From: Prevotella sp.
GTDB taxonomy: Bacteria > Bacteroidota > Bacteroidia > Bacteroidales > Bacteroidaceae
DNA length: 64,000 nucleotides
Reading direction: 5' to 3'
Assembly: GCA_016285055.1 (NCBI GenBank)
Contig: JAEEPZ010000008.1
Span: 1-64,000 of the forward strand
Made by a program: the position numbers and the translations under genes. Positions 1 to 64,000 of this stretch are shown piece after piece. Position 1 is the first letter of the stretch; each line of letters opens with the position of its first letter. The notes beneath the pieces are model-generated. The model did not search any database. It was not told the origin of the DNA and saw only the letters and a program-made list of their open reading frames with translations.

Positions 1-20
1 ACATTGCGGATTTCTTTTGA

Positions 21-93
21 GCCTCTTGTCGGATTCGAACCAACGACCCCGAGATTACAAATCACGTGCTCTGGCCAACTGAGCTAAAGAGGC
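21..93 (-). tRNA. tRNA-Thr (anticodon TGT)
   Basis: Reverse complement gcctctttagctcagttggccagagcacgtgatttgtaatctcggggtcgttggttcgaatccgacaagaggc has a 7-bp acceptor stem, a GGTTCGAATCC T-arm and anticodon loop TTTGTAA. Confidence 0.93.
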
Positions 94-309
94 GGGTGGG
101 CAAGCGGTCTGCATCGCGCCGCTACAACCAAGTGCCTTTGCTACGTTCCCGTCCTGGAGGATTCCTCAGGAGCTGGCCGTACAGGACTTGCCCATTTTGC
201 TTTGCAAAACAGCGAGCTTCGGCTGCGCTCAGCAGAAAGCAAACTTTCCGCACTCGCTGGCATCGAACCTTGCCCGTTTTGCGTTAAGCGGTTGCAAAGG
301 TAGTAATAT

Positions 310-418
310 TTTAGGAGTTAGGAGTCAGAAAACGTCAGTTATTTTCGGACAATTAACTTTTTTTATTGAATTACCCGCGAAAAACTCCTGACTCCTAACT
401 CCTAACTCCTAACTTTTT
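310..418. repeat. Inverted heptamer arrays (TTAGGAG / CTCCTAA) around an AT-rich core
   Basis: ttaggagttaggagtcag ... actcctgactcctaactcctaactcctaac; period 7, arms in opposite orientation. Confidence 0.8.
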
Positions 419-420
419 AC

Positions 421-429
421 TAATTTTGC
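421..429 (+). promoter_or_regulatory. Bacteroidetes -7 box TAATTTTGC upstream of the DUF4199-like CDS
   Basis: Matches TAnnTTTGC about 45 nt before the proposed start at 475. Confidence 0.5.
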
Positions 430-474
430 AGCCGCAAAACGCTTATACATTATTATATATAGCACTCTACTGTC

Positions 475-1047
475 TTGACTCCCATAGAATACACCCAAAT
501 GAGGGCCTTTGCCCGCTACGACGGCTTTAAGCTGTTCGTGTTGTGGCTCATCAGCTTCATTCTCTACGTGGCAGGGCTGAAGACTCCCTTCCTGGGTACC
601 GTAGCCCTTATCTTTGCCCTGATAACGCCGTTTATGTCGAAGCGCCTGTTGTTCAGCTATCGTGACACGGCTTTGGACGGTGTCATCTCGTTCCGCCGGG
701 CGTGGGTCTATGTCATCTTCCAGTTCTTCTATGCCAGCCTGCTCTTCGCCATGGCCCAGTTTGTCTATTTCCAGTTCATGGACAAAGGCTATTTCATGGG
801 TCAGATAACGGCGATGCTCAACGAGCCGTCCACGTCGCAAGCCATGCAGCAGATGGGCATGGGGCAAGGCCTGGCGCAGGCTATTGCCGACTTGAGCCAG
901 ATGCGGCCCATCGACCTGGTGCTGAACATCATGACGTCGAACCTGCTCATCGGTCTTGTTGTCGGCCTGCCACTGGCACTCTTCGCTCACCGCAGCAGCA
1001 AGTCACTGCCACCCTCGCCGCCTCAGGAAGAGCATGTGCAGCAATGA
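475..1047 (+). CDS. DUF4199-like integral membrane protein
   Basis: 190 aa with multiple hydrophobic segments; directly upstream of a GT2 gene. TTG start. Confidence 0.7.
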   Translation: MTPIEYTQMRAFARYDGFKLFVLWLISFILYVAGLKTPFLGTVALIFALITPFMSKRLLFSYRDTALDGVISFRRAWVYVIFQFFYASLLFAMAQFVYFQFMDKGYFMGQITAMLNEPSTSQAMQQMGMGQGLAQAIADLSQMRPIDLVLNIMTSNLLIGLVVGLPLALFAHRSSKSLPPSPPQEEHVQQ

Positions 1048-1052
1048 CAAAC

Positions 1053-1108
1053 GCTTATTGTCTAACGTTTATTGGTTATTGTCTAACGTTTATTGGTTAA
1101 CGGTTATT
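1053..1108 (+). repeat. 21-nt tandem repeat built from 7-mers (ttattgt ctaacgt ttattgg)
   Basis: ttattgtctaacgtttattgg occurs twice in tandem followed by a partial copy. Confidence 0.85.
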
Positions 1109-1115
1109 GTAAAAA

Positions 1116-2066
1116 ATGGATATTTCTGTTGTCATCCCTCTTTATAACGAGGAAGAGTCTATCGGCGAGCTCTACCACTGGATAGAGCGTGTCATGGACG
1201 AGCACAAATATAGTTACGAGGTTATCTTCATCAGCGACGGCAGCACCGACCGCTCGTGGGACATCATCGAGGAGCTGCACAGTCAGTCGCCTCACGTGAA
1301 GGGCATCAAGTTCCGCCGCAACTACGGCAAGAGTCCCGCCCTCTACTGCGGCTTCGCTGAAGCCAAGGGCGACGTAGTCATCACCATGGACGCCGACCTG
1401 CAGGACTCGCCCGACGAGATTCCCGAGCTGTTCCGCATGATCAAGGAGGAGAAGTACGATCTCGTGTCGGGCTACAAGCAGAAACGCTACGACCCGCTGT
1501 CGAAGACGCTGCCCACGAAGCTCTTCAACGCCACGGCGCGCAAGGTGAGCGGCATCAAGAACCTGCACGACTTCAACTGCGGCCTGAAGGCCTATCGGCG
1601 CGACGTGGTGAAGAACATCGAGGTGTACGGCGAGATGCACCGCTACATCCCCTACCTGGCGAAGAACGCCGGCTTCGACCGCATCGGCGAGAAGGTGGTG
1701 CAGCATCAGGCCAGGAAGTACGGCACGTCGAAGTTCATGGGATGGAACCGCTTCGTCAACGGCTACCTCGACCTGCTCACCCTCTGGTTCCTCAGCACCT
1801 TCGGCAAGAAGCCCATGCACGTGTTCGGCTTCATCGGCTCCATGATGTTCTTCATCGGCTTCGTTGCTTTCGTCATCGTCAGCATCAGCAAACTCATGGG
1901 CAAGATCTTCATCACCGACTCGCCCTACTTCTACATTGCCCTCACGATGATGGTGCTGGGCACACAGCTGTTCTTGGCAGGCTTCGTGGCCGACCTCGTC
2001 AGCCGCTCGTCGGCCAACAGGAACGACTATCAGATTGAAGCGACATTCGGTTTCAATGACAAATAA
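1116..2066 (+). CDS. Glycosyltransferase family 2 (polyprenyl-phosphate sugar transferase-like)
   Basis: MDISVVIPLYNEEESIGELY, DADLQDSPDEIPEL, two C-terminal TM segments. Confidence 0.92.
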   Translation: MDISVVIPLYNEEESIGELYHWIERVMDEHKYSYEVIFISDGSTDRSWDIIEELHSQSPHVKGIKFRRNYGKSPALYCGFAEAKGDVVITMDADLQDSPDEIPELFRMIKEEKYDLVSGYKQKRYDPLSKTLPTKLFNATARKVSGIKNLHDFNCGLKAYRRDVVKNIEVYGEMHRYIPYLAKNAGFDRIGEKVVQHQARKYGTSKFMGWNRFVNGYLDLLTLWFLSTFGKKPMHVFGFIGSMMFFIGFVAFVIVSISKLMGKIFITDSPYFYIALTMMVLGTQLFLAGFVADLVSRSSANRNDYQIEATFGFNDK

Positions 2067-2072
2067 TCGGCA

Positions 2073-2600
2073 ATGGCAGCTCTCCTTCCTAAGAAAACAA
2101 GTGTGACCTGGTGGACAATGAGTCTGTCAGCCATCATTTGTTATCTGTCATTTGGCGTCAGCGCCTGCTCCTCCATCGACTGCCCTGTTGAGAACACGGT
2201 GGCGACGCAATATGCCATCATGGGCGCCGACGGACAGGCAACGGAGTTTGCCGATACCCTGTACGTCTTGACGCGCCGCGCCGACGGACGCGACACGCTG
2301 CTCAACCGGCTCACAGGGAAAGACTCGTTCTCGCTGCCCATCAGCTACACCCACCCCGAGGACACGCTCATCTTCTACATCACCGACAGCTACCATCAGC
2401 AGACACTCGACACCGTCTTCCTGAAGAAGGAGGACATACCCCACTTTGAGAGCGTTGACTGCGCCGCCCACTTCTTCCACCGGCTCACCGCCGTGCGCTC
2501 CACACACGAAGGCATCGACAGCATCACCATCGTCAATCCACATGTGACCTATGACCAAAGCCAGACACACCTCAACATCTTCTTCAAGCAGCGCTATTAG
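2073..2600 (+). CDS. DUF6452-like lipoprotein
   Basis: Lipoprotein-type signal IICYLSFGVSACSS; paired with the following beta-barrel-like gene. Confidence 0.65.
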   Translation: MAALLPKKTSVTWWTMSLSAIICYLSFGVSACSSIDCPVENTVATQYAIMGADGQATEFADTLYVLTRRADGRDTLLNRLTGKDSFSLPISYTHPEDTLIFYITDSYHQQTLDTVFLKKEDIPHFESVDCAAHFFHRLTAVRSTHEGIDSITIVNPHVTYDQSQTHLNIFFKQRY

Positions 2601-2628
2601 CCTCTTGCGGAAGTGGACACGAAGAGTG

Positions 2629-3279
2629 ATGCTGCTCCTCATCGCTTGTCACTGTTCACTCCTCACTTCCACAGCGCAGGGCTTCCTGAAGTGGCAGTCC
2701 GACAGCATACCGCTGTTCCGTGGCGTGGCCGTGGGCTTCGACCTGGCCGGCGCCGCACAGCGTGTGCTCAGCGACTACGGGCAATATGAGGTGATGGCAC
2801 GCGTCAACCTGCACGACCAATACTTCCCCATCGTCGAGGTGGGCTACGGCGAGGCCAAGCACAAGGACGACATCATCACGGGCATCACCTACAGCACCAA
2901 GGCCCCTTACTTCCGCATCGGCGCCGACGTGAACCTGATGAAAAACAAGCACACGGGCAACCGCGTCTTCGGCGGCCTGCGCTATGCCTTCACTTCGTAT
3001 AAGGTGGACATCGTCCGCCAGCCCTTCCCCGACCCTGTCTGGCTGTGGGACACCAGCTTCGGCGTGCGCGACGAGTCGTGCTACCAGCACTGGGTCGAGC
3101 TGCTCTTCGGCGTCGAGGCGAAGGTGGCCGGCCCCCTGCACTTGGGCTGGAGCGCACGCTATCGCCGCCGCATAGCCCACGACGACGGCATCACCGGCAA
3201 GACGTGGTACGTGCCAGGCTACGGCACACAAGAAAGCACCCGGTTAGGATATACCTTTAACGTGATTATTGATATCTGA
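2629..3279 (+). CDS. DUF6048-like outer membrane beta-barrel family protein
   Basis: Signal peptide MLLLIACHCSLLTSTAQG from an internal ATG; alternating amphipathic strands. The ORF track start at 2551 would overlap the previous gene. Confidence 0.6.
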   Translation: MLLLIACHCSLLTSTAQGFLKWQSDSIPLFRGVAVGFDLAGAAQRVLSDYGQYEVMARVNLHDQYFPIVEVGYGEAKHKDDIITGITYSTKAPYFRIGADVNLMKNKHTGNRVFGGLRYAFTSYKVDIVRQPFPDPVWLWDTSFGVRDESCYQHWVELLFGVEAKVAGPLHLGWSARYRRRIAHDDGITGKTWYVPGYGTQESTRLGYTFNVIIDI

Positions 3280-3295
3280 GAAATGTTTTTATAGG

Positions 3296-3371
3296 ACTTA
3301 TGAGTCTTATAGGTCCTATGAGTCCTATATGTCCTATAAGTCCTATAAGACCTATAAGTCCTATAAGCCCC
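3296..3371 (+). repeat. TCCTATAAG-type 9-mer tandem array upstream of apbE
   Basis: gacttatgagtcttataggtcctatgagtcctatatgtcctataagtcctataagacctataagtcctataagcccc. Confidence 0.9.
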
Positions 3372-4364
3372 ATGAAAAACAAAAAATCACTCTATTGGCA
3401 GATACCATTACTGGTGCTCCTCATCGCGGGAACGTTCTACATTGCCAGGCAGAACAGGAACGAGCGGCAGAAGATACAACGGCTGCAGTACGCCTACCAG
3501 CACGACAAAGGGCAGGCTTTCGGCACATTCTACAGCGTCACCTATCAGTCGCCAGCCAACCTGCAAAGCAGCATCGACGAGGCCTTGGCACTGGTGGACG
3601 GCGAGTTCTCGATGTTCAACGAGCACAGCACCGTCGCCGCCATCAATCGCGGCGAGGACCCGTTGCGCAGCAGCATGTTTGAGGAGGTCTATCGCCTGGC
3701 CCAGCAGGTGACGGCCGACACCGACGGCGCCTTCGACATCACCGTGGCACCGCTGGTCAACGCCTGGGGCTTCGGCTTCAAAAACGAGCAGATGCCCACG
3801 GCCGAGCAGGTGGACAGCCTGCTGAAGATACGCTCGCAGATGGACTTCAGCGCCATAGCCAAAGGTTACGGCTGCGACATGGTGGCGCGTGCCTTGGAGG
3901 AACACGGCGTGACGAACTATATGGTGGAGATAGGTGGCGAGGTGGTGACACGAGGCGTCAACCCGCGAGGACAGCAGTGGAATATCGGCGTGAGCAAGCC
4001 CTCCGACGATGCTCAGAGCGGGGAGACCACCGAACTGCAGACCATCCTCGCCGTCAGCGATGCTGCCATGGCCACCAGCGGCAACTACCGCAACTTCTAC
4101 TACAAGGGCGGGCGCAAGTATGCCCACACCATCGACCCGCGCACGGGCTATCCTGTGCAGCACGAGCTGCTCTCGGCCACCGTTTTAGCGCCTCGCTGCG
4201 CCGTGGCCGACGCCTACGCCACCGCCTTCATGGTGTTAGGCTTGGACAGCGCCCGCCAGGTGCTGAAGCGTCACCCGGAGATGCAGGCTTACCTCATCTA
4301 TACCGATGCTGAGGGCCGCCTCACTGAGTGGCACTCGCCGTCGCTGCAGCTGCAGGAGCCATGA
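3372..4364 (+). CDS. apbE: FAD:protein FMN transferase (ApbE family)
   Basis: MKNKKSLYWQ signal anchor, GTFYSVTYQ, DFSAIAKGYGCDMVA, EIGGEVVTRG, HTIDPRTGYP. Start moved from 3300 to 3372 because upstream codons are 9-mer repeat. Confidence 0.93.
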   Translation: MKNKKSLYWQIPLLVLLIAGTFYIARQNRNERQKIQRLQYAYQHDKGQAFGTFYSVTYQSPANLQSSIDEALALVDGEFSMFNEHSTVAAINRGEDPLRSSMFEEVYRLAQQVTADTDGAFDITVAPLVNAWGFGFKNEQMPTAEQVDSLLKIRSQMDFSAIAKGYGCDMVARALEEHGVTNYMVEIGGEVVTRGVNPRGQQWNIGVSKPSDDAQSGETTELQTILAVSDAAMATSGNYRNFYYKGGRKYAHTIDPRTGYPVQHELLSATVLAPRCAVADAYATAFMVLGLDSARQVLKRHPEMQAYLIYTDAEGRLTEWHSPSLQLQEP

Positions 4365-4365
4365 T

Positions 4366-4450
4366 GGGGGTTATGGGGGTTATGGGTCCTATGAGTCCTA
4401 TGGGTCCTATAAGTCCTATGAGTCCTATGGGTCCTATAAGTCCTATAAGT
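4366..4450 (+). repeat. TCCTATAAG/TCCTATGAG/TCCTATGGG 9-mer array
   Basis: Seven tandem 9-mers directly before the ATG at 4455. Confidence 0.92.
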
Positions 4451-4454
4451 TTTT

Positions 4455-5129
4455 ATGACACTACAGCTCTATGACCACTTGCTCCGCTTTCAGCTCTTTC
4501 AGGGCCTTAGCCGCAATGAGCTGCTGCAGATGGCGGGCAACACGAAGTTCGGCTTCAGGAAAGAGGAGGCCGGCGTCACCATCGTACGCGAGGGCGACAG
4601 CTGCCGCGAACTGCTCTTCCTCGTCAGCGGTGCCTTGCAGCTCAACGCACGCAGCGATGACGGCTCTTGGCGGATGACGGAGCGCTTGGCGGCTCCCTGG
4701 CCGTTGCAGCCCGAGGTGCTCTTCGGCGCGATGCCCAGGTACACCGGCACGTGCGTCACACTGGAGCCGTGCCACTTCATCACCCTGTCGAAAGACGAGG
4801 TGCTGCGCCTCACTGACGACTTCTTGATAATCCGCCTCAACCTGATGAACATGCTGGCCACGATGGCGCAGAAAAGGGCACGTCAGCCCTGGCGCCGCGT
4901 GCCAACATCGCTGCGCGAGCGCTTCGTCCGCTTTGTCATGGACCACAGCGTCTATCCTGCCGGGCCGAAGGTGCTGCACATCCTCATGACACGGCTGGCC
5001 GACGACCTCAACGACAGTCGGCTCGACATCTCGAGAATGCTCAATGCCCTACAGCGCGAAGGGCTGGTAGAACTGCACCGCGGACGCATAGAGATTCCGT
5101 CGTTGGAAAAGCTCGCAGCACACCATTGA
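4455..5129 (+). CDS. Crp/Fnr family transcriptional regulator
   Basis: Cyclic-nucleotide-binding-like N-terminus and C-terminal HTH (LADDLNDSRLDISRMLNALQREGLVELHRGRIEIPS). Confidence 0.88.
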   Translation: MTLQLYDHLLRFQLFQGLSRNELLQMAGNTKFGFRKEEAGVTIVREGDSCRELLFLVSGALQLNARSDDGSWRMTERLAAPWPLQPEVLFGAMPRYTGTCVTLEPCHFITLSKDEVLRLTDDFLIIRLNLMNMLATMAQKRARQPWRRVPTSLRERFVRFVMDHSVYPAGPKVLHILMTRLADDLNDSRLDISRMLNALQREGLVELHRGRIEIPSLEKLAAHH

Positions 5130-5167
5130 CATACATCAAAAAGCTGACATCTTTATAAAAACAGAGC

Positions 5168-5198
5168 GGCAGAGTGGGCCATTCTGCCTGTTTTTTTT
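5168..5198 (+). terminator. Intrinsic terminator after the crp/fnr-like gene
   Basis: ggcagagtgggccattctgcc hairpin then an 8-T run. Confidence 0.8.
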
Positions 5199-5200
5199 AT

Positions 5201-5209
5201 TACCTTTGC
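5201..5209 (+). promoter_or_regulatory. -7 box TACCTTTGC with no downstream ORF
   Basis: Consensus TAnnTTTGC directly after the terminator and upstream of a structured intergenic region. Confidence 0.6.
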
Positions 5210-5211
5210 AA

Positions 5212-5388
5212 AAGTAGTCGTGACGACTACTCGTATTATTCATTAGGTTAGTAGTTTTTAGAATTAAGGTAAAGATTATGTTATTTAAAACTTCCGGCGG
5301 TAGGGGAATTTGACAATCGAATTCTCTACCATGAAGCTGGAAAAGGAGTGCGGGGTGAGTGATTCATACCGCACTCTTTTCTTTTTTT
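5212..5388 (+). ncRNA. Candidate small RNA with its own promoter and terminator
   Basis: -7 box at 5201; stem ttccggc/gctggaa enclosing ggtaggggaatt/aattctctacc; terminator gagtgcgg...ccgcactc plus T-run. No convincing ORF. Confidence 0.6.
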
Positions 5389-5393
5389 GGAGA

Positions 5394-5438
5394 GGATGGG
5401 AGAGGATGAGAGAGGATGGGAGAGGATAAAGAGGAATT
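5394..5438 (+). repeat. 10-nt tandem repeat gagaggatgg
   Basis: gagaggatgg gagaggatga gagaggatgg gagaggataa. Confidence 0.85.
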
Positions 5439-5439
5439 T

Positions 5440-7494
5440 TTAATAGGCGGCGGGCAGCCATACCGTCATCTCGCTTTTGCCGCGGTTGCCCCAGGCATAA
5501 TAGGGGATGAGGCGGATGGTTTTCTTTTGCTTGGCAGTCGAGGCTGGGCGGTAGAGCAGGCCGCTCCACGATGCCTCCTGGCGCACATAAGCCTCTGTCT
5601 CCAAGGCCATGACACGGCTGCCGTCGATGGTCGTTTCTACGGTGCGGAACTGCGCCATGATGGGCAGGGCGATGTCGTCGATGTCGATGCCGGCGCTAAG
5701 ATCGGTGCTCTCCACACAGTAGACGATGGGACCGCGCACCACCGCCACCTGACCGCGGCTCTCCTCCACCAAAGGATTGGCCTCGACGATGGTTGTCGTC
5801 ATGGGCATGTTGATGGTGATGATGTCGCCCTGCTTCCATACGCGGTTGACCACGAGATAGCCTTGCTTCGGCTGCGATGTCACTGTCTCGCCGTTGATGC
5901 TGACAGCAGGCTCGGCCGTCCACGACGGCACGCGCAGGGCCAGGTCGAAGGCAGTGCCGCGGCGCGCCTTCAGCCGCTCCACCTTCACCGTGACGTGGCC
6001 GTCCCACGGGTAGTCGGTCTCTTGCGTCAGGATGATGTCGCCAATGCCGTCGACACGTGTCTCAAGGCGGCTCGCCCCATACATATTAATATATATGCGC
6101 GCGGGCGCGACGCTGTAGACGTAATCCTGTGCCTGGCACAGCGTGCGCAGCGTGTTCGGCGGACAGCAGAAGCAGGAGATGAGCTTCTTGCGCTCCTTCG
6201 GCCAGCGCAACTTGTAGGGCAGCTCGTCGCTGAGCCGCAGCGGGTTGGTGTAGAAGTATTTCTCGCCGTCCAATGAGATGCCCGGCAACACACTGTTGTA
6301 GAGACAGTTCTCCACCACGTCCATGTACTTCGCATCGCCTGTGGCCTGCAGCATGCGCCAGTTGAACAGCATGTTGCCGATATTGGCGCAGGTCTCGTTG
6401 TGTGCGGTGCTATGAGGCAGCTGGTAGGGTCGGCCGTAGCTCTGGTGCACCTTCTGTATGCTGTCGGGCGTGTAGTTCGTGCCGTCGGGCGAGGTGCCGT
6501 CGTAGAGGGCACCGCAGGCGCCGTTGATGTACATCTTGCGGCTGACGATGTCCTGCCAGATGCTGCTGAGGTTCTTCATCAGCTGTTCCTCGCCGCTCTC
6601 TAAGTAGAGGTCGGCCACGCCGGCATAGAGATAGTTGGCCCGCACGGCATGGCCCATGGCGCGATACTGCTGGCGGAAGGGGATGCGGTCCTGGTTGTCG
6701 TCGGTGCCGTTCTTCACCATGCCTCGGATGTCGATGAACTTCTTCAGCAGGTCGAGGTACTTCGTGTTGCCCGTCTCGCGGTAGAGCTCGGCCACGGCCA
6801 TATAGTGCGAGGGGCAGATGGCGTTGCCGGCCAGCTCCTCGGGGGCACGCTGGCAGAAGTCGTAGAGGAAGTCGGCAGCCCGGACGCCGCAGTCGAAGAG
6901 CGTCGTCTTGCCTGTGGCGCGCTTGTGGATGATGCCGGCGGTGATGAGGTGTCCCAGGTTGTAGGTCTCGAAGTTGAGGCGGTTCTCGAAGGCCGCGTCG
7001 TTCTTCGTGCCTGTGGCGGTGCCTACGGGTCCGCTCGCGTCGGCGGAAGTGACGGGCGCACTGGGCTTGGCGTTTCTCTCTTTGATGATGACGGGGGTGT
7101 GGATGTAGCCGTCGGCACGCTGCGACTTCTGCACCAGCCCGATGAAGCGGTCCATGATAGGCTCCAGCTCGGCGTCGTGCGTCACGGCATAGACCGAGGC
7201 GACGGCCTCCAGCCATTTGTACATGTCGCCGTCGTGAAACGGAGGCCCGTGGTGCTCGCCCTGCATCTCGCCGGCAGCCACGAGGAAGTTGTTAAACCCC
7301 TTGCCCTCTTTCGTTTGCCATGTCTGCCACATGCTCTGCAGCGACGTCTTGCTCAGCACGCCAAAGCGCTCGCCCCAAAAGCCGTCAGTCCATTGCACGG
7401 ACGTCAGCGGCACGCTGGTCATCGTCCGCTGGGCCATCACCGGGCTAAACGACCATTGGCAAATGATAAGTGATAAAAGCAGTCCTCTCTTCAT
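5440..7494 (-). CDS. GH127 family protein (beta-L-arabinofuranosidase-like)
   Basis: Secreted; VQWTDGFWGERF, HNETCANIGNMLFNWRML, CFCCPPNTLRTL motifs typical of GH127/DUF1680. Confidence 0.9.
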   Translation of the reverse strand: MKRGLLLSLIICQWSFSPVMAQRTMTSVPLTSVQWTDGFWGERFGVLSKTSLQSMWQTWQTKEGKGFNNFLVAAGEMQGEHHGPPFHDGDMYKWLEAVASVYAVTHDAELEPIMDRFIGLVQKSQRADGYIHTPVIIKERNAKPSAPVTSADASGPVGTATGTKNDAAFENRLNFETYNLGHLITAGIIHKRATGKTTLFDCGVRAADFLYDFCQRAPEELAGNAICPSHYMAVAELYRETGNTKYLDLLKKFIDIRGMVKNGTDDNQDRIPFRQQYRAMGHAVRANYLYAGVADLYLESGEEQLMKNLSSIWQDIVSRKMYINGACGALYDGTSPDGTNYTPDSIQKVHQSYGRPYQLPHSTAHNETCANIGNMLFNWRMLQATGDAKYMDVVENCLYNSVLPGISLDGEKYFYTNPLRLSDELPYKLRWPKERKKLISCFCCPPNTLRTLCQAQDYVYSVAPARIYINMYGASRLETRVDGIGDIILTQETDYPWDGHVTVKVERLKARRGTAFDLALRVPSWTAEPAVSINGETVTSQPKQGYLVVNRVWKQGDIITINMPMTTTIVEANPLVEESRGQVAVVRGPIVYCVESTDLSAGIDIDDIALPIMAQFRTVETTIDGSRVMALETEAYVRQEASWSGLLYRPASTAKQKKTIRLIPYYAWGNRGKSEMTVWLPAAY

Positions 7495-7509
7495 GGTTCT
7501 CAGTTTTTA

Positions 7510-7592
7510 AAGTGGTGGCGGCCTCTCAGGCCGCGCAATTGACGAAAATAACAGTGGTGGCGGCCTCTCAGTCCGCGCAATTGACGAAAATG
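7510..7592. repeat. Tandem pair of a short GC-rich hairpin repeat
   Basis: cagtggtggcggcctctcaggccgcgcaattgacgaaaat occurs twice; a reverse-oriented relative lies at 45243-45283. Confidence 0.85.
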
Positions 7593-7612
7593 TGGATGGT
7601 GCCTATGCTTGC

Positions 7613-9067
7613 TTAGATCTTTCCGCCTCTGGCCTTGATGCGCTCATACCACGCCTCGCGCTCCTTCACCAGGTCATAGCCGCGGGCAGACAGGTAGTTG
7701 TTGATGCGGCCCTTGTACTTGCCAAAGACCTCGTGTTTCTTCTTCGAGCTCTCCGCATCGACGGCCAGCTCGCGCGCCTCCTTCAGCCATGCCATGATCT
7801 GCTGTTTCTCCTCGTCGGTCAGCGTGGGAATCATGTCGCACTGCGCATCGTAGGTCACCTTCACCACGTTGTAGGTCATCACGTCCTTCACCGTCTCTAT
7901 CTGCTGGGGTGTGAGGAAGAGCGACAGCTGTGCGTCGAAGGCGAAGTGCGAGCGATACAGCTTTGAGTCGGCCGTTGCCTCAGCCAGCTTCTTGTCCGTC
8001 TTCTTCAGCGTGTCGCGCTCGGCGTAGATGTCGTTCAGCTGGAAGTAGCGGTTGCTGACGATGTTGAGCACCGTCTGCCCTTGCGGTGTCCAGGTGATGC
8101 CCAGCTCGTCGGTGCATTTGCGTGCGCGGTTCACGATGGTGGTCACATAGTCGGCAGGACGCCCGGCGCTGTCGAGGGCCACGGCGGGTGCGGGATATTG
8201 GTTGAAAAGGGTTCTCAGGTAGTGCACATTGGAGCCGTAGTTCATCTTGACGTTCCTCACCATCGACGTGTCACGGCTTCGTTCCACGAAGAGCCAGCCC
8301 TGCCAGCCCATCTGGTCGAGCGTCTGCTTGATGTGAGGCATGTTGATGGCCGAGTCGTTGCGCAGCCACACGCGGTCGGTGTTTGAAGCATGGATGGCGC
8401 AGATGTTCTTGGCCCCCAGCTTTTTCATGTCGCTTGCAATGTCCACGCTGCGCTCGATGGCGGTCTGAAACTTATAGAAAATACCGATTCCGTCGCTCTT
8501 GATCTCCTTCAGCAGCTTCAGATTGCCCTTTGCGTCGAGCGGTGTGTCGATGCCCACGCGTTTGCCGCGTGCCTTTGCAGCCTCGCCGATGTCGTGCAGT
8601 CGGCGCACCACCTCACGCCGTTTCTCGCGGTTGGTCGTCCAGTCGTTGCCACAGCCCCCCAATGGCAGAAACGCCACCGTGACACCGCCCAGCCGGTCCA
8701 TGGTGTCGAAGCAGTCGGTCACCAGCGCCATATAGTTCTCACGCTGGGTCAAGTCCTGAGCGTAGAAGCCGCTCATCGCCACGGCGCCTATGCTGACGCC
8801 TAATGAGTCGGCCACATGGAGGAAGTGCCGGGCCTCCGCCTCGTCGCGCAGCTTGTTGTCCCACAGCTCGCGAGTGCCGAGGCCGCCCATGTCCAGCTCC
8901 ACGCCGTCGCAGCCCAGTTCGCGGGCCAGCGCAAACTGCCCCAGCTTCTGCCGTTTCAGCACCATCCAGTCACACACGCCCACGCGGTATTGCGCCGTCT
9001 GGGCTGTCAGCTCACCTGTCAGCAGGAGCCACGCCAGCACCGGCAGGAGAAAACGGAATTGTCTCAT
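7613..9067 (-). CDS. Secreted xylose-isomerase-like TIM barrel fused to a DUF3826-like domain
   Basis: N-terminal epimerase-like region (LGCDGVELDMGGLGTRELWDNKL), C-terminal helical region (VTTIVNRARKCTDELGITWTPQGQTVLNIVSNRYFQLNDIYAERD). Start set at MRQFRFLLP. Confidence 0.75.
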   Translation of the reverse strand: MRQFRFLLPVLAWLLLTGELTAQTAQYRVGVCDWMVLKRQKLGQFALARELGCDGVELDMGGLGTRELWDNKLRDEAEARHFLHVADSLGVSIGAVAMSGFYAQDLTQRENYMALVTDCFDTMDRLGGVTVAFLPLGGCGNDWTTNREKRREVVRRLHDIGEAAKARGKRVGIDTPLDAKGNLKLLKEIKSDGIGIFYKFQTAIERSVDIASDMKKLGAKNICAIHASNTDRVWLRNDSAINMPHIKQTLDQMGWQGWLFVERSRDTSMVRNVKMNYGSNVHYLRTLFNQYPAPAVALDSAGRPADYVTTIVNRARKCTDELGITWTPQGQTVLNIVSNRYFQLNDIYAERDTLKKTDKKLAEATADSKLYRSHFAFDAQLSLFLTPQQIETVKDVMTYNVVKVTYDAQCDMIPTLTDEEKQQIMAWLKEARELAVDAESSKKKHEVFGKYKGRINNYLSARGYDLVKEREAWYERIKARGGKI

Positions 9068-9214
9068 ATACAAGGAATAATTCTGATGATAGTAGATTCT
9101 GCTGACAAAGTTACAAATTGTAGATGATTCCGCCAAGTTTTTTTACAAAAAAATTCGTGCTGTGCGGATGATAACTTTATGAGTGGAAAATTTTGCCGTT
9201 TGGAAAAAAACAAT

Positions 9215-9223
9215 TATCTTTGC
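9215..9223 (+). promoter_or_regulatory. -7 box TATCTTTGC with TTTTG at about -33
   Basis: TTTTG at 9191-9195, 19-nt spacer, TATCTTTGC. Confidence 0.6.
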
Positions 9224-9267
9224 AAAATCTGAAAAAAAGAGCATCTAACAACTAAAAACTTTAAACT

Positions 9268-10980
9268 ATGGAACAGACCATTCAGATTCGCTGCAAAAAC
9301 AATGGCAAGACCTTAGAAGTGCCAATGGGCAGCACCATGGAAGAGATTTACCAACTGGCCGGAGTACAGATGGAGCTGCCTCCCATCGTCTGCCGCGTCA
9401 ACAACAAGGTGGAGGGCCTGCACTTCCGCCCCTACAAGCCGAAGGATGTGGAGTTCTGCGACATCACCTCGTCATCGGGCCTGCGTGTCTACACCCGCTC
9501 GCTGTTCATGGTGCTGTGCATGGCCGCCCATGAGCTCTGGCCCAAGTGCCGCGTGTCGATCGACATCCCTGTGAGCAACGGCTACTTCGTTGACCTGCGC
9601 CTGCCTGCCGACGAGGAGGCCGAGAACCCGCTGGCACAGTGCCGGCCCGTGGCCATGGAGGATGTGAGCCGCCTGCGCCGTCGCATGAAGGAAATTATCG
9701 ACAGCCAACTGCCCATCCACCGTCACGATGCCACGACCGAGGAAACGCTGAAGCTGTTTGAGAGCATCGGCTCGATGTCGAAGGTGAAGCTGCTGAAGAG
9801 CCAAGGCTCGCTCTACACCACCTATTACTCCATCGACAACTATATAGACTATTACTACGGCTCCATGCTCACCAACACCGGCCAGATCTATCTCTTCGGC
9901 CTGGAGAAATTCCACGACGGCCTGCTGCTGCGCCTGCCGTCGAGAGAGGACCCCGAGGAGCTGGGCGAGCTGGTGATGCAGGACAAGATGTTCGGCATCT
10001 TCAAGGAGCATCACCGCTGGCAGGACATCCTCCGACTGCGTACCATAGGCGACCTGAACGAAGTGATTGACCTGGGCTATGCGCCGCAGCTCATACAGAT
10101 CAGCGAGGCGCTGCAGGAGAAGAAGATCAGCCAGATAGCCGATGACATTGCCCGTCGCTGTGGCGGCAGGGACAGCAGAATCAGGATGGTGCTCATCGCC
10201 GGCCCGTCGTCGTCGGGAAAGACCACCACGTGCAAGCGCCTCAGCGTGCAGCTGGGCGTCAACGGCATCCGGCCCATCAACATCTCGTTGGACGACTACT
10301 TCGTTGACCGCGAGAAGACGCCGCGCGACGCCTCGGGCGACTACGACTATGAGCACCTGCACGCACTCAACCTTGAACTGTTCAACGAGCAGCTCAACGC
10401 CCTGTTCCGCGGTGAAGAGGTGGAGCTGCCGCACTATGACTTCGCCACGGGCAAGTCGAAGCCCAGCGGCAAGAAGCTGCGCCTTGGGCCGAATGATATC
10501 CTCGTGGTGGAAGGCATCCACGCCTTGAATCCTGAGCTGACGGCACAGATACCCCAGGAATGCATCTATCGCGTCTATGCCTCGGCCCTGACGACGCTGC
10601 TGCTCGACAGCCACAACTACATACCCACCACCGACAACCGCCTGCTGCGCCGCATCATCCGCGACCACAAGTACCGTGCCGTCAATGCCGTGGAGACCAT
10701 ACGCCGGTGGCCGTCGGTGCGCAAGGGCGAGAACCGCTGGATATTCCCTTATCAGGAGAACGCCGACCAGATGTTCAACACGGCCATGCTCTTCGAGCTG
10801 GCTGTCATCAAGCGGCAGGCCGAGCCACTGTTAGAGCAGGTGCCCGAGAACTGCCCGGAGTATGCCGAGGCATACAGGCTGCTGAAGTTCCTCCACTACA
10901 TACGCCCCATACCCGAAGACCAGATTCCGCCCACCTCGCTGCTCCGCGAGTTCCTCGGAGGCTCCTCTTTCAAGTATTAA
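9268..10980 (+). CDS. Nucleoside (uridine) kinase family protein with N-terminal ThrRS-like region
   Basis: GPSSSGKTTTCKRLSVQL Walker A, LDDYFVDREKTPRD, LVVEGIHALNPEL; N-terminus resembles TGS/ThrRS second domain. Confidence 0.88.
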   Translation: MEQTIQIRCKNNGKTLEVPMGSTMEEIYQLAGVQMELPPIVCRVNNKVEGLHFRPYKPKDVEFCDITSSSGLRVYTRSLFMVLCMAAHELWPKCRVSIDIPVSNGYFVDLRLPADEEAENPLAQCRPVAMEDVSRLRRRMKEIIDSQLPIHRHDATTEETLKLFESIGSMSKVKLLKSQGSLYTTYYSIDNYIDYYYGSMLTNTGQIYLFGLEKFHDGLLLRLPSREDPEELGELVMQDKMFGIFKEHHRWQDILRLRTIGDLNEVIDLGYAPQLIQISEALQEKKISQIADDIARRCGGRDSRIRMVLIAGPSSSGKTTTCKRLSVQLGVNGIRPINISLDDYFVDREKTPRDASGDYDYEHLHALNLELFNEQLNALFRGEEVELPHYDFATGKSKPSGKKLRLGPNDILVVEGIHALNPELTAQIPQECIYRVYASALTTLLLDSHNYIPTTDNRLLRRIIRDHKYRAVNAVETIRRWPSVRKGENRWIFPYQENADQMFNTAMLFELAVIKRQAEPLLEQVPENCPEYAEAYRLLKFLHYIRPIPEDQIPPTSLLREFLGGSSFKY

Positions 10981-11060
10981 GAGGTGCCGCTGCAGGTCTG
11001 TCATGACAGGCATGCAGAGAAATAAAAGCAGGTTCATTTGCTCCGTTGGTCTTTTTTGAC

Positions 11061-11069
11061 TACCTTTGC
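11061..11069 (+). promoter_or_regulatory. -7 box TACCTTTGC upstream of obgE
   Basis: TTTG at 11037-11040, 20-nt spacer, TACCTTTGC. Confidence 0.6.
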
Positions 11070-11086
11070 ACGCAAAAACAGAAGCC

Positions 11087-12352
11087 ATGCCAGAATCCAA
11101 CTTTGTAGACTACGTCAAGATAGTCTGCCGCTCGGGCAAGGGCGGCAGAGGCTCTATGCACCTTCGCCATGTGAAATACAACCCCTTGGGCGGCCCCGAC
11201 GGCGGCGACGGCGGCAAGGGCGGCAGCATCATCCTCAGAGGCAACCACAACTACTGGACGCTGCTGCACCTGAAGTACGAGCGCCACATCTTTGCCGAGC
11301 ACGGCGGCAACGGCGGCAAGGACAAGTGCCACGGCACCGACGGCAAGGACGTCTATATCGACGTGCCGCCGGGCACGGTGGTCTACAACGCCGAGACGGG
11401 CAAGTTCATCTGCGACGTGGCCTACGACGGCCAGGAGGTGATGCTGCTGAAGGGCGGACGCGGCGGACTGGGCAACTTCCAGTTCCGCACCGCCACCAAC
11501 CAGGCGCCGCGCTTTGCACAGCCGGGCGAGCCGGCGCAGGAGATGACCATCATCATGGAGCTGAAGCTGCTGGCCGATGTGGGTCTGGTGGGATTTCCCA
11601 ATGCGGGCAAATCGACGCTGGTCTCAGCCCTGAGCAACGCCAAGCCGAAAATAGCCAACTATCCCTTCACCACGATGGAGCCCTCGTTGGGCATCGTGGG
11701 CTACAGGGACAACAAGTCGTTTGTCATGGCCGACATTCCCGGCATCATCGAGGGAGCCGCCGAGGGCCGCGGCCTGGGCCTTCGCTTCCTGCGCCACATT
11801 GAGCGCAACTCGCTGCTGCTCTTCATGGTGCCCGGCGACAGCGACAACATCCTGCGCGAGTACAACATCCTGTTAGACGAGCTGCGCAAGTTCAACCCCG
11901 AGCTGCTGTCGAAGCAGCGCGTGCTGGCCGTGACGAAGTGCGACCTCTTAGACGAGGAGCTGATGGAGATGCTGCGCCAAGAGATGCAAGCCCCCCATTC
12001 TGCCCCCGAGGGGGCTACAATAGTTAGCAAGCCCGGTAAAGAGACAAATGAAGCCCCCTCGGGGGCAGTAGGGGGGGCTTTCGGGTCTGTCCCTATTGTC
12101 TTCATCTCCGCCGTCACGGGCTACCACCTCGACGAGCTGAAGGATGTGCTGTGGCGTGAGCTGAACAGCGAAAGCAACAAGCTGCAGACCATCATGGCCG
12201 ACGACCGACTGGTGCACCGCGACAAGGACATGTCGCGCTTTGCGCAGGAACTGGCCGACGAAGATGCCGACGAAGACATTGAATACCTCGACGAAGACGA
12301 AATAGAAGATTTCGAAGAGGACGACGACTACGACGAAGCAGAAAACAAATAA
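11087..12352 (+). CDS. obgE: GTPase Obg with an in-frame repeat insertion in the G domain
   Basis: N-terminal Gly-rich Obg fold, [25 protein letters not shown]. Start [10 protein letters not shown]. Confidence 0.96.
11988..12080. repeat. GC-rich palindromic element, copy G1, in frame in obgE
   Basis: agccccccattctgcccccgagggggctacaat...gacaaatgaagccccctcgggggcagtagggggggctt. Confidence 0.93.
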
Positions 12353-12398
12353 TCTGAAGACGGCGAAGAAAATGATGGAAACAGGCAGAATAGCGACA

Positions 12399-12436
12399 AG
12401 AGGCAAGTATTTCTTTTTTTGAAGAAAATAATTGCC
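12399..12436. terminator. Hairpin downstream of obgE
   Basis: aggcaagtatttctt / aagaaaataattgcct. Confidence 0.5.
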
Positions 12437-12466
12437 TCTTGTCTATGCTTTTTCGTTTTTTTTGAT

Positions 12467-12475
12467 TATTTTTGC
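12467..12475 (+). promoter_or_regulatory. -7 box TATTTTTGC upstream of the TonB-dependent receptor
   Basis: Matches TAnnTTTGC. Confidence 0.5.
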
Positions 12476-12507
12476 GCTCGAAAAACAACATCTAACTAAT
12501 TATCGAT

Positions 12508-15500
12508 ATGCAAAAGAGATTCTTTCTACTCGTTGCCATGCTGTTCATGATGGTCGTGGGCACTATGGCACAGGTGACCACGTCGAGTATGGCCGGCAAG
12601 GTGACGGCCGAAGGCAGTGGTGAGGAAATCATCGGCGCCACGGTGGTGGCCGTGCACGAACCGTCGGGCACACGTTACACCGCAGTGACCAACATGAACG
12701 GTATGTTTACCATTCAGGGCATGCGCCCCGGCGGACCTTACTCCGTGACGGTGAGCTACATCGGAAGCCAGACGAAGATTATGCGCAACATCACACTGCA
12801 GCTGGCTGAGAGCTACGACCTGCCGGTGAAGCTGTCGGACGAGACCACCGACCTGGCCGAGGTCGTTGTCACGGGTAAAGCCTCGAAATTCTCGGTAGAG
12901 AAGACGGGTGCCGCCACCAACATCAACAGCCAGCAGATACTGAACATGCCTACGGTGAGCCGCGATGTCACCGACATCACACGCCTCTCGCCCTACGGCG
13001 GCAAGGGCATGAGCTTCGTAGGCACGGACGGACGACTGGGCAACTTCACCGTCGACGGTGCCAACTTCAACAACAACTTCGGACTCTCCAGCGCACTGCC
13101 CGGAGGCGGCAACCCCATCAGCATCGAGGCACTCGAGGAGCTGCAGGTCGTCATCTCGCCCTACGACGTGCGCCAGACCGACTTCATAGGCGGTGGCGTC
13201 AATGCCATCACAAAATCGGGTACGAACATCTACAAGGGCAGCGCCTACATCTTCCATAAGAACGAGAACATGCAGGGCGACGCCGTCGACCGCGTACAGA
13301 TACCCAATGCACGCGAGAAGAGCCAGAACACTACCTACGGCTTCACCCTGGGCGGACCCATCATCAAGAACAAGCTCTTCCTCTTTGTCAACGGCGAAAT
13401 GTCGAAGACCCCCACAGTGGTGAACCGCTGGCGCGGCTCCTCGCCCGACAATCCTGCCGACCCCGACCTGTATATCTCGCGCACGTCGGTAGCCGACCTG
13501 GAGACCGTGTCGAACTTCGTCAAGGAGAGATATGGCTACGACACCGGCTCGTGGACCAATTTCCCCGCCGACGAGGACAACTACAAGCTGATGGCCCGCT
13601 TAGACTGGAACATCAACGACCGCCACAAGCTGGCCCTGCGCTACAACTACACAAAGGACACGGCATGGAACCCCACCAACCGCTCGTCGATGGACGGCGG
13701 CACAGCATCCAGCTATGACCGTATGGGACAGTTCTCCATGGCCTACGCCAACTCCATGTACTCGGCTGTGAGAGAGGTGAACTCGTTCTCCTTCGACCTC
13801 AACAGCCGGCTCACCAACAAGCTGTCCAATCAGCTGCTGGCCACCTACACCAAGATGAGCGACCCGAAGCGCGACTCACCATCGGCCGAGTTCCCCTTCA
13901 TCGATATCCTCGACGGCAATGGGCAGAACTACATCTCATTAGGCTATGAGCTCTTCACCTGGAACAACAGTGTGAACAACGTCGTGTGGAATGTGAAGGA
14001 CGACATCACCTACTATTCAGGCAAGCACAAAGTGACGGCCGGCGTGTCCTACGAGTATCAGATGGCTGACAACCAGTACATGCGCAACGGTACAGGCTAC
14101 TACCGCTACGACAGCATGAACGACTTCCTCTCGGGCGCCGCTCCTCACATCGTCAACCTGACCTACGGCTATGGCAGCGAGACAAAGCCTGCCGCACGCG
14201 TACAATATAATAAATTAGGTGTCTACCTGCAGGACGACTGGAACATCGTGGACAACCTCAAGCTCACCTACGGTCTGCGCGTCGACGGACTGTTCTTCAA
14301 CAACAGCGACCTGATGCGCAACAACTACATTTACGACCTCGATTACTTCGGCAAGCACATCGACACAGGCAAGTGGCCGGGCAACACGCTGAACTTCTCG
14401 CCACGCGTGGGCTTCAGCTGGGATGTCTTCGGCGACAAGAGCCTGAAGGTGCGCGGCGGCACCGGATTCTTCATGGGCCGTCTGCCCTTGGTGTTCTTCA
14501 CCAATATGCCCACCAACTCGGGCATGGTGCAGAACAATGCCAAGCTGAGCTCCGACGGCTTGCGCAGCTCGGACAAGACCGACATGTCGCAGTTTGCAGG
14601 AGGCCTGGTGACCGACGCCAACGGCCACGCCACCATCGCCGCACTGAAAGAGAAGCTGCTCTCCATGGGCTATCCCAACACCATCACGCCCGCCGACGGC
14701 GTGAAGCAGTCGACCATCAACGCCGTAGACCCCGACTTCAGGCTGCCGCAGGTGTGGAAGACCTCATTGGCCATCGACTATCAGCTGCCCGTGTCTTTCC
14801 CCTTCACCATCACAGCTGAGGGCATCTTCAACAAGACGCTCAACGCTGCCTGCATCAGGGACTGGAGTATTCCCAATGTGGGAGGCTTCGCTCGCCTCAA
14901 CGGCCCCGACAACCGTCCGCTTTATCCCGCCAACTACCGTGTAGGCCAGGGCGCCTTCGTGCTGGTGAACACTACGAAGGGCTACGGATGGTCCGCCAAC
15001 CTCATGGTCAACACGCAGCCGGCACAGTGGATCAGCCTGATGGCCGCCTACACGCACACCGTGAACAAGGAGCTCACCGGCATGCCCGGCTCCAACGCCG
15101 AGTCGGCCTTCACCTACGTGCCCACCATCGAGGGACCTAACAACATACGCCTGCACAACTCGCAGTTTATGACGCCCGACCGCTTCGTGGCCAGCGCCAC
15201 CATACACGACAAGTGCCGCAACCACTTCTCGTTCATCTATGAGTCATGGCGCGGTGGCAACAACTACTCGTTTATGACGACCAACGACATGAACGCCGAC
15301 GGCTACGCCTACGATGCCATCTACATCCCCACCGACCAGCAGGTGGCCGACGGCGAGTTCCGCTTCGTCAGCATGGATGACGCCGTGCGATTCATGGACT
15401 TCGTACACCGCAGCGATTACCTGAAAGACCATCAGGGTGAGTATGCCGAGGCATACAGCGTCTACAGCCCCTGGGTGCACCGCGTGGACTTTGCCTACAA

Positions 15501-16299
15501 GCACGACTTCTGCCTCAACGTGGGCAACACCTCGCACGACCTGCAGCTCTCGCTCGACGTGAAGAACGTGCTCAACTTCTTCAACTCGTCGTGGGGCGTC
15601 AGCAAGTATCTCAATCCCGAAATTGGCAACGAGGCCCGTATCCTGAAGTATGAGGGCGTGGACGGCGACGGCTATCCCACTTTCTCCACACCCAGTTTCA
15701 TCAGCGGCAAGACCAACTTGTGGGACAAGAACCACGGCATAGGCCAGTGCTGGTATGCCAGCATCGGTGTGAAGTATATGTTCGAAGGCCGCAAGCGCGA
15801 CGACTGCGGATGCAATGACAGCGACGTGAAGGAGAGAACCGTCTACGTGAAGGACAACACCGAGATCAACCGCCTGAACGATGAGATCAACCGCCTGCGC
15901 AATCAGGTCGATGACCTGAAGAACCGCAAGCCGGAGAAAGAGATTGTCACCGTCGACAACAGCCGTGTCGTCACCTTCCCCTATCTCGTGAACTTCACCG
16001 TCAACACCAGCGACGTGGTCAACCGCGAGAAAGTGAATCTGGAGACTGTTGCCCAGATGATCAAGGCCACACCCGGAAAGAAATACAGTGTCACCGGCTA
16101 TGCCGACAAGCAGACGGGCACCGTAGAGGGCAATGCCAAGCTGGCCAGCAGCCGTGCGCAGAACGTCTACGACATCCTCATCAACAAGTATGGCGTGCCC
16201 GCCTCGCAGCTCGTCAAGGAATCGAAGGGCGGCGTCGACTACATGTACATGAACGATGAGCAGCTCTCACGCTCCGTCATTATCTCTGAAGTTAAATGA
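12508..16299 (+). CDS. TonB-dependent receptor (Oar-like) with C-terminal OmpA-like domain
   Basis: N-terminal CarboxypepD-reg-like domain, plug and barrel sequence, then a coiled-coil linker (INRLNDEINRLRNQVDDLKN) and an OmpA-like end (VTGYADKQTGTVEGNAKLASSRAQNVYDILINKYGV). Confidence 0.9.
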   Translation: MQKRFFLLVAMLFMMVVGTMAQVTTSSMAGKVTAEGSGEEIIGATVVAVHEPSGTRYTAVTNMNGMFTIQGMRPGGPYSVTVSYIGSQTKIMRNITLQLAESYDLPVKLSDETTDLAEVVVTGKASKFSVEKTGAATNINSQQILNMPTVSRDVTDITRLSPYGGKGMSFVGTDGRLGNFTVDGANFNNNFGLSSALPGGGNPISIEALEELQVVISPYDVRQTDFIGGGVNAITKSGTNIYKGSAYIFHKNENMQGDAVDRVQIPNAREKSQNTTYGFTLGGPIIKNKLFLFVNGEMSKTPTVVNRWRGSSPDNPADPDLYISRTSVADLETVSNFVKERYGYDTGSWTNFPADEDNYKLMARLDWNINDRHKLALRYNYTKDTAWNPTNRSSMDGGTASSYDRMGQFSMAYANSMYSAVREVNSFSFDLNSRLTNKLSNQLLATYTKMSDPKRDSPSAEFPFIDILDGNGQNYISLGYELFTWNNSVNNVVWNVKDDITYYSGKHKVTAGVSYEYQMADNQYMRNGTGYYRYDSMNDFLSGAAPHIVNLTYGYGSETKPAARVQYNKLGVYLQDDWNIVDNLKLTYGLRVDGLFFNNSDLMRNNYIYDLDYFGKHIDTGKWPGNTLNFSPRVGFSWDVFGDKSLKVRGGTGFFMGRLPLVFFTNMPTNSGMVQNNAKLSSDGLRSSDKTDMSQFAGGLVTDANGHATIAALKEKLLSMGYPNTITPADGVKQSTINAVDPDFRLPQVWKTSLAIDYQLPVSFPFTITAEGIFNKTLNAACIRDWSIPNVGGFARLNGPDNRPLYPANYRVGQGAFVLVNTTKGYGWSANLMVNTQPAQWISLMAAYTHTVNKELTGMPGSNAESAFTYVPTIEGPNNIRLHNSQFMTPDRFVASATIHDKCRNHFSFIYESWRGGNNYSFMTTNDMNADGYAYDAIYIPTDQQVADGEFRFVSMDDAVRFMDFVHRSDYLKDHQGEYAEAYSVYSPWVHRVDFAYKHDFCLNVGNTSHDLQLSLDVKNVLNFFNSSWGVSKYLNPEIGNEARILKYEGVDGDGYPTFSTPSFISGKTNLWDKNHGIGQCWYASIGVKYMFEGRKRDDCGCNDSDVKERTVYVKDNTEINRLNDEINRLRNQVDDLKNRKPEKEIVTVDNSRVVTFPYLVNFTVNTSDVVNREKVNLETVAQMIKATPGKKYSVTGYADKQTGTVEGNAKLASSRAQNVYDILINKYGVPASQLVKESKGGVDYMYMNDEQLSRSVIISEVK

Positions 16300-16456
16300 G
16301 TTGAGAGTTTAGAGTTTAGAGATGAGAGTTGAGAGTTTAGAGTTGAGAGTTTAGAGTTGAGAGATTAGAGTTTAGAGTTGAGTGTTGAGAGATTAGAGTT
16401 TAGAGTTGAGAGATTAGAGTTTAGAGATTAGAGTTTAAAGTTTAGAGTTGAACATT
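16298..16456 (+). repeat. Heptamer array (TTGAGAG / TTTAGAG / ATTAGAG)
   Basis: About 20 degenerate 7-mers between the receptor and the next lipoprotein. Confidence 0.92.
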
Positions 16457-16470
16457 AAACATTGAAGAAT

Positions 16471-18189
16471 ATGACAACTAAGATATTCAGCAGACTTCTG
16501 ATAGGTTTATCATTTATCATTTGTCACTTATCATTTAGCGTAGCCCTCACCAGCTGCTCCGACAATGACTACGACCCCACCTACCTGGCTGAGGTGTGCG
16601 TGTCGCAGTCGTACATCGGCTTCGCAGCAGAGGGCAGCACTGTCACCATCGAGGTGAAGGCCGGTGCCGACTGGACCATCACCGACATCCCCGACTGGGT
16701 GACCGTCAGTCCTGTGACCGGCTCTGCGGGCAAGACGGAAGTGACCTTCACCACCGAGAAGGCCACAGCTACCAAAGAGGCCACTGTCATCCTGGAATGT
16801 GGCGGCGCCAAGCAGCGCATCAACCTCATTCAGATGACGAAGAAGGCCGAGGCTCAGTTGGCTACCTGCGCTCAGGTGGCTGCCGGCAACGAAGGTGCCA
16901 CCTACCGTGTGCGTGGCGTCTGCGCTTCCAATCCCGACAACCAGTATGGCAACTGGAACATTCAGGATGAGACAGGGCAGATCTACGTCTACGGCACGTT
17001 TGACAAGAAGGGCGGCAAGGGCACCTATCCCATCAGCGGTGCCAACGGCTGGGGCTTCGGCGTGGGCGACATCATCACTGTCGAGGGCCCGATGAAGAAC
17101 TACAACGGCACCATCGAGCTGGTTGACGTCACCGTCATCAGCATCGAGAAGTCGCTCATCAAGGTGGAGAGCCTCTCCGTTGCCGACGCACTGCCTGCTG
17201 AAGGCGGTGAGGTAACAGCCTTCGTCAGCTGCAAGGGCAACGGCATCGGTGTCGTCATTCCCGAGGATGCCAAGTCGTGGCTCAGCATCAGTGGCCTGAC
17301 GCCCGGTAGCATCACGTTCAAGGTGCAGCCCAATGAAGGCGACTTCCGCAAATCCACCGTCACCTTCACCACCACCGACGGCAGCGGTGAGTACACCGCA
17401 CAGGCCACCATCTCGCAGCAGGCCAAGCCCAATGCCGCAGGCAGCGAGGCCAATCCCTTCACCGTGGCTGAGGCCATCGCCAAGTGCCAGGAGGTGGGCG
17501 CTACGGCCACCGACCAGCTCTTCTACGCCAAGGGACGCATCAGCAGCATCAAGGAGGTGAGCACCAGCTATGGCAACGCCACCTTCAACATCTCCGACGA
17601 CGGACAGGACGAGCAATTCGTCACCTGCTTCCGGGCCTACAGCTTGGGCGGCGAGAAGTTCACTGCCGAGGATGAGATCGGCGTGGGCGACGAGGTGCTG
17701 ATCTGCGGCAAGCTGGTGAACTACACCGACAAGAACGGCGTTACCACGCCGCAGTTTGCACAGGGCTGCTACATCGTCAGCATCAAGAAGGGCAATGCTG
17801 CCGGCTCGCTGAACAAACCCTTCACGCCGGCTGAGGCCAACGCCTTCTGCCAGACGCTGGGCGAGGGCAACACAACCTCAGACGATTACTACGTGAAAGG
17901 CAAAATCATAGCTATCGAGGACAAGAACCAGTTCGGCACGCAGTACGGCAACTGCACGTTCTACCTCTCAACCGATGGCACCGACAGCGGCGAGAAGTTC
18001 TACGTCTTCCGCACGCTCTACCTGGGCAACGTGAAGTATAGCGACGACAGCTGGCTGAAGCCGAAGGCTGGCGACGAGGTCATCATCTGCGGCAAGCTGA
18101 CGCTCTACAAGGACAAGGAAGGCAACCTTGTGCCCGAGACCTCGGCTAACAACAGCTACATCTATTCGCTCAACGGCAAGACAAAATAG
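16471..18189 (+). CDS. BACON-domain lipoprotein with repeated OB-fold-like domains
   Basis: SPII-like signal ending VALTSCSDN; BACON-type segments (IEVKAGADWTITDIPDWVTVSPVTGSAG); three YYVKG/YRVRG...IYVYG-type modules. Confidence 0.78.
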   Translation: MTTKIFSRLLIGLSFIICHLSFSVALTSCSDNDYDPTYLAEVCVSQSYIGFAAEGSTVTIEVKAGADWTITDIPDWVTVSPVTGSAGKTEVTFTTEKATATKEATVILECGGAKQRINLIQMTKKAEAQLATCAQVAAGNEGATYRVRGVCASNPDNQYGNWNIQDETGQIYVYGTFDKKGGKGTYPISGANGWGFGVGDIITVEGPMKNYNGTIELVDVTVISIEKSLIKVESLSVADALPAEGGEVTAFVSCKGNGIGVVIPEDAKSWLSISGLTPGSITFKVQPNEGDFRKSTVTFTTTDGSGEYTAQATISQQAKPNAAGSEANPFTVAEAIAKCQEVGATATDQLFYAKGRISSIKEVSTSYGNATFNISDDGQDEQFVTCFRAYSLGGEKFTAEDEIGVGDEVLICGKLVNYTDKNGVTTPQFAQGCYIVSIKKGNAAGSLNKPFTPAEANAFCQTLGEGNTTSDDYYVKGKIIAIEDKNQFGTQYGNCTFYLSTDGTDSGEKFYVFRTLYLGNVKYSDDSWLKPKAGDEVIICGKLTLYKDKEGNLVPETSANNSYIYSLNGKTK

Positions 18190-18216
18190 CTTGCCGGCAT
18201 AAAAAAGGGCAAACAA

Positions 18217-18259
18217 ACGAAGTCCCTACAGGTGGCGTTCCACTCTGTAGGGACTTCGT
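18217..18259 (-). terminator. Long perfect hairpin between convergent genes, probable terminator for the minus-strand gene
   Basis: acgaagtccctaca / tgtagggacttcgt, 14 bp; minus-strand 3' side is T-rich (tttgtttgcccttttt). Confidence 0.7.
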
Positions 18260-18282
18260 TGATGTATGTCCGCGAATGTGTT

Positions 18283-18675
18283 TTACTTGTTCTTCAGGTA
18301 GTATTCCACTGCCAGCTTGACGTTGGCCTTGACGGCGTCGCTGCTGTAGGTGGCGCCGGTGCAGCCGTCCACCTTCGTGGTCTTGACATCCTGCACCTTC
18401 ATGCCGTCCCATTTGTGAAGCATGAAGTCGGCGGCACGCTTCCAGTAGCGTGGCGTCTCCTGATTCTCCAGATATTCTATCTTCTCAATCTTGTTACCCT
18501 TGATATAGACATTCAGCGGCGTGGGGCCTTCATAGCCCATCACGTCCTTGCCCAGCGTGGTGGTGTTGACCACATAGACGCCTTTGTCTTTTTTCATCAC
18601 GCTGTCTTTCTTGTCGGCGCTCATAAGTGCCACTGCCATGAAGAGGCAAGCGGCAGGAATCAACAGTTTCTTCAT
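18283..18675 (-). CDS. FMN-binding domain protein (predicted flavinylated)
   Basis: Secreted 130 aa with VDGCTGATYSSDAV, resembling the ApbE-modified (S/T)GAT motif. Confidence 0.8.
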   Translation of the reverse strand: MKKLLIPAACLFMAVALMSADKKDSVMKKDKGVYVVNTTTLGKDVMGYEGPTPLNVYIKGNKIEKIEYLENQETPRYWKRAADFMLHKWDGMKVQDVKTTKVDGCTGATYSSDAVKANVKLAVEYYLKNK

Positions 18676-18768
18676 TCTTTATTCTTTTGTTTAGTGATAT
18701 GGTAATATGCTTATCTCTCTGTAATATGACGTTGAATTGACCGTAAGGTTTATTCCATATTGAGAGAA

Positions 18769-21372
18769 TTAACGGACAATGTGCCGGGTGCCGTGGGCGG
18801 TCTTCACGATGTAGAGTCCGTGGCGCAGTGGCATTGTGGTGAGTCGCCCGATGGTGGTGCGGCTGACGAAGCGTCCGTCGGCGGTATAGATTGTGGCGGG
18901 CGTGGCAGCATCGAGGCCGTCAAGGGCTACGGTGCTGATGCCTGACGGGTCGGCCACCTCAACGACGGCTTCCGTGCGCTCTATCTCGTCGATGACGGTG
19001 CTGCCGTCCTTATTGGCATAGTAGATGCCCGTGACGTCGAAGAACTTCCCGTCGAGTGCCTTTGGCACGCTGGGCAGATCCATCTGCAAGAGATTATAGA
19101 CGCGTATGCGCTGCTCGTCATTGCCCATCACCCACACGCGGTTGCTGACGCGCTTCAGGGTGACGGCGGTGAGGGTGATGAGGTCGCTGCGGTCGGCATC
19201 GCTCAGCTCGTCGAGGGCGACGCGCCGTGGGGTCACCTCATGGCCTTTGTCGATAGTGAATCCTTTGCTGTTCGTGGCGCCGCCGGCTGCCACCATCGTG
19301 GGAACGTTGTTCACCACGGTCTTCTTCCCGAAGAGGATGCCGTTAAGCAGGTCGCCGGTCTCCACGCCGAGGCCCTCCACGTCGATGCAGAGTGCGCCGG
19401 AGCTGTCACGCACAAAGACCTTGCTGTCGTTGGCGAAGACCACGAGGGCGTTGTTCAGGCTGAGTATCGACTCTGCTCCTTCGTCCTGCTCGCGGTAGGT
19501 GGCGATGTCGGGCACGAGCTGTGCCTCCTCCACGGTGACGACACATTGCGCTGTCAGTTGCTCGTCGCCATTGGCCACCACGGTGATGACGGCCTGTCCC
19601 GCCTTGTGTGCCGTCACTGTGCCCAGCACGTCAACGGTGCACACATCCGGGTTGTCGGTGCTCCACGCCAGCTGATAGGGTGCATAGTCGGGCGTGCGCT
19701 CAGGCTCCAGCAGGAAACTCAGCCCCACAGTGAGTGAGAGCGTCTCCTGCAGGCTGATGCTGCGCAGCACGTTGACATCCACCAGGTCGAAGGATATCGT
19801 GCCATTGCGCTCCTTGATGTTCTCAAAGCCCAGCAGTGACGGCTGGCCGCTCCAGGTAAGAAGGTTGGCGGGAGTGGTGGTGTTGTTCAGCGTGGTGACG
19901 CGCTTAGTGCCCGGGAAGGGGTCGCTGGCATAGCCACCCGAAGCATTGCCGCCGCCGGCACGCACCAGGACAAAGTAATTGTGCTTGGGGTTGCAGTTCA
20001 CCTGATTACTGCGCCACACCGAAGCATTGGTAGAGTCAACGCGGTACACTATCATGCCGTGTCCGGGCAGGTATTTCTCCCACTTCGATGTCTTTTGGCG
20101 GTTCTCTATGAGGAAGTACTCCTTCTTCACCTTCGAGTCGAGTCGGTAGCCGAAGTTAGACTCTGCCACTGCTTCCAGCTCATAGTGTCCCTCTTCGCTG
20201 AGCGTGGCGGGTGTGGCGAATCCCAGTGAGTAGCGCTCGTAGATGGTGTATCCCGACGGTGTGCGTCCGTTGTTCTGATAGCCTCCTCCGGCCATGATGG
20301 TCCAGTCGCCGGGGTCGGCACTCTGCCCGCCGCCCTTCTCGTAGTCGGTGTCGTATAAGTCGGGCAGTCCCAGCACATGGCCAAACTCATGGCACATGGT
20401 CCCTATGCCGTCGAAGAATCCATTATTGGGCGTGCCCAGCATCTCGGTGGAGCAGGCATAGCGGCCTAAGCGCACGTTGTCCTTGTAGATAGCCGACCAT
20501 GTGGTTATGTCGTAGAACTCGCTGGCGTGTGGCCAGATAAGCTTCGACTCATCACCTGCGTACTGGGCGCCATAACCGGCAAAGATGATGTAGACCATGT
20601 CCACCACGCCATCCTTGTCGAGGTCGTACTGGCTGAAGTCCACGTCCTTGTCGGCTGCATCGACTACGCGCTTGGTCAGCTGTGGTGCCCTTTCCGTCTT
20701 GTTGGCATAAAACTCGCTGACATTGATGGTATAGGGGCCGACAACGTCGAACGACGGCGAGAAGGTGCCGTTAGAGTTGTCGTAGAAATAGTCGCGCACA
20801 CTGCCGGTGAAGACGCCGTTGCCCACCAGTCCGTAGCCCTTGTAGTTCTCTTCGTTCACCATGTCGTTGACTATCTGAGCATAGTCGTCACGCGAGAACT
20901 TCCTGTCGTTGAACTCTGCGAGGATGATGAGTCCGTGGAAGTTGTCGTAGTCGAAGAGTGGCGCATTGGCCTGAGCGGCAGCCCGTGCGGTTGCCTGCCG
21001 TGCCTGTTCGGCCTGTTGGCGATAGGCGTTGGCGCTGGTCATGTCAGGTGTCAGACACTTGCTGACGCCCTGCAGCCACTGGCGCTCGGCTTCGGAGCGA
21101 TGTGCAGCATCGTGGGCCACGTGGTCGGTAGGCTCCAGCTGTCCATTGTCGTTGAGGCGTGCATAGCAATAGAAGCCGTCGGCACGCCGAGTGATGGTAA
21201 AGCCGTCCTCGGTGGTGGTGAAGTTCAGATACTCGTCGCCATGCAGGCGCACGGCCAGTGTGGTGCCGTCGGGCTGCTGGCGGCTCATCATTCCCGGATA
21301 CGCAGGAACGGCCTTTGCTGCGCTAAACAGGAGCGCGGCAAAGGCTGTAAGAAGAAATCTTTGTAATTGCAC
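18769..21372 (-). CDS. M6-family metalloprotease with T9SS-like C-terminal domain
   Basis: MCHEFGHVLGLPDLYDTDY zinc site; Ig-like region; C-terminus IYTADGRFVSRTTIGRLTTMPLRHGLYIVKTAHGTRHIVR. Confidence 0.85.
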   Translation of the reverse strand: MQLQRFLLTAFAALLFSAAKAVPAYPGMMSRQQPDGTTLAVRLHGDEYLNFTTTEDGFTITRRADGFYCYARLNDNGQLEPTDHVAHDAAHRSEAERQWLQGVSKCLTPDMTSANAYRQQAEQARQATARAAAQANAPLFDYDNFHGLIILAEFNDRKFSRDDYAQIVNDMVNEENYKGYGLVGNGVFTGSVRDYFYDNSNGTFSPSFDVVGPYTINVSEFYANKTERAPQLTKRVVDAADKDVDFSQYDLDKDGVVDMVYIIFAGYGAQYAGDESKLIWPHASEFYDITTWSAIYKDNVRLGRYACSTEMLGTPNNGFFDGIGTMCHEFGHVLGLPDLYDTDYEKGGGQSADPGDWTIMAGGGYQNNGRTPSGYTIYERYSLGFATPATLSEEGHYELEAVAESNFGYRLDSKVKKEYFLIENRQKTSKWEKYLPGHGMIVYRVDSTNASVWRSNQVNCNPKHNYFVLVRAGGGNASGGYASDPFPGTKRVTTLNNTTTPANLLTWSGQPSLLGFENIKERNGTISFDLVDVNVLRSISLQETLSLTVGLSFLLEPERTPDYAPYQLAWSTDNPDVCTVDVLGTVTAHKAGQAVITVVANGDEQLTAQCVVTVEEAQLVPDIATYREQDEGAESILSLNNALVVFANDSKVFVRDSSGALCIDVEGLGVETGDLLNGILFGKKTVVNNVPTMVAAGGATNSKGFTIDKGHEVTPRRVALDELSDADRSDLITLTAVTLKRVSNRVWVMGNDEQRIRVYNLLQMDLPSVPKALDGKFFDVTGIYYANKDGSTVIDEIERTEAVVEVADPSGISTVALDGLDAATPATIYTADGRFVSRTTIGRLTTMPLRHGLYIVKTAHGTRHIVR

Positions 21373-21375
21373 TGT

Positions 21376-21783
21376 TTAGTAGGTTACCTTCGGCTCCAGT
21401 TCCTTGGCCTGGTCAATCATCTTCTGTACTTCGCTGACGACGGGCACGCGGCCACAGATGTGACGCTCGTCGTTCACCTCCTGCAGCTTTGGCTGCAAGT
21501 TCTCTGCCACACGGTGACGGAACTCCTTCACGGTGTCCACGCCGGCAGCCTCGAGCAGCTCTGCAAACTGCGGGCCCACGCCGTTGATGCGGAACAGGTC
21601 GGCATGGTTGGTCCAGCGCAGAATCAGCTTTTCGGAAATCTCGGTCTGCTCAGCCAGCTCCTTGCGTCCTTTCGGGGCTGCGCATTTCTCTAACAGTTCA
21701 CTTGCCTTGTTGATGCCGGCGGCTGCGAGCTTAGTGCCAAATACCTCACCAATGCCCTCAATGTCGATAATCTTGTAATCCAT
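21376..21783 (-). CDS. DUF4332-like helix-hairpin-helix protein
   Basis: IIDIEGIGEVFGTKLAAAGI and LFRINGVGPQFAELLEAAGVDTVKEF. Confidence 0.82.
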   Translation of the reverse strand: MDYKIIDIEGIGEVFGTKLAAAGINKASELLEKCAAPKGRKELAEQTEISEKLILRWTNHADLFRINGVGPQFAELLEAAGVDTVKEFRHRVAENLQPKLQEVNDERHICGRVPVVSEVQKMIDQAKELEPKVTY

Positions 21784-21884
21784 AGTTGTTTTCTCCTTTG
21801 TTGTTAATTATCAAGTAGATGCTGCAAATTTACTGAGAAATGCGCGACGCGCCAAATTTATTAAGGATAATTAAGAATTCGTTT

Positions 21885-22128
21885 GGGAGTTAAGGGAGTT
21901 AGGAGTTAAAGGAGCCAAAGTTAGGAGTTAAAGGAGTTAGGAGTTAAAGGAGTTAAAGGAGTTAAAGGAGTTAAAGACATTACCTTTGCTGTGGATTTCG
22001 ACCCAGAGACAAAGGCTTTTCATGGTGAGACATTTGTCTTTAACTCCTTTAACTCCTTTAACTCCTTTAACTCCTTTAACTCCTACCTCCCTTAACTCCT
22101 TTAACTCCTTTAACTCCTTTAACTCCTA
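21885..22128. repeat. 9-mer inverted-arm element A with conserved core
   Basis: ggagttaaa units, core 21976-22038 (63 nt), then tttaactcc units. Confidence 0.93.
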
Positions 22129-22926
22129 AAAGTTGATGCGGATGGTGAGCTTGGCGGCATCAAAGGTGACGTTGCTGTCTTCCTCAACAAACCTCGTCAG
22201 CACACCGCTGTCGGCCAGCTCGTGTGGCGTGCCGATGGCCAGCGTGCCGTCGGTCTGCAACAGCCACAGGCGGTCGGCCACCTGCAGGGCCAGCTCCAGG
22301 TCGTGGGTAGAGAGGAATACCGTCTTCTGCTGCTCTCGGCAGATGCGTCGCAAAAGCAGTAGCGTGTCCACCTTCGACGGATAGTCGAGGAAGGCCGTCG
22401 GCTCGTCCAGATAGATGATGCTGGTCTGCTGGGCCAGCGCCTTGGCTATCATCACCTTCTGCCGCTCGCCGTCGCTGAGTGTCGTCACCAGCCGGTCGGT
22501 GAGCGCGGTGATGCCCACCAGGCTGATGGCCTCGTTCACCACCTGCTCGTCGTCGCCGTTCAGCTTCCCCCAGAAGCCTGTGTAGGGCGAGCGGCCCATC
22601 GCCACCAGCTGCCACACCGTCATCTGCTGCACGTCGGGGCGCTCGGTCAGCACAATGCCGATGCACTGTGCTATCTCCTTGGCGCTGTAGTCCTCAAGGC
22701 GCTTCTCGCCGACGCAAATCTCGCCGCCCAGGCAGGGTTGAAAGGCCGCCAGCGTGCGCAGCAGCGTCGACTTGCCCGCACCGTTACGGCCCAGCAGGCA
22801 GGTCAGCTCACCTTGCTGCAAGGCTGCCGTGATGCCACTGGCCACAGTCCGCACGCCCTGCCGCGTACGGTAGCCTATGCTGACGTTTGTCAGACGCACT
22901 GGCACATCATAATTCATAGCATTCAC
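22126..22926 (-). CDS. ABC transporter ATP-binding protein (FecE/BtuD-like)
   Basis: LLGRNGAGKSTLLRTL, TTLSDGERQKVMIAKALAQ, IIYLDEPTAFLD. Confidence 0.92.
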   Translation of the reverse strand: MNAMNYDVPVRLTNVSIGYRTRQGVRTVASGITAALQQGELTCLLGRNGAGKSTLLRTLAAFQPCLGGEICVGEKRLEDYSAKEIAQCIGIVLTERPDVQQMTVWQLVAMGRSPYTGFWGKLNGDDEQVVNEAISLVGITALTDRLVTTLSDGERQKVMIAKALAQQTSIIYLDEPTAFLDYPSKVDTLLLLRRICREQQKTVFLSTHDLELALQVADRLWLLQTDGTLAIGTPHELADSGVLTRFVEEDSNVTFDAAKLTIRINF

Positions 22927-22930
22927 AAGG

Positions 22931-23116
22931 TTTGATAGGAGTTAAAGGAGTTAGGAGTTAAAGGAGTTAAAGGAGTTAAAGACAAATGACTCTCCATGAA
23001 AAGAGCCTTTGCCTCTGAGTCGAAATCCACAGCAAAGGTAATGTCTTTAACTCCTTTAACTCCTTTAACTCCTTTAACTCCTTCCTTTGGCTCCTTTAAC
23101 TCCATAAACTCCTAAA
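22931..23116. repeat. 9-mer inverted-arm element B, core in reverse orientation
   Basis: Core 22981-23045 is the reverse-complement relative of element A's core. Confidence 0.93.
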
Positions 23117-23356
23117 TTATTTCCTGAACAGCGATGCGACGAGAAGGACGACGACTGCACCCACCACGGCCGTTCCTAACTGGCCCAGCAGACCGCCCCA
23201 CGACACGCCCAGTAATTGAAAGAGCCATCCGCCTACCGCACCACCGATGATACCCAGTATCAGGTTAATGATGATACCAAAACCGCCGCCTCTCATCAGC
23301 TTACCGGCAATGAAGCCGGCCAGGCAGCCAATCACTATCGACAAAATAATTCCCAT
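23117..23356 (-). CDS. GlsB/YeaQ/YmgE family stress-response membrane protein
   Basis: MGIILSIVIGCLAGFIAGKLMRGGGFGIIINLILGIIGGAVGGWLF. Confidence 0.92.
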   Translation of the reverse strand: MGIILSIVIGCLAGFIAGKLMRGGGFGIIINLILGIIGGAVGGWLFQLLGVSWGGLLGQLGTAVVGAVVVLLVASLFRK

Positions 23357-23574
23357 AGTTCAATTTTTACAAATGGTTAATAACTGATTGTTCTGTGTCT
23401 GTTCATCTGCAAACTCCACGTGAACGCTTGCAAAGTTACATAAAAGAAACCAATTATTTAGTACAATTAAATAGAAAATTGGACTTTAACCTTAATTAAC
23501 CGTTCTCCTTGCAAGGATTCCACGTTATGGCTGTTCTATATATAACAATGTGTAATGCCTCAAAACCAACGAAT

Positions 23575-24003
23575 ATGAAAAAGAACCATGTCTTATGGCT
23601 AACCACCGTGCTGATACTGCTTACTGCATGCGACCCGGCCTCTGAAGCAAGATATACTATCAGAAATGAGTCTGATAGTTTAGTTACCATTGAGGTGCAT
23701 CATAATATGTACTATGAGTTGCATACTAAAGACACGCTCGTTTGCTACGATTCGAATGTACAACCGTCATTTGTACTACTTAAGCATGAGGCAGTGGTTG
23801 TTCGTTATGGATGGATGTCAGCTGCTGTGGAAGAGCACACTGCATTCTGGAACAGCATCGCCTCTATCAAAATAGGAAGTCGCGCTCTCCCTCAAGAATT
23901 ATGGAAAGAGAATTGTTGGCAATCATCCAAAAGTGGAGGGCATCTATTCAGTTTTGGCGAAGAATGGGATTATGTTCTGACGATTACGGACGACATCCTT
24001 TAG
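23575..24003 (+). CDS. Hypothetical lipoprotein
   Basis: MKKNHVLWLTTVLILLTACDP lipobox; no recognised family. Confidence 0.6.
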   Translation: MKKNHVLWLTTVLILLTACDPASEARYTIRNESDSLVTIEVHHNMYYELHTKDTLVCYDSNVQPSFVLLKHEAVVVRYGWMSAAVEEHTAFWNSIASIKIGSRALPQELWKENCWQSSKSGGHLFSFGEEWDYVLTITDDIL

Positions 24004-24039
24004 TTGGTGTCTTATTTTAAAATGGAGCCACTCAAAAAA

Positions 24040-24129
24040 GTCCGAAGGCTTCGGACGCTCTGTCCGAAGGCTTCGGACTGTCTGTCCGAAGGCTTCGGAC
24101 TCTTCGTCCGAAGGCTTCGGACGAAAAGT
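24040..24129. repeat. Array of four identical 17-nt palindromes with 22-nt period
   Basis: gtccgaaggcttcggac at 24040, 24062, 24084 and 24106, then a partial gtccgaaat. Confidence 0.97.
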
Positions 24130-24362
24130 CCGAAATGTAAAAAAAATTACGGACAATTCTAAAATTATAAAAGCTAAGAGGTTACAGTGTACATGCGGGC
24201 TGAAAAACCTGTAAAACAAGATGCCCCCAGTTGTTTAACCGCACAGCACGGAATTTTTACGATCTGTGCGGTTGGGATAGGACATAGCTATTTATGTGAG
24301 TTAATAGTTGAATATGTTCAATAGTCAAAGGCTTGAGGTAGCCCTATTCTCCCCCTTTGCAC

Positions 24363-24645
24363 CTACTCTTTATACACATCTCGGAGGGAGTAGCCCCGAA
24401 GGGACGACGGAAGACGATGGTGCGTACCAATCGTCCGATGGTGAGCACCAATCGTCCAGGCAGGGGCAACGCCCCTGTAAACAGTTGGCCACCAACAAAT
24501 GAAGCCCTGAAGGGGCGACGGAATAAAGGCAGGGGCAACGTCCCTGTAAACGGTTGGCCACCAACAAATGAAGCCCTGAAGGGGCGACGGAGTATTCTGC
24601 CGCCCCTTCGGGGGTACTCCCTCCGAGATGTGTATAAAGAGTAGT
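24363..24645. mobile_element. MITE-like element with perfect 30-bp terminal inverted repeats
   Basis: ctactctttatacacatctcggagggagta (24363-24392) and its exact reverse complement (24616-24645); no ORF of its own. Confidence 0.75.
24461..24595 (+). repeat. Two tandem copies of a ~65-70-nt unit inside the MITE-like element
   Basis: ggcaggggcaacg[cc/tc]cctgtaaac[a/g]gttggccaccaacaaatgaagccctgaaggggcgacgga. Confidence 0.9.
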
Positions 24646-24898
24646 TCTTGCGTCCCCATTCCCCGCTAACGCGCCTCCCCGTAGCCTTTCGGTAGCAAGC
24701 GGCAGAGCCGAGCGGTAGGGAGGGGAGGACTGCGCATTGAGCTACGTGGCGGGCAAGGCGATAGTTATTGTCCCAAATTGTTTTTATTTGTTTTTCTTGT
24801 TTTTATTGTTTTTTTCTCAGGCCGCTTCGCGGTATCAACTCACATAGATAGCGACGTAACGATGTCTGATTCCAACCTCACAGTACGAATTTATCCAT

Positions 24899-24933
24899 AA
24901 AAAAGGTGCAACGCCCATCAAGAGTGTTGCACC
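24899..24933 (-). terminator. Probable terminator of pckA
   Basis: ggtgcaac/gttgcacc hairpin with a run of A on the plus strand (U-run for minus transcripts). Confidence 0.75.
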
Positions 24934-25016
24934 AATATATCGAAGTAAATAGCTTTACAGCTTCGGTCCTGCAATTTTGCCCTCATCCATAGGGCAAGTT
25001 GCTTTCGGCCCTTGCT

Positions 25017-26630
25017 TTACAGCTTCGGTCCTGCAGCGACAAGAGCCTTGCCGGCCTCGTTGCCTTCGTACTTCTTGAAGTTCTTGATGAAGCGACCAGC
25101 CAGATCCTTGGCCTTCTCTTCCCACTCGTCGCGGTTCTGATAGGTGTCGCGCGGGTCGAGGATGCCCCATGCCACGCCGTTGAGCTGTGTGGGAACCTCG
25201 AAGTCGAAGTAAGGAATCTTCTTCGTGGGAGCGTTCAGGATGTCACCGCCCAGGATGGCGTCGATGATGCCGCGTGTGTCCTTGATGCTGATGCGCTTGC
25301 CCGTGCCGTTCCATCCGGTGTTCACCAGGTAAGCCTTGGCACCGCTCTTCTCCATGCGCTTCACCAGCTCCTCAGCATACTTCGTGGGATGCAGCTCGAG
25401 GAAGGCCTGGCCGAAGCAGGCGCTGAAGGTGGGCGTGGGCTCGGTGATGCCGCGCTCGGTGCCGGCCAGCTTGGCAGTGAAGCCAGAGAGGAAGTAGTAC
25501 TTGCACTGCTCGGGAGTGAGGATGCTCACGGGAGGCAGCACGCCGAAGGCATCGGCTGAGAGGAAGATGACGTTCTTAGCCTCGGGGCCGGCGCTCTTGC
25601 CGTTCACCTTCTGGGCAATCTTCTCGATGTGGTTGATGGGATAGCTGACGCGGGTGTTCTCGGTCACGCTCTTGTCGGCGAAGTCAATCTTGCCTTCTGC
25701 ATCGACGGTGACGTTCTCCAGCAGGGCGTCGCGGCGGATAGCGTTGTAGATGTCGGGCTCGCTCTCCTTGTCGAGGTTGATGACCTTAGCATAGCAGCCA
25801 CCCTCGAAGTTGAACACACCCTCGTCGTCCCATCCGTGCTCGTCGTCGCCAATGAGCAGGCGCTTCGGGTCGGTTGACAGCGTGGTCTTGCCCGTGCCGC
25901 TGAGGCCGAAGAAGATAGCGGTGTTCTTGCCCTCCATGTCGGTGTTGGCCGAGCAGTGCATCGAGGCGATGCCCTGCAGGGGCAGGTAGTAGTTCATCAT
26001 CGAGAACATGCCCTTCTTCATCTCGCCGCCGTACCAGGTGTTGATGATGCACTGCTCGCGGGTGGTGGTGTTGAAGGCCACGCAGGTCTCTGAGTTCAGG
26101 CCCAGCTCCTTGTAGTTCTCCACCTTAGCCTTCGAGGCGTTGTAGATGACGAAGTTCGGCTCGAAGCTCTCCAGCTCCTCAGCGGTGGGCTGGATGAACA
26201 TGTTCTTCACGAAGTGAGCCTGCCAGGCCACCTCGACGATGAAACGGACGCGCAGGCGGGTAGCCTCGTTGGCACCGCAGAAAGCATCCATGACATAAAG
26301 CTCCTTGTTGCACAGTTCCTTGATGGCAATCTCCTTCACCTTGGCCCATACCTCCTCGGTCATGGGGTGGTTGTCGTTCTTGTACTCCTCAGAGGTCCAC
26401 CACACCTTGTCCTCGCTCTGTGCGTCGCGGACGATGTACTTGTCCTTAGGCGAGCGGCCGGTGTAGATGCCGGTCATCACGTTGACGGCGTTCAGCTCGG
26501 TGTTCACACCTTTGTCAAAGCCCTCAAGGCCCTGCTTGGTCTCCTCAGCAAAGAGGTACTCATACGACGGATTGTGGGCAATCACCTTCGAACCGGTGAT
26601 ACCATACTGTGTCAAATCTAATGTTGCCAT
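25017..26630 (-). CDS. pckA: Phosphoenolpyruvate carboxykinase (ATP)
   Basis: [51 protein letters not shown]. Confidence 0.97.
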
Positions 26631-26822
26631 TGTTTTTTTATTGTTTTAATTATGCGTAGTTCTTAATTTCGGGTGCAAAATTAGTAAAAAGAATCGAGAA
26701 TGTCAGTTTGAGAGCAGAGATTTTTTGTGCGCACACAGCATTTTTTCAAGTTAAAGTATCATAAATCCATGCCATTGTCTCTCTTTTGTCACCCGCAGTT
26801 TACATTTGTCACTTTTTTTTCG

Positions 26823-26831
26823 TACCTTTGC
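26823..26831 (+). promoter_or_regulatory. -7 box TACCTTTGC upstream of the U32 peptidase
   Basis: Consensus match just before the ATG at 26839. Confidence 0.5.
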
Positions 26832-26838
26832 AGACGCA

Positions 26839-28173
26839 ATGAACGGAAAAACAAGTGACTATGAGGTGATGGCACCCGTGGGAAGCCGTGAGAGTCTGGC
26901 CGCTGCCATACAGGCCGGGGCCGACTCGGTGTACTTCGGCGTGGGCCATCTGAACATGCGTTCAGGCTCTGCCTCCGCCTTCACCCTCGACGACCTGAAA
27001 GAGATAGCCGACACATGCCGCGAGCATGGCATCAAGAGCTATCTGACAGTGAACACCATCATCTATGATGACGACATGGAGGAGATGCGCCAGACCCTCG
27101 ACGCTGCCCGCCAGGCCGGCATCAGCGCCATCATCGCCAGCGACATGGCAGTGCTGAATAGTGTAGAGTGTAGAGCGCAGAGTGTAGAGTTTGCTGCCGC
27201 CATGCCTTCACCTAACGGGACGGCGGCAGCAAACTCTACACTCAACACTCTCAACTCTCAATTAGAAATTCACCTCTCCACCCAGCTCAACATCTCCAAC
27301 ACGGCGGCGCTGCGCTTCTATGCCCAGTTTGCCGACGTGGTGGTGCTGGCACGCGAACTGACGCTGGAGCAGGTGAAGCGCATACACGAGGCCATTGTGC
27401 GGGAGAACATCTGCGGGCCGTCGGGCGAGCAGGTGAGGATAGAGATGTTCTGCCACGGAGCCCTCTGCATGGCCGTCAGCGGCAAGTGCTACCTGAGCCT
27501 CGACGCCGCCAACCGCTCAGCCAACCGCGGGCAGTGCATACAGGTGTGCCGCCGCTCGTACACCGTCACCGACAATGAGACGGGGCACCAGCTGGAGATA
27601 GATAATAAATATGTAATGAGTCCAAAGGACCTGAAGACCATCCGCTTCATCGACCGCATGATGGACGCCGGCGTGAGGGTCTTTAAAATAGAAGGACGCG
27701 CGCGAGGACCCGAATATGTCTATCAGACGGTGAGCTGCTATAAGGAGGCCATCGCCTCGGTGCTTGACGGTACGTTTACGGAAGAGAAGAAAGATGAGTG
27801 GGACCGCCGCCTCGCCACCGTCTTCAACCGCGGCTTCTGGGATGGCTACTATCAGGGTCAGCGTTTGGGCGAATGGAACAAGGGCTATGGCAACAACGCC
27901 ACGGAACAGAAGGTGTATGTGGGCCGCGCCACCAAATACTACAGCCGCATCGGCGTGGGTGAGTTCGCAGTAGAGGCCACCACATTCAAGGTGGGTGACA
28001 AGCTGCTGGTCACCGGGCCCACCACCGGCGTGATGTATCTCACCGCCACAGAGATTCACGACCAGGACGGTCAGCCAGTCATTGAGGCTCCGCAAGGACG
28101 TCTCTGCGCCATCCCTGTCAGCGACAAGGTGAGACCGAGTGACAAACTGTTCAAGCTCATTAGCCAGAAGTGA
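26839..28173 (+). CDS. Peptidase U32 family protein with in-frame repeat insertion
   Basis: APVGSRESLAAAIQAGADSVYFG, IHLSTQLNISN, MFCHGALCMAVSGKCYLS. Confidence 0.93.
   Translation: MNGKTSDYEVMAPVGSRESLAAAIQAGADSVYFGVGHLNMRSGSASAFTLDDLKEIADTCREHGIKSYLTVNTIIYDDDMEEMRQTLDAARQAGISAIIASDMAVLNSVECRAQSVEFAAAMPSPNGTAAANSTLNTLNSQLEIHLSTQLNISNTAALRFYAQFADVVVLARELTLEQVKRIHEAIVRENICGPSGEQVRIEMFCHGALCMAVSGKCYLSLDAANRSANRGQCIQVCRRSYTVTDNETGHQLEIDNKYVMSPKDLKTIRFIDRMMDAGVRVFKIEGRARGPEYVYQTVSCYKEAIASVLDGTFTEEKKDEWDRRLATVFNRGFWDGYYQGQRLGEWNKGYGNNATEQKVYVGRATKYYSRIGVGEFAVEATTFKVGDKLLVTGPTTGVMYLTATEIHDQDGQPVIEAPQGRLCAIPVSDKVRPSDKLFKLISQK
27160..27265. repeat. Heptamer arms around a gctgccgcc palindromic core, in frame in U32
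   Basis: gtgtagagtgtagagcgcagagtgtagagtttgctgccgccatgcc...ggacggcggcagcaaactctacactcaacactctcaactctcaat. Confidence 0.9.
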
Positions 28174-28175
28174 TG

Positions 28176-28277
28176 TAATGGCGTTATAACGTAATAACGT
28201 GATAACGTTATAACGAAAAATAACGAAAAGCGTAATAACGTTATAACGTAATAACGTGATAACGAAATAACGAGATA
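28176..28277 (+). repeat. 8-mer array (taacgtga/taacgtta/taacgtaa)
   Basis: gttataacgtaataacgtgataacgttataacg... in front of the SufE-like gene. Confidence 0.88.
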
Positions 28278-28291
28278 AAAGAAAGAAAACA

Positions 28292-28702
28292 ATGACAATA
28301 GACGAAAGACAAGACGAGATCATCGCGGAGTTCGAGGAACTGGACGACTGGATGGACCGCTACCAGCTGCTCATCGACATGGGCAGCTCGATGGAGCCTT
28401 TAGCTGAGGAATACAAGACGGAACAAAACCTCATTGACGGTTGCCAGAGCCGCGTGTGGCTGCACGCCTCCAAGGACGATGAGGGTCTGCTGCATTTCAA
28501 GGCTGACAGCGACGCCCTCATCGTGAAAGGCATCATCAGTCTGCTCATCGGCATCCTGGACGGGCAGTTGGCAGACGACATCCTCCATGCCGACCTCTAC
28601 TTCATCGACCGCATCGGCCTGCGCGAGCATCTCTCCCCAACACGCTCCAACGGACTGGTGGCCATGGTGAAGCGAATCCACGATTATGCCTTAGTGTTAT
28701 GA
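28292..28702 (+). CDS. SufE family Fe-S cluster protein
   Basis: [48 protein letters not shown]. Confidence 0.92.
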
Positions 28703-29730
28703 ACGAGTCCTTCAACATCCATGCTGCCCCCTCGCAGGGCGAGAAAGAATTTGAAAACGCGCTGCGACCTCTCACCTTCAGCGACTTTGCCGGTCAGAAG
28801 AAGGTGGTGGACAACCTGCACGTCTTCGTGGAGGCCGCCAAATATCGCGGCGAGCCCCTTGACCACACCTTGCTGCACGGTCCTCCCGGCTTGGGCAAGA
28901 CGACGCTGAGCAACATCATCGCCAACGAGCTGGGCGTAGGCTTTAAGCTCACCAGCGGCCCCGTCTTAGACAAGCCCGGTGACCTGGCCGGCATCCTCAC
29001 CTCGCTGGAGCCACGCGACGTGCTGTTCATCGACGAGATACACCGCCTGTCGCCTGTCGTCGAGGAATATCTCTATTCGGCCATGGAGGACTATCGCATC
29101 GACATCATGATAGACAAAGGCCCGTCGGCGCGCTCCATCCAGATAGACCTCAACCCGTTTACGCTGGTGGGCGCCACCACTCGCAGCGGACTGCTGACGG
29201 CTCCGCTCAGGGCGCGCTTCGGCATCAACATGCACTTGGAGTATTACGACCCTGAGACGCTCTGCGGCATCGTGGAGCGCTCGGCACGGCTGCTCGGCGT
29301 GCCCATCACCGAAGATGCCGCGCTGGAGATAGCCAGCCGCTCACGCGGCACGCCCCGTATCGCCAACTCGCTGCTGCGCCGCGTCCGCGACTTCGCACAG
29401 GTGAAGGGCAACGGAGGTATCGACACCGCTATCTCACAAGTCGCTCTCACGGCACTGAACATCGACAAGTACGGCTTGGACGAGATTGACAACAAGATCC
29501 TACTCACCATCATCGACAAGTTCAAGGGCGGTCCGGTGGGCATCACCACCATTGCCACCGCCATCGGCGAGGACAGCGGCACGGTGGAGGAGGTCTACGA
29601 GCCGTTCCTCATCATGGAGGGCTTCATCAAGCGCACGCCGCGTGGCCGCATGGTCACCGAGCTGGCCTACCGCCACTACGGCCGCAACCCTTACGGCGGC
29701 AATATCATGCAGCCCGACCTCTTCGGATAA
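28699..29730 (+). CDS. ruvB: Holliday junction branch migration helicase RuvB
   Basis: [61 protein letters not shown]. Confidence 0.98.
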
Positions 29731-29744
29731 ACCAGCAGGACGAT

Positions 29745-29877
29745 GGGGCCTATAGGCCTCATGGGTCTCATAGGTCCTATAGGTCCTATAGGTCCTATAG
29801 GTCCTATAAGTCCTATAAGTCCTATAAGTCCTATAAGTCTCATAAGTCCCATAAGTCCCATAAGTCCCATAAGCCCT
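29745..29877 (+). repeat. TCCTATAAG/TCCTATAGG 9-mer array upstream of coaD
   Basis: About 14 tandem 9-mers running into the start codon (ccctATGaaa). Confidence 0.95.
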
Positions 29878-30333
29878 ATGAAAACAGGAATATTCGTCGG
29901 GAGTTTCAATCCCTTCACAGCGGGTCACGATTCTGTCGTGACCAGAGCCCTGCCGCTCTTCGACCGCCTCGTCATCGGCGTCGTAGGCCAACAGGTGAAC
30001 AAACCCGGGCAGCCGTCGGCAGAAGAGCGGGCTGAGGCCATCCGCCGCATCTACGCCAACGAACCGCGCATCGAGGTAAAGCCCTACTACGGCCTCGCTG
30101 TGGATTTCGCGCGTGAGGAAGGCGCGCGATTCATTGTGAAAGGCGTCCGTTCCGTCAAGGACTTCGAATACGAGCGCGAACAGGCCGACGTCAACCGTCT
30201 CCTCAGTAACGGAGAGATAGACACCGTCCTGCTTTACGCCGAGCCTCACCTGGCCAGCATCTCCAGCAGCATGGTGCGCGAGCTGCAGCACTACGGGCAG
30301 GATGTTTCGCCATTTCTTCCTATAAAGAAATGA
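29878..30333 (+). CDS. coaD: Pantetheine-phosphate adenylyltransferase
   Basis: MKTGIFVGSFNPFTAGHDSVVTRALPLFD, ISSSMVREL. Confidence 0.95.
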   Translation: MKTGIFVGSFNPFTAGHDSVVTRALPLFDRLVIGVVGQQVNKPGQPSAEERAEAIRRIYANEPRIEVKPYYGLAVDFAREEGARFIVKGVRSVKDFEYEREQADVNRLLSNGEIDTVLLYAEPHLASISSSMVRELQHYGQDVSPFLPIKK

Positions 30334-30356
30334 GTACAAAGAATTATCATTACTCT

Positions 30357-30640
30357 TTTCAACTTTCGCAAGTTTTGGAGTTAAAGGAGTTAAAGGAGTT
30401 AAAGACAATAGCTATGCTATGGATTTCAACCCAGAGACAAAGGCTTTTTCATGGAGAGTCATTTGTCTTTAACTCCCTTAACTCCCTTAACTTCCTTAAC
30501 TCCCTTAACTCCTTTAACTCCTTTAACTCCTTTAACTCCCTTAACTCCTTTAACTCCCTTAACTCCTTTAACTCCCTTAACTCCTTTAACTCCTTTAACT
30601 CCTTTAACTCCTTTAACTCCTGAAAGTCGAAACTTGAATT
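30357..30640. repeat. 9-mer inverted-arm element C with core 30404-30467
   Basis: Left end caactttcgcaagttttggag, 9-mers, core, long tttaactcc array, right end ctcctgaaagtcgaaacttgaatt. Confidence 0.95.
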
Positions 30641-30658
30641 ACTATTTTTTCCAAAACC

Positions 30659-31087
30659 ATGATAAGCTATTCCGCTGAAAACGTAAAGATGCCCGCCATC
30701 AAGAAGCGCGACACGACGGCTTGGATCAGGCGCGTCGCCCAGACCTACGGCAAGAGGGTGGGCGAGGTTGGTTACCTCTTCTGCGACGACGAGAAGATAC
30801 TGGAGGTGAACCGCGAGTTCCTGCAGCACGACTATTACACCGACATCATCACCTTCGACTACTGCGAGGGTGACGTGCTGAACGGCGACATCGTCATCTC
30901 CCTCGACACTGTGCGCAGCAACGCCGAACAACTGGGCAAGGACTATGACGAAGAGCTGCACCGTGTCATCATTCACGGCATCCTCCACCTCTGCGGCCAA
31001 AACGACAAAGGGCCCGGTGAGCGCGAGCTGATGGAGCAAGCCGAGGATAAAGCTCTCGCCTTGAGGGAAGATGTAAAGAAATGCTAA
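30659..31087 (+). CDS. ybeY: Endoribonuclease YbeY
   Basis: HRVIIHGILHLCGQNDKGPGERELM zinc motif; YYTDIITFDY. Confidence 0.93.
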   Translation: MISYSAENVKMPAIKKRDTTAWIRRVAQTYGKRVGEVGYLFCDDEKILEVNREFLQHDYYTDIITFDYCEGDVLNGDIVISLDTVRSNAEQLGKDYDEELHRVIIHGILHLCGQNDKGPGERELMEQAEDKALALREDVKKC

Positions 31088-31120
31088 AATCAAGGCTGAC
31101 ACAAGTCAAAAACATGCACA

Positions 31121-31155
31121 AATGGCGCTGTGTGTGCACACAACGGCGTTTTTTA
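31121..31155 (+). terminator. Probable terminator after ybeY
   Basis: ggcgctgtgtgtgcacacaacggcg hairpin plus T6. Confidence 0.7.
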
Positions 31156-31262
31156 TGCAAAAAAACTTGCCCAAGTAAAAATATTTGTGTTACTTTGCAG
31201 CCGTTTTTGTAAATATCCCTTCAAAAGAAGGACATTATTAACACACTAAAAAAAGAAAAATC

Positions 31263-31499
31263 ATGTCAGAAATTGAAAGTAAAGTAAAGGCAATTATTGT
31301 AGACAAACTGGGTGTTGACGAGTCAGAAGTGAAGCCCGAAGCAAGCTTCACCAATGATCTTGGCGCTGATTCCTTGGATACCGTAGAACTCATCATGGAG
31401 TTTGAGAAAGAGTTCCAGATTTCCATCCCCGATGACAAGGCCGAAAAGATTGGCACCGTTGCCGACGCTATTGCCTATATTGAGGAGAACCAGAAATAA
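31263..31499 (+). CDS. acpP: Acyl carrier protein
   Basis: [51 protein letters not shown]. Confidence 0.97.
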
Positions 31500-31509
31500 T
31501 AAAGTTGTG

Positions 31510-31604
31510 GTCCCCCCTTCTGCCCCCTAAGGGGGCTACTTTAGTTTTGTGAATAGACGATAAACTAATGTAGCCCCTTCAGGGGGGAGAAGGGGGGAGC
31601 CTTC
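31510..31604. repeat. GC-rich palindromic element, intergenic copy G2
   Basis: tccccccttctgccccctaagggggctac...aatgtagccccttcaggggggagaaggggggagcc. Confidence 0.88.
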
Positions 31605-31607
31605 ATA

Positions 31608-31793
31608 ATTCAACTTTCGCCAGTTTTGGAGTTAAAGGAGTTAAGGGAGTTAAAGGAGTTAAAGACAATAGCTTTGCTATGGATTTCAACCCAGAGACAA
31701 AGGCTTTTCATGGAGAGCCAGTTGTCTTTATCTGCCTTAACTCCCTTAACTCTTTTAACTCCTGAAAGTTGATTGAATGCGAAACTTGAATTC
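31608..31793. repeat. 9-mer inverted-arm element D with core 31664-31726
   Basis: Left end aattcaactttcgccagttttggag; right end ctcctgaaagttgattgaatgcgaaacttgaatt. Confidence 0.95.
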
Positions 31794-31805
31794 AATAATA
31801 ATACT

Positions 31806-33068
31806 ATGGAATTAAAGAGAGTAGTAGTAACTGGCCTCGGCGCTGTCACTCCAGTGGGCAATACCCCCGAAGAGACGTGGAAAAACCTCATCGACGGCGT
31901 CAGCGGTGCAGCTCCTATCACACAATTCGACACCACATTATTCAAGACCAAGTTTGCCTGCGAGGTGAAGAACCTCAACGTCAACGATTTCCTCGACCGT
32001 AAGGAGGCCCGCAAGATGGACCGCTACACACAGCTGGCTCTCATCGCCGCCAAGCAAGCCGTCGAAGACAGCCAGATGGATCTGGAGACCGTAGACAAAG
32101 ACCGCATCGGCGTGGTCTACGGCGTGGGTATTGGCGGCATCAAGACTTTTGAGGAAGAGGTGAAATATTATGGTCAGCATGAGGCTGACGGCCCGAAGTT
32201 CAACCCGTTCTTCATTCCTAAGATGATTGCCGACATCGCTGCCGGACAGATTAGCATCATGTATGGCTTCCACGGCCCCAACTATATCACGGCTTCTGCC
32301 TGTGCCTCTTCTTCCAACGCACTGGCTGACGCTTTCAACCTCATCCGTTTAGGCAAGGCCAACGCCATCCTGGCCGGTGGTGCCGAGGCTGCCATCTGTG
32401 CCTGCGGCGTGGGCGGCTTCAACGCCATGCACGCCCTGAGCACCCGTAATGACGAGCCCGAGAAGGCCAGCCGTCCGTTCAGCGCCAGCCGCGACGGGTT
32501 CGTCATGGCCGAGGGTGCCGGATGCCTCATCCTCGAGGAGCTGGAGCACGCCAAGGCTCGCGGAGCAAAAATCTATGCTGAGATGGTGGGTGCCGGCATG
32601 AGCGCTGACGCACACCACATCACTGCCTCACACCCCGAGGGACTGGGCGCCAAGCTCGTCATGCAGAACGCACTGGAGGACGCCAACCTGAAGCCAGAGG
32701 ACATCGACTATATCAATGTGCACGGCACATCGACACACGTCGGCGACATCTCGGAAGCCAAGGCCATCAAGGAAGTGTTTGGCGACGCTGCCTTCAAGCT
32801 CAACATCTCGTCAACGAAGTCGATGACAGGACACTTGCTCGGCGCTGCCGGTGCAGTGGAGGCTATGGCTACCGTGCTGGCCGTGAAGAACGACATCGTG
32901 CCGCCCACCATCAACCATGAGGAAGGCGACGACGACCCGGAGATTGACTACAACCTGAACTTCACGTTCAACAAGGCACAGAAGCGCACCGTGCGCGCCG
33001 CCCTGAGCAACACCTTCGGCTTCGGCGGCCACAACGCCTGCGTGGTGTTCAAGAAGTACCTTGCATAG
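31806..33068 (+). CDS. fabF: Beta-ketoacyl-ACP synthase II
   Basis: MELKRVVVTGLGAVTPVGNT, TASACASSSNALADAF, NVHGTSTHVGD. Confidence 0.97.
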   Translation: MELKRVVVTGLGAVTPVGNTPEETWKNLIDGVSGAAPITQFDTTLFKTKFACEVKNLNVNDFLDRKEARKMDRYTQLALIAAKQAVEDSQMDLETVDKDRIGVVYGVGIGGIKTFEEEVKYYGQHEADGPKFNPFFIPKMIADIAAGQISIMYGFHGPNYITASACASSSNALADAFNLIRLGKANAILAGGAEAAICACGVGGFNAMHALSTRNDEPEKASRPFSASRDGFVMAEGAGCLILEELEHAKARGAKIYAEMVGAGMSADAHHITASHPEGLGAKLVMQNALEDANLKPEDIDYINVHGTSTHVGDISEAKAIKEVFGDAAFKLNISSTKSMTGHLLGAAGAVEAMATVLAVKNDIVPPTINHEEGDDDPEIDYNLNFTFNKAQKRTVRAALSNTFGFGGHNACVVFKKYLA

Positions 33069-33072
33069 TGGG

Positions 33073-33136
33073 CTGTTTAGAGTTTAGAGTTTAGAGTTTG
33101 CTGCCGCCATTCCATGCGTGGCAGCAAACTCTAACT
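33073..33136. repeat. Heptamer plus gctgccgcc hairpin core, relative of the U32 insertion
   Basis: gtttagagtttagagtttagagtttgctgccgccattccatgcgtggcagcaaactctaac. Confidence 0.85.
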
Positions 33137-33140
33137 TGTT

Positions 33141-33240
33141 TTGTTCACGGCATGACACCAGACGGGAAAAGCAAAGGCCTGTACACTTCTCGCCGGCTTT
33201 CCGCGTGAACAAGTGCAGTGATGCCGTCAATACAGGAACG
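33141..33240 (+). ncRNA. Possible structured RNA between fabF and rnc
   Basis: ttgttcacg (33141) / cgtgaacaa (33204) and competing acggcat (33147) / atgccgt (33221). Confidence 0.3.
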
Positions 33241-33301
33241 TAAGAAAAAGACATGAATCATCCAAGCTAAACTCTAAACTTTTAACTCTAAACTGAGAAA
33301 T

Positions 33302-34399
33302 ATGACACTAACCGATTTCATAGAGCGCCTGCGCCTGCCTTTCCAGGACGACAAGGAGTTGCGCCTGTCGTTGAGGCAGATCATGGGTTTCTATCCGCAC
33401 AACATAGAACACTACAAAATAGCCCTGACGCACAAAAGCAGCGGCCAGCGCAACGACAAAGGCAAGCCCCTGAATAACGAGCGGCTGGAGTTCCTCGGCG
33501 ATGCCATGCTCGACGCCGTCGTGGGGCATATTGTCTTTGAGCGTTTCAAAGGCAAGCGCGAAGGTTTCCTCACCAACACCCGCTCGAAGCTCGTCAGTCG
33601 CGAATCGCTGGGCAAGCTGGCACACGAGATGGGGCTCGACGAGCTCATACAGAGCAAGGGCCAGCAGCAGCGGGCACACAACAGTTACATGGCCGGCAAC
33701 GCCTTCGAGGCACTCGTCGGAGCCATCTACCTCGACTTGGGCTACGATGCCGTGCGCCGTTTCATGGAGCAGCGCATCCTGAAGCAGATGGTGAACATCG
33801 ACACGGTGGCCTACAAGGAGGTAAACTTCAAGTCGAAGCTGTTGGAGTGGACGCAGAAGAACCGCGTCCGCATGGAATACCGTATGCTGAAGCAGACAAC
33901 CGACGACAAAGGCTCTCCCATCTTCGGTTTCCAGGTCTTCATTGAGGGCGTGGAAGGCGGCAAGGCTCAGGGCTACTCTAAGAAAGAGGCGCAGCAGCTG
34001 TCGTCGAAAGAGACGCTGGAGCGCCTGCGCCGCGAGCCGCAGTTCATCGACAGCATCTTCGCAGCGAAGTCTGAGCGCACGAAGATGGAAGAGGAGCCCA
34101 CCACGGCCGCTCCTAACATCGACGATTTCTCTGAAGCCCCGGTAGTGGCAGAAAGTCCCAAAGTCTCGAAGGCTCCAAAAGACTCTGTTGCCTCAAAAGA
34201 CCCTGTTGCCTCAAAAGGCTCAGCTGCTTCAAAAGGCTCAGCTGCTTCAGTTGCTCCTAAAGTCGTGGAAGCCCCGGAAGCTGCAGCTGCCGATGATGGC
34301 GACGAGTTTGACCTCTCTGACATCACGCACAATCCTGCGGAGCTGTCAAAGGAGGAAATCATTGCCGCCGCAGAAGCCGCTGCCTTCGCTGAACAATAA
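33302..34399 (+). CDS. rnc: Ribonuclease III with long Ala/Ser/Lys-rich C-terminal tail
   Basis: NNERLEFLGDAMLDAVVGHIVF, NAFEALVGAIYLDLG, dsRBD-like region, low-complexity tail. Confidence 0.94.
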   Translation: MTLTDFIERLRLPFQDDKELRLSLRQIMGFYPHNIEHYKIALTHKSSGQRNDKGKPLNNERLEFLGDAMLDAVVGHIVFERFKGKREGFLTNTRSKLVSRESLGKLAHEMGLDELIQSKGQQQRAHNSYMAGNAFEALVGAIYLDLGYDAVRRFMEQRILKQMVNIDTVAYKEVNFKSKLLEWTQKNRVRMEYRMLKQTTDDKGSPIFGFQVFIEGVEGGKAQGYSKKEAQQLSSKETLERLRREPQFIDSIFAAKSERTKMEEEPTTAAPNIDDFSEAPVVAESPKVSKAPKDSVASKDPVASKGSAASKGSAASVAPKVVEAPEAAAADDGDEFDLSDITHNPAELSKEEIIAAAEAAAFAEQ

Positions 34400-34508
34400 T
34401 ACTAACCAAGCCGTGCGCATGGCGGTTCTACCGTCTGCAGCATCTCTCCCCAACCTTATACCTGGCGGCAATCCCGCCAGGTTTTCCAAAAACAACTACT
34501 GAGAAAAC

Positions 34509-37364
34509 TTGAGACACTATCAGCTAACCCTCCTCTCACTCTTCATCGCTCTCGCCACGCTGGCCGACGACAGGCGTGACTGGGAGAATGTTGCTGTGTT
34601 ACATGTCAACCGTGAACCGGCACGTGCCTACTTCATCCCTTACGGCGAGACCCCCGGCGACCGTACGCTCTTGCTCAATGGCGACTGGAAGTTCCGCTGG
34701 ACGAAGACACCCGAGGAACGCATATCGTCGTTTTACCGCACTGACTTCGACGCCTCATCGTGGGACACCTTCACCGTTCCTGCCAACTGGGAGGTGAACG
34801 GCTACGGCACGCCCATCTACGTCTCTGCCGGCTATCCCTTTAAGATTGACCCGCCCTATGTCACCCGTGAGCCGAAAAAAGATTGGACCACCTATGAGGA
34901 GCGCAATCCTACGGGCCAATACCGCCGCACTTTCACCCTGCCCGATGACTGGGGGTGCAGTCCGGTATGTCGTGATACCATCGCAACAAACAAAAACAAC
35001 GGCCAGACATTCCTCCGCTTCGAGGGGGTGATGTCGGCCTTCTACGTCTGGCTCAACGGCCACTATGTCGGCTATTCGCAAGGCTCGATGGAACCCTCAG
35101 AGTTCAACGTCACTCCTTATATTCAGAAAGGTGAGAACCAGATAGCCGTTGAGGTGTACAAATACAGCGACGGCTCCTACCTCGAAGACCAGGACTTCTG
35201 GCGCTTCGGGGGCATCCACCGCGACATTCTCCTCTACTATACGCCCGACATCCGACTGCGCGACATCGCCGTCAGAACCATCCCCGATGCCGGAGCGGCC
35301 CTTAACACTGCCCACGAGGGGCAAGGCCAAGGGTGGGAGCTGTGTCTCAATCCATCCTTCTCCGTCTACAACGGCGAGACGGGCGAGGGCTACCGCCTTG
35401 TCGCCACACTCTATGACGGCGACAGCCCTGTCTGCAGCAGTGATGTTGCGGCCAGCGAAGTCCTCGACCTTGACCATAAAGCGGCCCGCATGAACGAGTG
35501 GTTCCCGCAGCGCGGCCACCGTAAGTTCGAGCGCATGGCGCTACACGTCGACCATCCACGCCTTTGGAGCGTCGACCATCCCAACCTCTACGTCCTCCGT
35601 CTCCAGTTGCAAGACCAGGACGGCACCGTCATCGAGCAAGTCCATCAGCGCGTCGGTTTCCGCGACATTCGCATCCGTGGCGGCCAGCTGCTCATCAATG
35701 GTGAGCCCATCAAGATTCGTGGTGTCAACCGCCATGAGCATGACCCTCACCGTGGCCGCGTCATGACGGAGGAGCTGATGCTGAAAGACCTGCAGCTGAT
35801 GAAGGAAGCCCACATCAACGCCGTGCGCCTCGCCCACTATCCCAACTGTCCACGCTGGTACGAACTGTGCGATTCCATAGGCATGTATGTCATGGACGAG
35901 GCCGACTGCGAGACCCACGGCCTGCGCGGCACGCTGGCCTCAACGCCGGAGTGGGCCGATGCCTTCCTTGACCGCGCCATCCGCATGGCCGAGCGCGACA
36001 AAAACCATCCCTGCATCATCTTCTGGAGCCTTGGCAACGAGAGTGGCTACGGCCCCAACCACGCTGCCATGTCGGCTTGGCTCCATGAGTTCGACCCCAC
36101 GCGCCCTGTCCACTATGAAGGCGCACAGGGAGAGATGCCCAACGGTAGCGACCCTTCCACAGTCGATGTCATCTCCCGCTTCTATCCCCGCGTCATGCAG
36201 GAATACCTCAACCCCGGTATTCCCGAAGGCAGCGACCAGGAGCGGGCCGAGAACGCCCGTTGGGAGCGCCTCTTGGAGATTGCCGGGCGCGAAGGCGACT
36301 GGTGTACTTGGGTTGGCTCCGATGGCGGGCCGCGCCCCGTGCTCACCAGCGAGTATGCCCACGCCATGGGCAACGCCATGGGCAACTTCCAGGAGTATTG
36401 GGACGAAATCAACAGCCACCCGCGTATGCTGGGAGGCTTCATCTGGGACTGGGTAGACCAAGGCATCATCCGCGACGGCAAGGTGCTCTATGGCGGCGAC
36501 TTTGGCGACAAGCCTAACCTCAAGGCTTTCTGCCTGAACGGCATCGTGATGTGCGACCGCACTCTCACACCCAAATACTATGAGGTGCAGACGGTCTATG
36601 GAGGTGAGCAGACAGAGGCACGAAGTGAGAGTAAGGACAGGCCGCAGCCGTCCAAGAAGCAAGCGCTCACCCCTCACCTCTCTCTTCTCGCCTCTGCCAT
36701 ACGCCCGCAGGTCTTCCGTGCTCCCACCGACAACGACCGCAGCTTCGGCAACTGGCTGGCAAAGGACTGGCAGCGCTGCGGCCTCGACACGCTGACCATC
36801 CCCATGACGATGGAGCAGGACGGCAACGAGCTCACCTTTTCTTTCACCATACCCGACGGTCTGCCTGAGCTGCCGCGCCTCGGCATTGTCATTGAACTGC
36901 CACGCGAATACGAGCAGCTGACATGGTACGGCCGTGGCCCGTGGGACAACTATCCTGACCGCAAGGCTTCCTGTCCCATCGCCCTGTGGAAGAGCACCGT
37001 CAGCGAGCAGTACGTCCATTATCCGCGTCCGCAGGACAGTGGCAATCACGAAGACTGCACGCTCGTAGAACTGAAGACGAAGAAAGGCAAGAAGCTCCGC
37101 ATCGAGGCTGTCGACAGCGCTTTCTCCTTCTCCGCGCTCCCCTTCTCCGCCCAGTACATCGCCAGCAAGACTCACGACTACGAACTGGAAGATCAAGGCA
37201 AGACCTATCTCAGCATCGACTGTGCCGTCATGGGCCTTGGCAACAGCAGCTGCGGCCCCGGCGTGCTGAAGAAATACAGCATCGACAAAAGTAAGCAGCA
37301 CCAGTTGCGTATCAGAATCTATTCCAATACACGTTCATCCATCAACACAACCGTTAACCCATAG
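34509..37364 (+). CDS. GH2 beta-galactosidase-like, apparently lacking part of the central C-terminal domain
   Basis: RDWENVAVLHVNREPARAYFIPY, GVNRHEHDPHRGRV, LGNESGYGPNH, IRPQVFRAPTDNDRSFGNW. TTG start. Confidence 0.9.
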   Translation: MRHYQLTLLSLFIALATLADDRRDWENVAVLHVNREPARAYFIPYGETPGDRTLLLNGDWKFRWTKTPEERISSFYRTDFDASSWDTFTVPANWEVNGYGTPIYVSAGYPFKIDPPYVTREPKKDWTTYEERNPTGQYRRTFTLPDDWGCSPVCRDTIATNKNNGQTFLRFEGVMSAFYVWLNGHYVGYSQGSMEPSEFNVTPYIQKGENQIAVEVYKYSDGSYLEDQDFWRFGGIHRDILLYYTPDIRLRDIAVRTIPDAGAALNTAHEGQGQGWELCLNPSFSVYNGETGEGYRLVATLYDGDSPVCSSDVAASEVLDLDHKAARMNEWFPQRGHRKFERMALHVDHPRLWSVDHPNLYVLRLQLQDQDGTVIEQVHQRVGFRDIRIRGGQLLINGEPIKIRGVNRHEHDPHRGRVMTEELMLKDLQLMKEAHINAVRLAHYPNCPRWYELCDSIGMYVMDEADCETHGLRGTLASTPEWADAFLDRAIRMAERDKNHPCIIFWSLGNESGYGPNHAAMSAWLHEFDPTRPVHYEGAQGEMPNGSDPSTVDVISRFYPRVMQEYLNPGIPEGSDQERAENARWERLLEIAGREGDWCTWVGSDGGPRPVLTSEYAHAMGNAMGNFQEYWDEINSHPRMLGGFIWDWVDQGIIRDGKVLYGGDFGDKPNLKAFCLNGIVMCDRTLTPKYYEVQTVYGGEQTEARSESKDRPQPSKKQALTPHLSLLASAIRPQVFRAPTDNDRSFGNWLAKDWQRCGLDTLTIPMTMEQDGNELTFSFTIPDGLPELPRLGIVIELPREYEQLTWYGRGPWDNYPDRKASCPIALWKSTVSEQYVHYPRPQDSGNHEDCTLVELKTKKGKKLRIEAVDSAFSFSALPFSAQYIASKTHDYELEDQGKTYLSIDCAVMGLGNSSCGPGVLKKYSIDKSKQHQLRIRIYSNTRSSINTTVNP
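36602..36700. repeat. Degenerate heptamer inverted-arm element in frame in GH2
   Basis: gaggtgagcagacagaggcacgaagtgagagtaag ... ctcacccctcacctctctcttctcgcctctgcc. Confidence 0.65.
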
Positions 37365-37367
37365 CTC

Positions 37368-40307
37368 ATGAGACGCCTCCTCTTCTTACTTCTTACTTCT
37401 TACTTCTTACTTAACAACATAGCGGCGCAGGAGACCCAGCGTCTCTACCTCAGCGGCACGGGCTGCGACGACTTGGTGGAGTGGGACTTCAAATGTACTG
37501 ATGGCCGGCAAAGCGGCGAGTGGACAAAGATTGGCGTGCCCTCGTGCTGGGAGCTGCAGGGCTTTGGCACCTATCAGTACGGGATGCGCTTCTACGGCAA
37601 GGCTACGCCTGAGGGCATCGCCGATGAGAAAGGTCTCTACAAGACCGAGTTCACGCTGCCGCAGGAGTGGCAGGGACGGCAGATTCTGCTCGTCTTCGAG
37701 GCGGTCTTCACCGATGCCAACGTCACCATCAACGGGCGCAAGGCGGGCAAGGGCCTCTATCAGGGCGGCTTTACGAGGCACACCATCGACGTGAGCGACC
37801 GTGTGTTCTTCGGCACAAAGAAGAACCTCCTGGAGGTGGAGGTCTCAAAAGAGAGCGCCAACCCGCAGGTGAACATGGCCGAGCGGCGTGCCGACTACTG
37901 GAACTTCGGCGGCATCTGGCGCCCTGTGTTCATCGTCAGCAAACCCATGCAGAACATCAGCCGCGTAGCCATCGACGCGAAGGCCGACGGCCGCTTTCAG
38001 GCCGACGTGTTCCTCAGCCGAGCCCTCCCTTCCTGTCAGCTGTGTGTCGACATTGTCGATGCCAACGGGAAAAAGGCCACCAGCCCCGCCGTCACCGTAG
38101 CCAGCGACCAGGCCCGCCTCGACTTCACGGTGAAGACCCCGAAGCTCTGGACGGCCGAGACACCCAACCTCTACACCGCCGTCTTCACACTGAAGGACGC
38201 GCAGGGCAAGACGCTCCACGTGGAGCGCCAGAAGTTCGGCTTTCGCACCATCGAATACCGCCACTCTTACAACGGTGATGACGGCGACGGCGTCTTCATC
38301 AACGGCCAGAAGGTGATTATGAAGGGCGTCAACCGCCACTCGTTCCGCCCCGAGACTGGCCGCGCGCTGTCGAAAGCGAAGAACGTCGAGGATGTCAAGC
38401 TGATAAAGGGCATGAACATGAACGCCGTGCGCCTCTCTCACTACCCCGCCGACCCGGAGTTCCTTGACGCCTGCGACTCCCTCGGCCTCTATGTGGAGTG
38501 CGAGCTGCCGGGCTGGCACAATGCCCACGAGACCATCGTTGGCACGCAGATAGCCGAGGAGATGGTGACGCGCGACGTCAACCACCCCAGCATCATCTTC
38601 TGGAGCAACGGCAATGAGGGCGGCTTCAACTACGAGTTAGAATCCGTCTTCACAAAGTTAGACCCGCAGCAGCGCGTCGTCCTCTACCCCTGGGCCAACC
38701 GCAACGGCTTCGAGACGAAGCACTATCGCTCATGGGGCGAGACGGCGGAATACATGCGCCAGAAGGAGATCTTCATGCCCACCGAGTTCCTCCACGGCCT
38801 CTACGACGGTGGCCACGGCGCCGGCCTTAAGGACTACTGGCAGCTGATGATGAACAACGAGCGCTGCGCTGGTGGCTTCCTCTGGGACCTGATGGACCAG
38901 GCCGTGCTGCGTACCGACCAGAACGGCATCCTGGATCCCGTGGGCAACTTCGGCGCTGACGGCATCGTAGGCCCGCACATGGAGAAGGAAGGTTCGTTCT
39001 ACACCATCAAGGAGATATGGAGCCCCGTGCAACTGCGCTATGGCGTGCCCCCCAATGCCGAGGATGGCGAGAGCATCGTCGAAGTGCGCAATGCCTATGA
39101 CTTTACCAATCTGAAGGACTGCCGATTCACGGGCAGGCTACTGGCTATGCCCAAATACGGCGAAACGAGCCTTCGCACCTTAAAGGAATTCAACATACCC
39201 GCTCCGTCTCTTGGCCCCGGCCAGCACTCATGGCTTTGGGATTTAAAAGCCAAAGACGAGGAGGTACTCAGCATCACCGCCACCGACCCGAACGGCGAAG
39301 AAATATTCACCTGGGTATGGCCGGTTATCAAGAAGGAAGATAAGGCCACAGAGCAGCCTGCCCATCAGCCAGAATGGCAGCTTAGCTCGCAGGAGACCGA
39401 CAGCGAGCTGACCGTCACCGCAGGCCCCGCCACCTATACCTTCTCCAAAAAGACTGGCCATCTGCTACGAGTGCAGACCTCCGGCCACACCTACTCCCTG
39501 GCCAATGGTCCCCGCTTCGTGGCCGCCAAGCGCAGTGACCGCTCACAGGACGGTTTCTACAACCACGACGACAAGCAGGCTTTTCAGAAGAAAACGCTCT
39601 ACACCGAATACGAAGACCAAGGCACCTTCCAACGCTTCTCCATGAGCAAAAACACACTGACCGCCTACTACGACCACGGCTCCATGGGCCACGCCATCTG
39701 GCGGTTCCATAACGACGGAAGCGTCAACCTGCAAGTCACGGCTACCTTCAACGGCGTCGTTGACCTGATGGGCATCTGCTTCGACTATCCCGAGGGAAAG
39801 GTGAAGAGCAAACGATGGGTGGGCAGCGGCCCTTACCGGGTGTGGCAGAACCGCATGGAAGGCCCACAGTATGGCTACCATGAGACGGCCTACAACGACC
39901 CTATCCCCGGTGAATCATGGCAATACCCTGAATTCAAAGGCTACTTTGCCAACGTCGACTGGATGCAGGTTGAGACCACCGAGGGTCACATAGGCATTGA
40001 GCCGGAAAAGACCTTTGAGAACCCCGGAGTGAACGGATACGATACCGAAATGGACTGGATGCACTTCGAGACCATAGAACAATTCGGCAACGAGCCACGC
40101 CTCACCTTGCCCTTTATCGGCATCTACACCCCGCGCGATGGCCGCGACCATCTGCTCTACGACCTGCCGCAGACGGGCCTCGCGCTGCTCAGCGTCATCC
40201 CCGCCGTGCGCAACAAGGTGAACACCACCGACCTCAACGGCCCCTCGGCTCAACCCCATTTCGTGCAGGGTCCCCACATCTACGAGGCATGGCTCCGATT
40301 CGAATAG
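37368..40307 (+). CDS. GH2 family beta-galactosidase-like
   Basis: Signal peptide MRRLLFLLLTSYFLLNNIAA; VNRHSFRPETGRALS, WSNGNEGGFNYE, GSGPYRVWQNRMEGPQYGYHE. Confidence 0.9.
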   Translation: MRRLLFLLLTSYFLLNNIAAQETQRLYLSGTGCDDLVEWDFKCTDGRQSGEWTKIGVPSCWELQGFGTYQYGMRFYGKATPEGIADEKGLYKTEFTLPQEWQGRQILLVFEAVFTDANVTINGRKAGKGLYQGGFTRHTIDVSDRVFFGTKKNLLEVEVSKESANPQVNMAERRADYWNFGGIWRPVFIVSKPMQNISRVAIDAKADGRFQADVFLSRALPSCQLCVDIVDANGKKATSPAVTVASDQARLDFTVKTPKLWTAETPNLYTAVFTLKDAQGKTLHVERQKFGFRTIEYRHSYNGDDGDGVFINGQKVIMKGVNRHSFRPETGRALSKAKNVEDVKLIKGMNMNAVRLSHYPADPEFLDACDSLGLYVECELPGWHNAHETIVGTQIAEEMVTRDVNHPSIIFWSNGNEGGFNYELESVFTKLDPQQRVVLYPWANRNGFETKHYRSWGETAEYMRQKEIFMPTEFLHGLYDGGHGAGLKDYWQLMMNNERCAGGFLWDLMDQAVLRTDQNGILDPVGNFGADGIVGPHMEKEGSFYTIKEIWSPVQLRYGVPPNAEDGESIVEVRNAYDFTNLKDCRFTGRLLAMPKYGETSLRTLKEFNIPAPSLGPGQHSWLWDLKAKDEEVLSITATDPNGEEIFTWVWPVIKKEDKATEQPAHQPEWQLSSQETDSELTVTAGPATYTFSKKTGHLLRVQTSGHTYSLANGPRFVAAKRSDRSQDGFYNHDDKQAFQKKTLYTEYEDQGTFQRFSMSKNTLTAYYDHGSMGHAIWRFHNDGSVNLQVTATFNGVVDLMGICFDYPEGKVKSKRWVGSGPYRVWQNRMEGPQYGYHETAYNDPIPGESWQYPEFKGYFANVDWMQVETTEGHIGIEPEKTFENPGVNGYDTEMDWMHFETIEQFGNEPRLTLPFIGIYTPRDGRDHLLYDLPQTGLALLSVIPAVRNKVNTTDLNGPSAQPHFVQGPHIYEAWLRFE

Positions 40308-40363
40308 CACACCATCAATATGACCGTGTAGAAACACACCAAAAAAGCCTAAAAACAGATGGA

Positions 40364-40427
40364 AAAAAATCTAGGCTACTTTTGAAAAAATCTAGGCTAC
40401 TTTTGAAAAAATCTAAGCTACTTTTGA
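40364..40427 (+). repeat. 21-nt tandem repeat (x3) at the start of the GH106 gene
   Basis: aaaaaatctaggctacttttg repeated; encodes KKSRLLL KKSRLLL KKSKLLL. Confidence 0.95.
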
Positions 40428-43400
40428 AAAAGACTCAATTAGCCTGTTTGGCGGCGTTATTTTTTCTGACGACCGGACAGGTGATGGCAGGCAAGCAAGA
40501 GGCCTGTCCACAGGACAGCAAGCCCTGGACGTTCTGGTACTGGATGTACGGCGCCGTCAGCGAGGCTGGCATTCGTGCCGACCTGCAGGCGATGAAGGAC
40601 GTGGGGCTCGGCGGCTGCTATCTCATGCCCATACGCGGCACGGAACAGGCTCCCAAAGACCTGCCGCCACTGCCCGGCGAGCCGGCACAACAGCTGACAC
40701 CACGCTTCTGGCAGCTCATCGACTACGCCATGCAGCAGGCCGACAGCCTCGGCCTGAAAATGGGCTTCCATATCTGCGACGGCTTCGCCCTGGCTGGCGG
40801 ACCGTGGATAACGCCCGAGGAATCTATGCAGCAAGTGGTATGGAGCGACACCGTCGTCGCACTTGATGACCTCAGACTTAAGCGGAGCTTGACAGAAAAA
40901 ACAACATATCCGCGCGAGGAGGCGGTGCCTGAGTCGCTACTGCCCGCCCCAGCTGTCAGCCCTGGCGTCTACTATGAGGACATCGCCACCTTCGTCTGTC
41001 CCGTATGGGGCGATGCCATCGTCCCCACACCCAGCGTCTCCGGCACCATAAAACCCGACGAGAAAGGCACTTTCCGCGCCACGCAGCCAGGCTACATCCA
41101 GTTCACCTACGACAGCCCCGTCACCGTGCGCAGCGTCGAGCTGTTCCCCTCGGCCAACAATATCCAGACGCAGCGCCTGCTCGTCCAAGCCAGCACCGAC
41201 GACAGCGGCACATCGTTTCGCGACGTGCGTCAGCTCACGCCGCCGCGCCAGGGCTGGCAGAACACCAATACCGCCATTCCCCTGCGCCACAACGCCAACC
41301 ACTACACCTACGCCCTGCCCGAAACCACGGCGCGTCATTTCCGCTTTGTCTGGACGCCCGAGGGCAGTGAGCCAGGCGCCGAAGACCTTGATGCCGCGAA
41401 GTGGAGTCCCGTGCTGAAGATGAACGACATCCGCCTCTCCGCCCAGCCCGTCATCGACCAGTACGAGAGCCTCAACGGCAGCTTCTGGCGCCAGCCTGAG
41501 GGGAGGGGTGCTGTGGGTGCTATGAGTCCTATGGGTCTTATGGGTCCTATGGGGCCTATGAGTCCTATGGGGGGGGCTGGCCCTACTGCTCTGCGCATCC
41601 TGCGCATTGGCCATGCCTCCACAGGCCACACCAATGCCACGGCCGGCGGTGCACGGGGCTTAGAGTGCGACAAGTTCTCAGCCGCTGCCGTGTCGAAGCA
41701 GGTGGACAGCTGGTTTGGGGCCTTCATGCAGCGCCCTCACAGCAGCGTGGTGAAATACATGCACGTCGACTCATGGGAGTGCGGCTCGCAGAACTGGAGC
41801 CGCAACTTCGCCGCTGAGTTTCAGAAGCGCCGCGGCTACGACCTGCTGCCCTTCCTGCCCGTCTATGCCGGTGTGCCCATCGACGCCATGCCCGAGGCCC
41901 AGGCCCTCGGCATCAGCAGCGAGCAGGTGCTGCGTGACGTGCGCCTCACTGTCAACGACCTCATACAGGACATCTTCTTCGCCACGGTAGCTGGGAAAGC
42001 ACGGCAATACGGCGTGTCACTCTCTGCCGAGAGCGTCGCTCCGACGATGGTCAGCGACGGCATGCAGCACTACAAGGCGGTGGACGCGCCAATGGGAGAG
42101 TTCTGGCTGAACTCGCCCACGCACGACAAGCCCAACGACATGCTCGACGCCATCAGCGGGGCTCACGTCTATGGCAAGAACATCGTTCAGGCTGAGGGAT
42201 TCACCGAGGTGCGCGGCGTGTGGGACGAGACGCCCGCCTCGCTCAAGACGCTGCTCGACAGGCAGCTGGCGTCTGGCATGAACCGACTGTTCTTCCACGT
42301 CTTTGCCCACAACCCGTGGACGGACCGCAAACCCGGTATGACCCTCGACGGGATAGGACTTTTCTTCCAGCGCGACCAGACGTGGATGCCTGAAGCCAAG
42401 GCCTTCGTCGACTATGTCACGCGCTGCCAGCAGCTGTTGCAGCGGGGCACGCCGGTGGTCGACATCGCTGTCTATACCGGCGACGGCATGCCACGCCGTG
42501 CCTGGCGTCCGGAGCAATTGGTCGACATGCTGCCCGGTCTCATCGGCAGCGAGCGCGTAGCAGCCGAGCATGAGCGTCTCGCCAACGCCGGCCAGCCGAT
42601 GGAGGAGAGTCCCGTAGGCGTGAAGCACAGCGCGAACATCGCCGACCCCGCCGCCTGGGTCAACGCCCTCGGCGGCTACAACTTCGACTCGATGAACCCT
42701 GATGGCCTGATGGCTTATGGGGCCTATGAGTCCTATGGGTCTTATGGGGCCTATGAGTCCTATGAGACCTATAAGTCCTATGAGACCTATAAGTCCCATA
42801 AGACCCATGAGTCCCATAAGACCTCTGCTCCTCCCTGCTACCCTGTGCTCGTGATGCCGCAGGGGCTTCAACTTTCTCCTGAAACAAAAGCCCGCGCTGA
42901 TGAGCTGAGGAAGCAGGGCGTCATCGTCATCGACGAACCGCTTCACGACTCGGCCATCGCAGGCCTGCCGCCCGATGTGCAGCTGCCACCCGGCATCGCC
43001 TTCTGCCACCGCCGCGATGGTGCGAAGGACATCTATTTCCTCAGCAACCAGCAGGATGAGGAGCGGCGCTTCACGGCCACTTTCCGCTGTGCTTCGAAGA
43101 ACGTCATGTTCTATGACCCGCTCAAAAACCGTTATTTCATCGATGTCAACGATGTCATCAGCAGCGACTCGCTCACCGCTATGTATGTCAGGATGGAGCC
43201 CCGGCAGTCGTTGTTCGTCCTCTTTGGCGAGGACAGCATCCGGCCAAAGCTCACTGCCCGCTGGCATCAGCCGATGGTGGGTCCCGACATGCCGAAGACT
43301 GTCTTCAAATGGAAGACCAAAGGCTGGCAGCTGTCCTTCAAGGAGAACGGCGTCAAGCTGAAGAGCGACACCCTCTTCTCGTGGGCTGGCCACAAGAAAC

Positions 43401-43771
43401 CCGAGGTGCGCTACTACAGCGGACATGTGCGCTACAGCACCACGCTCGACTATCATGGCGAGAACGTCATGAACCGTGTCGTCCTTGACTTAGGCGATGT
43501 GCGCGACATGGCTCACGTATGGCTAAACGGCCATGACCTGGGCGTGCTGTGGCTACCGCCATACACCGTCGATGTCGACGGCTATCTGCGCGAAGGCAAG
43601 AACGAACTGGTGGTTGAGGTCGTCAACACTTGGCACAACGCCCTGCGCGGCGCCGACCGCGGCACTCCGCCCTACGACGGCATCTGGACCAACGCCAAAT
43701 ATCGCACCAAGGGCGACGACCTCCTGCCCGCCGGACTCTTAGGCCCTGTGAAACTGAGTATGGAATATTGA
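40424..43771 (+). CDS. GH106-like alpha-L-rhamnosidase family protein
   Basis: SKPWTFWYWMYGAVSEAGIRADLQAMKDVGLGGCYLMPI, HVDSWECGSQNWSRNFAAEFQKRRGYDLLPFLPVYAG, C-terminal beta-sandwich. Exact start uncertain (TTG proposed). Confidence 0.82.
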   Translation: MKKTQLACLAALFFLTTGQVMAGKQEACPQDSKPWTFWYWMYGAVSEAGIRADLQAMKDVGLGGCYLMPIRGTEQAPKDLPPLPGEPAQQLTPRFWQLIDYAMQQADSLGLKMGFHICDGFALAGGPWITPEESMQQVVWSDTVVALDDLRLKRSLTEKTTYPREEAVPESLLPAPAVSPGVYYEDIATFVCPVWGDAIVPTPSVSGTIKPDEKGTFRATQPGYIQFTYDSPVTVRSVELFPSANNIQTQRLLVQASTDDSGTSFRDVRQLTPPRQGWQNTNTAIPLRHNANHYTYALPETTARHFRFVWTPEGSEPGAEDLDAAKWSPVLKMNDIRLSAQPVIDQYESLNGSFWRQPEGRGAVGAMSPMGLMGPMGPMSPMGGAGPTALRILRIGHASTGHTNATAGGARGLECDKFSAAAVSKQVDSWFGAFMQRPHSSVVKYMHVDSWECGSQNWSRNFAAEFQKRRGYDLLPFLPVYAGVPIDAMPEAQALGISSEQVLRDVRLTVNDLIQDIFFATVAGKARQYGVSLSAESVAPTMVSDGMQHYKAVDAPMGEFWLNSPTHDKPNDMLDAISGAHVYGKNIVQAEGFTEVRGVWDETPASLKTLLDRQLASGMNRLFFHVFAHNPWTDRKPGMTLDGIGLFFQRDQTWMPEAKAFVDYVTRCQQLLQRGTPVVDIAVYTGDGMPRRAWRPEQLVDMLPGLIGSERVAAEHERLANAGQPMEESPVGVKHSANIADPAAWVNALGGYNFDSMNPDGLMAYGAYESYGSYGAYESYETYKSYETYKSHKTHESHKTSAPPCYPVLVMPQGLQLSPETKARADELRKQGVIVIDEPLHDSAIAGLPPDVQLPPGIAFCHRRDGAKDIYFLSNQQDEERRFTATFRCASKNVMFYDPLKNRYFIDVNDVISSDSLTAMYVRMEPRQSLFVLFGEDSIRPKLTARWHQPMVGPDMPKTVFKWKTKGWQLSFKENGVKLKSDTLFSWAGHKKPEVRYYSGHVRYSTTLDYHGENVMNRVVLDLGDVRDMAHVWLNGHDLGVLWLPPYTVDVDGYLREGKNELVVEVVNTWHNALRGADRGTPPYDGIWTNAKYRTKGDDLLPAGLLGPVKLSMEY
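41505..41580 (+). repeat. TCCTATGGG-type 9-mer array in frame in GH106 (first)
   Basis: Encodes GAVGAMSPMGLMGPMGPMSPMGG. Confidence 0.93.
42711..42830 (+). repeat. TCCTATGAG/TCCTATAAG 9-mer array in frame in GH106 (second)
   Basis: Encodes AYGAYESYGSYGAYESYETYKSYETYKSHKTHESHKT. Confidence 0.95.
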
Positions 43772-43789
43772 CCATTGAACATTGAGAAT

Positions 43790-45199
43790 ATGACCAAACG
43801 GATTATCTGCGCATTACTCACGCTCATCGCTGTGTCAGCAAGAGCAGAGATCAAAATGCCTGCCTTCTTCGCCGACGGCATGGTGCTGCAGCAGCAGACG
43901 TCATGCCGGCTCTGGGGCACTACCGCCAAGAGCGCCACCGTCAGCATCATCACATCATGGGACAAGCAGGCCTATCAGGTGAAAGCCGCCAGCGACGGTG
44001 CCTTCGAGGTTCTGCTGCGCACGCCCGAGGCTGGCGGCCCTTTCACCATCACGCTGAGCGAGAAGAGCGCGCAGCCCTCAACCCTCAGCCTGACTTGCTA
44101 CGTCGGTGAGGTGTGGCTGTGCTCTGGACAGTCGAACATGGAGATGCCGATGAAGGGGTTCAAGGGCCAGCCCGTAGAGGGCGCAACGGAAGAGTTGCTG
44201 CACGGCCGCGACTCGCTGCTGCATCTCTTCACCGTGAAGCGCAACCCGCAGCTGCTGCCCCAGAGCGATGTCACCGGACAGTGGAGCGAGGCCGAGACAG
44301 CCAGCGTGCGCGACTTCTCTGCCACAGCCTATTTCTTCGGCCGTGCGCTGCGCCGTCAGCTCGGCGTGCCCGTGGGCCTCATCTGCACGGCTTTCGGCGG
44401 CTCAGCCTGCGAGGCATGGATGCGGGCCGAATGGCTGCGCGCCTTCCCGCAGGTGCAGCAGACCATCGCCGAGGAGGACGTCAAGCGCCTGCAGCAGCGC
44501 TGTCCCACAGCACTCTACAACGGTCAGCTGGCACCGCTCGTCGGCTACGCCATCCGAGGCGCCATCTGGTATCAGGGCGAGGACAACGTGCCGCGATACA
44601 GTTTCTATGCGCCCTTGCTGAAGGCCATGGTTGAGGGCTGGCGCTCCGACTGGCAGCAGGGCGACTTCCCCTTCTATTACTGTCAGATAGCCCCTTACGA
44701 CTACAGCCTCATCGACTGGAGCGGCAGCCAGTATCTGCGCGAGCAGCAATTGCAGGCCGAGGCGCTCATCAGTCATGCGCGCATGGCGGTGCTCCTTGAC
44801 GCCGGTCTGGAATACGGCATCCATCCACGGAAGAAACGCATGGCCGGCGAGCGCTTGGCCCTTCTGGCTCTCAGCAACACCTACGGCGTGAAGGGCCTGC
44901 CCGACTTTGCCGCCTACTCCTCCGTGGAGTTCAGGGGCGACACCGCCGTCGTGGCCTTCGACCGCTCGAAGGAATGGGTCTATTTCGAGAACGGTACGAC
45001 GAGCAACAACTTCGAGGTGGCCGGCGAAGACCGCATCTTCCATCCGGCAGAGGTATGGACTAGCCGCAACCGCGTCTACGTGCGCAGTGCCGACGTGAAG
45101 AAACCTGTGGCCGTGCGCTACGCCTTCCACGACTGGGTCGTCGGCGACCTCATGCACGACGGGCTGCCCGTGTCTTCCTTCCGCACCGACGACTGGTAG
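43790..45199 (+). CDS. Sialate O-acetylesterase-like SGNH carbohydrate esterase
   Basis: FADGMVLQQQTSCRLWGTT, VWLCSGQSNMEMPMKGF, GAIWYQGEDNV, HPRKKRMAGERLALLAL. Confidence 0.92.
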   Translation: MTKRIICALLTLIAVSARAEIKMPAFFADGMVLQQQTSCRLWGTTAKSATVSIITSWDKQAYQVKAASDGAFEVLLRTPEAGGPFTITLSEKSAQPSTLSLTCYVGEVWLCSGQSNMEMPMKGFKGQPVEGATEELLHGRDSLLHLFTVKRNPQLLPQSDVTGQWSEAETASVRDFSATAYFFGRALRRQLGVPVGLICTAFGGSACEAWMRAEWLRAFPQVQQTIAEEDVKRLQQRCPTALYNGQLAPLVGYAIRGAIWYQGEDNVPRYSFYAPLLKAMVEGWRSDWQQGDFPFYYCQIAPYDYSLIDWSGSQYLREQQLQAEALISHARMAVLLDAGLEYGIHPRKKRMAGERLALLALSNTYGVKGLPDFAAYSSVEFRGDTAVVAFDRSKEWVYFENGTTSNNFEVAGEDRIFHPAEVWTSRNRVYVRSADVKKPVAVRYAFHDWVVGDLMHDGLPVSSFRTDDW

Positions 45200-45242
45200 T
45201 TTTCGCTTACTTGGATGATTTGGTATGATGAAAACGCCATCT

Positions 45243-45283
45243 GTATTTTCGTCATTTGAGCGGCCTGAGCGGCCGCCACTGCT
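45243..45283. repeat. Reverse-oriented relative of the 7510-7592 hairpin repeat
   Basis: attttcgtcatttgagcggcctgagcggccgccactgc. Confidence 0.85.
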
Positions 45284-45299
45284 TAAAAAAAAGGAATAT

Positions 45300-47168
45300 A
45301 TGTATCGACTTCTCTTCCTCATGCTGATGCCTTTGTGCATGGCAGCAAAGAATGAACCGTTCACGCTGACGGTAGAGCCCGGCGAGTACACCATCGAGCA
45401 GGCCCTGCAGCAGGCGCGCCTGGCCCGGCTGCATGGCAGTGTGCAGGACGGTTTTGTCGTTCTGAAGCTCCAGCCCGGCACCTACCGCCTGTCGCAGCCC
45501 GTCATCCTGCGACCCGAGGACAGCGGCACGCGCATAGTGGCCGAGGGCGATGTGCGCCTCAGCGGCGGCGTGGCCATCGGCGGCTGGCGCAGGCAAGGCC
45601 GGCTGTGGGTGGCCGATGTCCCCCTGTGGAACGGGCGCCCATTGGAGTTTCGCCAGCTCTGGGTGAACGGCAGGAAAGCCGTGCGTGCCCGCGACGTCAG
45701 CGACTTCGAGCAGATGCACCGCATCCTCAGCGTCGACAAGCAGCGCGAAATCATCTACGTGCCCCGTCAGGCAGTAGCCAAACTCTCAGCTCTCATCTCT
45801 CAACCCTCATCTCTCAACTCTCAACCCTCATCTCTCAACCCTCAACTCTCATCTCTCAACCCTCAACTCTCATCTCTCAACTCTCAACTCTCAACTATAG
45901 AGATGGTGCTTCACGAGATGTGGTGCATCGCCAACCTGCGCATCAAAGGCATCACTGTGCAGGGCGATTCCGCAGCCCTGACGTTCCACCAGCCTGAGAG
46001 CCATGTCCACTTCATGCACCCCTGGCCGTCGCCGATGGTCACGCCCGACGGTCAGCACAACTCCGCCTTCTACCTGACAGGCGCGAAGGAACTGTTGGAC
46101 CAGCCCGGCGAGTGGTGGCTTGACGTCCGCGCGCAGAAGCTCTACTACATGCCGCTGCCTGGCGAGGACATGCGGACAGCTGAGGTCATAGCCCCTGCCT
46201 TGGAGACGCTGCTGATGGCAGAGGGCACGCCCGACGAACCCGTGAAGGACGTCACACTCGAAGGAATAACCTTTGAGCACGCCACGTGGCTGCGCCCCAG
46301 CATCAAGGGCCACGCCCCCCTGCAGGCCGGCATGTATATGATTGAGGCATACAAGATTCGCCCGCAAATCAGCCGTCCCAACGGCGACCACAAGCTCGAC
46401 AACCAAGGGTGGGTGGGCCGCCCCGCTGCCGCCGTCGCCGTCAACTGCGCCACCAACCTGCGTTTCGAGGGCTGCACCTTCCGCCATACGGCCTCCACGG
46501 CCCTCGACTGCCATCGCTATGTCGACGGAGGAACCATTGACCGTTGCACGTTCAGCGACATCGGCGGCACGGCCATCCTTGCGGGCAGCTTCGGTCCTGA
46601 GGGCCACGAGGCGCATCTGCCATATAATCCCTTCGACCGCCGAGAAATATGCACGGGCCTCGTCATCAGCAACAACCGCATCGACGATGCCGCCAACGAG
46701 GACTGGGGCTGCCTCGGCATCGGCGCCGGCTTTGTGCGCGGCATCCGCATCCTGCACAATGAGGTGAGCAACGTCAGCTACACCGGCATCAGCGTCGGAT
46801 GGGGATGGAACCAGCAGCCCTGTGCCATGGCCGACAACGTGGTGCGTGGCAACTACATCCACCACTACGCCCGCCACATGTACGACACCGCCGGCATCTA
46901 CACCCTGGGCGCACAGCCGCACACCATGGTCGAGGAGAATGTCGTGGACAGCATCTACAGTCCCGGCTACGTGCACGACCCCGAGCACTGGTTCTATCTC
47001 TACACCGACGAGGGCAGCAGCGGCATCACCGTGCACCGCAACTGGACGCCCGCCGAGAAGTTCCTGAAGAATGCCAACGGCCCCGGCAACACCTGGGAGG
47101 ACAACGGCCCGCTGGTCAACGACAGCATCAAGCACAAAGCCGGCCCCCCTAAAAGCCATGACCATTGA
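45300..47168 (+). CDS. Secreted right-handed beta-helix protein (possibly GH141-like)
   Basis: YTIEQALQQARL, LSGGVAIGGWRRQGRLWVADVP, LWVNGRKAVRARD, repeated N-rich beta-helix rungs. Confidence 0.75.
   Translation: MYRLLFLMLMPLCMAAKNEPFTLTVEPGEYTIEQALQQARLARLHGSVQDGFVVLKLQPGTYRLSQPVILRPEDSGTRIVAEGDVRLSGGVAIGGWRRQGRLWVADVPLWNGRPLEFRQLWVNGRKAVRARDVSDFEQMHRILSVDKQREIIYVPRQAVAKLSALISQPSSLNSQPSSLNPQLSSLNPQLSSLNSQLSTIEMVLHEMWCIANLRIKGITVQGDSAALTFHQPESHVHFMHPWPSPMVTPDGQHNSAFYLTGAKELLDQPGEWWLDVRAQKLYYMPLPGEDMRTAEVIAPALETLLMAEGTPDEPVKDVTLEGITFEHATWLRPSIKGHAPLQAGMYMIEAYKIRPQISRPNGDHKLDNQGWVGRPAAAVAVNCATNLRFEGCTFRHTASTALDCHRYVDGGTIDRCTFSDIGGTAILAGSFGPEGHEAHLPYNPFDRREICTGLVISNNRIDDAANEDWGCLGIGAGFVRGIRILHNEVSNVSYTGISVGWGWNQQPCAMADNVVRGNYIHHYARHMYDTAGIYTLGAQPHTMVEENVVDSIYSPGYVHDPEHWFYLYTDEGSSGITVHRNWTPAEKFLKNANGPGNTWEDNGPLVNDSIKHKAGPPKSHDH
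45777..45899 (+). repeat. Heptamer array (CTCAACT/CTCATCT/CTCAACC) in frame
   Basis: Encodes LSALISQPSSLNSQPSSLNPQLSSLNPQLSSLNSQLST. Confidence 0.95.
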
Positions 47169-48420
47169 CCGTCAGATTCTGCGCTTGGCATTGCCCAGCA
47201 TCGTGTCGAACATCACGGTGCCGCTGTTGGGGCTGTGCGATGTGGCCATCATGGGCCATGTGGGCGGCGCACGGCATATCGGCGCCATCGCTGTCGGCTC
47301 GATGATCTTCAATGTCATGTACTGGCTGTTCGTCTTCCTGCGGATGAGCACCAGCGGACTGACGGCGCAGGCCTACGGCGCCGGGCGCTGGGACGTGACA
47401 CGGCATGTGCGGCGCCGACACCTGACGATGGCCCTCTGCTTCGGCGCGGCCATCATCGTCTTGCAGGAGCCGTTGCGCATGCTCACCTTCTGGCTGATGC
47501 AGGCCGAGGACGATGTCGCGGCACTCTGCACGCCATATTATTATATATGTATATGGGGCGCGCCCGCCGTGCTGGGCCTCTACGTGGTGACGGGCTGGCT
47601 TGTCGGCATGCAGAACACGCGCCTGCCCATGGTCATTGCCATCGGGCAGAACGTGGTGAACATCGCCACGTCGTTGGTGCTGGTGCTCGTCTTCCACATG
47701 GGCATCGTGGGCGTGGCCATCGGCACCTTGGTGGCGCAGTGGGTGGGGTTTCTGACAGCAATAGTAGCCCCCCTGTCGTCCCCCGAGGGGGACACATTAC
47801 CCTGCAAACAGACAAATGAAGCCCCCTTGGGGGCAGTAGGGGGGGCTTTTTTCCTCCGCACAGTGTGCTTGGTCAGCGTGAACCTTTATTTCACGTCGGC
47901 GGGAGCGGCGCAGGGAGCGCTCATTCTGGCGGCCAACACGCTGCTGATGCAGTTCTTCACCCTCTACAGCTACATGACCGACGGCTTTGCCAACGCTGGC
48001 GAGGCCCTGGCCGGCCGTTACGTGGGAGCAGGCGATGCTGCCATGCTCAGGCTGACCATACGCCACCTGTTCCTCTGGGGCTTCATCATGGCCTTGACCT
48101 TTACCGTCGTCTATGCCCTAGGCGGCACGACGCTGCTGCGCCTGCTGACCACCGACAGCGACGTCGTCCGTATGGCGCAACACTATCTGCCTTGGGCCGT
48201 CGCCATTCCTTTTGCGGGCATGGCAGCCTTCGTGTGGGACGGCATCTTCATTGGCATGACGCGAGCCAAAGGCATGTTGGTGGCCTGTTTCGTGGCAGCC
48301 GTGGTGTTCTTCGCGCTGTGGCTGCTGCTGGCGCCGACGATGCACAACGATGCCCTCTGGCTGGCTTTCATCGCATTTCTGACAATGCGCGGTGTGGTAC
48401 AAACAATAGAAGCAATATGA
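47158..48420 (+). CDS. MATE family efflux transporter with in-frame repeat insertion
   Basis: MTIDRQILRLALPSIVSNITVPLLGLCDVAIMGH; 12-TM type sequence. Confidence 0.92.
   Translation: MTIDRQILRLALPSIVSNITVPLLGLCDVAIMGHVGGARHIGAIAVGSMIFNVMYWLFVFLRMSTSGLTAQAYGAGRWDVTRHVRRRHLTMALCFGAAIIVLQEPLRMLTFWLMQAEDDVAALCTPYYYICIWGAPAVLGLYVVTGWLVGMQNTRLPMVIAIGQNVVNIATSLVLVLVFHMGIVGVAIGTLVAQWVGFLTAIVAPLSSPEGDTLPCKQTNEAPLGAVGGAFFLRTVCLVSVNLYFTSAGAAQGALILAANTLLMQFFTLYSYMTDGFANAGEALAGRYVGAGDAAMLRLTIRHLFLWGFIMALTFTVVYALGGTTLLRLLTTDSDVVRMAQHYLPWAVAIPFAGMAAFVWDGIFIGMTRAKGMLVACFVAAVVFFALWLLLAPTMHNDALWLAFIAFLTMRGVVQTIEAI
47765..47850. repeat. GC-rich palindromic element, copy G3, in frame in the MATE gene
   Basis: tagcccccctgtcgtcccccgagggggac...gacaaatgaagcccccttgggggcagtagggggggctttt. 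Confidence 0.93.
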
Positions 48421-49610
48421 GAACAGCAATCATCGGCGGAGGAGCGGCAGGCTTCTTCCTGGCCATCAACCTGAAGGAGATGATGCCTGCGATGGATGTG
48501 GTCATCATCGAGAGCGCGCAGAAGGTGCTGCGCAAGGTGGCGGTGAGCGGCGGTGGGCGCTGCAACGTGACAAACACCTTCGAGGGCATCCGCGACCTGA
48601 AGGAGGTCTACCCACGCGGCCACCGGCTGTTGGGCCGGCTGTTCCGCACATTCAGTCCGCAAGACACATGGCAGTGGTTCGAGCACCGAGGCGTAAGGCT
48701 GACCGCACAGCCCGACCACTGCGTCTTTCCCATGTCGCAGGATGCACACACCATCATCAACCTCTTCTTGGCCGAGGCACGACGCCTGGGCGTCACTGTC
48801 AAGACTGGATGCCGCATCACAACGCTCGACGAGACAGCCGATTTCGGCAACGTCTGCGTGACCACCGGCGGCCAGCCCCATGCCGAGAACCTGCACTGGT
48901 TAGGGCAGGACATCGTCGAGCCGGTGCCGTCGCTCTTCACGCTCAGCATTGCCGACCCGTCGCTGAACGCCCTCACAGGTACTGTCATTCCCTGCGCCAC
49001 AGCCTTCATCCCCGGCACAAAGCTCCGGGCCGACGGGCCGCTGCTGCTGACGCACTGGGGCATGAGCGGCCCCGCCATTCTGCGGCTGTCGAGCTATGCG
49101 GCACGCCATCTGGCGGAATGTGGCTACCAGTCGCCGCTGATGGTGAACTGGGCAAGCGTCACCGAGGCGGAGGCGACGCAGGCCATCGGCGGCCTTGCGA
49201 AGCAGTGTGCTCAGAAGATGCTCACCACCGTGGCGCCGTTGCAGTTGCCGCAGCGCCTATGGGTCTATCTGTGCGAGAAAGCCCTCGGGCAGCGTGCCCA
49301 TGCGCCGTGGGGCAGCATGAACGCGAAGGAGCAGCGCCGATTAGTCAACGTGCTGGTGGCTGACGAATATCGCACCAGCGGCCGTGCGCCCCACCGCGAC
49401 GAGTTCGTCACCTGCGGCGGCGTGTCACTCTCGGCCGTCAACGCCAACACTTTGGAGAGCCGCACACGTCCCGGCCTCTACTTCGCCGGCGAGGTGCTCG
49501 ACATCGACGGCGTCACGGGCGGCTTCAACTTCCAAGCCGCATGGACCACCGCCTTCACGGTGGCCAGCGCCATCGCAACCAAGGCAGGAGCCGATTTCTT
49601 GTTACCTTGA
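48417..49610 (+). CDS. HI0933/BaiN-like NAD(P)/FAD-dependent oxidoreductase
   Basis: MRTAIIGGGAAGFFLAINLKEM, KVAVSGGGRCNVTN, GLYFAGEVLDIDGVTGGFNFQAAW; ATGA overlap with the MATE gene. Confidence 0.94.
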   Translation: MRTAIIGGGAAGFFLAINLKEMMPAMDVVIIESAQKVLRKVAVSGGGRCNVTNTFEGIRDLKEVYPRGHRLLGRLFRTFSPQDTWQWFEHRGVRLTAQPDHCVFPMSQDAHTIINLFLAEARRLGVTVKTGCRITTLDETADFGNVCVTTGGQPHAENLHWLGQDIVEPVPSLFTLSIADPSLNALTGTVIPCATAFIPGTKLRADGPLLLTHWGMSGPAILRLSSYAARHLAECGYQSPLMVNWASVTEAEATQAIGGLAKQCAQKMLTTVAPLQLPQRLWVYLCEKALGQRAHAPWGSMNAKEQRRLVNVLVADEYRTSGRAPHRDEFVTCGGVSLSAVNANTLESRTRPGLYFAGEVLDIDGVTGGFNFQAAWTTAFTVASAIATKAGADFLLP

Positions 49611-52600
49611 CGACACAACAACCTTCTTATTGCCTGTGATGTAGATGCCCTTGGCGGAATGTAAGGACAGGGCATCGGGGCTGGCGGCGACCCAACGCCC
49701 CAGCAGGTCATAGGCCGCATGGCCGGTGCCGTTCACCTCAGTGCGGGGTGAACGGATGGCTGACTGCAGGTTTGACGTGAAGCGGTAGGTGCCTGAGCCG
49801 AGGCGGAACACATGGCAGCCGTCGGCATAGCCCACATACTCCACGCCCTCGGCCTGAGCGGCGGGCTTCCCGCTCTCATAGACCGGCGTCTGCGCATCGG
49901 CGGCGGGCAGGTGCAGCGTGGCAGTGGCATTGGCGGGAACGGTGCACTCATAGGTCAGGGCATCCTGGCCGTCGGCCTGCCATGCTGAGCGGATGTCGCC
50001 GTAGTAGCTGTGGTGATGGCCTGCGGCATGGGTGATGAGCGGCTGGCCGTCGGGCAGCGTGGTGCGGCGGTCGGGCTGCGGTTGCAGGATGATATGGCGG
50101 AAGCCCGGAGCCTCGGGGTCGTACTCTATGCCGAGCATGTAGCGGTACATCCATTCGCCGACGGCACCGTAGGCATAGTGGTTGAACGAGTTCATGCCGG
50201 GGTCGCCGAAGCCTGTCTCACGGGTATAGCTGTTCCAGCGCTCCCAGATGGTGGTGGCGCCCTGGTCGACGCTGTAGAGCCATGAGGGGCAGTCGCGCTG
50301 CAGCAGCAGGTCGTAGGCAAGGTCGGTCATGCCGAAGCTCGACAGCGTGGTGTTGAGGATGGCCGTGCCGGCAAAGCCCGTGTTGAGCTTGTACTTGTTG
50401 CGGACGATGAGCGTTGAGAGGCGGTTCTTGATGGTGTTCAGCTCGGTGCCCTCCTCTAATAGGTTGAACGCCAAGGCCATCAGATAGGCCGTCTGTGTGT
50501 TCTGCCTGATGGTGGGGCTGATGTAGCGCGAGCGGAACTCGGCCTTGATGTTCTGATAGAGTTGCTCGTACTTCACCGCGTTCTGTGCATAGACATCGTC
50601 CTCGCTCTGGCTGAGACGGCGCGACATGTAGGCCATGAGCTGCGCGTCGAGGGCGTAGTAGGCCACGGCGATGTAGCGTGTGTCGGTGGTGACGAAGGAG
50701 AGCCAGTCGCCCCAGGTCAGTCCGCCGCCGTTGTACTTGTAGCCGTCGAACACCTGTGTGGCGAGGTAGTCCATGTAGCGCTCCATCGACTCATAGTTCT
50801 GTCGCAGCGCCTCGATGTTGCCCGTCATCACATAGATGTTGTAGGGCACGAGGATGCCGGCATCGGCCCAAACGCACTGGCCGAAGGGCGTGCCCCAGCA
50901 CTCGGGGGCCACGCCGGGATAGGCGCCTTCAGCGTTCTGGCCGTCGCGCATGTCCTGCATCCACTTCAGGTAGAACGAGCACATGTTGGCATTGAAGAGG
51001 CCGGTGCGCGAAAAAACCTGCGTGTCGGCCGTCCAGCCTAAGCGCTCGTCGCGCTGCGGGCAGTCGGTGGGGATGCTGAGCAGGTTGCCGCGCTGGCCCC
51101 AGGTGATGTTGGAGAACAGCTGGTTGACCAGTTCATTGCTGGTTTTGAGCGAGCCGGCGTCGTCGGTCGACGAGCTGATGGGCTGTGCCACGATGCTGAG
51201 CAGTTCGATGTCGGACGACGGCGTAATCTCACAATAGCGGAAACCGTAGAAGGTGGTCGAGGGATGATACTGCTCGCCGTCGGCGTCGCCACGCAGGGTG
51301 TAGTGGAGCGACGCCTTGGCCGAGCGGAGATTGGCCAGATAAGGTGTGCCGCCGGGCCCGTCGTTGCCGCGGCTGCGCGAGCCGTCGTCGTTGAGCATCT
51401 CGACGAAGCGCATTCTCAGGCTGCAGCCGGCCTGGCCCTTCACCTTGAAGTCCACCCACCCCACGATGTTCTGGCCGAAGTCGAGCAACACGGTCTGCCC
51501 TTTCTTCACGCTGACGGGCTGGGCGCCTTGCAGTGTGCTGACGACATGGGCCATGCCGAAGTCGGTGCCGGTGGCGGTGATGCCATCGTAGACAGTGGCT
51601 GTACGCACCTGCTGCACACGGTCGGCCAGGGTCAGCACGTAGCCGCCGGTGAAGGCATCGACCTGGCCGTGAAAGCTGGTGTTTGCTGCCACGCCGTCCC
51701 ACGTGCTGTCGTCGTAGTCGGCTGCCGTCCAGTCATCGGCCAGACGGGCATCGTAAATCTCGCCGTCGTAGATGTCGCCTAGCTTCAGCGCACCATGCCG
51801 CGACGAGCGCCACGACAGGTCGCTGACGACGATGTCCTGCGTGCCGTCGTCGTAGGTGATGAGCAACTTGGCCATGAAGCCGAGCTCGGTATTGCTGTAG
51901 GCACCGTGCATGACGGCGCCGGCCCACCAGCCAGTGGTGACGAGGGCACACAGCGCGTTGCGACCCTCGCTGAGGAGTGCCGTGACGTCGTGGGTGCTGT
52001 AGAAGACGCGCTTGCGGTAGTCGGTCCAGCCGGGCTTCAGCTCTTCGTAGAGGGTGGTGCCGTCGGGCTGCTGATGGCCCACGCGATGGCCGTTGACGAA
52101 GAGGTCGTAGACACCCAGACCGCTGGTGAAGAGCATGGCGGACTGTACCTTGCGCCCTACGCTGAACGACTTGCGAAACATCGGCATACCCTCGTCGGGT
52201 ATCTGCCACACCAGCACATGGCCTGTCTTGGACCCCACGATGCGCAGCTTGCCGTCGGTGACGGTGCCGCCAGTGAAGCTGTTGCCCACAGAGAAGTCTT
52301 CGGAGAACAGCACCGTGCCGTCGGGCGTCGTCACGCGGATGTCGTCGTAGACGCCTATCTCCTCCTGGCCGTCGCGCTCGCCGTGGTCCTCGCGCATACC
52401 CACGAGGCCAAACTTGAAGTTGCCGGTGCGGTCGTCGACCAACACATTATTTATATACGCACGCGCGCGATGGGCGCCTGTCACCTCAATACGCAAGGCA
52501 AACTCGTCGGTGTTGTTCAGCGCCACCTTGCCGCGCAGGTCGACGTCGGCCAGGCAGGCCGGGTTGCCGTTGGCCCAGACGTGAGGCCGCAGGCGCGGGT

Positions 52601-53162
52601 AGTCGCCTTCGGTGTTCAGCTGCCAGTAGTAGAAATTGGAGGCGTCCTGCATGGCGAAGCAGAGACCGGCAGCGGTGTGCTCGATGCGCACGAGGCCCTC
52701 AACGGTGTAGTCCTTCACCTCTGAGGCGGCCTTGTCGGCGGCTTTGATCCATGTGGCGCCGCTCCAGCCGGCCGACAGCAGGCCTGTCTCGAAGAAGGCC
52801 GTCTCAGCCGATGTGGCCTGATGGCCCTTGTTGTCGCTCACCGTGACACGCCAGTAGTAGCGGGTGGCGGGCTGCAAGGGAATAGTGCTCACGGCGACGT
52901 GAGCCGACTCACTGCTCATGACGATGCCGGAATCGAACACCTTGGTCATGCCCTCGGCATCGGTGAACACCGTCAACTGGTAGGACGTCTGCATCACGCC
53001 GCGCTCGTCGGACTGCAGCTGCCATGAGAACTGTGGCGCCGTGACATCGATGCCGCTCGGATTGCGCAGCGACTGCACGCGCAGGTTATCCACCGTCAGG
53101 GCCAGTGCCGACACATGGCTCACGGCGGCCAGCAGGATACACATGAAAAGTTTTTTGTACAT
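49602..53162 (-). CDS. GH78 family alpha-L-rhamnosidase
   Basis: VDNLRVQSLRNPSGIDVTAPQFSWQL, RVYKSTHDV-type N-terminal domains, SIPTDCPQRDERLGWTADTQVF. Confidence 0.94.
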   Translation of the reverse strand: MYKKLFMCILLAAVSHVSALALTVDNLRVQSLRNPSGIDVTAPQFSWQLQSDERGVMQTSYQLTVFTDAEGMTKVFDSGIVMSSESAHVAVSTIPLQPATRYYWRVTVSDNKGHQATSAETAFFETGLLSAGWSGATWIKAADKAASEVKDYTVEGLVRIEHTAAGLCFAMQDASNFYYWQLNTEGDYPRLRPHVWANGNPACLADVDLRGKVALNNTDEFALRIEVTGAHRARAYINNVLVDDRTGNFKFGLVGMREDHGERDGQEEIGVYDDIRVTTPDGTVLFSEDFSVGNSFTGGTVTDGKLRIVGSKTGHVLVWQIPDEGMPMFRKSFSVGRKVQSAMLFTSGLGVYDLFVNGHRVGHQQPDGTTLYEELKPGWTDYRKRVFYSTHDVTALLSEGRNALCALVTTGWWAGAVMHGAYSNTELGFMAKLLITYDDGTQDIVVSDLSWRSSRHGALKLGDIYDGEIYDARLADDWTAADYDDSTWDGVAANTSFHGQVDAFTGGYVLTLADRVQQVRTATVYDGITATGTDFGMAHVVSTLQGAQPVSVKKGQTVLLDFGQNIVGWVDFKVKGQAGCSLRMRFVEMLNDDGSRSRGNDGPGGTPYLANLRSAKASLHYTLRGDADGEQYHPSTTFYGFRYCEITPSSDIELLSIVAQPISSSTDDAGSLKTSNELVNQLFSNITWGQRGNLLSIPTDCPQRDERLGWTADTQVFSRTGLFNANMCSFYLKWMQDMRDGQNAEGAYPGVAPECWGTPFGQCVWADAGILVPYNIYVMTGNIEALRQNYESMERYMDYLATQVFDGYKYNGGGLTWGDWLSFVTTDTRYIAVAYYALDAQLMAYMSRRLSQSEDDVYAQNAVKYEQLYQNIKAEFRSRYISPTIRQNTQTAYLMALAFNLLEEGTELNTIKNRLSTLIVRNKYKLNTGFAGTAILNTTLSSFGMTDLAYDLLLQRDCPSWLYSVDQGATTIWERWNSYTRETGFGDPGMNSFNHYAYGAVGEWMYRYMLGIEYDPEAPGFRHIILQPQPDRRTTLPDGQPLITHAAGHHHSYYGDIRSAWQADGQDALTYECTVPANATATLHLPAADAQTPVYESGKPAAQAEGVEYVGYADGCHVFRLGSGTYRFTSNLQSAIRSPRTEVNGTGHAAYDLLGRWVAASPDALSLHSAKGIYITGNKKVVVSSR

Positions 53163-53329
53163 GATAGTAGTATAGGATTTAGATTTCATCTGCGAATAGC
53201 TCTGCAAAATTACATTCTTTTTTTGTCTTGACAGGAAAACCACTCACCAAATAACAGCAATTTCAGAGCAAAAAGCCATTTTGTTTAAATAAAGATGATA
53301 CCTATCATCCTTTTTTCAACAGCGGATTT

Positions 53330-53450
53330 TACGACCTGTGCGGATGAAAAGACATCGTTGCGCCGCTATCTGTGTGAGTTGATACCGCGAAGCGGATTGA
53401 GAAAAACCAATAAAAACCAATAAAAACAAGAAAAACAAATTGGTACAATA
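53330..53450. repeat. Dispersed repeat related to 24771-24890 in opposite orientation
   Basis: gacatcgttgcgccgctatctgtgtgagttgataccgcgaagcggattgagaaaaaccaataaaaaccaataaaaacaagaaaaacaaattgg. Confidence 0.88.
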
Positions 53451-53510
53451 GCTTTTCTGTGGATTTCTACCCATGTGAGAATCCTGCATTTTCAAGGCAG
53501 CATGGGTTTT

Positions 53511-53581
53511 AAAAGTTTCCTGCCGAGAAACCATCGGTTTCTCGGCAGGAAACCAAAGGTTTCTCGGCAGGAAACTTTTGC
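53511..53581. repeat. One left arm and two right arms of a perfect palindrome
   Basis: aaaagtttcctgccgagaaacc, then ggtttctcggcaggaaacc, then ggtttctcggcaggaaactttt. Confidence 0.96.
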
Positions 53582-53687
53582 ATAAAAGCCCCAGATGGCA
53601 AAAAGGTACATGCCGTAGGGATGGAGGGACATAGTTATGGCGCGAAACAGGTCAGTTCGTTACCCGAGTTCTGCCTTCGGCACCTGG

Positions 53688-55775
53688 CTATTGCTGCACG
53701 ATGATGCCACCGTTGGGCTGTATCTCCACGCGAGCCTGCTGCTTCTTGTCGAGCTTCAGCGTGGTCAGCACGGGCTGTCCGGTCTTCGGGTCGTCGACGT
53801 AGTATTTCAGCTGGGCCTTGGCGGGGAACATGTCGAGGGTGAGTGTCAGCTTCAGCGGCTCCTTCTGAGCGTTGAGGCCAGCCACGTACCAGTCGTCGCC
53901 ATGACGGCGAGCCAGCACGACATATTGGCCGGGATAGCCGCAGAGGAACCGTGTCTCGTCCCATGTGGTGGGCATCTGCCGCAGCCAGTCCATCTCAAAC
54001 TGCGGCAGCTCCTGCAGGTTGTTGGGCTGCATGGCCACGCACTGTATGGCCGTCTGCATGGTGATGCCCGATGCCATCTCAAAGATGTCGGTGGTGTGCC
54101 GCGGGTGGCGGCTCTTGTTGTCGGGCGACATGTACTTGTTCATGATGATGCCGCCCCAGTCCATGGTGGCCGTGGCATTGCGGCAGAAGGGGTGCATGGT
54201 GAGGTCGAAGGGCTCGCGGATGGCAGCGCCCTCGTTGAAGAAGACGTTCTCGGAGGCCAGCACAGCCTCGGAGGCCACATAGTTGGGGTACATGCGCTCC
54301 CATCCTCGGGGCAGTGTGCAGCCGTGGAAGATGCACTGCAGGCCGTAGCGGTTGGCGTCGAAGAGGATGTCCTCGTAGAGACGCATCGTCTCCTGCTTGT
54401 CGCCGCCGAAGAAGTCCACCTTGATGCCCTTGACGCCTATCGACTGCATCCATGCCATCTCGCGGTCGCGGGCTATGCTGTTGTTCATGCAGTTGCGCGG
54501 TGTCTGCGGGGCATTGTTCTCATGGCCATTACTGTTGTACCAGAGCATCAGGCTGACGCCCTTCGACTGGGCATAGCGTGACAGTTCGGCGATGCGGTCG
54601 CGGCCTATGCGCTCGTCCCACCAGTTGTCGACGAGGCACAGCTCGAAGCCCATGGCCGAGGCGAGGTCGATGAACTTCACCTGGTCGGCGTAGTTGATGC
54701 TGTTGTCCTGCCAGATGAGCCAGCTCCAGGTGTAGCGTCCCGAGGCGTAGTCGATGGTGGGCTCGTAGAGCGGCTCCACCACGTCGTAGGCGATGGTAGT
54801 CTCTACGATGGGCTTCAGCGTAGTGCCGACGGTGACGGTGCGCCAAGGCGTGCTGCCGGGCAGGGCGATGCCGGGGGCCGACGTGCCATTGCCGTTGTTC
54901 TCGCCTGGCATAGGATAGGCTATCTGATAGAAGCCCGGAGCCCCCCCTTCTGCCCCCGAGGGGGCTACATTACTTTGGAAGTCAGAAAGGCGGCTGCCGC
55001 AGTAGGCGCTGCTGACGCCCGTCTCGGAGATGAGCACCCACGCCCCCTCTTCTGCCCCCGAGGGGGCTACATTTGACTTTTTGCGGGTTTTACCTGCATT
55101 TGAAGCCCCCTCGGAGGCCGTAGGGGGGGCTTGTACCTTGAACAGGCAGGGGAAGGTGTAGCCTTTGCCATACTGGCTGCGGGCGGTCATGGGGGCATCG
55201 GCCTTGTATTCCTCCTCGTAGCTGGGCTTGGTGCGCTCCCACCCTACCATCTCTCCACTCTGCGGGGTGAGGAAGGTGGTGGTGCCTTCGGGCAGAGAGA
55301 AGGCGGTGGATTCATCAAGGATGACGGCACTCTTGGGGTTGTCGCCCTTCTGACGGGGAATGAGGTAGCGGAAGGCCACGTCGTTGTTGCTAACGGAGAA
55401 TTCCATTGACATCTGCTGCTGTTTGCTGTTCTCAAAATTGACGGTGAGCAGGGTGGCGACGTAGTGGATATGGCTCTGCTTCACCTGCCGCATCTCGTAG
55501 CACTTGTCTGTCTGCTCCGCCTTCGTGTCGGTGATCTTCAGTCCCTGCGTAAAGTCGCCGAAGTCGGCCTTGAAGCCTAAGGCGGAAGGCAGCAGCATGG
55601 GCTGCCCTTCGAGGGTGATGGTGTAGGTGGCGCGGCCTCCCTCGTCATTGATTGTCACTTGCAGTTTACCGTCGGGCGAAGTCACCGTGGCCTCACGGGC
55701 ACCAACGGCCACAGGCGCTACCGTCAGCAGCAGCGCCATCGTCATTTCTCTCCAATTTTTCATGTTCTTTTGCAT
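53688..55775 (-). CDS. GH97 family glycoside hydrolase with two in-frame repeat insertions
   Basis: TSPDGKLQVTINDEGGRATYTITLEGQPML, WVLISETGVSSAYCGSRL, VDNWWDERIGRDRIAELSRYAQSKGVSLMLWYNSNG, GIKVDFFGGDKQ. Confidence 0.94.
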   Translation of the reverse strand: MQKNMKNWREMTMALLLTVAPVAVGAREATVTSPDGKLQVTINDEGGRATYTITLEGQPMLLPSALGFKADFGDFTQGLKITDTKAEQTDKCYEMRQVKQSHIHYVATLLTVNFENSKQQQMSMEFSVSNNDVAFRYLIPRQKGDNPKSAVILDESTAFSLPEGTTTFLTPQSGEMVGWERTKPSYEEEYKADAPMTARSQYGKGYTFPCLFKVQAPPTASEGASNAGKTRKKSNVAPSGAEEGAWVLISETGVSSAYCGSRLSDFQSNVAPSGAEGGAPGFYQIAYPMPGENNGNGTSAPGIALPGSTPWRTVTVGTTLKPIVETTIAYDVVEPLYEPTIDYASGRYTWSWLIWQDNSINYADQVKFIDLASAMGFELCLVDNWWDERIGRDRIAELSRYAQSKGVSLMLWYNSNGHENNAPQTPRNCMNNSIARDREMAWMQSIGVKGIKVDFFGGDKQETMRLYEDILFDANRYGLQCIFHGCTLPRGWERMYPNYVASEAVLASENVFFNEGAAIREPFDLTMHPFCRNATATMDWGGIIMNKYMSPDNKSRHPRHTTDIFEMASGITMQTAIQCVAMQPNNLQELPQFEMDWLRQMPTTWDETRFLCGYPGQYVVLARRHGDDWYVAGLNAQKEPLKLTLTLDMFPAKAQLKYYVDDPKTGQPVLTTLKLDKKQQARVEIQPNGGIIVQQ
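54938..54978. repeat. GC-rich palindromic element, half copy G4 in GH97
   Basis: agcccccccttctgcccccgagggggctacattactttgg. Confidence 0.88.
55041..55132. repeat. GC-rich palindromic element, copy G5 in GH97
   Basis: gccccctcttctgcccccgagggggctacatttgac...tttgaagccccctcggaggccgtagggggggctt. Confidence 0.93.
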
Positions 55776-55845
55776 ATTTTATCAATTTTGGGGCAAAGTT
55801 AAGAAAAAAATAACAAATCACAATCCATTATTCATAATTATTTCG

Positions 55846-55854
55846 TACCTTTGC
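55846..55854 (+). promoter_or_regulatory. -7 box TACCTTTGC
   Basis: Consensus 29 nt upstream of the CDS at 55883. Confidence 0.55.
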
Positions 55855-55882
55855 GGGCAGTTTTTGCAAAAACATCTTTATT

Positions 55883-56839
55883 ATGCTTGTAAAAGACAAG
55901 AGAGAAAGACGCTACACAGTCTGCATAGCGGCTTTGTTGCTATGCTTTGTAGCCAACATGCCTGTCAAGGCTCAGACCGCCGACGACGACATCTGGAAGG
56001 AGTTCAAGCTGGAGGGCGTGGACTACCAAAAGAAGCGCAGCTACTGTATGCGCATCTATGGCTATTACCGCTATGTGGACGACGGCATTGCCCACATCAA
56101 GGATCGTCAGCATAAGCTCTACCGTGTGCACGAAGGCATCTGCGAACTCGACGTGCGCTACAGCCGCGACGAGGACGACGGAGCCAGGATTATGGTAGGT
56201 CGCGACTTGGTGCACCCCGACATGAATGGCGAAATCATGGACTTCTACGAGCTGAAGCCCTACACCTTCCTCGAGAAGGCCCGCAAGATGCCGAAGGTCT
56301 ATACCATCGATGAGCAGGGCAATACCACACGCGTCTACACCAAGGGCAGGCTGTGTGGCACCATCACGAAGGACGCCCAGCATGAGGAGATGTACATGAA
56401 ATACGATGCGCTGGCACCCGACACGTCGATGAGCATCAACATCCTCCTTGTCAAGGCCAAGCTCTCTAACGTGCAGGCCGACGCCGTCTACCAATTGGAG
56501 GAAGGCATCGACTACGTGCCGCAGGGCAACCTGAAGCGCGTGGTCTTCGACGGCAGCATCGACTTGAACCTGCTGGGCGGCACTGCCCGCGAGGTGTTCA
56601 AAGAGCGTACTGAACTCTATGTAGACAGCGTGGTCTACATGACCAAGGCCCAGTTCCGTGCCGACAAAAGGCTGACAATGGAGGAACGCCGCAAGCAGGC
56701 CGGATATACCGATGCCGACATCGACCGCCTGAAGCAGAAGCTGGGTGTGCCGCCGCTGAGCGACGCAATCAAGCAGCGCATCGAGGACCAGCGTGACTGG
56801 GACGACGAGTATGAGCTGTGGAAAGAATCAAAAAAGTGA
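55883..56839 (+). CDS. Hypothetical secreted protein
   Basis: Signal-like N-terminus ending MPVKAQ; continuous ORF behind a consensus promoter; no recognised family. Confidence 0.75.
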   Translation: MLVKDKRERRYTVCIAALLLCFVANMPVKAQTADDDIWKEFKLEGVDYQKKRSYCMRIYGYYRYVDDGIAHIKDRQHKLYRVHEGICELDVRYSRDEDDGARIMVGRDLVHPDMNGEIMDFYELKPYTFLEKARKMPKVYTIDEQGNTTRVYTKGRLCGTITKDAQHEEMYMKYDALAPDTSMSINILLVKAKLSNVQADAVYQLEEGIDYVPQGNLKRVVFDGSIDLNLLGGTAREVFKERTELYVDSVVYMTKAQFRADKRLTMEERRKQAGYTDADIDRLKQKLGVPPLSDAIKQRIEDQRDWDDEYELWKESKK

Positions 56840-56863
56840 TTATAAAAAAAGAGAAGAAAAAGC

Positions 56864-57730
56864 ATGAAAACGAAGGACATCATGGCAGCCATCCTCTTTG
56901 GATGCCTCGCCACGCCGGTTTTTGCCACAGAAGTAAACGACACATTGGTGATAGAAGATGCCAAGAAGGTGAAGATAGAGACACGCGACACCGTGCAGCG
57001 CATCGTCATCAGCGGCACCAAGGAAGACCCCGACTTCCACTATATGCAGCGCATCAGCATTCCCGACACGTCGGCCGTGCGCCGCACCGTCAAGAATGTG
57101 CGCGACTTCAACAAAATTACCATCAAGAAGAACGGCAAGCCCAGCAAGTGGACACACTCCTGGCACTTCAACGTTGGTCTGAACACCATGCTCGACACGC
57201 CCGACGGCTACGACTTCAAGGTGTGGCCCTCGTTTGAAATAGGTGTCGGCTCCACGTGGGACTGGCATCCCTACGGCAAGCAGAACGAGTGGAGCATAGG
57301 CTGGGGAATCAACTGGCACGGCTACGCAATGGATGATGAGACCCACTGGGCAAAGGTCAACGACGTGATGACGCTGGTGCCCTATGATGCAACAGAAAAA
57401 GAGCACGACACGAGCCTGCAGACCTTCAGCATCCAGCTGCCCCTGCTCTACACCCACTACTTCGACAAGGAGCACGACTGGGGCATCACCGTCGGTGCCC
57501 TCGTCAACTGGAATGTCCATGCCACCGGACAGCGTGAATACGAGAAAGACGGTGAGGACTACGAGGTACACACAAAGAAGATAGGCCAGCGGCCCATCAC
57601 CATCGACGGCTTCATGAAGCTGCGCACTCCGTGGCTGCCCTCCATCTACTGCAAATACTGCCCGATGGAGTTCTTCAAGAAAGACCGCGGCCCGAAGATG
57701 CATCAGCTGAGCTTCGGTATCTGCTTCTAA
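56864..57730 (+). CDS. Hypothetical secreted beta-barrel-like protein
   Basis: Signal peptide MAAILFGCLATPVFA; amphipathic strands; C-terminal F. Confidence 0.7.
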   Translation: MKTKDIMAAILFGCLATPVFATEVNDTLVIEDAKKVKIETRDTVQRIVISGTKEDPDFHYMQRISIPDTSAVRRTVKNVRDFNKITIKKNGKPSKWTHSWHFNVGLNTMLDTPDGYDFKVWPSFEIGVGSTWDWHPYGKQNEWSIGWGINWHGYAMDDETHWAKVNDVMTLVPYDATEKEHDTSLQTFSIQLPLLYTHYFDKEHDWGITVGALVNWNVHATGQREYEKDGEDYEVHTKKIGQRPITIDGFMKLRTPWLPSIYCKYCPMEFFKKDRGPKMHQLSFGICF

Positions 57731-57767
57731 CATACAATAATCATTTAACAATAACCAACAAACGAGA

Positions 57768-60700
57768 ATGAAACAATTCCGCTTAGTGGACAACGTGCTG
57801 GGCTGGCTGACGTTCTTCATAGCCGCCTTTGTCTACTGCTCCACCATCGAGCCTACAGCCTCGTTCTGGGACTGTCCTGAGTTTATCACCACCGGCTACA
57901 AGCTGGAAGTAGGCCACCCGCCCGGTGCGCCGTTCTTCATGCTCACCGCAAACCTGTTTTCACAGTTCACCAGCGACCCTGCCCAAGTGGCACGCATGGT
58001 CAACATGATGAGCGCCCTGCTGTCGGCTGCCTGCATCCTCTTCCTCTTCTGGAGCATCACGCACTTGGTGCGCCGTCTTTTGTTCAGCGATGAGAGTTTA
58101 GTGTTGAGAGGCACTACCTCTACAGGCAATACAAATGTCACTCAACACTCAACATCCAACTCTCAACTCTGGAAACTCATTGCCATCGAGGCATCGGGCC
58201 TGGTGGGAGCACTCATCTACACGTTCAGCGACACGTTCTGGTTCTCAGCCGTCGAGGGCGAGGTCTACGCCTATTCCTCGGCCTTCACCGCCGTGGTGTT
58301 CTGGCTCATCCTGAAATGGGAAGAGCACGCCGACGAGCCGCACGCCGACCGCTGGCTGGTGCTAATCATGTATATGACAGGCCTCTCGATAGGCGTCCAC
58401 CTGCTGAACCTGCTGTGCCTGCCCGCCATCGTGCTGGTGTGGTACTTTAAGCGCTTCCCCAACGCCAACGCCAAGGGTGCCATCTTCGCACTCTGCGTGT
58501 CGTTTGTCATCCTCGCCGCCGTGCTCTATGGCGTCGTGCCCGGCATCATCACCGTCGGTGGATGGTTTGAGCTGTTCTTCGTCAACACCCTGCACATGCC
58601 GTTCAACACGGGTGTCTTGGTCTATCTCGTACTGCTCATCGGCAGCGTCATCTGGGCTATCTACGAGACACAGCACGCCACCGAGAAGAACTGGAAGCGC
58701 CAGAACATTGCTTTCCTCTGCGGCTTCGGCCTCTTAGGCGTCCCGTTCTACGGCTACGGCTGGGGCGCCTTCATCACCGGCATCGTTGTGCTGGCCATCG
58801 TGGCATGGGCACTGTTCTTCCGCCGCAATTCGAAGGAGTTCAAGCCCCTCATCTCTGCCCGTCTGAAGAACACGACGCTGCTGTGCATGCTGATGCTGAT
58901 GATTGGCTACTCAACGTATGCCGTCATCGTCATTCGCTCCAGCGCCAACCCGCCGATGGATCAGAACTCGCCCGAGGACATCTTCACCCTGGGCAGCTAC
59001 CTCAGCCGCGACCAGTACGGCGACCGCCCGTTGCTCTACGGACAGACCTTTGCCTCAGAGCCTGAGCCCGACGACAAAGGCTATCAGAAGATAGTGGAGA
59101 AGGCGCCCGTCTATCAGCGCAAGGAGAAGGTTCATCCCGACGATCCCGACGAATACTTCATTGCCGACCACAAGATGGAGGCTGTCTACGCACAGAACGT
59201 ATTCTTCCCACGCATGTACTCGTCGATGAAGAGCGGCAACCACACCGACGAAGAGCTGTGCAGCGGCAGCGACGGCCCGTGCCACGTCTGCTTCTACAAG
59301 TCATGGATAGGCGGCCTCAGCGGCAGCCAGGTGGACTCCAGGCTTTATCCCGGCAACAAGATTACCATCCCCAGCTTCCTCGACAACCTGAAGTTCTTCT
59401 TCTCGTTCCAGTGCAACTACATGTACTGGCGCTACTTCCTGTGGAACTTCGTGGGCCGTCAGAACGACCTGCAGGGCAGCTACGGCGAGCGCGACAAGGG
59501 CAACGCCATCTCGGGCTTCTCGTTCATCGACAATGCCTTCCTCGGCGACCAGTCACTGCTGCCCGACGACCTGAAGAACAACAAGGGCCACAACGTGTTC
59601 TATGCCATGCCGCTCATCCTCGGTCTGCTCGGTCTGTTCTGGCAGGCGCTGTCGCGCGGCCGCAAGGGCATCCAGCAGTTCTGGGTCGTCTTCTTCCTGT
59701 TCTTCATGACAGGTCTGGCCATCGTCATCTACCTCAACCAGACGCCGCTGCAGCCGCGTGAGCGCGACTATGCCTACGCCGGCTCGTTCTATGCCTTCGC
59801 TATCTGGTGCGGCATGGGCGTGGCAGCCATCATCAGCTGGCTGAACAACCTCATCAAGAGCCAGAACAAGCAGATGCGCGTGGCTCTGGCCGCCGTCGTG
59901 TCGCTGGTATGCCTGATAGTGCCCATACAGATGGCCTCGCAGACATGGGACGACCACGACCGCTCAGGACGCTACACCTGCCGCGACTTCGGCCAGAACT
60001 ACCTCATGTCGCTGCAGGACGAGGGCAACCCCATCATCTTCACCAACGGCGACAACGACACCTTCCCCCTGTGGTACAACCAAGACACCGAGGGCTTCCG
60101 CACCGACGCCCGCGTGTGCAACCTGAGCTACCTCAGCACCGACTGGTACATCGACCAGATGGTGCGTCCGGCCTACGACTCGCCGGGCCTGCCCATCACC
60201 TGGCCCCGACTGAACTATGTGTCGGGCACCAACGACGTCGTGCCTGTCGTGCCGCAGTACAAGGATCAGATAAAAGCCATCTACGAGGAGTCACCCGACA
60301 TGGCACGCGAGTCGTGGGGCGACGAGCCCTTCGAGCTGAAGAACATACTGAAGTACTGGGTGCAGAACCCCATCGGTCCCGACTACCACTGCATCCCCAC
60401 CGACAGTGTCTTCATCACCATCGACAAGGAAGCCGTGCTGCGTAGCGGCATGCTCATCCAGGGCGACAGCCTCAAGACCCACGCCGACAGTCTCAACAGC
60501 ATTCCCGACCGCATGGCCATCTCGCTCCGCGGCATGCGCTACCTCACCAAGAGCAAGCTGATGATGCTGGAGCTGCTGGCCAACTGCAACTGGGAGCGGC
60601 CCATCTATGTGGCCATGACCGTGGGCGGCGAGAACCTGATGAACCTGGGCAACCACTTCGTACAGGAGGGTTTGGTCTACCGCCTCACGCCTTACACCAC

Positions 60701-61346
60701 AACGGCCGACGGCATGACCAGCTATGACACCGAGAAGACCTACAAGAACGTAATGGAGCGCTTCAAGTTCGGAGGCGTCAGCACGCCAGGCATCTATCTC
60801 GACGAGACCGTCATGCGCATGTGCTACACCCACCGCCGCCTGATGGTGGACCTGGCCACCGAGCTGGTGTCGGAAGGCGACGAGATACTCGACAAGGCCT
60901 ATAGCCTGAGCGACGCCGCTGCCATCTCCGACAAGGAACTGGAGGAAATGGCCGACAAGGCAGAGGAGAAGAACGACAAGGCGCTGAAGGTGCTGGAGAA
61001 GCTCGACAAGGAGCTGCCGGCCACCAACGTGCCTTACGACGCCTCGTCGCTCTACGAGGCACAGCTCTACCTCCACATCGGCCAAAACGACTCGACCATC
61101 GCGGAGAAGGCCCGTCCCATCCTCGACGGACTGTGGAAGCGCTCCACGCAGTACATCACCTACTACGAGTCGTTTGACGATGACGTCATGAAGGTTTACA
61201 ACAACGATTGCTTGATGCACTTCAGCTTCTTGCGCTTTATCAAGAACCTCTATGCTGCCCTCGACAGCGAGAAGATAGAAGCACTTGAGGAGCAACAGGT
61301 GACGTTGCTGGAGACATTCCTCAAGAAGGGAGGCAAGATGGAATAA
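57768..61346 (+). CDS. DUF2723 family membrane protein (protein O-glycosylation type)
   Basis: TIEPTASFWDCPEFITTGYKLEVGHPPGAPFFMLTANLF, FSAVEGEVYAYSSAFTA, QTPLQPRERDYAYAGSFYAF. Confidence 0.92.
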   Translation: MKQFRLVDNVLGWLTFFIAAFVYCSTIEPTASFWDCPEFITTGYKLEVGHPPGAPFFMLTANLFSQFTSDPAQVARMVNMMSALLSAACILFLFWSITHLVRRLLFSDESLVLRGTTSTGNTNVTQHSTSNSQLWKLIAIEASGLVGALIYTFSDTFWFSAVEGEVYAYSSAFTAVVFWLILKWEEHADEPHADRWLVLIMYMTGLSIGVHLLNLLCLPAIVLVWYFKRFPNANAKGAIFALCVSFVILAAVLYGVVPGIITVGGWFELFFVNTLHMPFNTGVLVYLVLLIGSVIWAIYETQHATEKNWKRQNIAFLCGFGLLGVPFYGYGWGAFITGIVVLAIVAWALFFRRNSKEFKPLISARLKNTTLLCMLMLMIGYSTYAVIVIRSSANPPMDQNSPEDIFTLGSYLSRDQYGDRPLLYGQTFASEPEPDDKGYQKIVEKAPVYQRKEKVHPDDPDEYFIADHKMEAVYAQNVFFPRMYSSMKSGNHTDEELCSGSDGPCHVCFYKSWIGGLSGSQVDSRLYPGNKITIPSFLDNLKFFFSFQCNYMYWRYFLWNFVGRQNDLQGSYGERDKGNAISGFSFIDNAFLGDQSLLPDDLKNNKGHNVFYAMPLILGLLGLFWQALSRGRKGIQQFWVVFFLFFMTGLAIVIYLNQTPLQPRERDYAYAGSFYAFAIWCGMGVAAIISWLNNLIKSQNKQMRVALAAVVSLVCLIVPIQMASQTWDDHDRSGRYTCRDFGQNYLMSLQDEGNPIIFTNGDNDTFPLWYNQDTEGFRTDARVCNLSYLSTDWYIDQMVRPAYDSPGLPITWPRLNYVSGTNDVVPVVPQYKDQIKAIYEESPDMARESWGDEPFELKNILKYWVQNPIGPDYHCIPTDSVFITIDKEAVLRSGMLIQGDSLKTHADSLNSIPDRMAISLRGMRYLTKSKLMMLELLANCNWERPIYVAMTVGGENLMNLGNHFVQEGLVYRLTPYTTTADGMTSYDTEKTYKNVMERFKFGGVSTPGIYLDETVMRMCYTHRRLMVDLATELVSEGDEILDKAYSLSDAAAISDKELEEMADKAEEKNDKALKVLEKLDKELPATNVPYDASSLYEAQLYLHIGQNDSTIAEKARPILDGLWKRSTQYITYYESFDDDVMKVYNNDCLMHFSFLRFIKNLYAALDSEKIEALEEQQVTLLETFLKKGGKME
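58091..58170. repeat. Heptamer inverted-arm element in frame in the DUF2723 gene
   Basis: gagagtttagtgttgag aggcactacctctacaggcaatacaaatgtca ctcaacactcaacatccaactctcaactct. Confidence 0.88.
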
Positions 61347-61358
61347 GGGCTCGGCACC

Positions 61359-61979
61359 ATGATTATTGAGCAACCAGCCATCTACCTCCGCTGGCTCTAT
61401 CCGAAAGCCCTTTGGAGAATGGACCGTCGCGAGCGTTCAGTGTATCTGACGTTCGACGACGGCCCCATCCCCGAATCCACACCCTTCCTCCTCGACACGT
61501 TGCGCCACTACGGCATCAAGGCCACGTTCTTCATGGTGGGCGACAACGTGCGCAAATACCCTGAGCTGTTTGAGCAGATCAAGGCTGAGGGCCACCAGCT
61601 GGGCAACCATACCCACAATCACATCAGCGGCTTCCGTCACTCCATCAAGGAGTATATGTATAATGTGGAGAAAGCCAATGCCTACATCCACAGCCACTAC
61701 ATGCGTCCGCCCCACGGCTGGATGCGCATCAGCCAGTATGCGTGGCTCTCGCGCAAATTCAAAGTGGTGATGTGGGACGTCGTCACCCGCGACTACTCCA
61801 AATGGATGACCGCCGAAGATGTCTTCAACAATGTGAAGCGCTACACCCGTCCGGGGTCCATCATTGTTTTCCACGATTCCCTCAAGGCCATCGACAAACT
61901 GCGCACAGCCTTGCCCCAGAGCATTGAGTGGCTCCTGGAGCAAGGCTATGCGTTCAAGGTCTTCGCGCCACAGCAATAG
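61359..61979 (+). CDS. Polysaccharide deacetylase family protein
   Basis: VYLTFDDGPIPESTPFLLDTLRHYGIKATFFMVGDN, GNHTHNH. Confidence 0.94.
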   Translation: MIIEQPAIYLRWLYPKALWRMDRRERSVYLTFDDGPIPESTPFLLDTLRHYGIKATFFMVGDNVRKYPELFEQIKAEGHQLGNHTHNHISGFRHSIKEYMYNVEKANAYIHSHYMRPPHGWMRISQYAWLSRKFKVVMWDVVTRDYSKWMTAEDVFNNVKRYTRPGSIIVFHDSLKAIDKLRTALPQSIEWLLEQGYAFKVFAPQQ

Positions 61980-62039
61980 CGAGGGAGCCACACCCTCTTT
62001 TTAGGGGCAATGATATAGCAGTTGACCTATTTCGCTCAT

Positions 62040-62200
62040 CTTTCAGGAGTTAAAGGAGTTAAAGGAGTTAAAGGAGTTAAAGACAAATGACTCTCCATGA
62101 AAAGCCTTTGTCTCTGGGTTGAAATCCATAGCAAAGGTATTGTCTTTAACTCCTTTAACTCCCTTAACTCCTTTAACTCCAAAACTTGCTACAGTTGAAT
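62040..62200. repeat. 9-mer inverted-arm element E, reverse orientation, core 62082-62144
   Basis: ctttcaggagttaaagg...core...tttaactccaaaacttgctacagttgaatt. Confidence 0.95.
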
Positions 62201-62376
62201 TTGTTAAAAGTGTTTGCTTGGGAATATCCTCCTGCAAACTGCAGAAACGAGGCGGAGCTTTCTATAGACGAATGTTGTTTCTCCTCATGGAAAAGAATTG
62301 AGACCAAAACAATAATTTTGGAACAAAAACAAAAACAAAGGAAACAATGTTGTTAATAAATTAGGCAAAAACATAT

Positions 62377-62385
62377 TAACTTTGC
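62377..62385 (+). promoter_or_regulatory. -7 box TAACTTTGC upstream of GH43
   Basis: Matches TAnnTTTGC 27 nt before the ATG. Confidence 0.5.
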
Positions 62386-62411
62386 AGCATTATTCTTATT
62401 ACCCACCTAAA

Positions 62412-64000
62412 ATGAAAGCAAAGTTTATCTGCGGCTGCCTGCTGGCAGCATTGGCCGCTAAGGCACAGAATCCCTTCGTGCAGACCTGGTTCACCAGCGA
62501 CCCCGCACCGATGGTGCACGATGGCAAGATGTATGTGTACACCGGCCACGACGAGGACGGCGCCGACTTCTTCTGGATGCAGGAGTGGCGCGTGTATTCC
62601 ACCACCGACATGGTCAACTGGACCGACCACGGCTCACCGCTGGCTTTGGAGAGCTTCTCCTGGGCCGACGACCGCGCCTGGGCCTCGCAGTGCGTTGCCC
62701 GCAACGGCAAGTTCTACTGGTACATCTGCGCCCACTCGAAGCTCTCTGGCGGCATGGCCATCGGCGTGGCGGTGGGCGACACACCTACGGGGCCTTTTAA
62801 GGATGCCATCGGCAAGCCTCTCTTCGAGAACGGCTCATGGGATCACATCGACCCCACCGTCCTCATTGACGACGACGGACAGGCATGGCTGATGTGGGGC
62901 AACCCGCAGTGCTACTACCTGAAGCTCAACCGCGACATGATTTCCTACAGCGGCGAGCTGGGAAAGCTGGACATGACCGAGGAGGCCTTCGGCGGCCCGA
63001 TGATGCGCCAGCGCCAGCAGGGGAAGAAATACAAGGACAGCTACGTGGAAGGCCCGTGGCTGATGAAGGCCCCCCTCTCATCCCCCCAAGGGGGGAGGAC
63101 TCCCGGTGCCACATCTTCCCCCCAAGGGGGGACAGGAGGGGGGCTGTACTACCTGCTCTATGCTGCCGGCGGCGTGCCTGAGCACATCAGCTACAGCACA
63201 GCCCCGTCGCCCACCGGCCCGTGGAAGTATGCCGGCGAGATCATGCCGCTGAGCGAGACTAACTCGTTCACCAACCACTGCGGCGTGGCCGACTACAAAG
63301 GGCACTCCTATTTCTTCTATCACACAGGCAAGCTGCCCAAGGGCGGCGGATTCGGACGCAGCGTCGCCGTGGAGGAGTTCCAGTACAACGCCGACGGCAC
63401 CTTCCCCACCATCATGCCCACCGACGAGGGCGTGAAGCCCGTCGACACCTTCAGCCCCTACCGTCGCGTCGAGGCTGAGACGATGGCGTTCTCCAAAGGC
63501 CTGAAGACCGAGCAGAACGATGCCATCGGCGTCTACGTCACCGACATTCACAACGGCGACTACATCAAGCTGCAGAACGTGGACTTCGGCACTGCCTGGC
63601 CCACGGGCATCAAGGCACGTGTGGCCAGCGGCCTGCGCGGCGGCACCCTCGAGCTGCACCTCGACAGTGTCAGAGGCCCGCTGCTCGGCTCACTGCAAGT
63701 GCCCGGCACCGGCGGATGGGAGCAGTGGCAGACCATAGAGGCCCCCTTAGCCCCCCCTTCGGCCCCCGAGGGGGCCACAAATGCCCGCAAGTCTAATGAA
63801 GCCCCCTCGGGGGCAGTAGGGGGGGCTACTCACGATTTGTTCCTCGTGTTCAAAGGGCGCAAGGGTCCGAAGCTCTTCAACTTCGACTGGTGGGAGCTCA
63901 ACGGTGTGAAGTCGCGCATCGTCGAGGGCGGCGGCACTGGGGCCTTTAAGGCTGTGATGAAGGAAGAGCCCTCACTGCCTGCACACACCGTCTTCGCTCC
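62412..64000 (+). CDS. GH43 family glycoside hydrolase with C-terminal CBM6-like domain (runs off the window)
   Basis: NPFVQTWFTSDPAPMVHDGKMYVYTGHDEDGADFFWMQEWRVYSTTDMVNWTDHG, DHIDPTVLIDDDGQAWLMWGN, HDLFLVFKGRKGPKLFNFDWWEL; open to the window end. Confidence 0.9.
   Translation, partial: MKAKFICGCLLAALAAKAQNPFVQTWFTSDPAPMVHDGKMYVYTGHDEDGADFFWMQEWRVYSTTDMVNWTDHGSPLALESFSWADDRAWASQCVARNGKFYWYICAHSKLSGGMAIGVAVGDTPTGPFKDAIGKPLFENGSWDHIDPTVLIDDDGQAWLMWGNPQCYYLKLNRDMISYSGELGKLDMTEEAFGGPMMRQRQQGKKYKDSYVEGPWLMKAPLSSPQGGRTPGATSSPQGGTGGGLYYLLYAAGGVPEHISYSTAPSPTGPWKYAGEIMPLSETNSFTNHCGVADYKGHSYFFYHTGKLPKGGGFGRSVAVEEFQYNADGTFPTIMPTDEGVKPVDTFSPYRRVEAETMAFSKGLKTEQNDAIGVYVTDIHNGDYIKLQNVDFGTAWPTGIKARVASGLRGGTLELHLDSVRGPLLGSLQVPGTGGWEQWQTIEAPLAPPSAPEGATNARKSNEAPSGAVGGATHDLFLVFKGRKGPKLFNFDWWELNGVKSRIVEGGGTGAFKAVMKEEPSLPAHTVFA
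63068..63145. repeat. Variant GC-rich palindromic element, copy G6, in GH43
   Basis: gcccccctctcatccccccaaggggggaggactcccggtgccacatcttccccccaaggggggacaggaggggggct. Confidence 0.85.
63749..63827. repeat. GC-rich palindromic element, copy G7, in GH43
   Basis: agcccccccttcggcccccgagggggccacaaatgcccgcaagtctaatgaagccccctcgggggcagtagggggggct. Confidence 0.95.

Follow-up and report, generated by a model that had tools for sequence, protein, structure and literature searches.

A GC-rich palindromic element lies in frame in obgE and in many other genes of a Prevotella-like genome

In-frame palindromic inserts are best known from Rickettsia. The Rickettsia palindromic elements (RPE) and the Wolbachia palindromic elements are short palindromic repeats that lie in frame in unrelated, often housekeeping, genes and there encode a conserved peptide; several RPE families occur per lineage, and a single gene can have different families at nearly the same position (PMC3767692, PMC10969869). 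Such elements have so far come mostly from the Rickettsiales and are readily ascribed to weak selection in shrinking intracellular genomes. Intragenic REP dimers in O. terrae and other bacteria encode 20-30 amino acids, and many of them lie in repair genes such as uvrA (PMC3733652). PARCEL elements are a further case of palindromic DNA read as protein (PMC2996958), and PINSR, a repeat specific to Prevotella, lacks inverted repeats (PMC4755523), which sets it apart from the element reported here. Our literature search found no paper linking Prevotella with palindromic elements in coding sequences, and within the searchable literature inserts of this kind have not been described for this group.

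The window analysed here is a 64,000-nucleotide stretch of a Prevotella-like MAG (4.6 Mb in 257 contigs with 5% contamination; G000 below). It contains the following gene and insert:

11087..12352, plus strand: obgE (Obg/CgtA GTPase), the host gene of the insert (Pfam GTP1_OBG 4.6e-58, MMR_HSR1)
11988..12080, plus strand: family-1 palindromic element, in frame in obgE (sense, register 0, 31 codons)

The insert is a 93-nt GC-rich near-palindrome, with the ends AAGCCCCCC...GGGGGGGCTT, between the G4 (TKCD) and G5 (SAV) motifs of ObgE. Its predicted fold has an energy of -68.5 kcal/mol, compared with -43.9 +/- 3.5 in dinucleotide shuffles (z -7.1). The initial annotation, which had placed an in-frame insert between these two motifs, is confirmed. 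The host obgE, an essential gene that acts in ribosome assembly, is single copy in G000 (one match only), and dN/dS among ObgE proteins that carry inserts is 0.14-0.22; purifying selection still acts on them. In an AlphaFold2 model of poor quality (mean pLDDT 46, shallow alignment), residues 302-336, the region of the insert, are predicted to form an unstructured link that runs from a helix to a strand.

Do related ObgE proteins share this loop? A search of 60 genomes of the genus detected ObgE in 57, and at most of the 30 ObgE loci read from this search the loop is short, resembling ETLPQDLPVVFIS; longer loops are present in G000, in six other genomes and in the named genome L158. Most related ObgE proteins are thus without the insert, an outcome in favor of the initial annotation.

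Relatives of the element had also been reported in MATE, GH97 and GH43 genes and between acpP and fabF, and all were located, the last one being diverged and intergenic. Together with a different palindrome in the GH43 gene, they are:

47766..47849, plus strand: family-1 copy in the MATE transporter gene (47071-48420), in frame, reading VAPLSSPEGDTLPCKQTNEAPLGAVGGAF
55041..55133, minus strand: family-1 copy in the GH97 gene (53688-55775, minus strand), in frame, antisense orientation, register 0
54939..54985, minus strand: half copy of family 1 in the same GH97 gene, in frame, NVAPSGAEGGA
63749..63828, plus strand: family-1 copy in the GH43 gene (62412 to past the window end), near the C-terminal CBM6, in frame
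31509..31600, strand not given: diverged intergenic relative between acpP and fabF, with the core CCCCCTAAGGGGG
63066..63143, plus strand: different palindrome in the same GH43 gene, in frame, KAPLSSPQGGRTPGATSSPQGGTGGG

The P. communis orthologue of the GH97 gene is without a family-1 element, and genome G051 has a family-1 copy at the GH43 position where G000 has the palindrome KAPLSSPQGGRTPGATSSPQGGTGGG. The core CCCCCTAAGGGGG of the acpP-fabF relative puts a TAA in the coding register, and it occurs once in the entire genome; an intergenic subfamily with a TAA core was accordingly rejected.

Copies elsewhere in G000 were sought with a 29-nt pattern from the right arm, allowing up to 3 mismatches, and with the reversed pattern as control. 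The pattern gave 59 + 51 = 110 half-sites and the control gave 0, a number far above what chance would yield. Grouped, the half-sites represent about 90 family-1 copies, so the element is far from absent outside the window. It is 75-93 nt long and consists of two inverted ~30-bp GC-rich units that flank a variable center. When each copy was placed in the longest ORF that spans it, one codon register proved common to 90 of 92 ORF-contained clusters, which extends to the whole genome the single fixed frame previously noted in the window. About 81 of the 90 clusters in register are read in the sense orientation, which gives (K)APLSSPEGDT..., and about 9 in the antisense orientation, which reads ...SPSGDERGA or similar. 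The two exceptions to the register are homologous FtsX/MacB genes that probably come from two species in the bin. The FtsX/MacB gene exists in two versions that are 81% identical (contigs C199 and C45; L015 and L137), as does pyrG (86% identical, contigs C90 and C208; L025 and L131), so the bin probably mixes two related species, with its contamination at 5%.

Because a near-palindrome might be expected to be open in either direction, the initial annotation had described both orientations as stop-free. This is correct for one frame in each orientation, and one more antisense frame is also open, but the remaining three of the six frames of the consensus hold a stop. Avoidance of stops alone thus predicts that two-thirds of the copies should be in register and one-third in sense orientation. 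The observed values are 90 of 92 in register (p 7e-14) and 81 of 90 in sense orientation where about 30 are expected (p 4e-29), p-values that are only indicative because the clusters are partly dependent and some of the genes are homologous. The spacing between the arms varies from 45 to 84 nt in eight classes and is a multiple of 3 in 83 of 83 cases, and no in-frame stop or frameshift was found inside those G000 copies that have coding flanks. The excess of differences at third codon positions among the copies comes mostly from one dimorphic column. Any selection acting on the peptide itself is accordingly weak or of recent date, and strong codon-level selection on it was rejected.

The host genes, as identified with NCBIfam and Pfam, include PyrG, AlaRS, LeuRS, TypA, RecG, UvrA, Lon, TsaD, RimO, RlmD, LeuC, aspartokinase-homoserine dehydrogenase, RecQ, GuaA, RelA/SpoT, glutamate synthase, phosphoglycerate mutase, a TRCF-domain helicase and several glycosidases. 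Core genes are thus among the hosts, and obgE is one that is present in single copy. A 4.6-Mb Prevotella-like genome with about 90 copies, among them copies in tRNA ligase and repair genes and one in a GTPase that has no second gene, does not fit the weak-selection explanation given for shrinking intracellular genomes. The copies constitute a natural map of the core-protein loops that accept about 30 extra residues, and such inserts will turn up in protein models, in marker-gene alignments and in the annotation pipelines used on these bacteria. Insertion, translation and effect on the protein become measurable in these lineages, which include the cultured P. communis.

After a check by codon scores, which moved 3 copies to terminal or intergenic positions, about 87 of the 90 G000 copies are coding, and an unbiased profile search of 440 kb of the same genome gave 16 coding copies out of 17. 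The deficit of intergenic copies is not significant against the plain 9% expectation (p 0.08) and is strong only against the expectation from a frame filter (at least 37% non-coding, our own estimate); by that estimate, simple frame filtering should leave a third or more of the copies non-coding, far above the G000 share. A 395-kb sample of the sister species G059 holds 9 copies, of which only about 3 clearly lie in coding sequence (Fisher p 0.002 against G000). The element can therefore occupy intergenic DNA, and the coding bias is a trait of the G000 copies. An absolute restriction to coding sequence was rejected, given the intergenic acpP-fabF copy, the 3 reassigned copies and the mostly non-coding copies of G059.

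Many host sites are empty in relatives. Across 1.2 Mb from P. communis E15-14, an isolate with a complete genome, the orthologues at about 16 other host sites are free of the element, and in the same G059 sample 5 of 6 comparable sites are empty, fucP having a G059-type variant. A second site in pyrG has an insert in contig C208 and none in C90 of the same assembly. The net gain in length over the orthologue is at many sites often well below 31 amino acids; many sites have lost residues of the host loop, so insertion is not always clean. Family 1 is present in 40 of 200 genomes of the genus, and in an order-wide sample of 295 genomes it was not found outside G000. Its best matches in other species are in frame in 28 of 29 cases and, in a second set of 30 loci, in the majority, but the matches in both sets are the copies that most resemble the coding consensus.

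Some loops are occupied repeatedly, and not always by the same element. On the ObgE tree, at least 5 gains or losses, forced by well-supported branches, are needed to explain which proteins have a long loop. The ObgE proteins of G000 and G059 are 91% identical over their first 308 residues, and the two sister species have different palindromes at the same point. The G059 palindrome belongs to a second family (unit CTCCCCTCCCTCTCAGGGAGGGGCAGGGGGTGGGTCT) that is in frame in many genes and is also present in P. communis. One PyrG loop has family 1 in both G000 versions and in G195, G059 and G191, and in G187, G100 and G034 the same loop has palindromes made of inverted short-repeat arrays (fold z -10.0, -7.8 and -6.2, respectively), so that four unrelated palindromes are found at this single position across genomes. 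In G034 the GltB loop IILTDK...FIPSLLAV holds family 1, and in P. communis it holds family 2. We tentatively suggest, at somewhat short of an even chance, that unrelated palindromes are captured in frame repeatedly at the same few loops of essential proteins by a general, multi-family process in rumen-type Prevotella, that protein-coding sequence is their main habitat in some species and that the loops turn over by replacement of one element by another. Such a process would cover GC-rich dimers of the REPIN type as well as inverted arrays built from 7-9-bp repeats. As a separate observation, pyrG of G191 (L075) has two different palindromic inserts: its first loop holds family 1, and its second, the loop that has family 1 in contig C208 of G000, holds CCCCTCCAAAGGAGGGG...CCTCCCCTTTGGGGAGG (TSPSPSKGGGQGSSPLGRLGEVF).

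In behavior, RPE are the closest system and intragenic REP dimers the next. The proposed likeness to RPE holds for anatomy and behavior, as family 1 is a dispersed palindrome that gives a conserved in-frame peptide in unrelated genes. RPE are about 100-150 nt long, however, whereas family 1 is GC-rich and 75-93 nt; nearly half of the first-reported RPE were coding, compared with about 96% of the family-1 copies in G000; and RPE hosts are an obligate intracellular lineage, whereas family 1 is in the Bacteroidota. Given the phylum, membership of family 1 in the RPE sequence family is unlikely. With REP, BIME and REPIN sequences, palindromes tagged by GTAG or CGTC, it shares the inverted dimer of 20-40-nt palindromic units, and G000 too has a copy in uvrA; but REP sequences are mainly extragenic, have GTAG at one end and are linked to a RAYT, and family 1 is mainly intragenic in G000 and is not associated with Y1_Tnp. 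Its own GTAG is internal to the right arm, and a CGTC in front of the left stem is confined to the SSPEGD subfamily. Like MITEs, family 1 is non-autonomous, has terminal inverted repeats and is shorter than 300 nt; it differs from them in being a near-perfect palindrome with neither a target-site duplication nor an identified cognate insertion sequence. PARCEL elements are tandem arrays of 25 residues in ORFs to which no function is assigned, many of them membrane-targeted, whereas family 1 forms single inserts in core genes.

How might the element have come to lie where it does? The obgE insert is probably one of about 90 copies of a small, non-autonomous, RPE-like palindromic element that is tolerated as a translated loop. 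The element would spread through the genomes of a Prevotella clade, and its in-frame copies would be translated and tolerated. It presumably moves as DNA with the help of an enzyme acting in trans, after which a severe filter would retain copies in sense orientation, in frame 0 and in a tolerant loop: the hydrophilic, Pro/Gly/Ser-rich sense peptide of frame 0 may alone be readily tolerated, and loops between secondary-structure elements may be the only sites that tolerate it. The peptide would then be made and kept in the protein as a flexible loop. The initial annotation had suggested looking for target duplications; there is none in a set of 63 copies, whose flanks of 2-6 nt are not shared in excess, and no target consensus was found apart from the AA...TT ends of the element itself. 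Searches of phages and plasmids gave no relevant match, and Rfam gave nothing relevant (sub-threshold generic hairpins only, no intron match). Transposases of the Y1_Tnp/RAYT type are present in 19 of 40 carrier and 72 of 160 non-carrier genomes (Fisher p 0.86), and G000 has one partial match only, at a contig end; a Y1_Tnp/RAYT mobilizer was rejected, there being no association across these 200 congeners.

This last result bears on the proposal that family 1 belongs to the REP/REPIN class, is moved by a RAYT transposase and has coding copies that are simply survivors. Its inverted dimer of ~30-bp palindromic units, the lack of a target duplication, the existence of non-coding copies and the REP dimers encoding 20-30 amino acids known inside genes of other phyla (PMC3733652) would all agree with this, but a terminal GTAG tag beside the stem is not evident (the GTAG lies inside the arm), there is no link with Y1_Tnp genes, and nearly all G000 copies are intragenic, so we regard it as rather unlikely. 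Selection of the peptide or of the RNA hairpin for a function, as a tag, linker, interaction loop or translational pause, seems to us improbable. It would account for the strong bias towards a single one of the three readings free of stops (about 81 sense and 9 antisense, where about 30 sense are expected), for the core-gene hosts and for the repeated occupation of the same loops; yet the hosts are unrelated in function, the majority of sites hold no insert in sister or related species, conservation at the codon level is weak, and the unrelated palindromes in the same loops indicate that no particular peptide is required.

The insert might instead be removed or skipped in expression, as a self-splicing or bypassed (byp-like) element, for which the strong mRNA hairpin and the marked enrichment in coding genes of G000 could speak. 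Such an element need not keep the frame, however, whereas all 83 spacings do so; the copies with coding flanks are free of in-frame stops, Rfam gave no intron match, and frame-keeping spacings and stop-free copies are demanded of a translated insert and not of a spliced or bypassed one. We therefore consider removal very improbable. That there is no inserted repeat at all, only ordinary variable loops, slippage products or assembly artefacts, is hardly credible: the loops do vary in length in non-carriers too, and G000 is a fragmented MAG with 5% contamination, but the same sequence recurs across dozens of unrelated genes and 40 independent assemblies, and the second family behaves alike in the complete isolate genome of P. 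communis.

The window contains other repeats as well. Composite palindromes, mostly outside genes, lie at 21883-22136, 22935-23122, 30365-30611, 31625-31763 and 62043-62201; they consist of the 9-mer AGGAGTTAA / TTAACTCCT arrayed in inverted orientation about a core (for example AAAGCCTTTGTCTCTGGGTTGAAATCCATAGCAAAGG), with about 88-96% similarity from one place to another. In pyrG of G187, G034 and G100, similar palindromes of the inverted-array kind are read in frame. Arrays of the 9-mer TATAAGTCC / TATGGGTCC are at 3289-3375, 4363-4449, 29737-29882, 41485-41580 and 42698-42832, some of them inside ORFs or at ORF ends and some mutually inverted. Two 7-mer arrays (GAGTTGA / CAACTCTC) at 16298-16451 and 45780-45899 have opposite orientations and are at most 84% complementary. 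Finally, a long stretch that contains no large ORF has, at 24458-24594, two 68-nt direct copies of AGGCAGGGGCAACGCCCCTG...AACAAATGAAGCCCTGAAGGGGCGACGG, which represent a further palindromic family.
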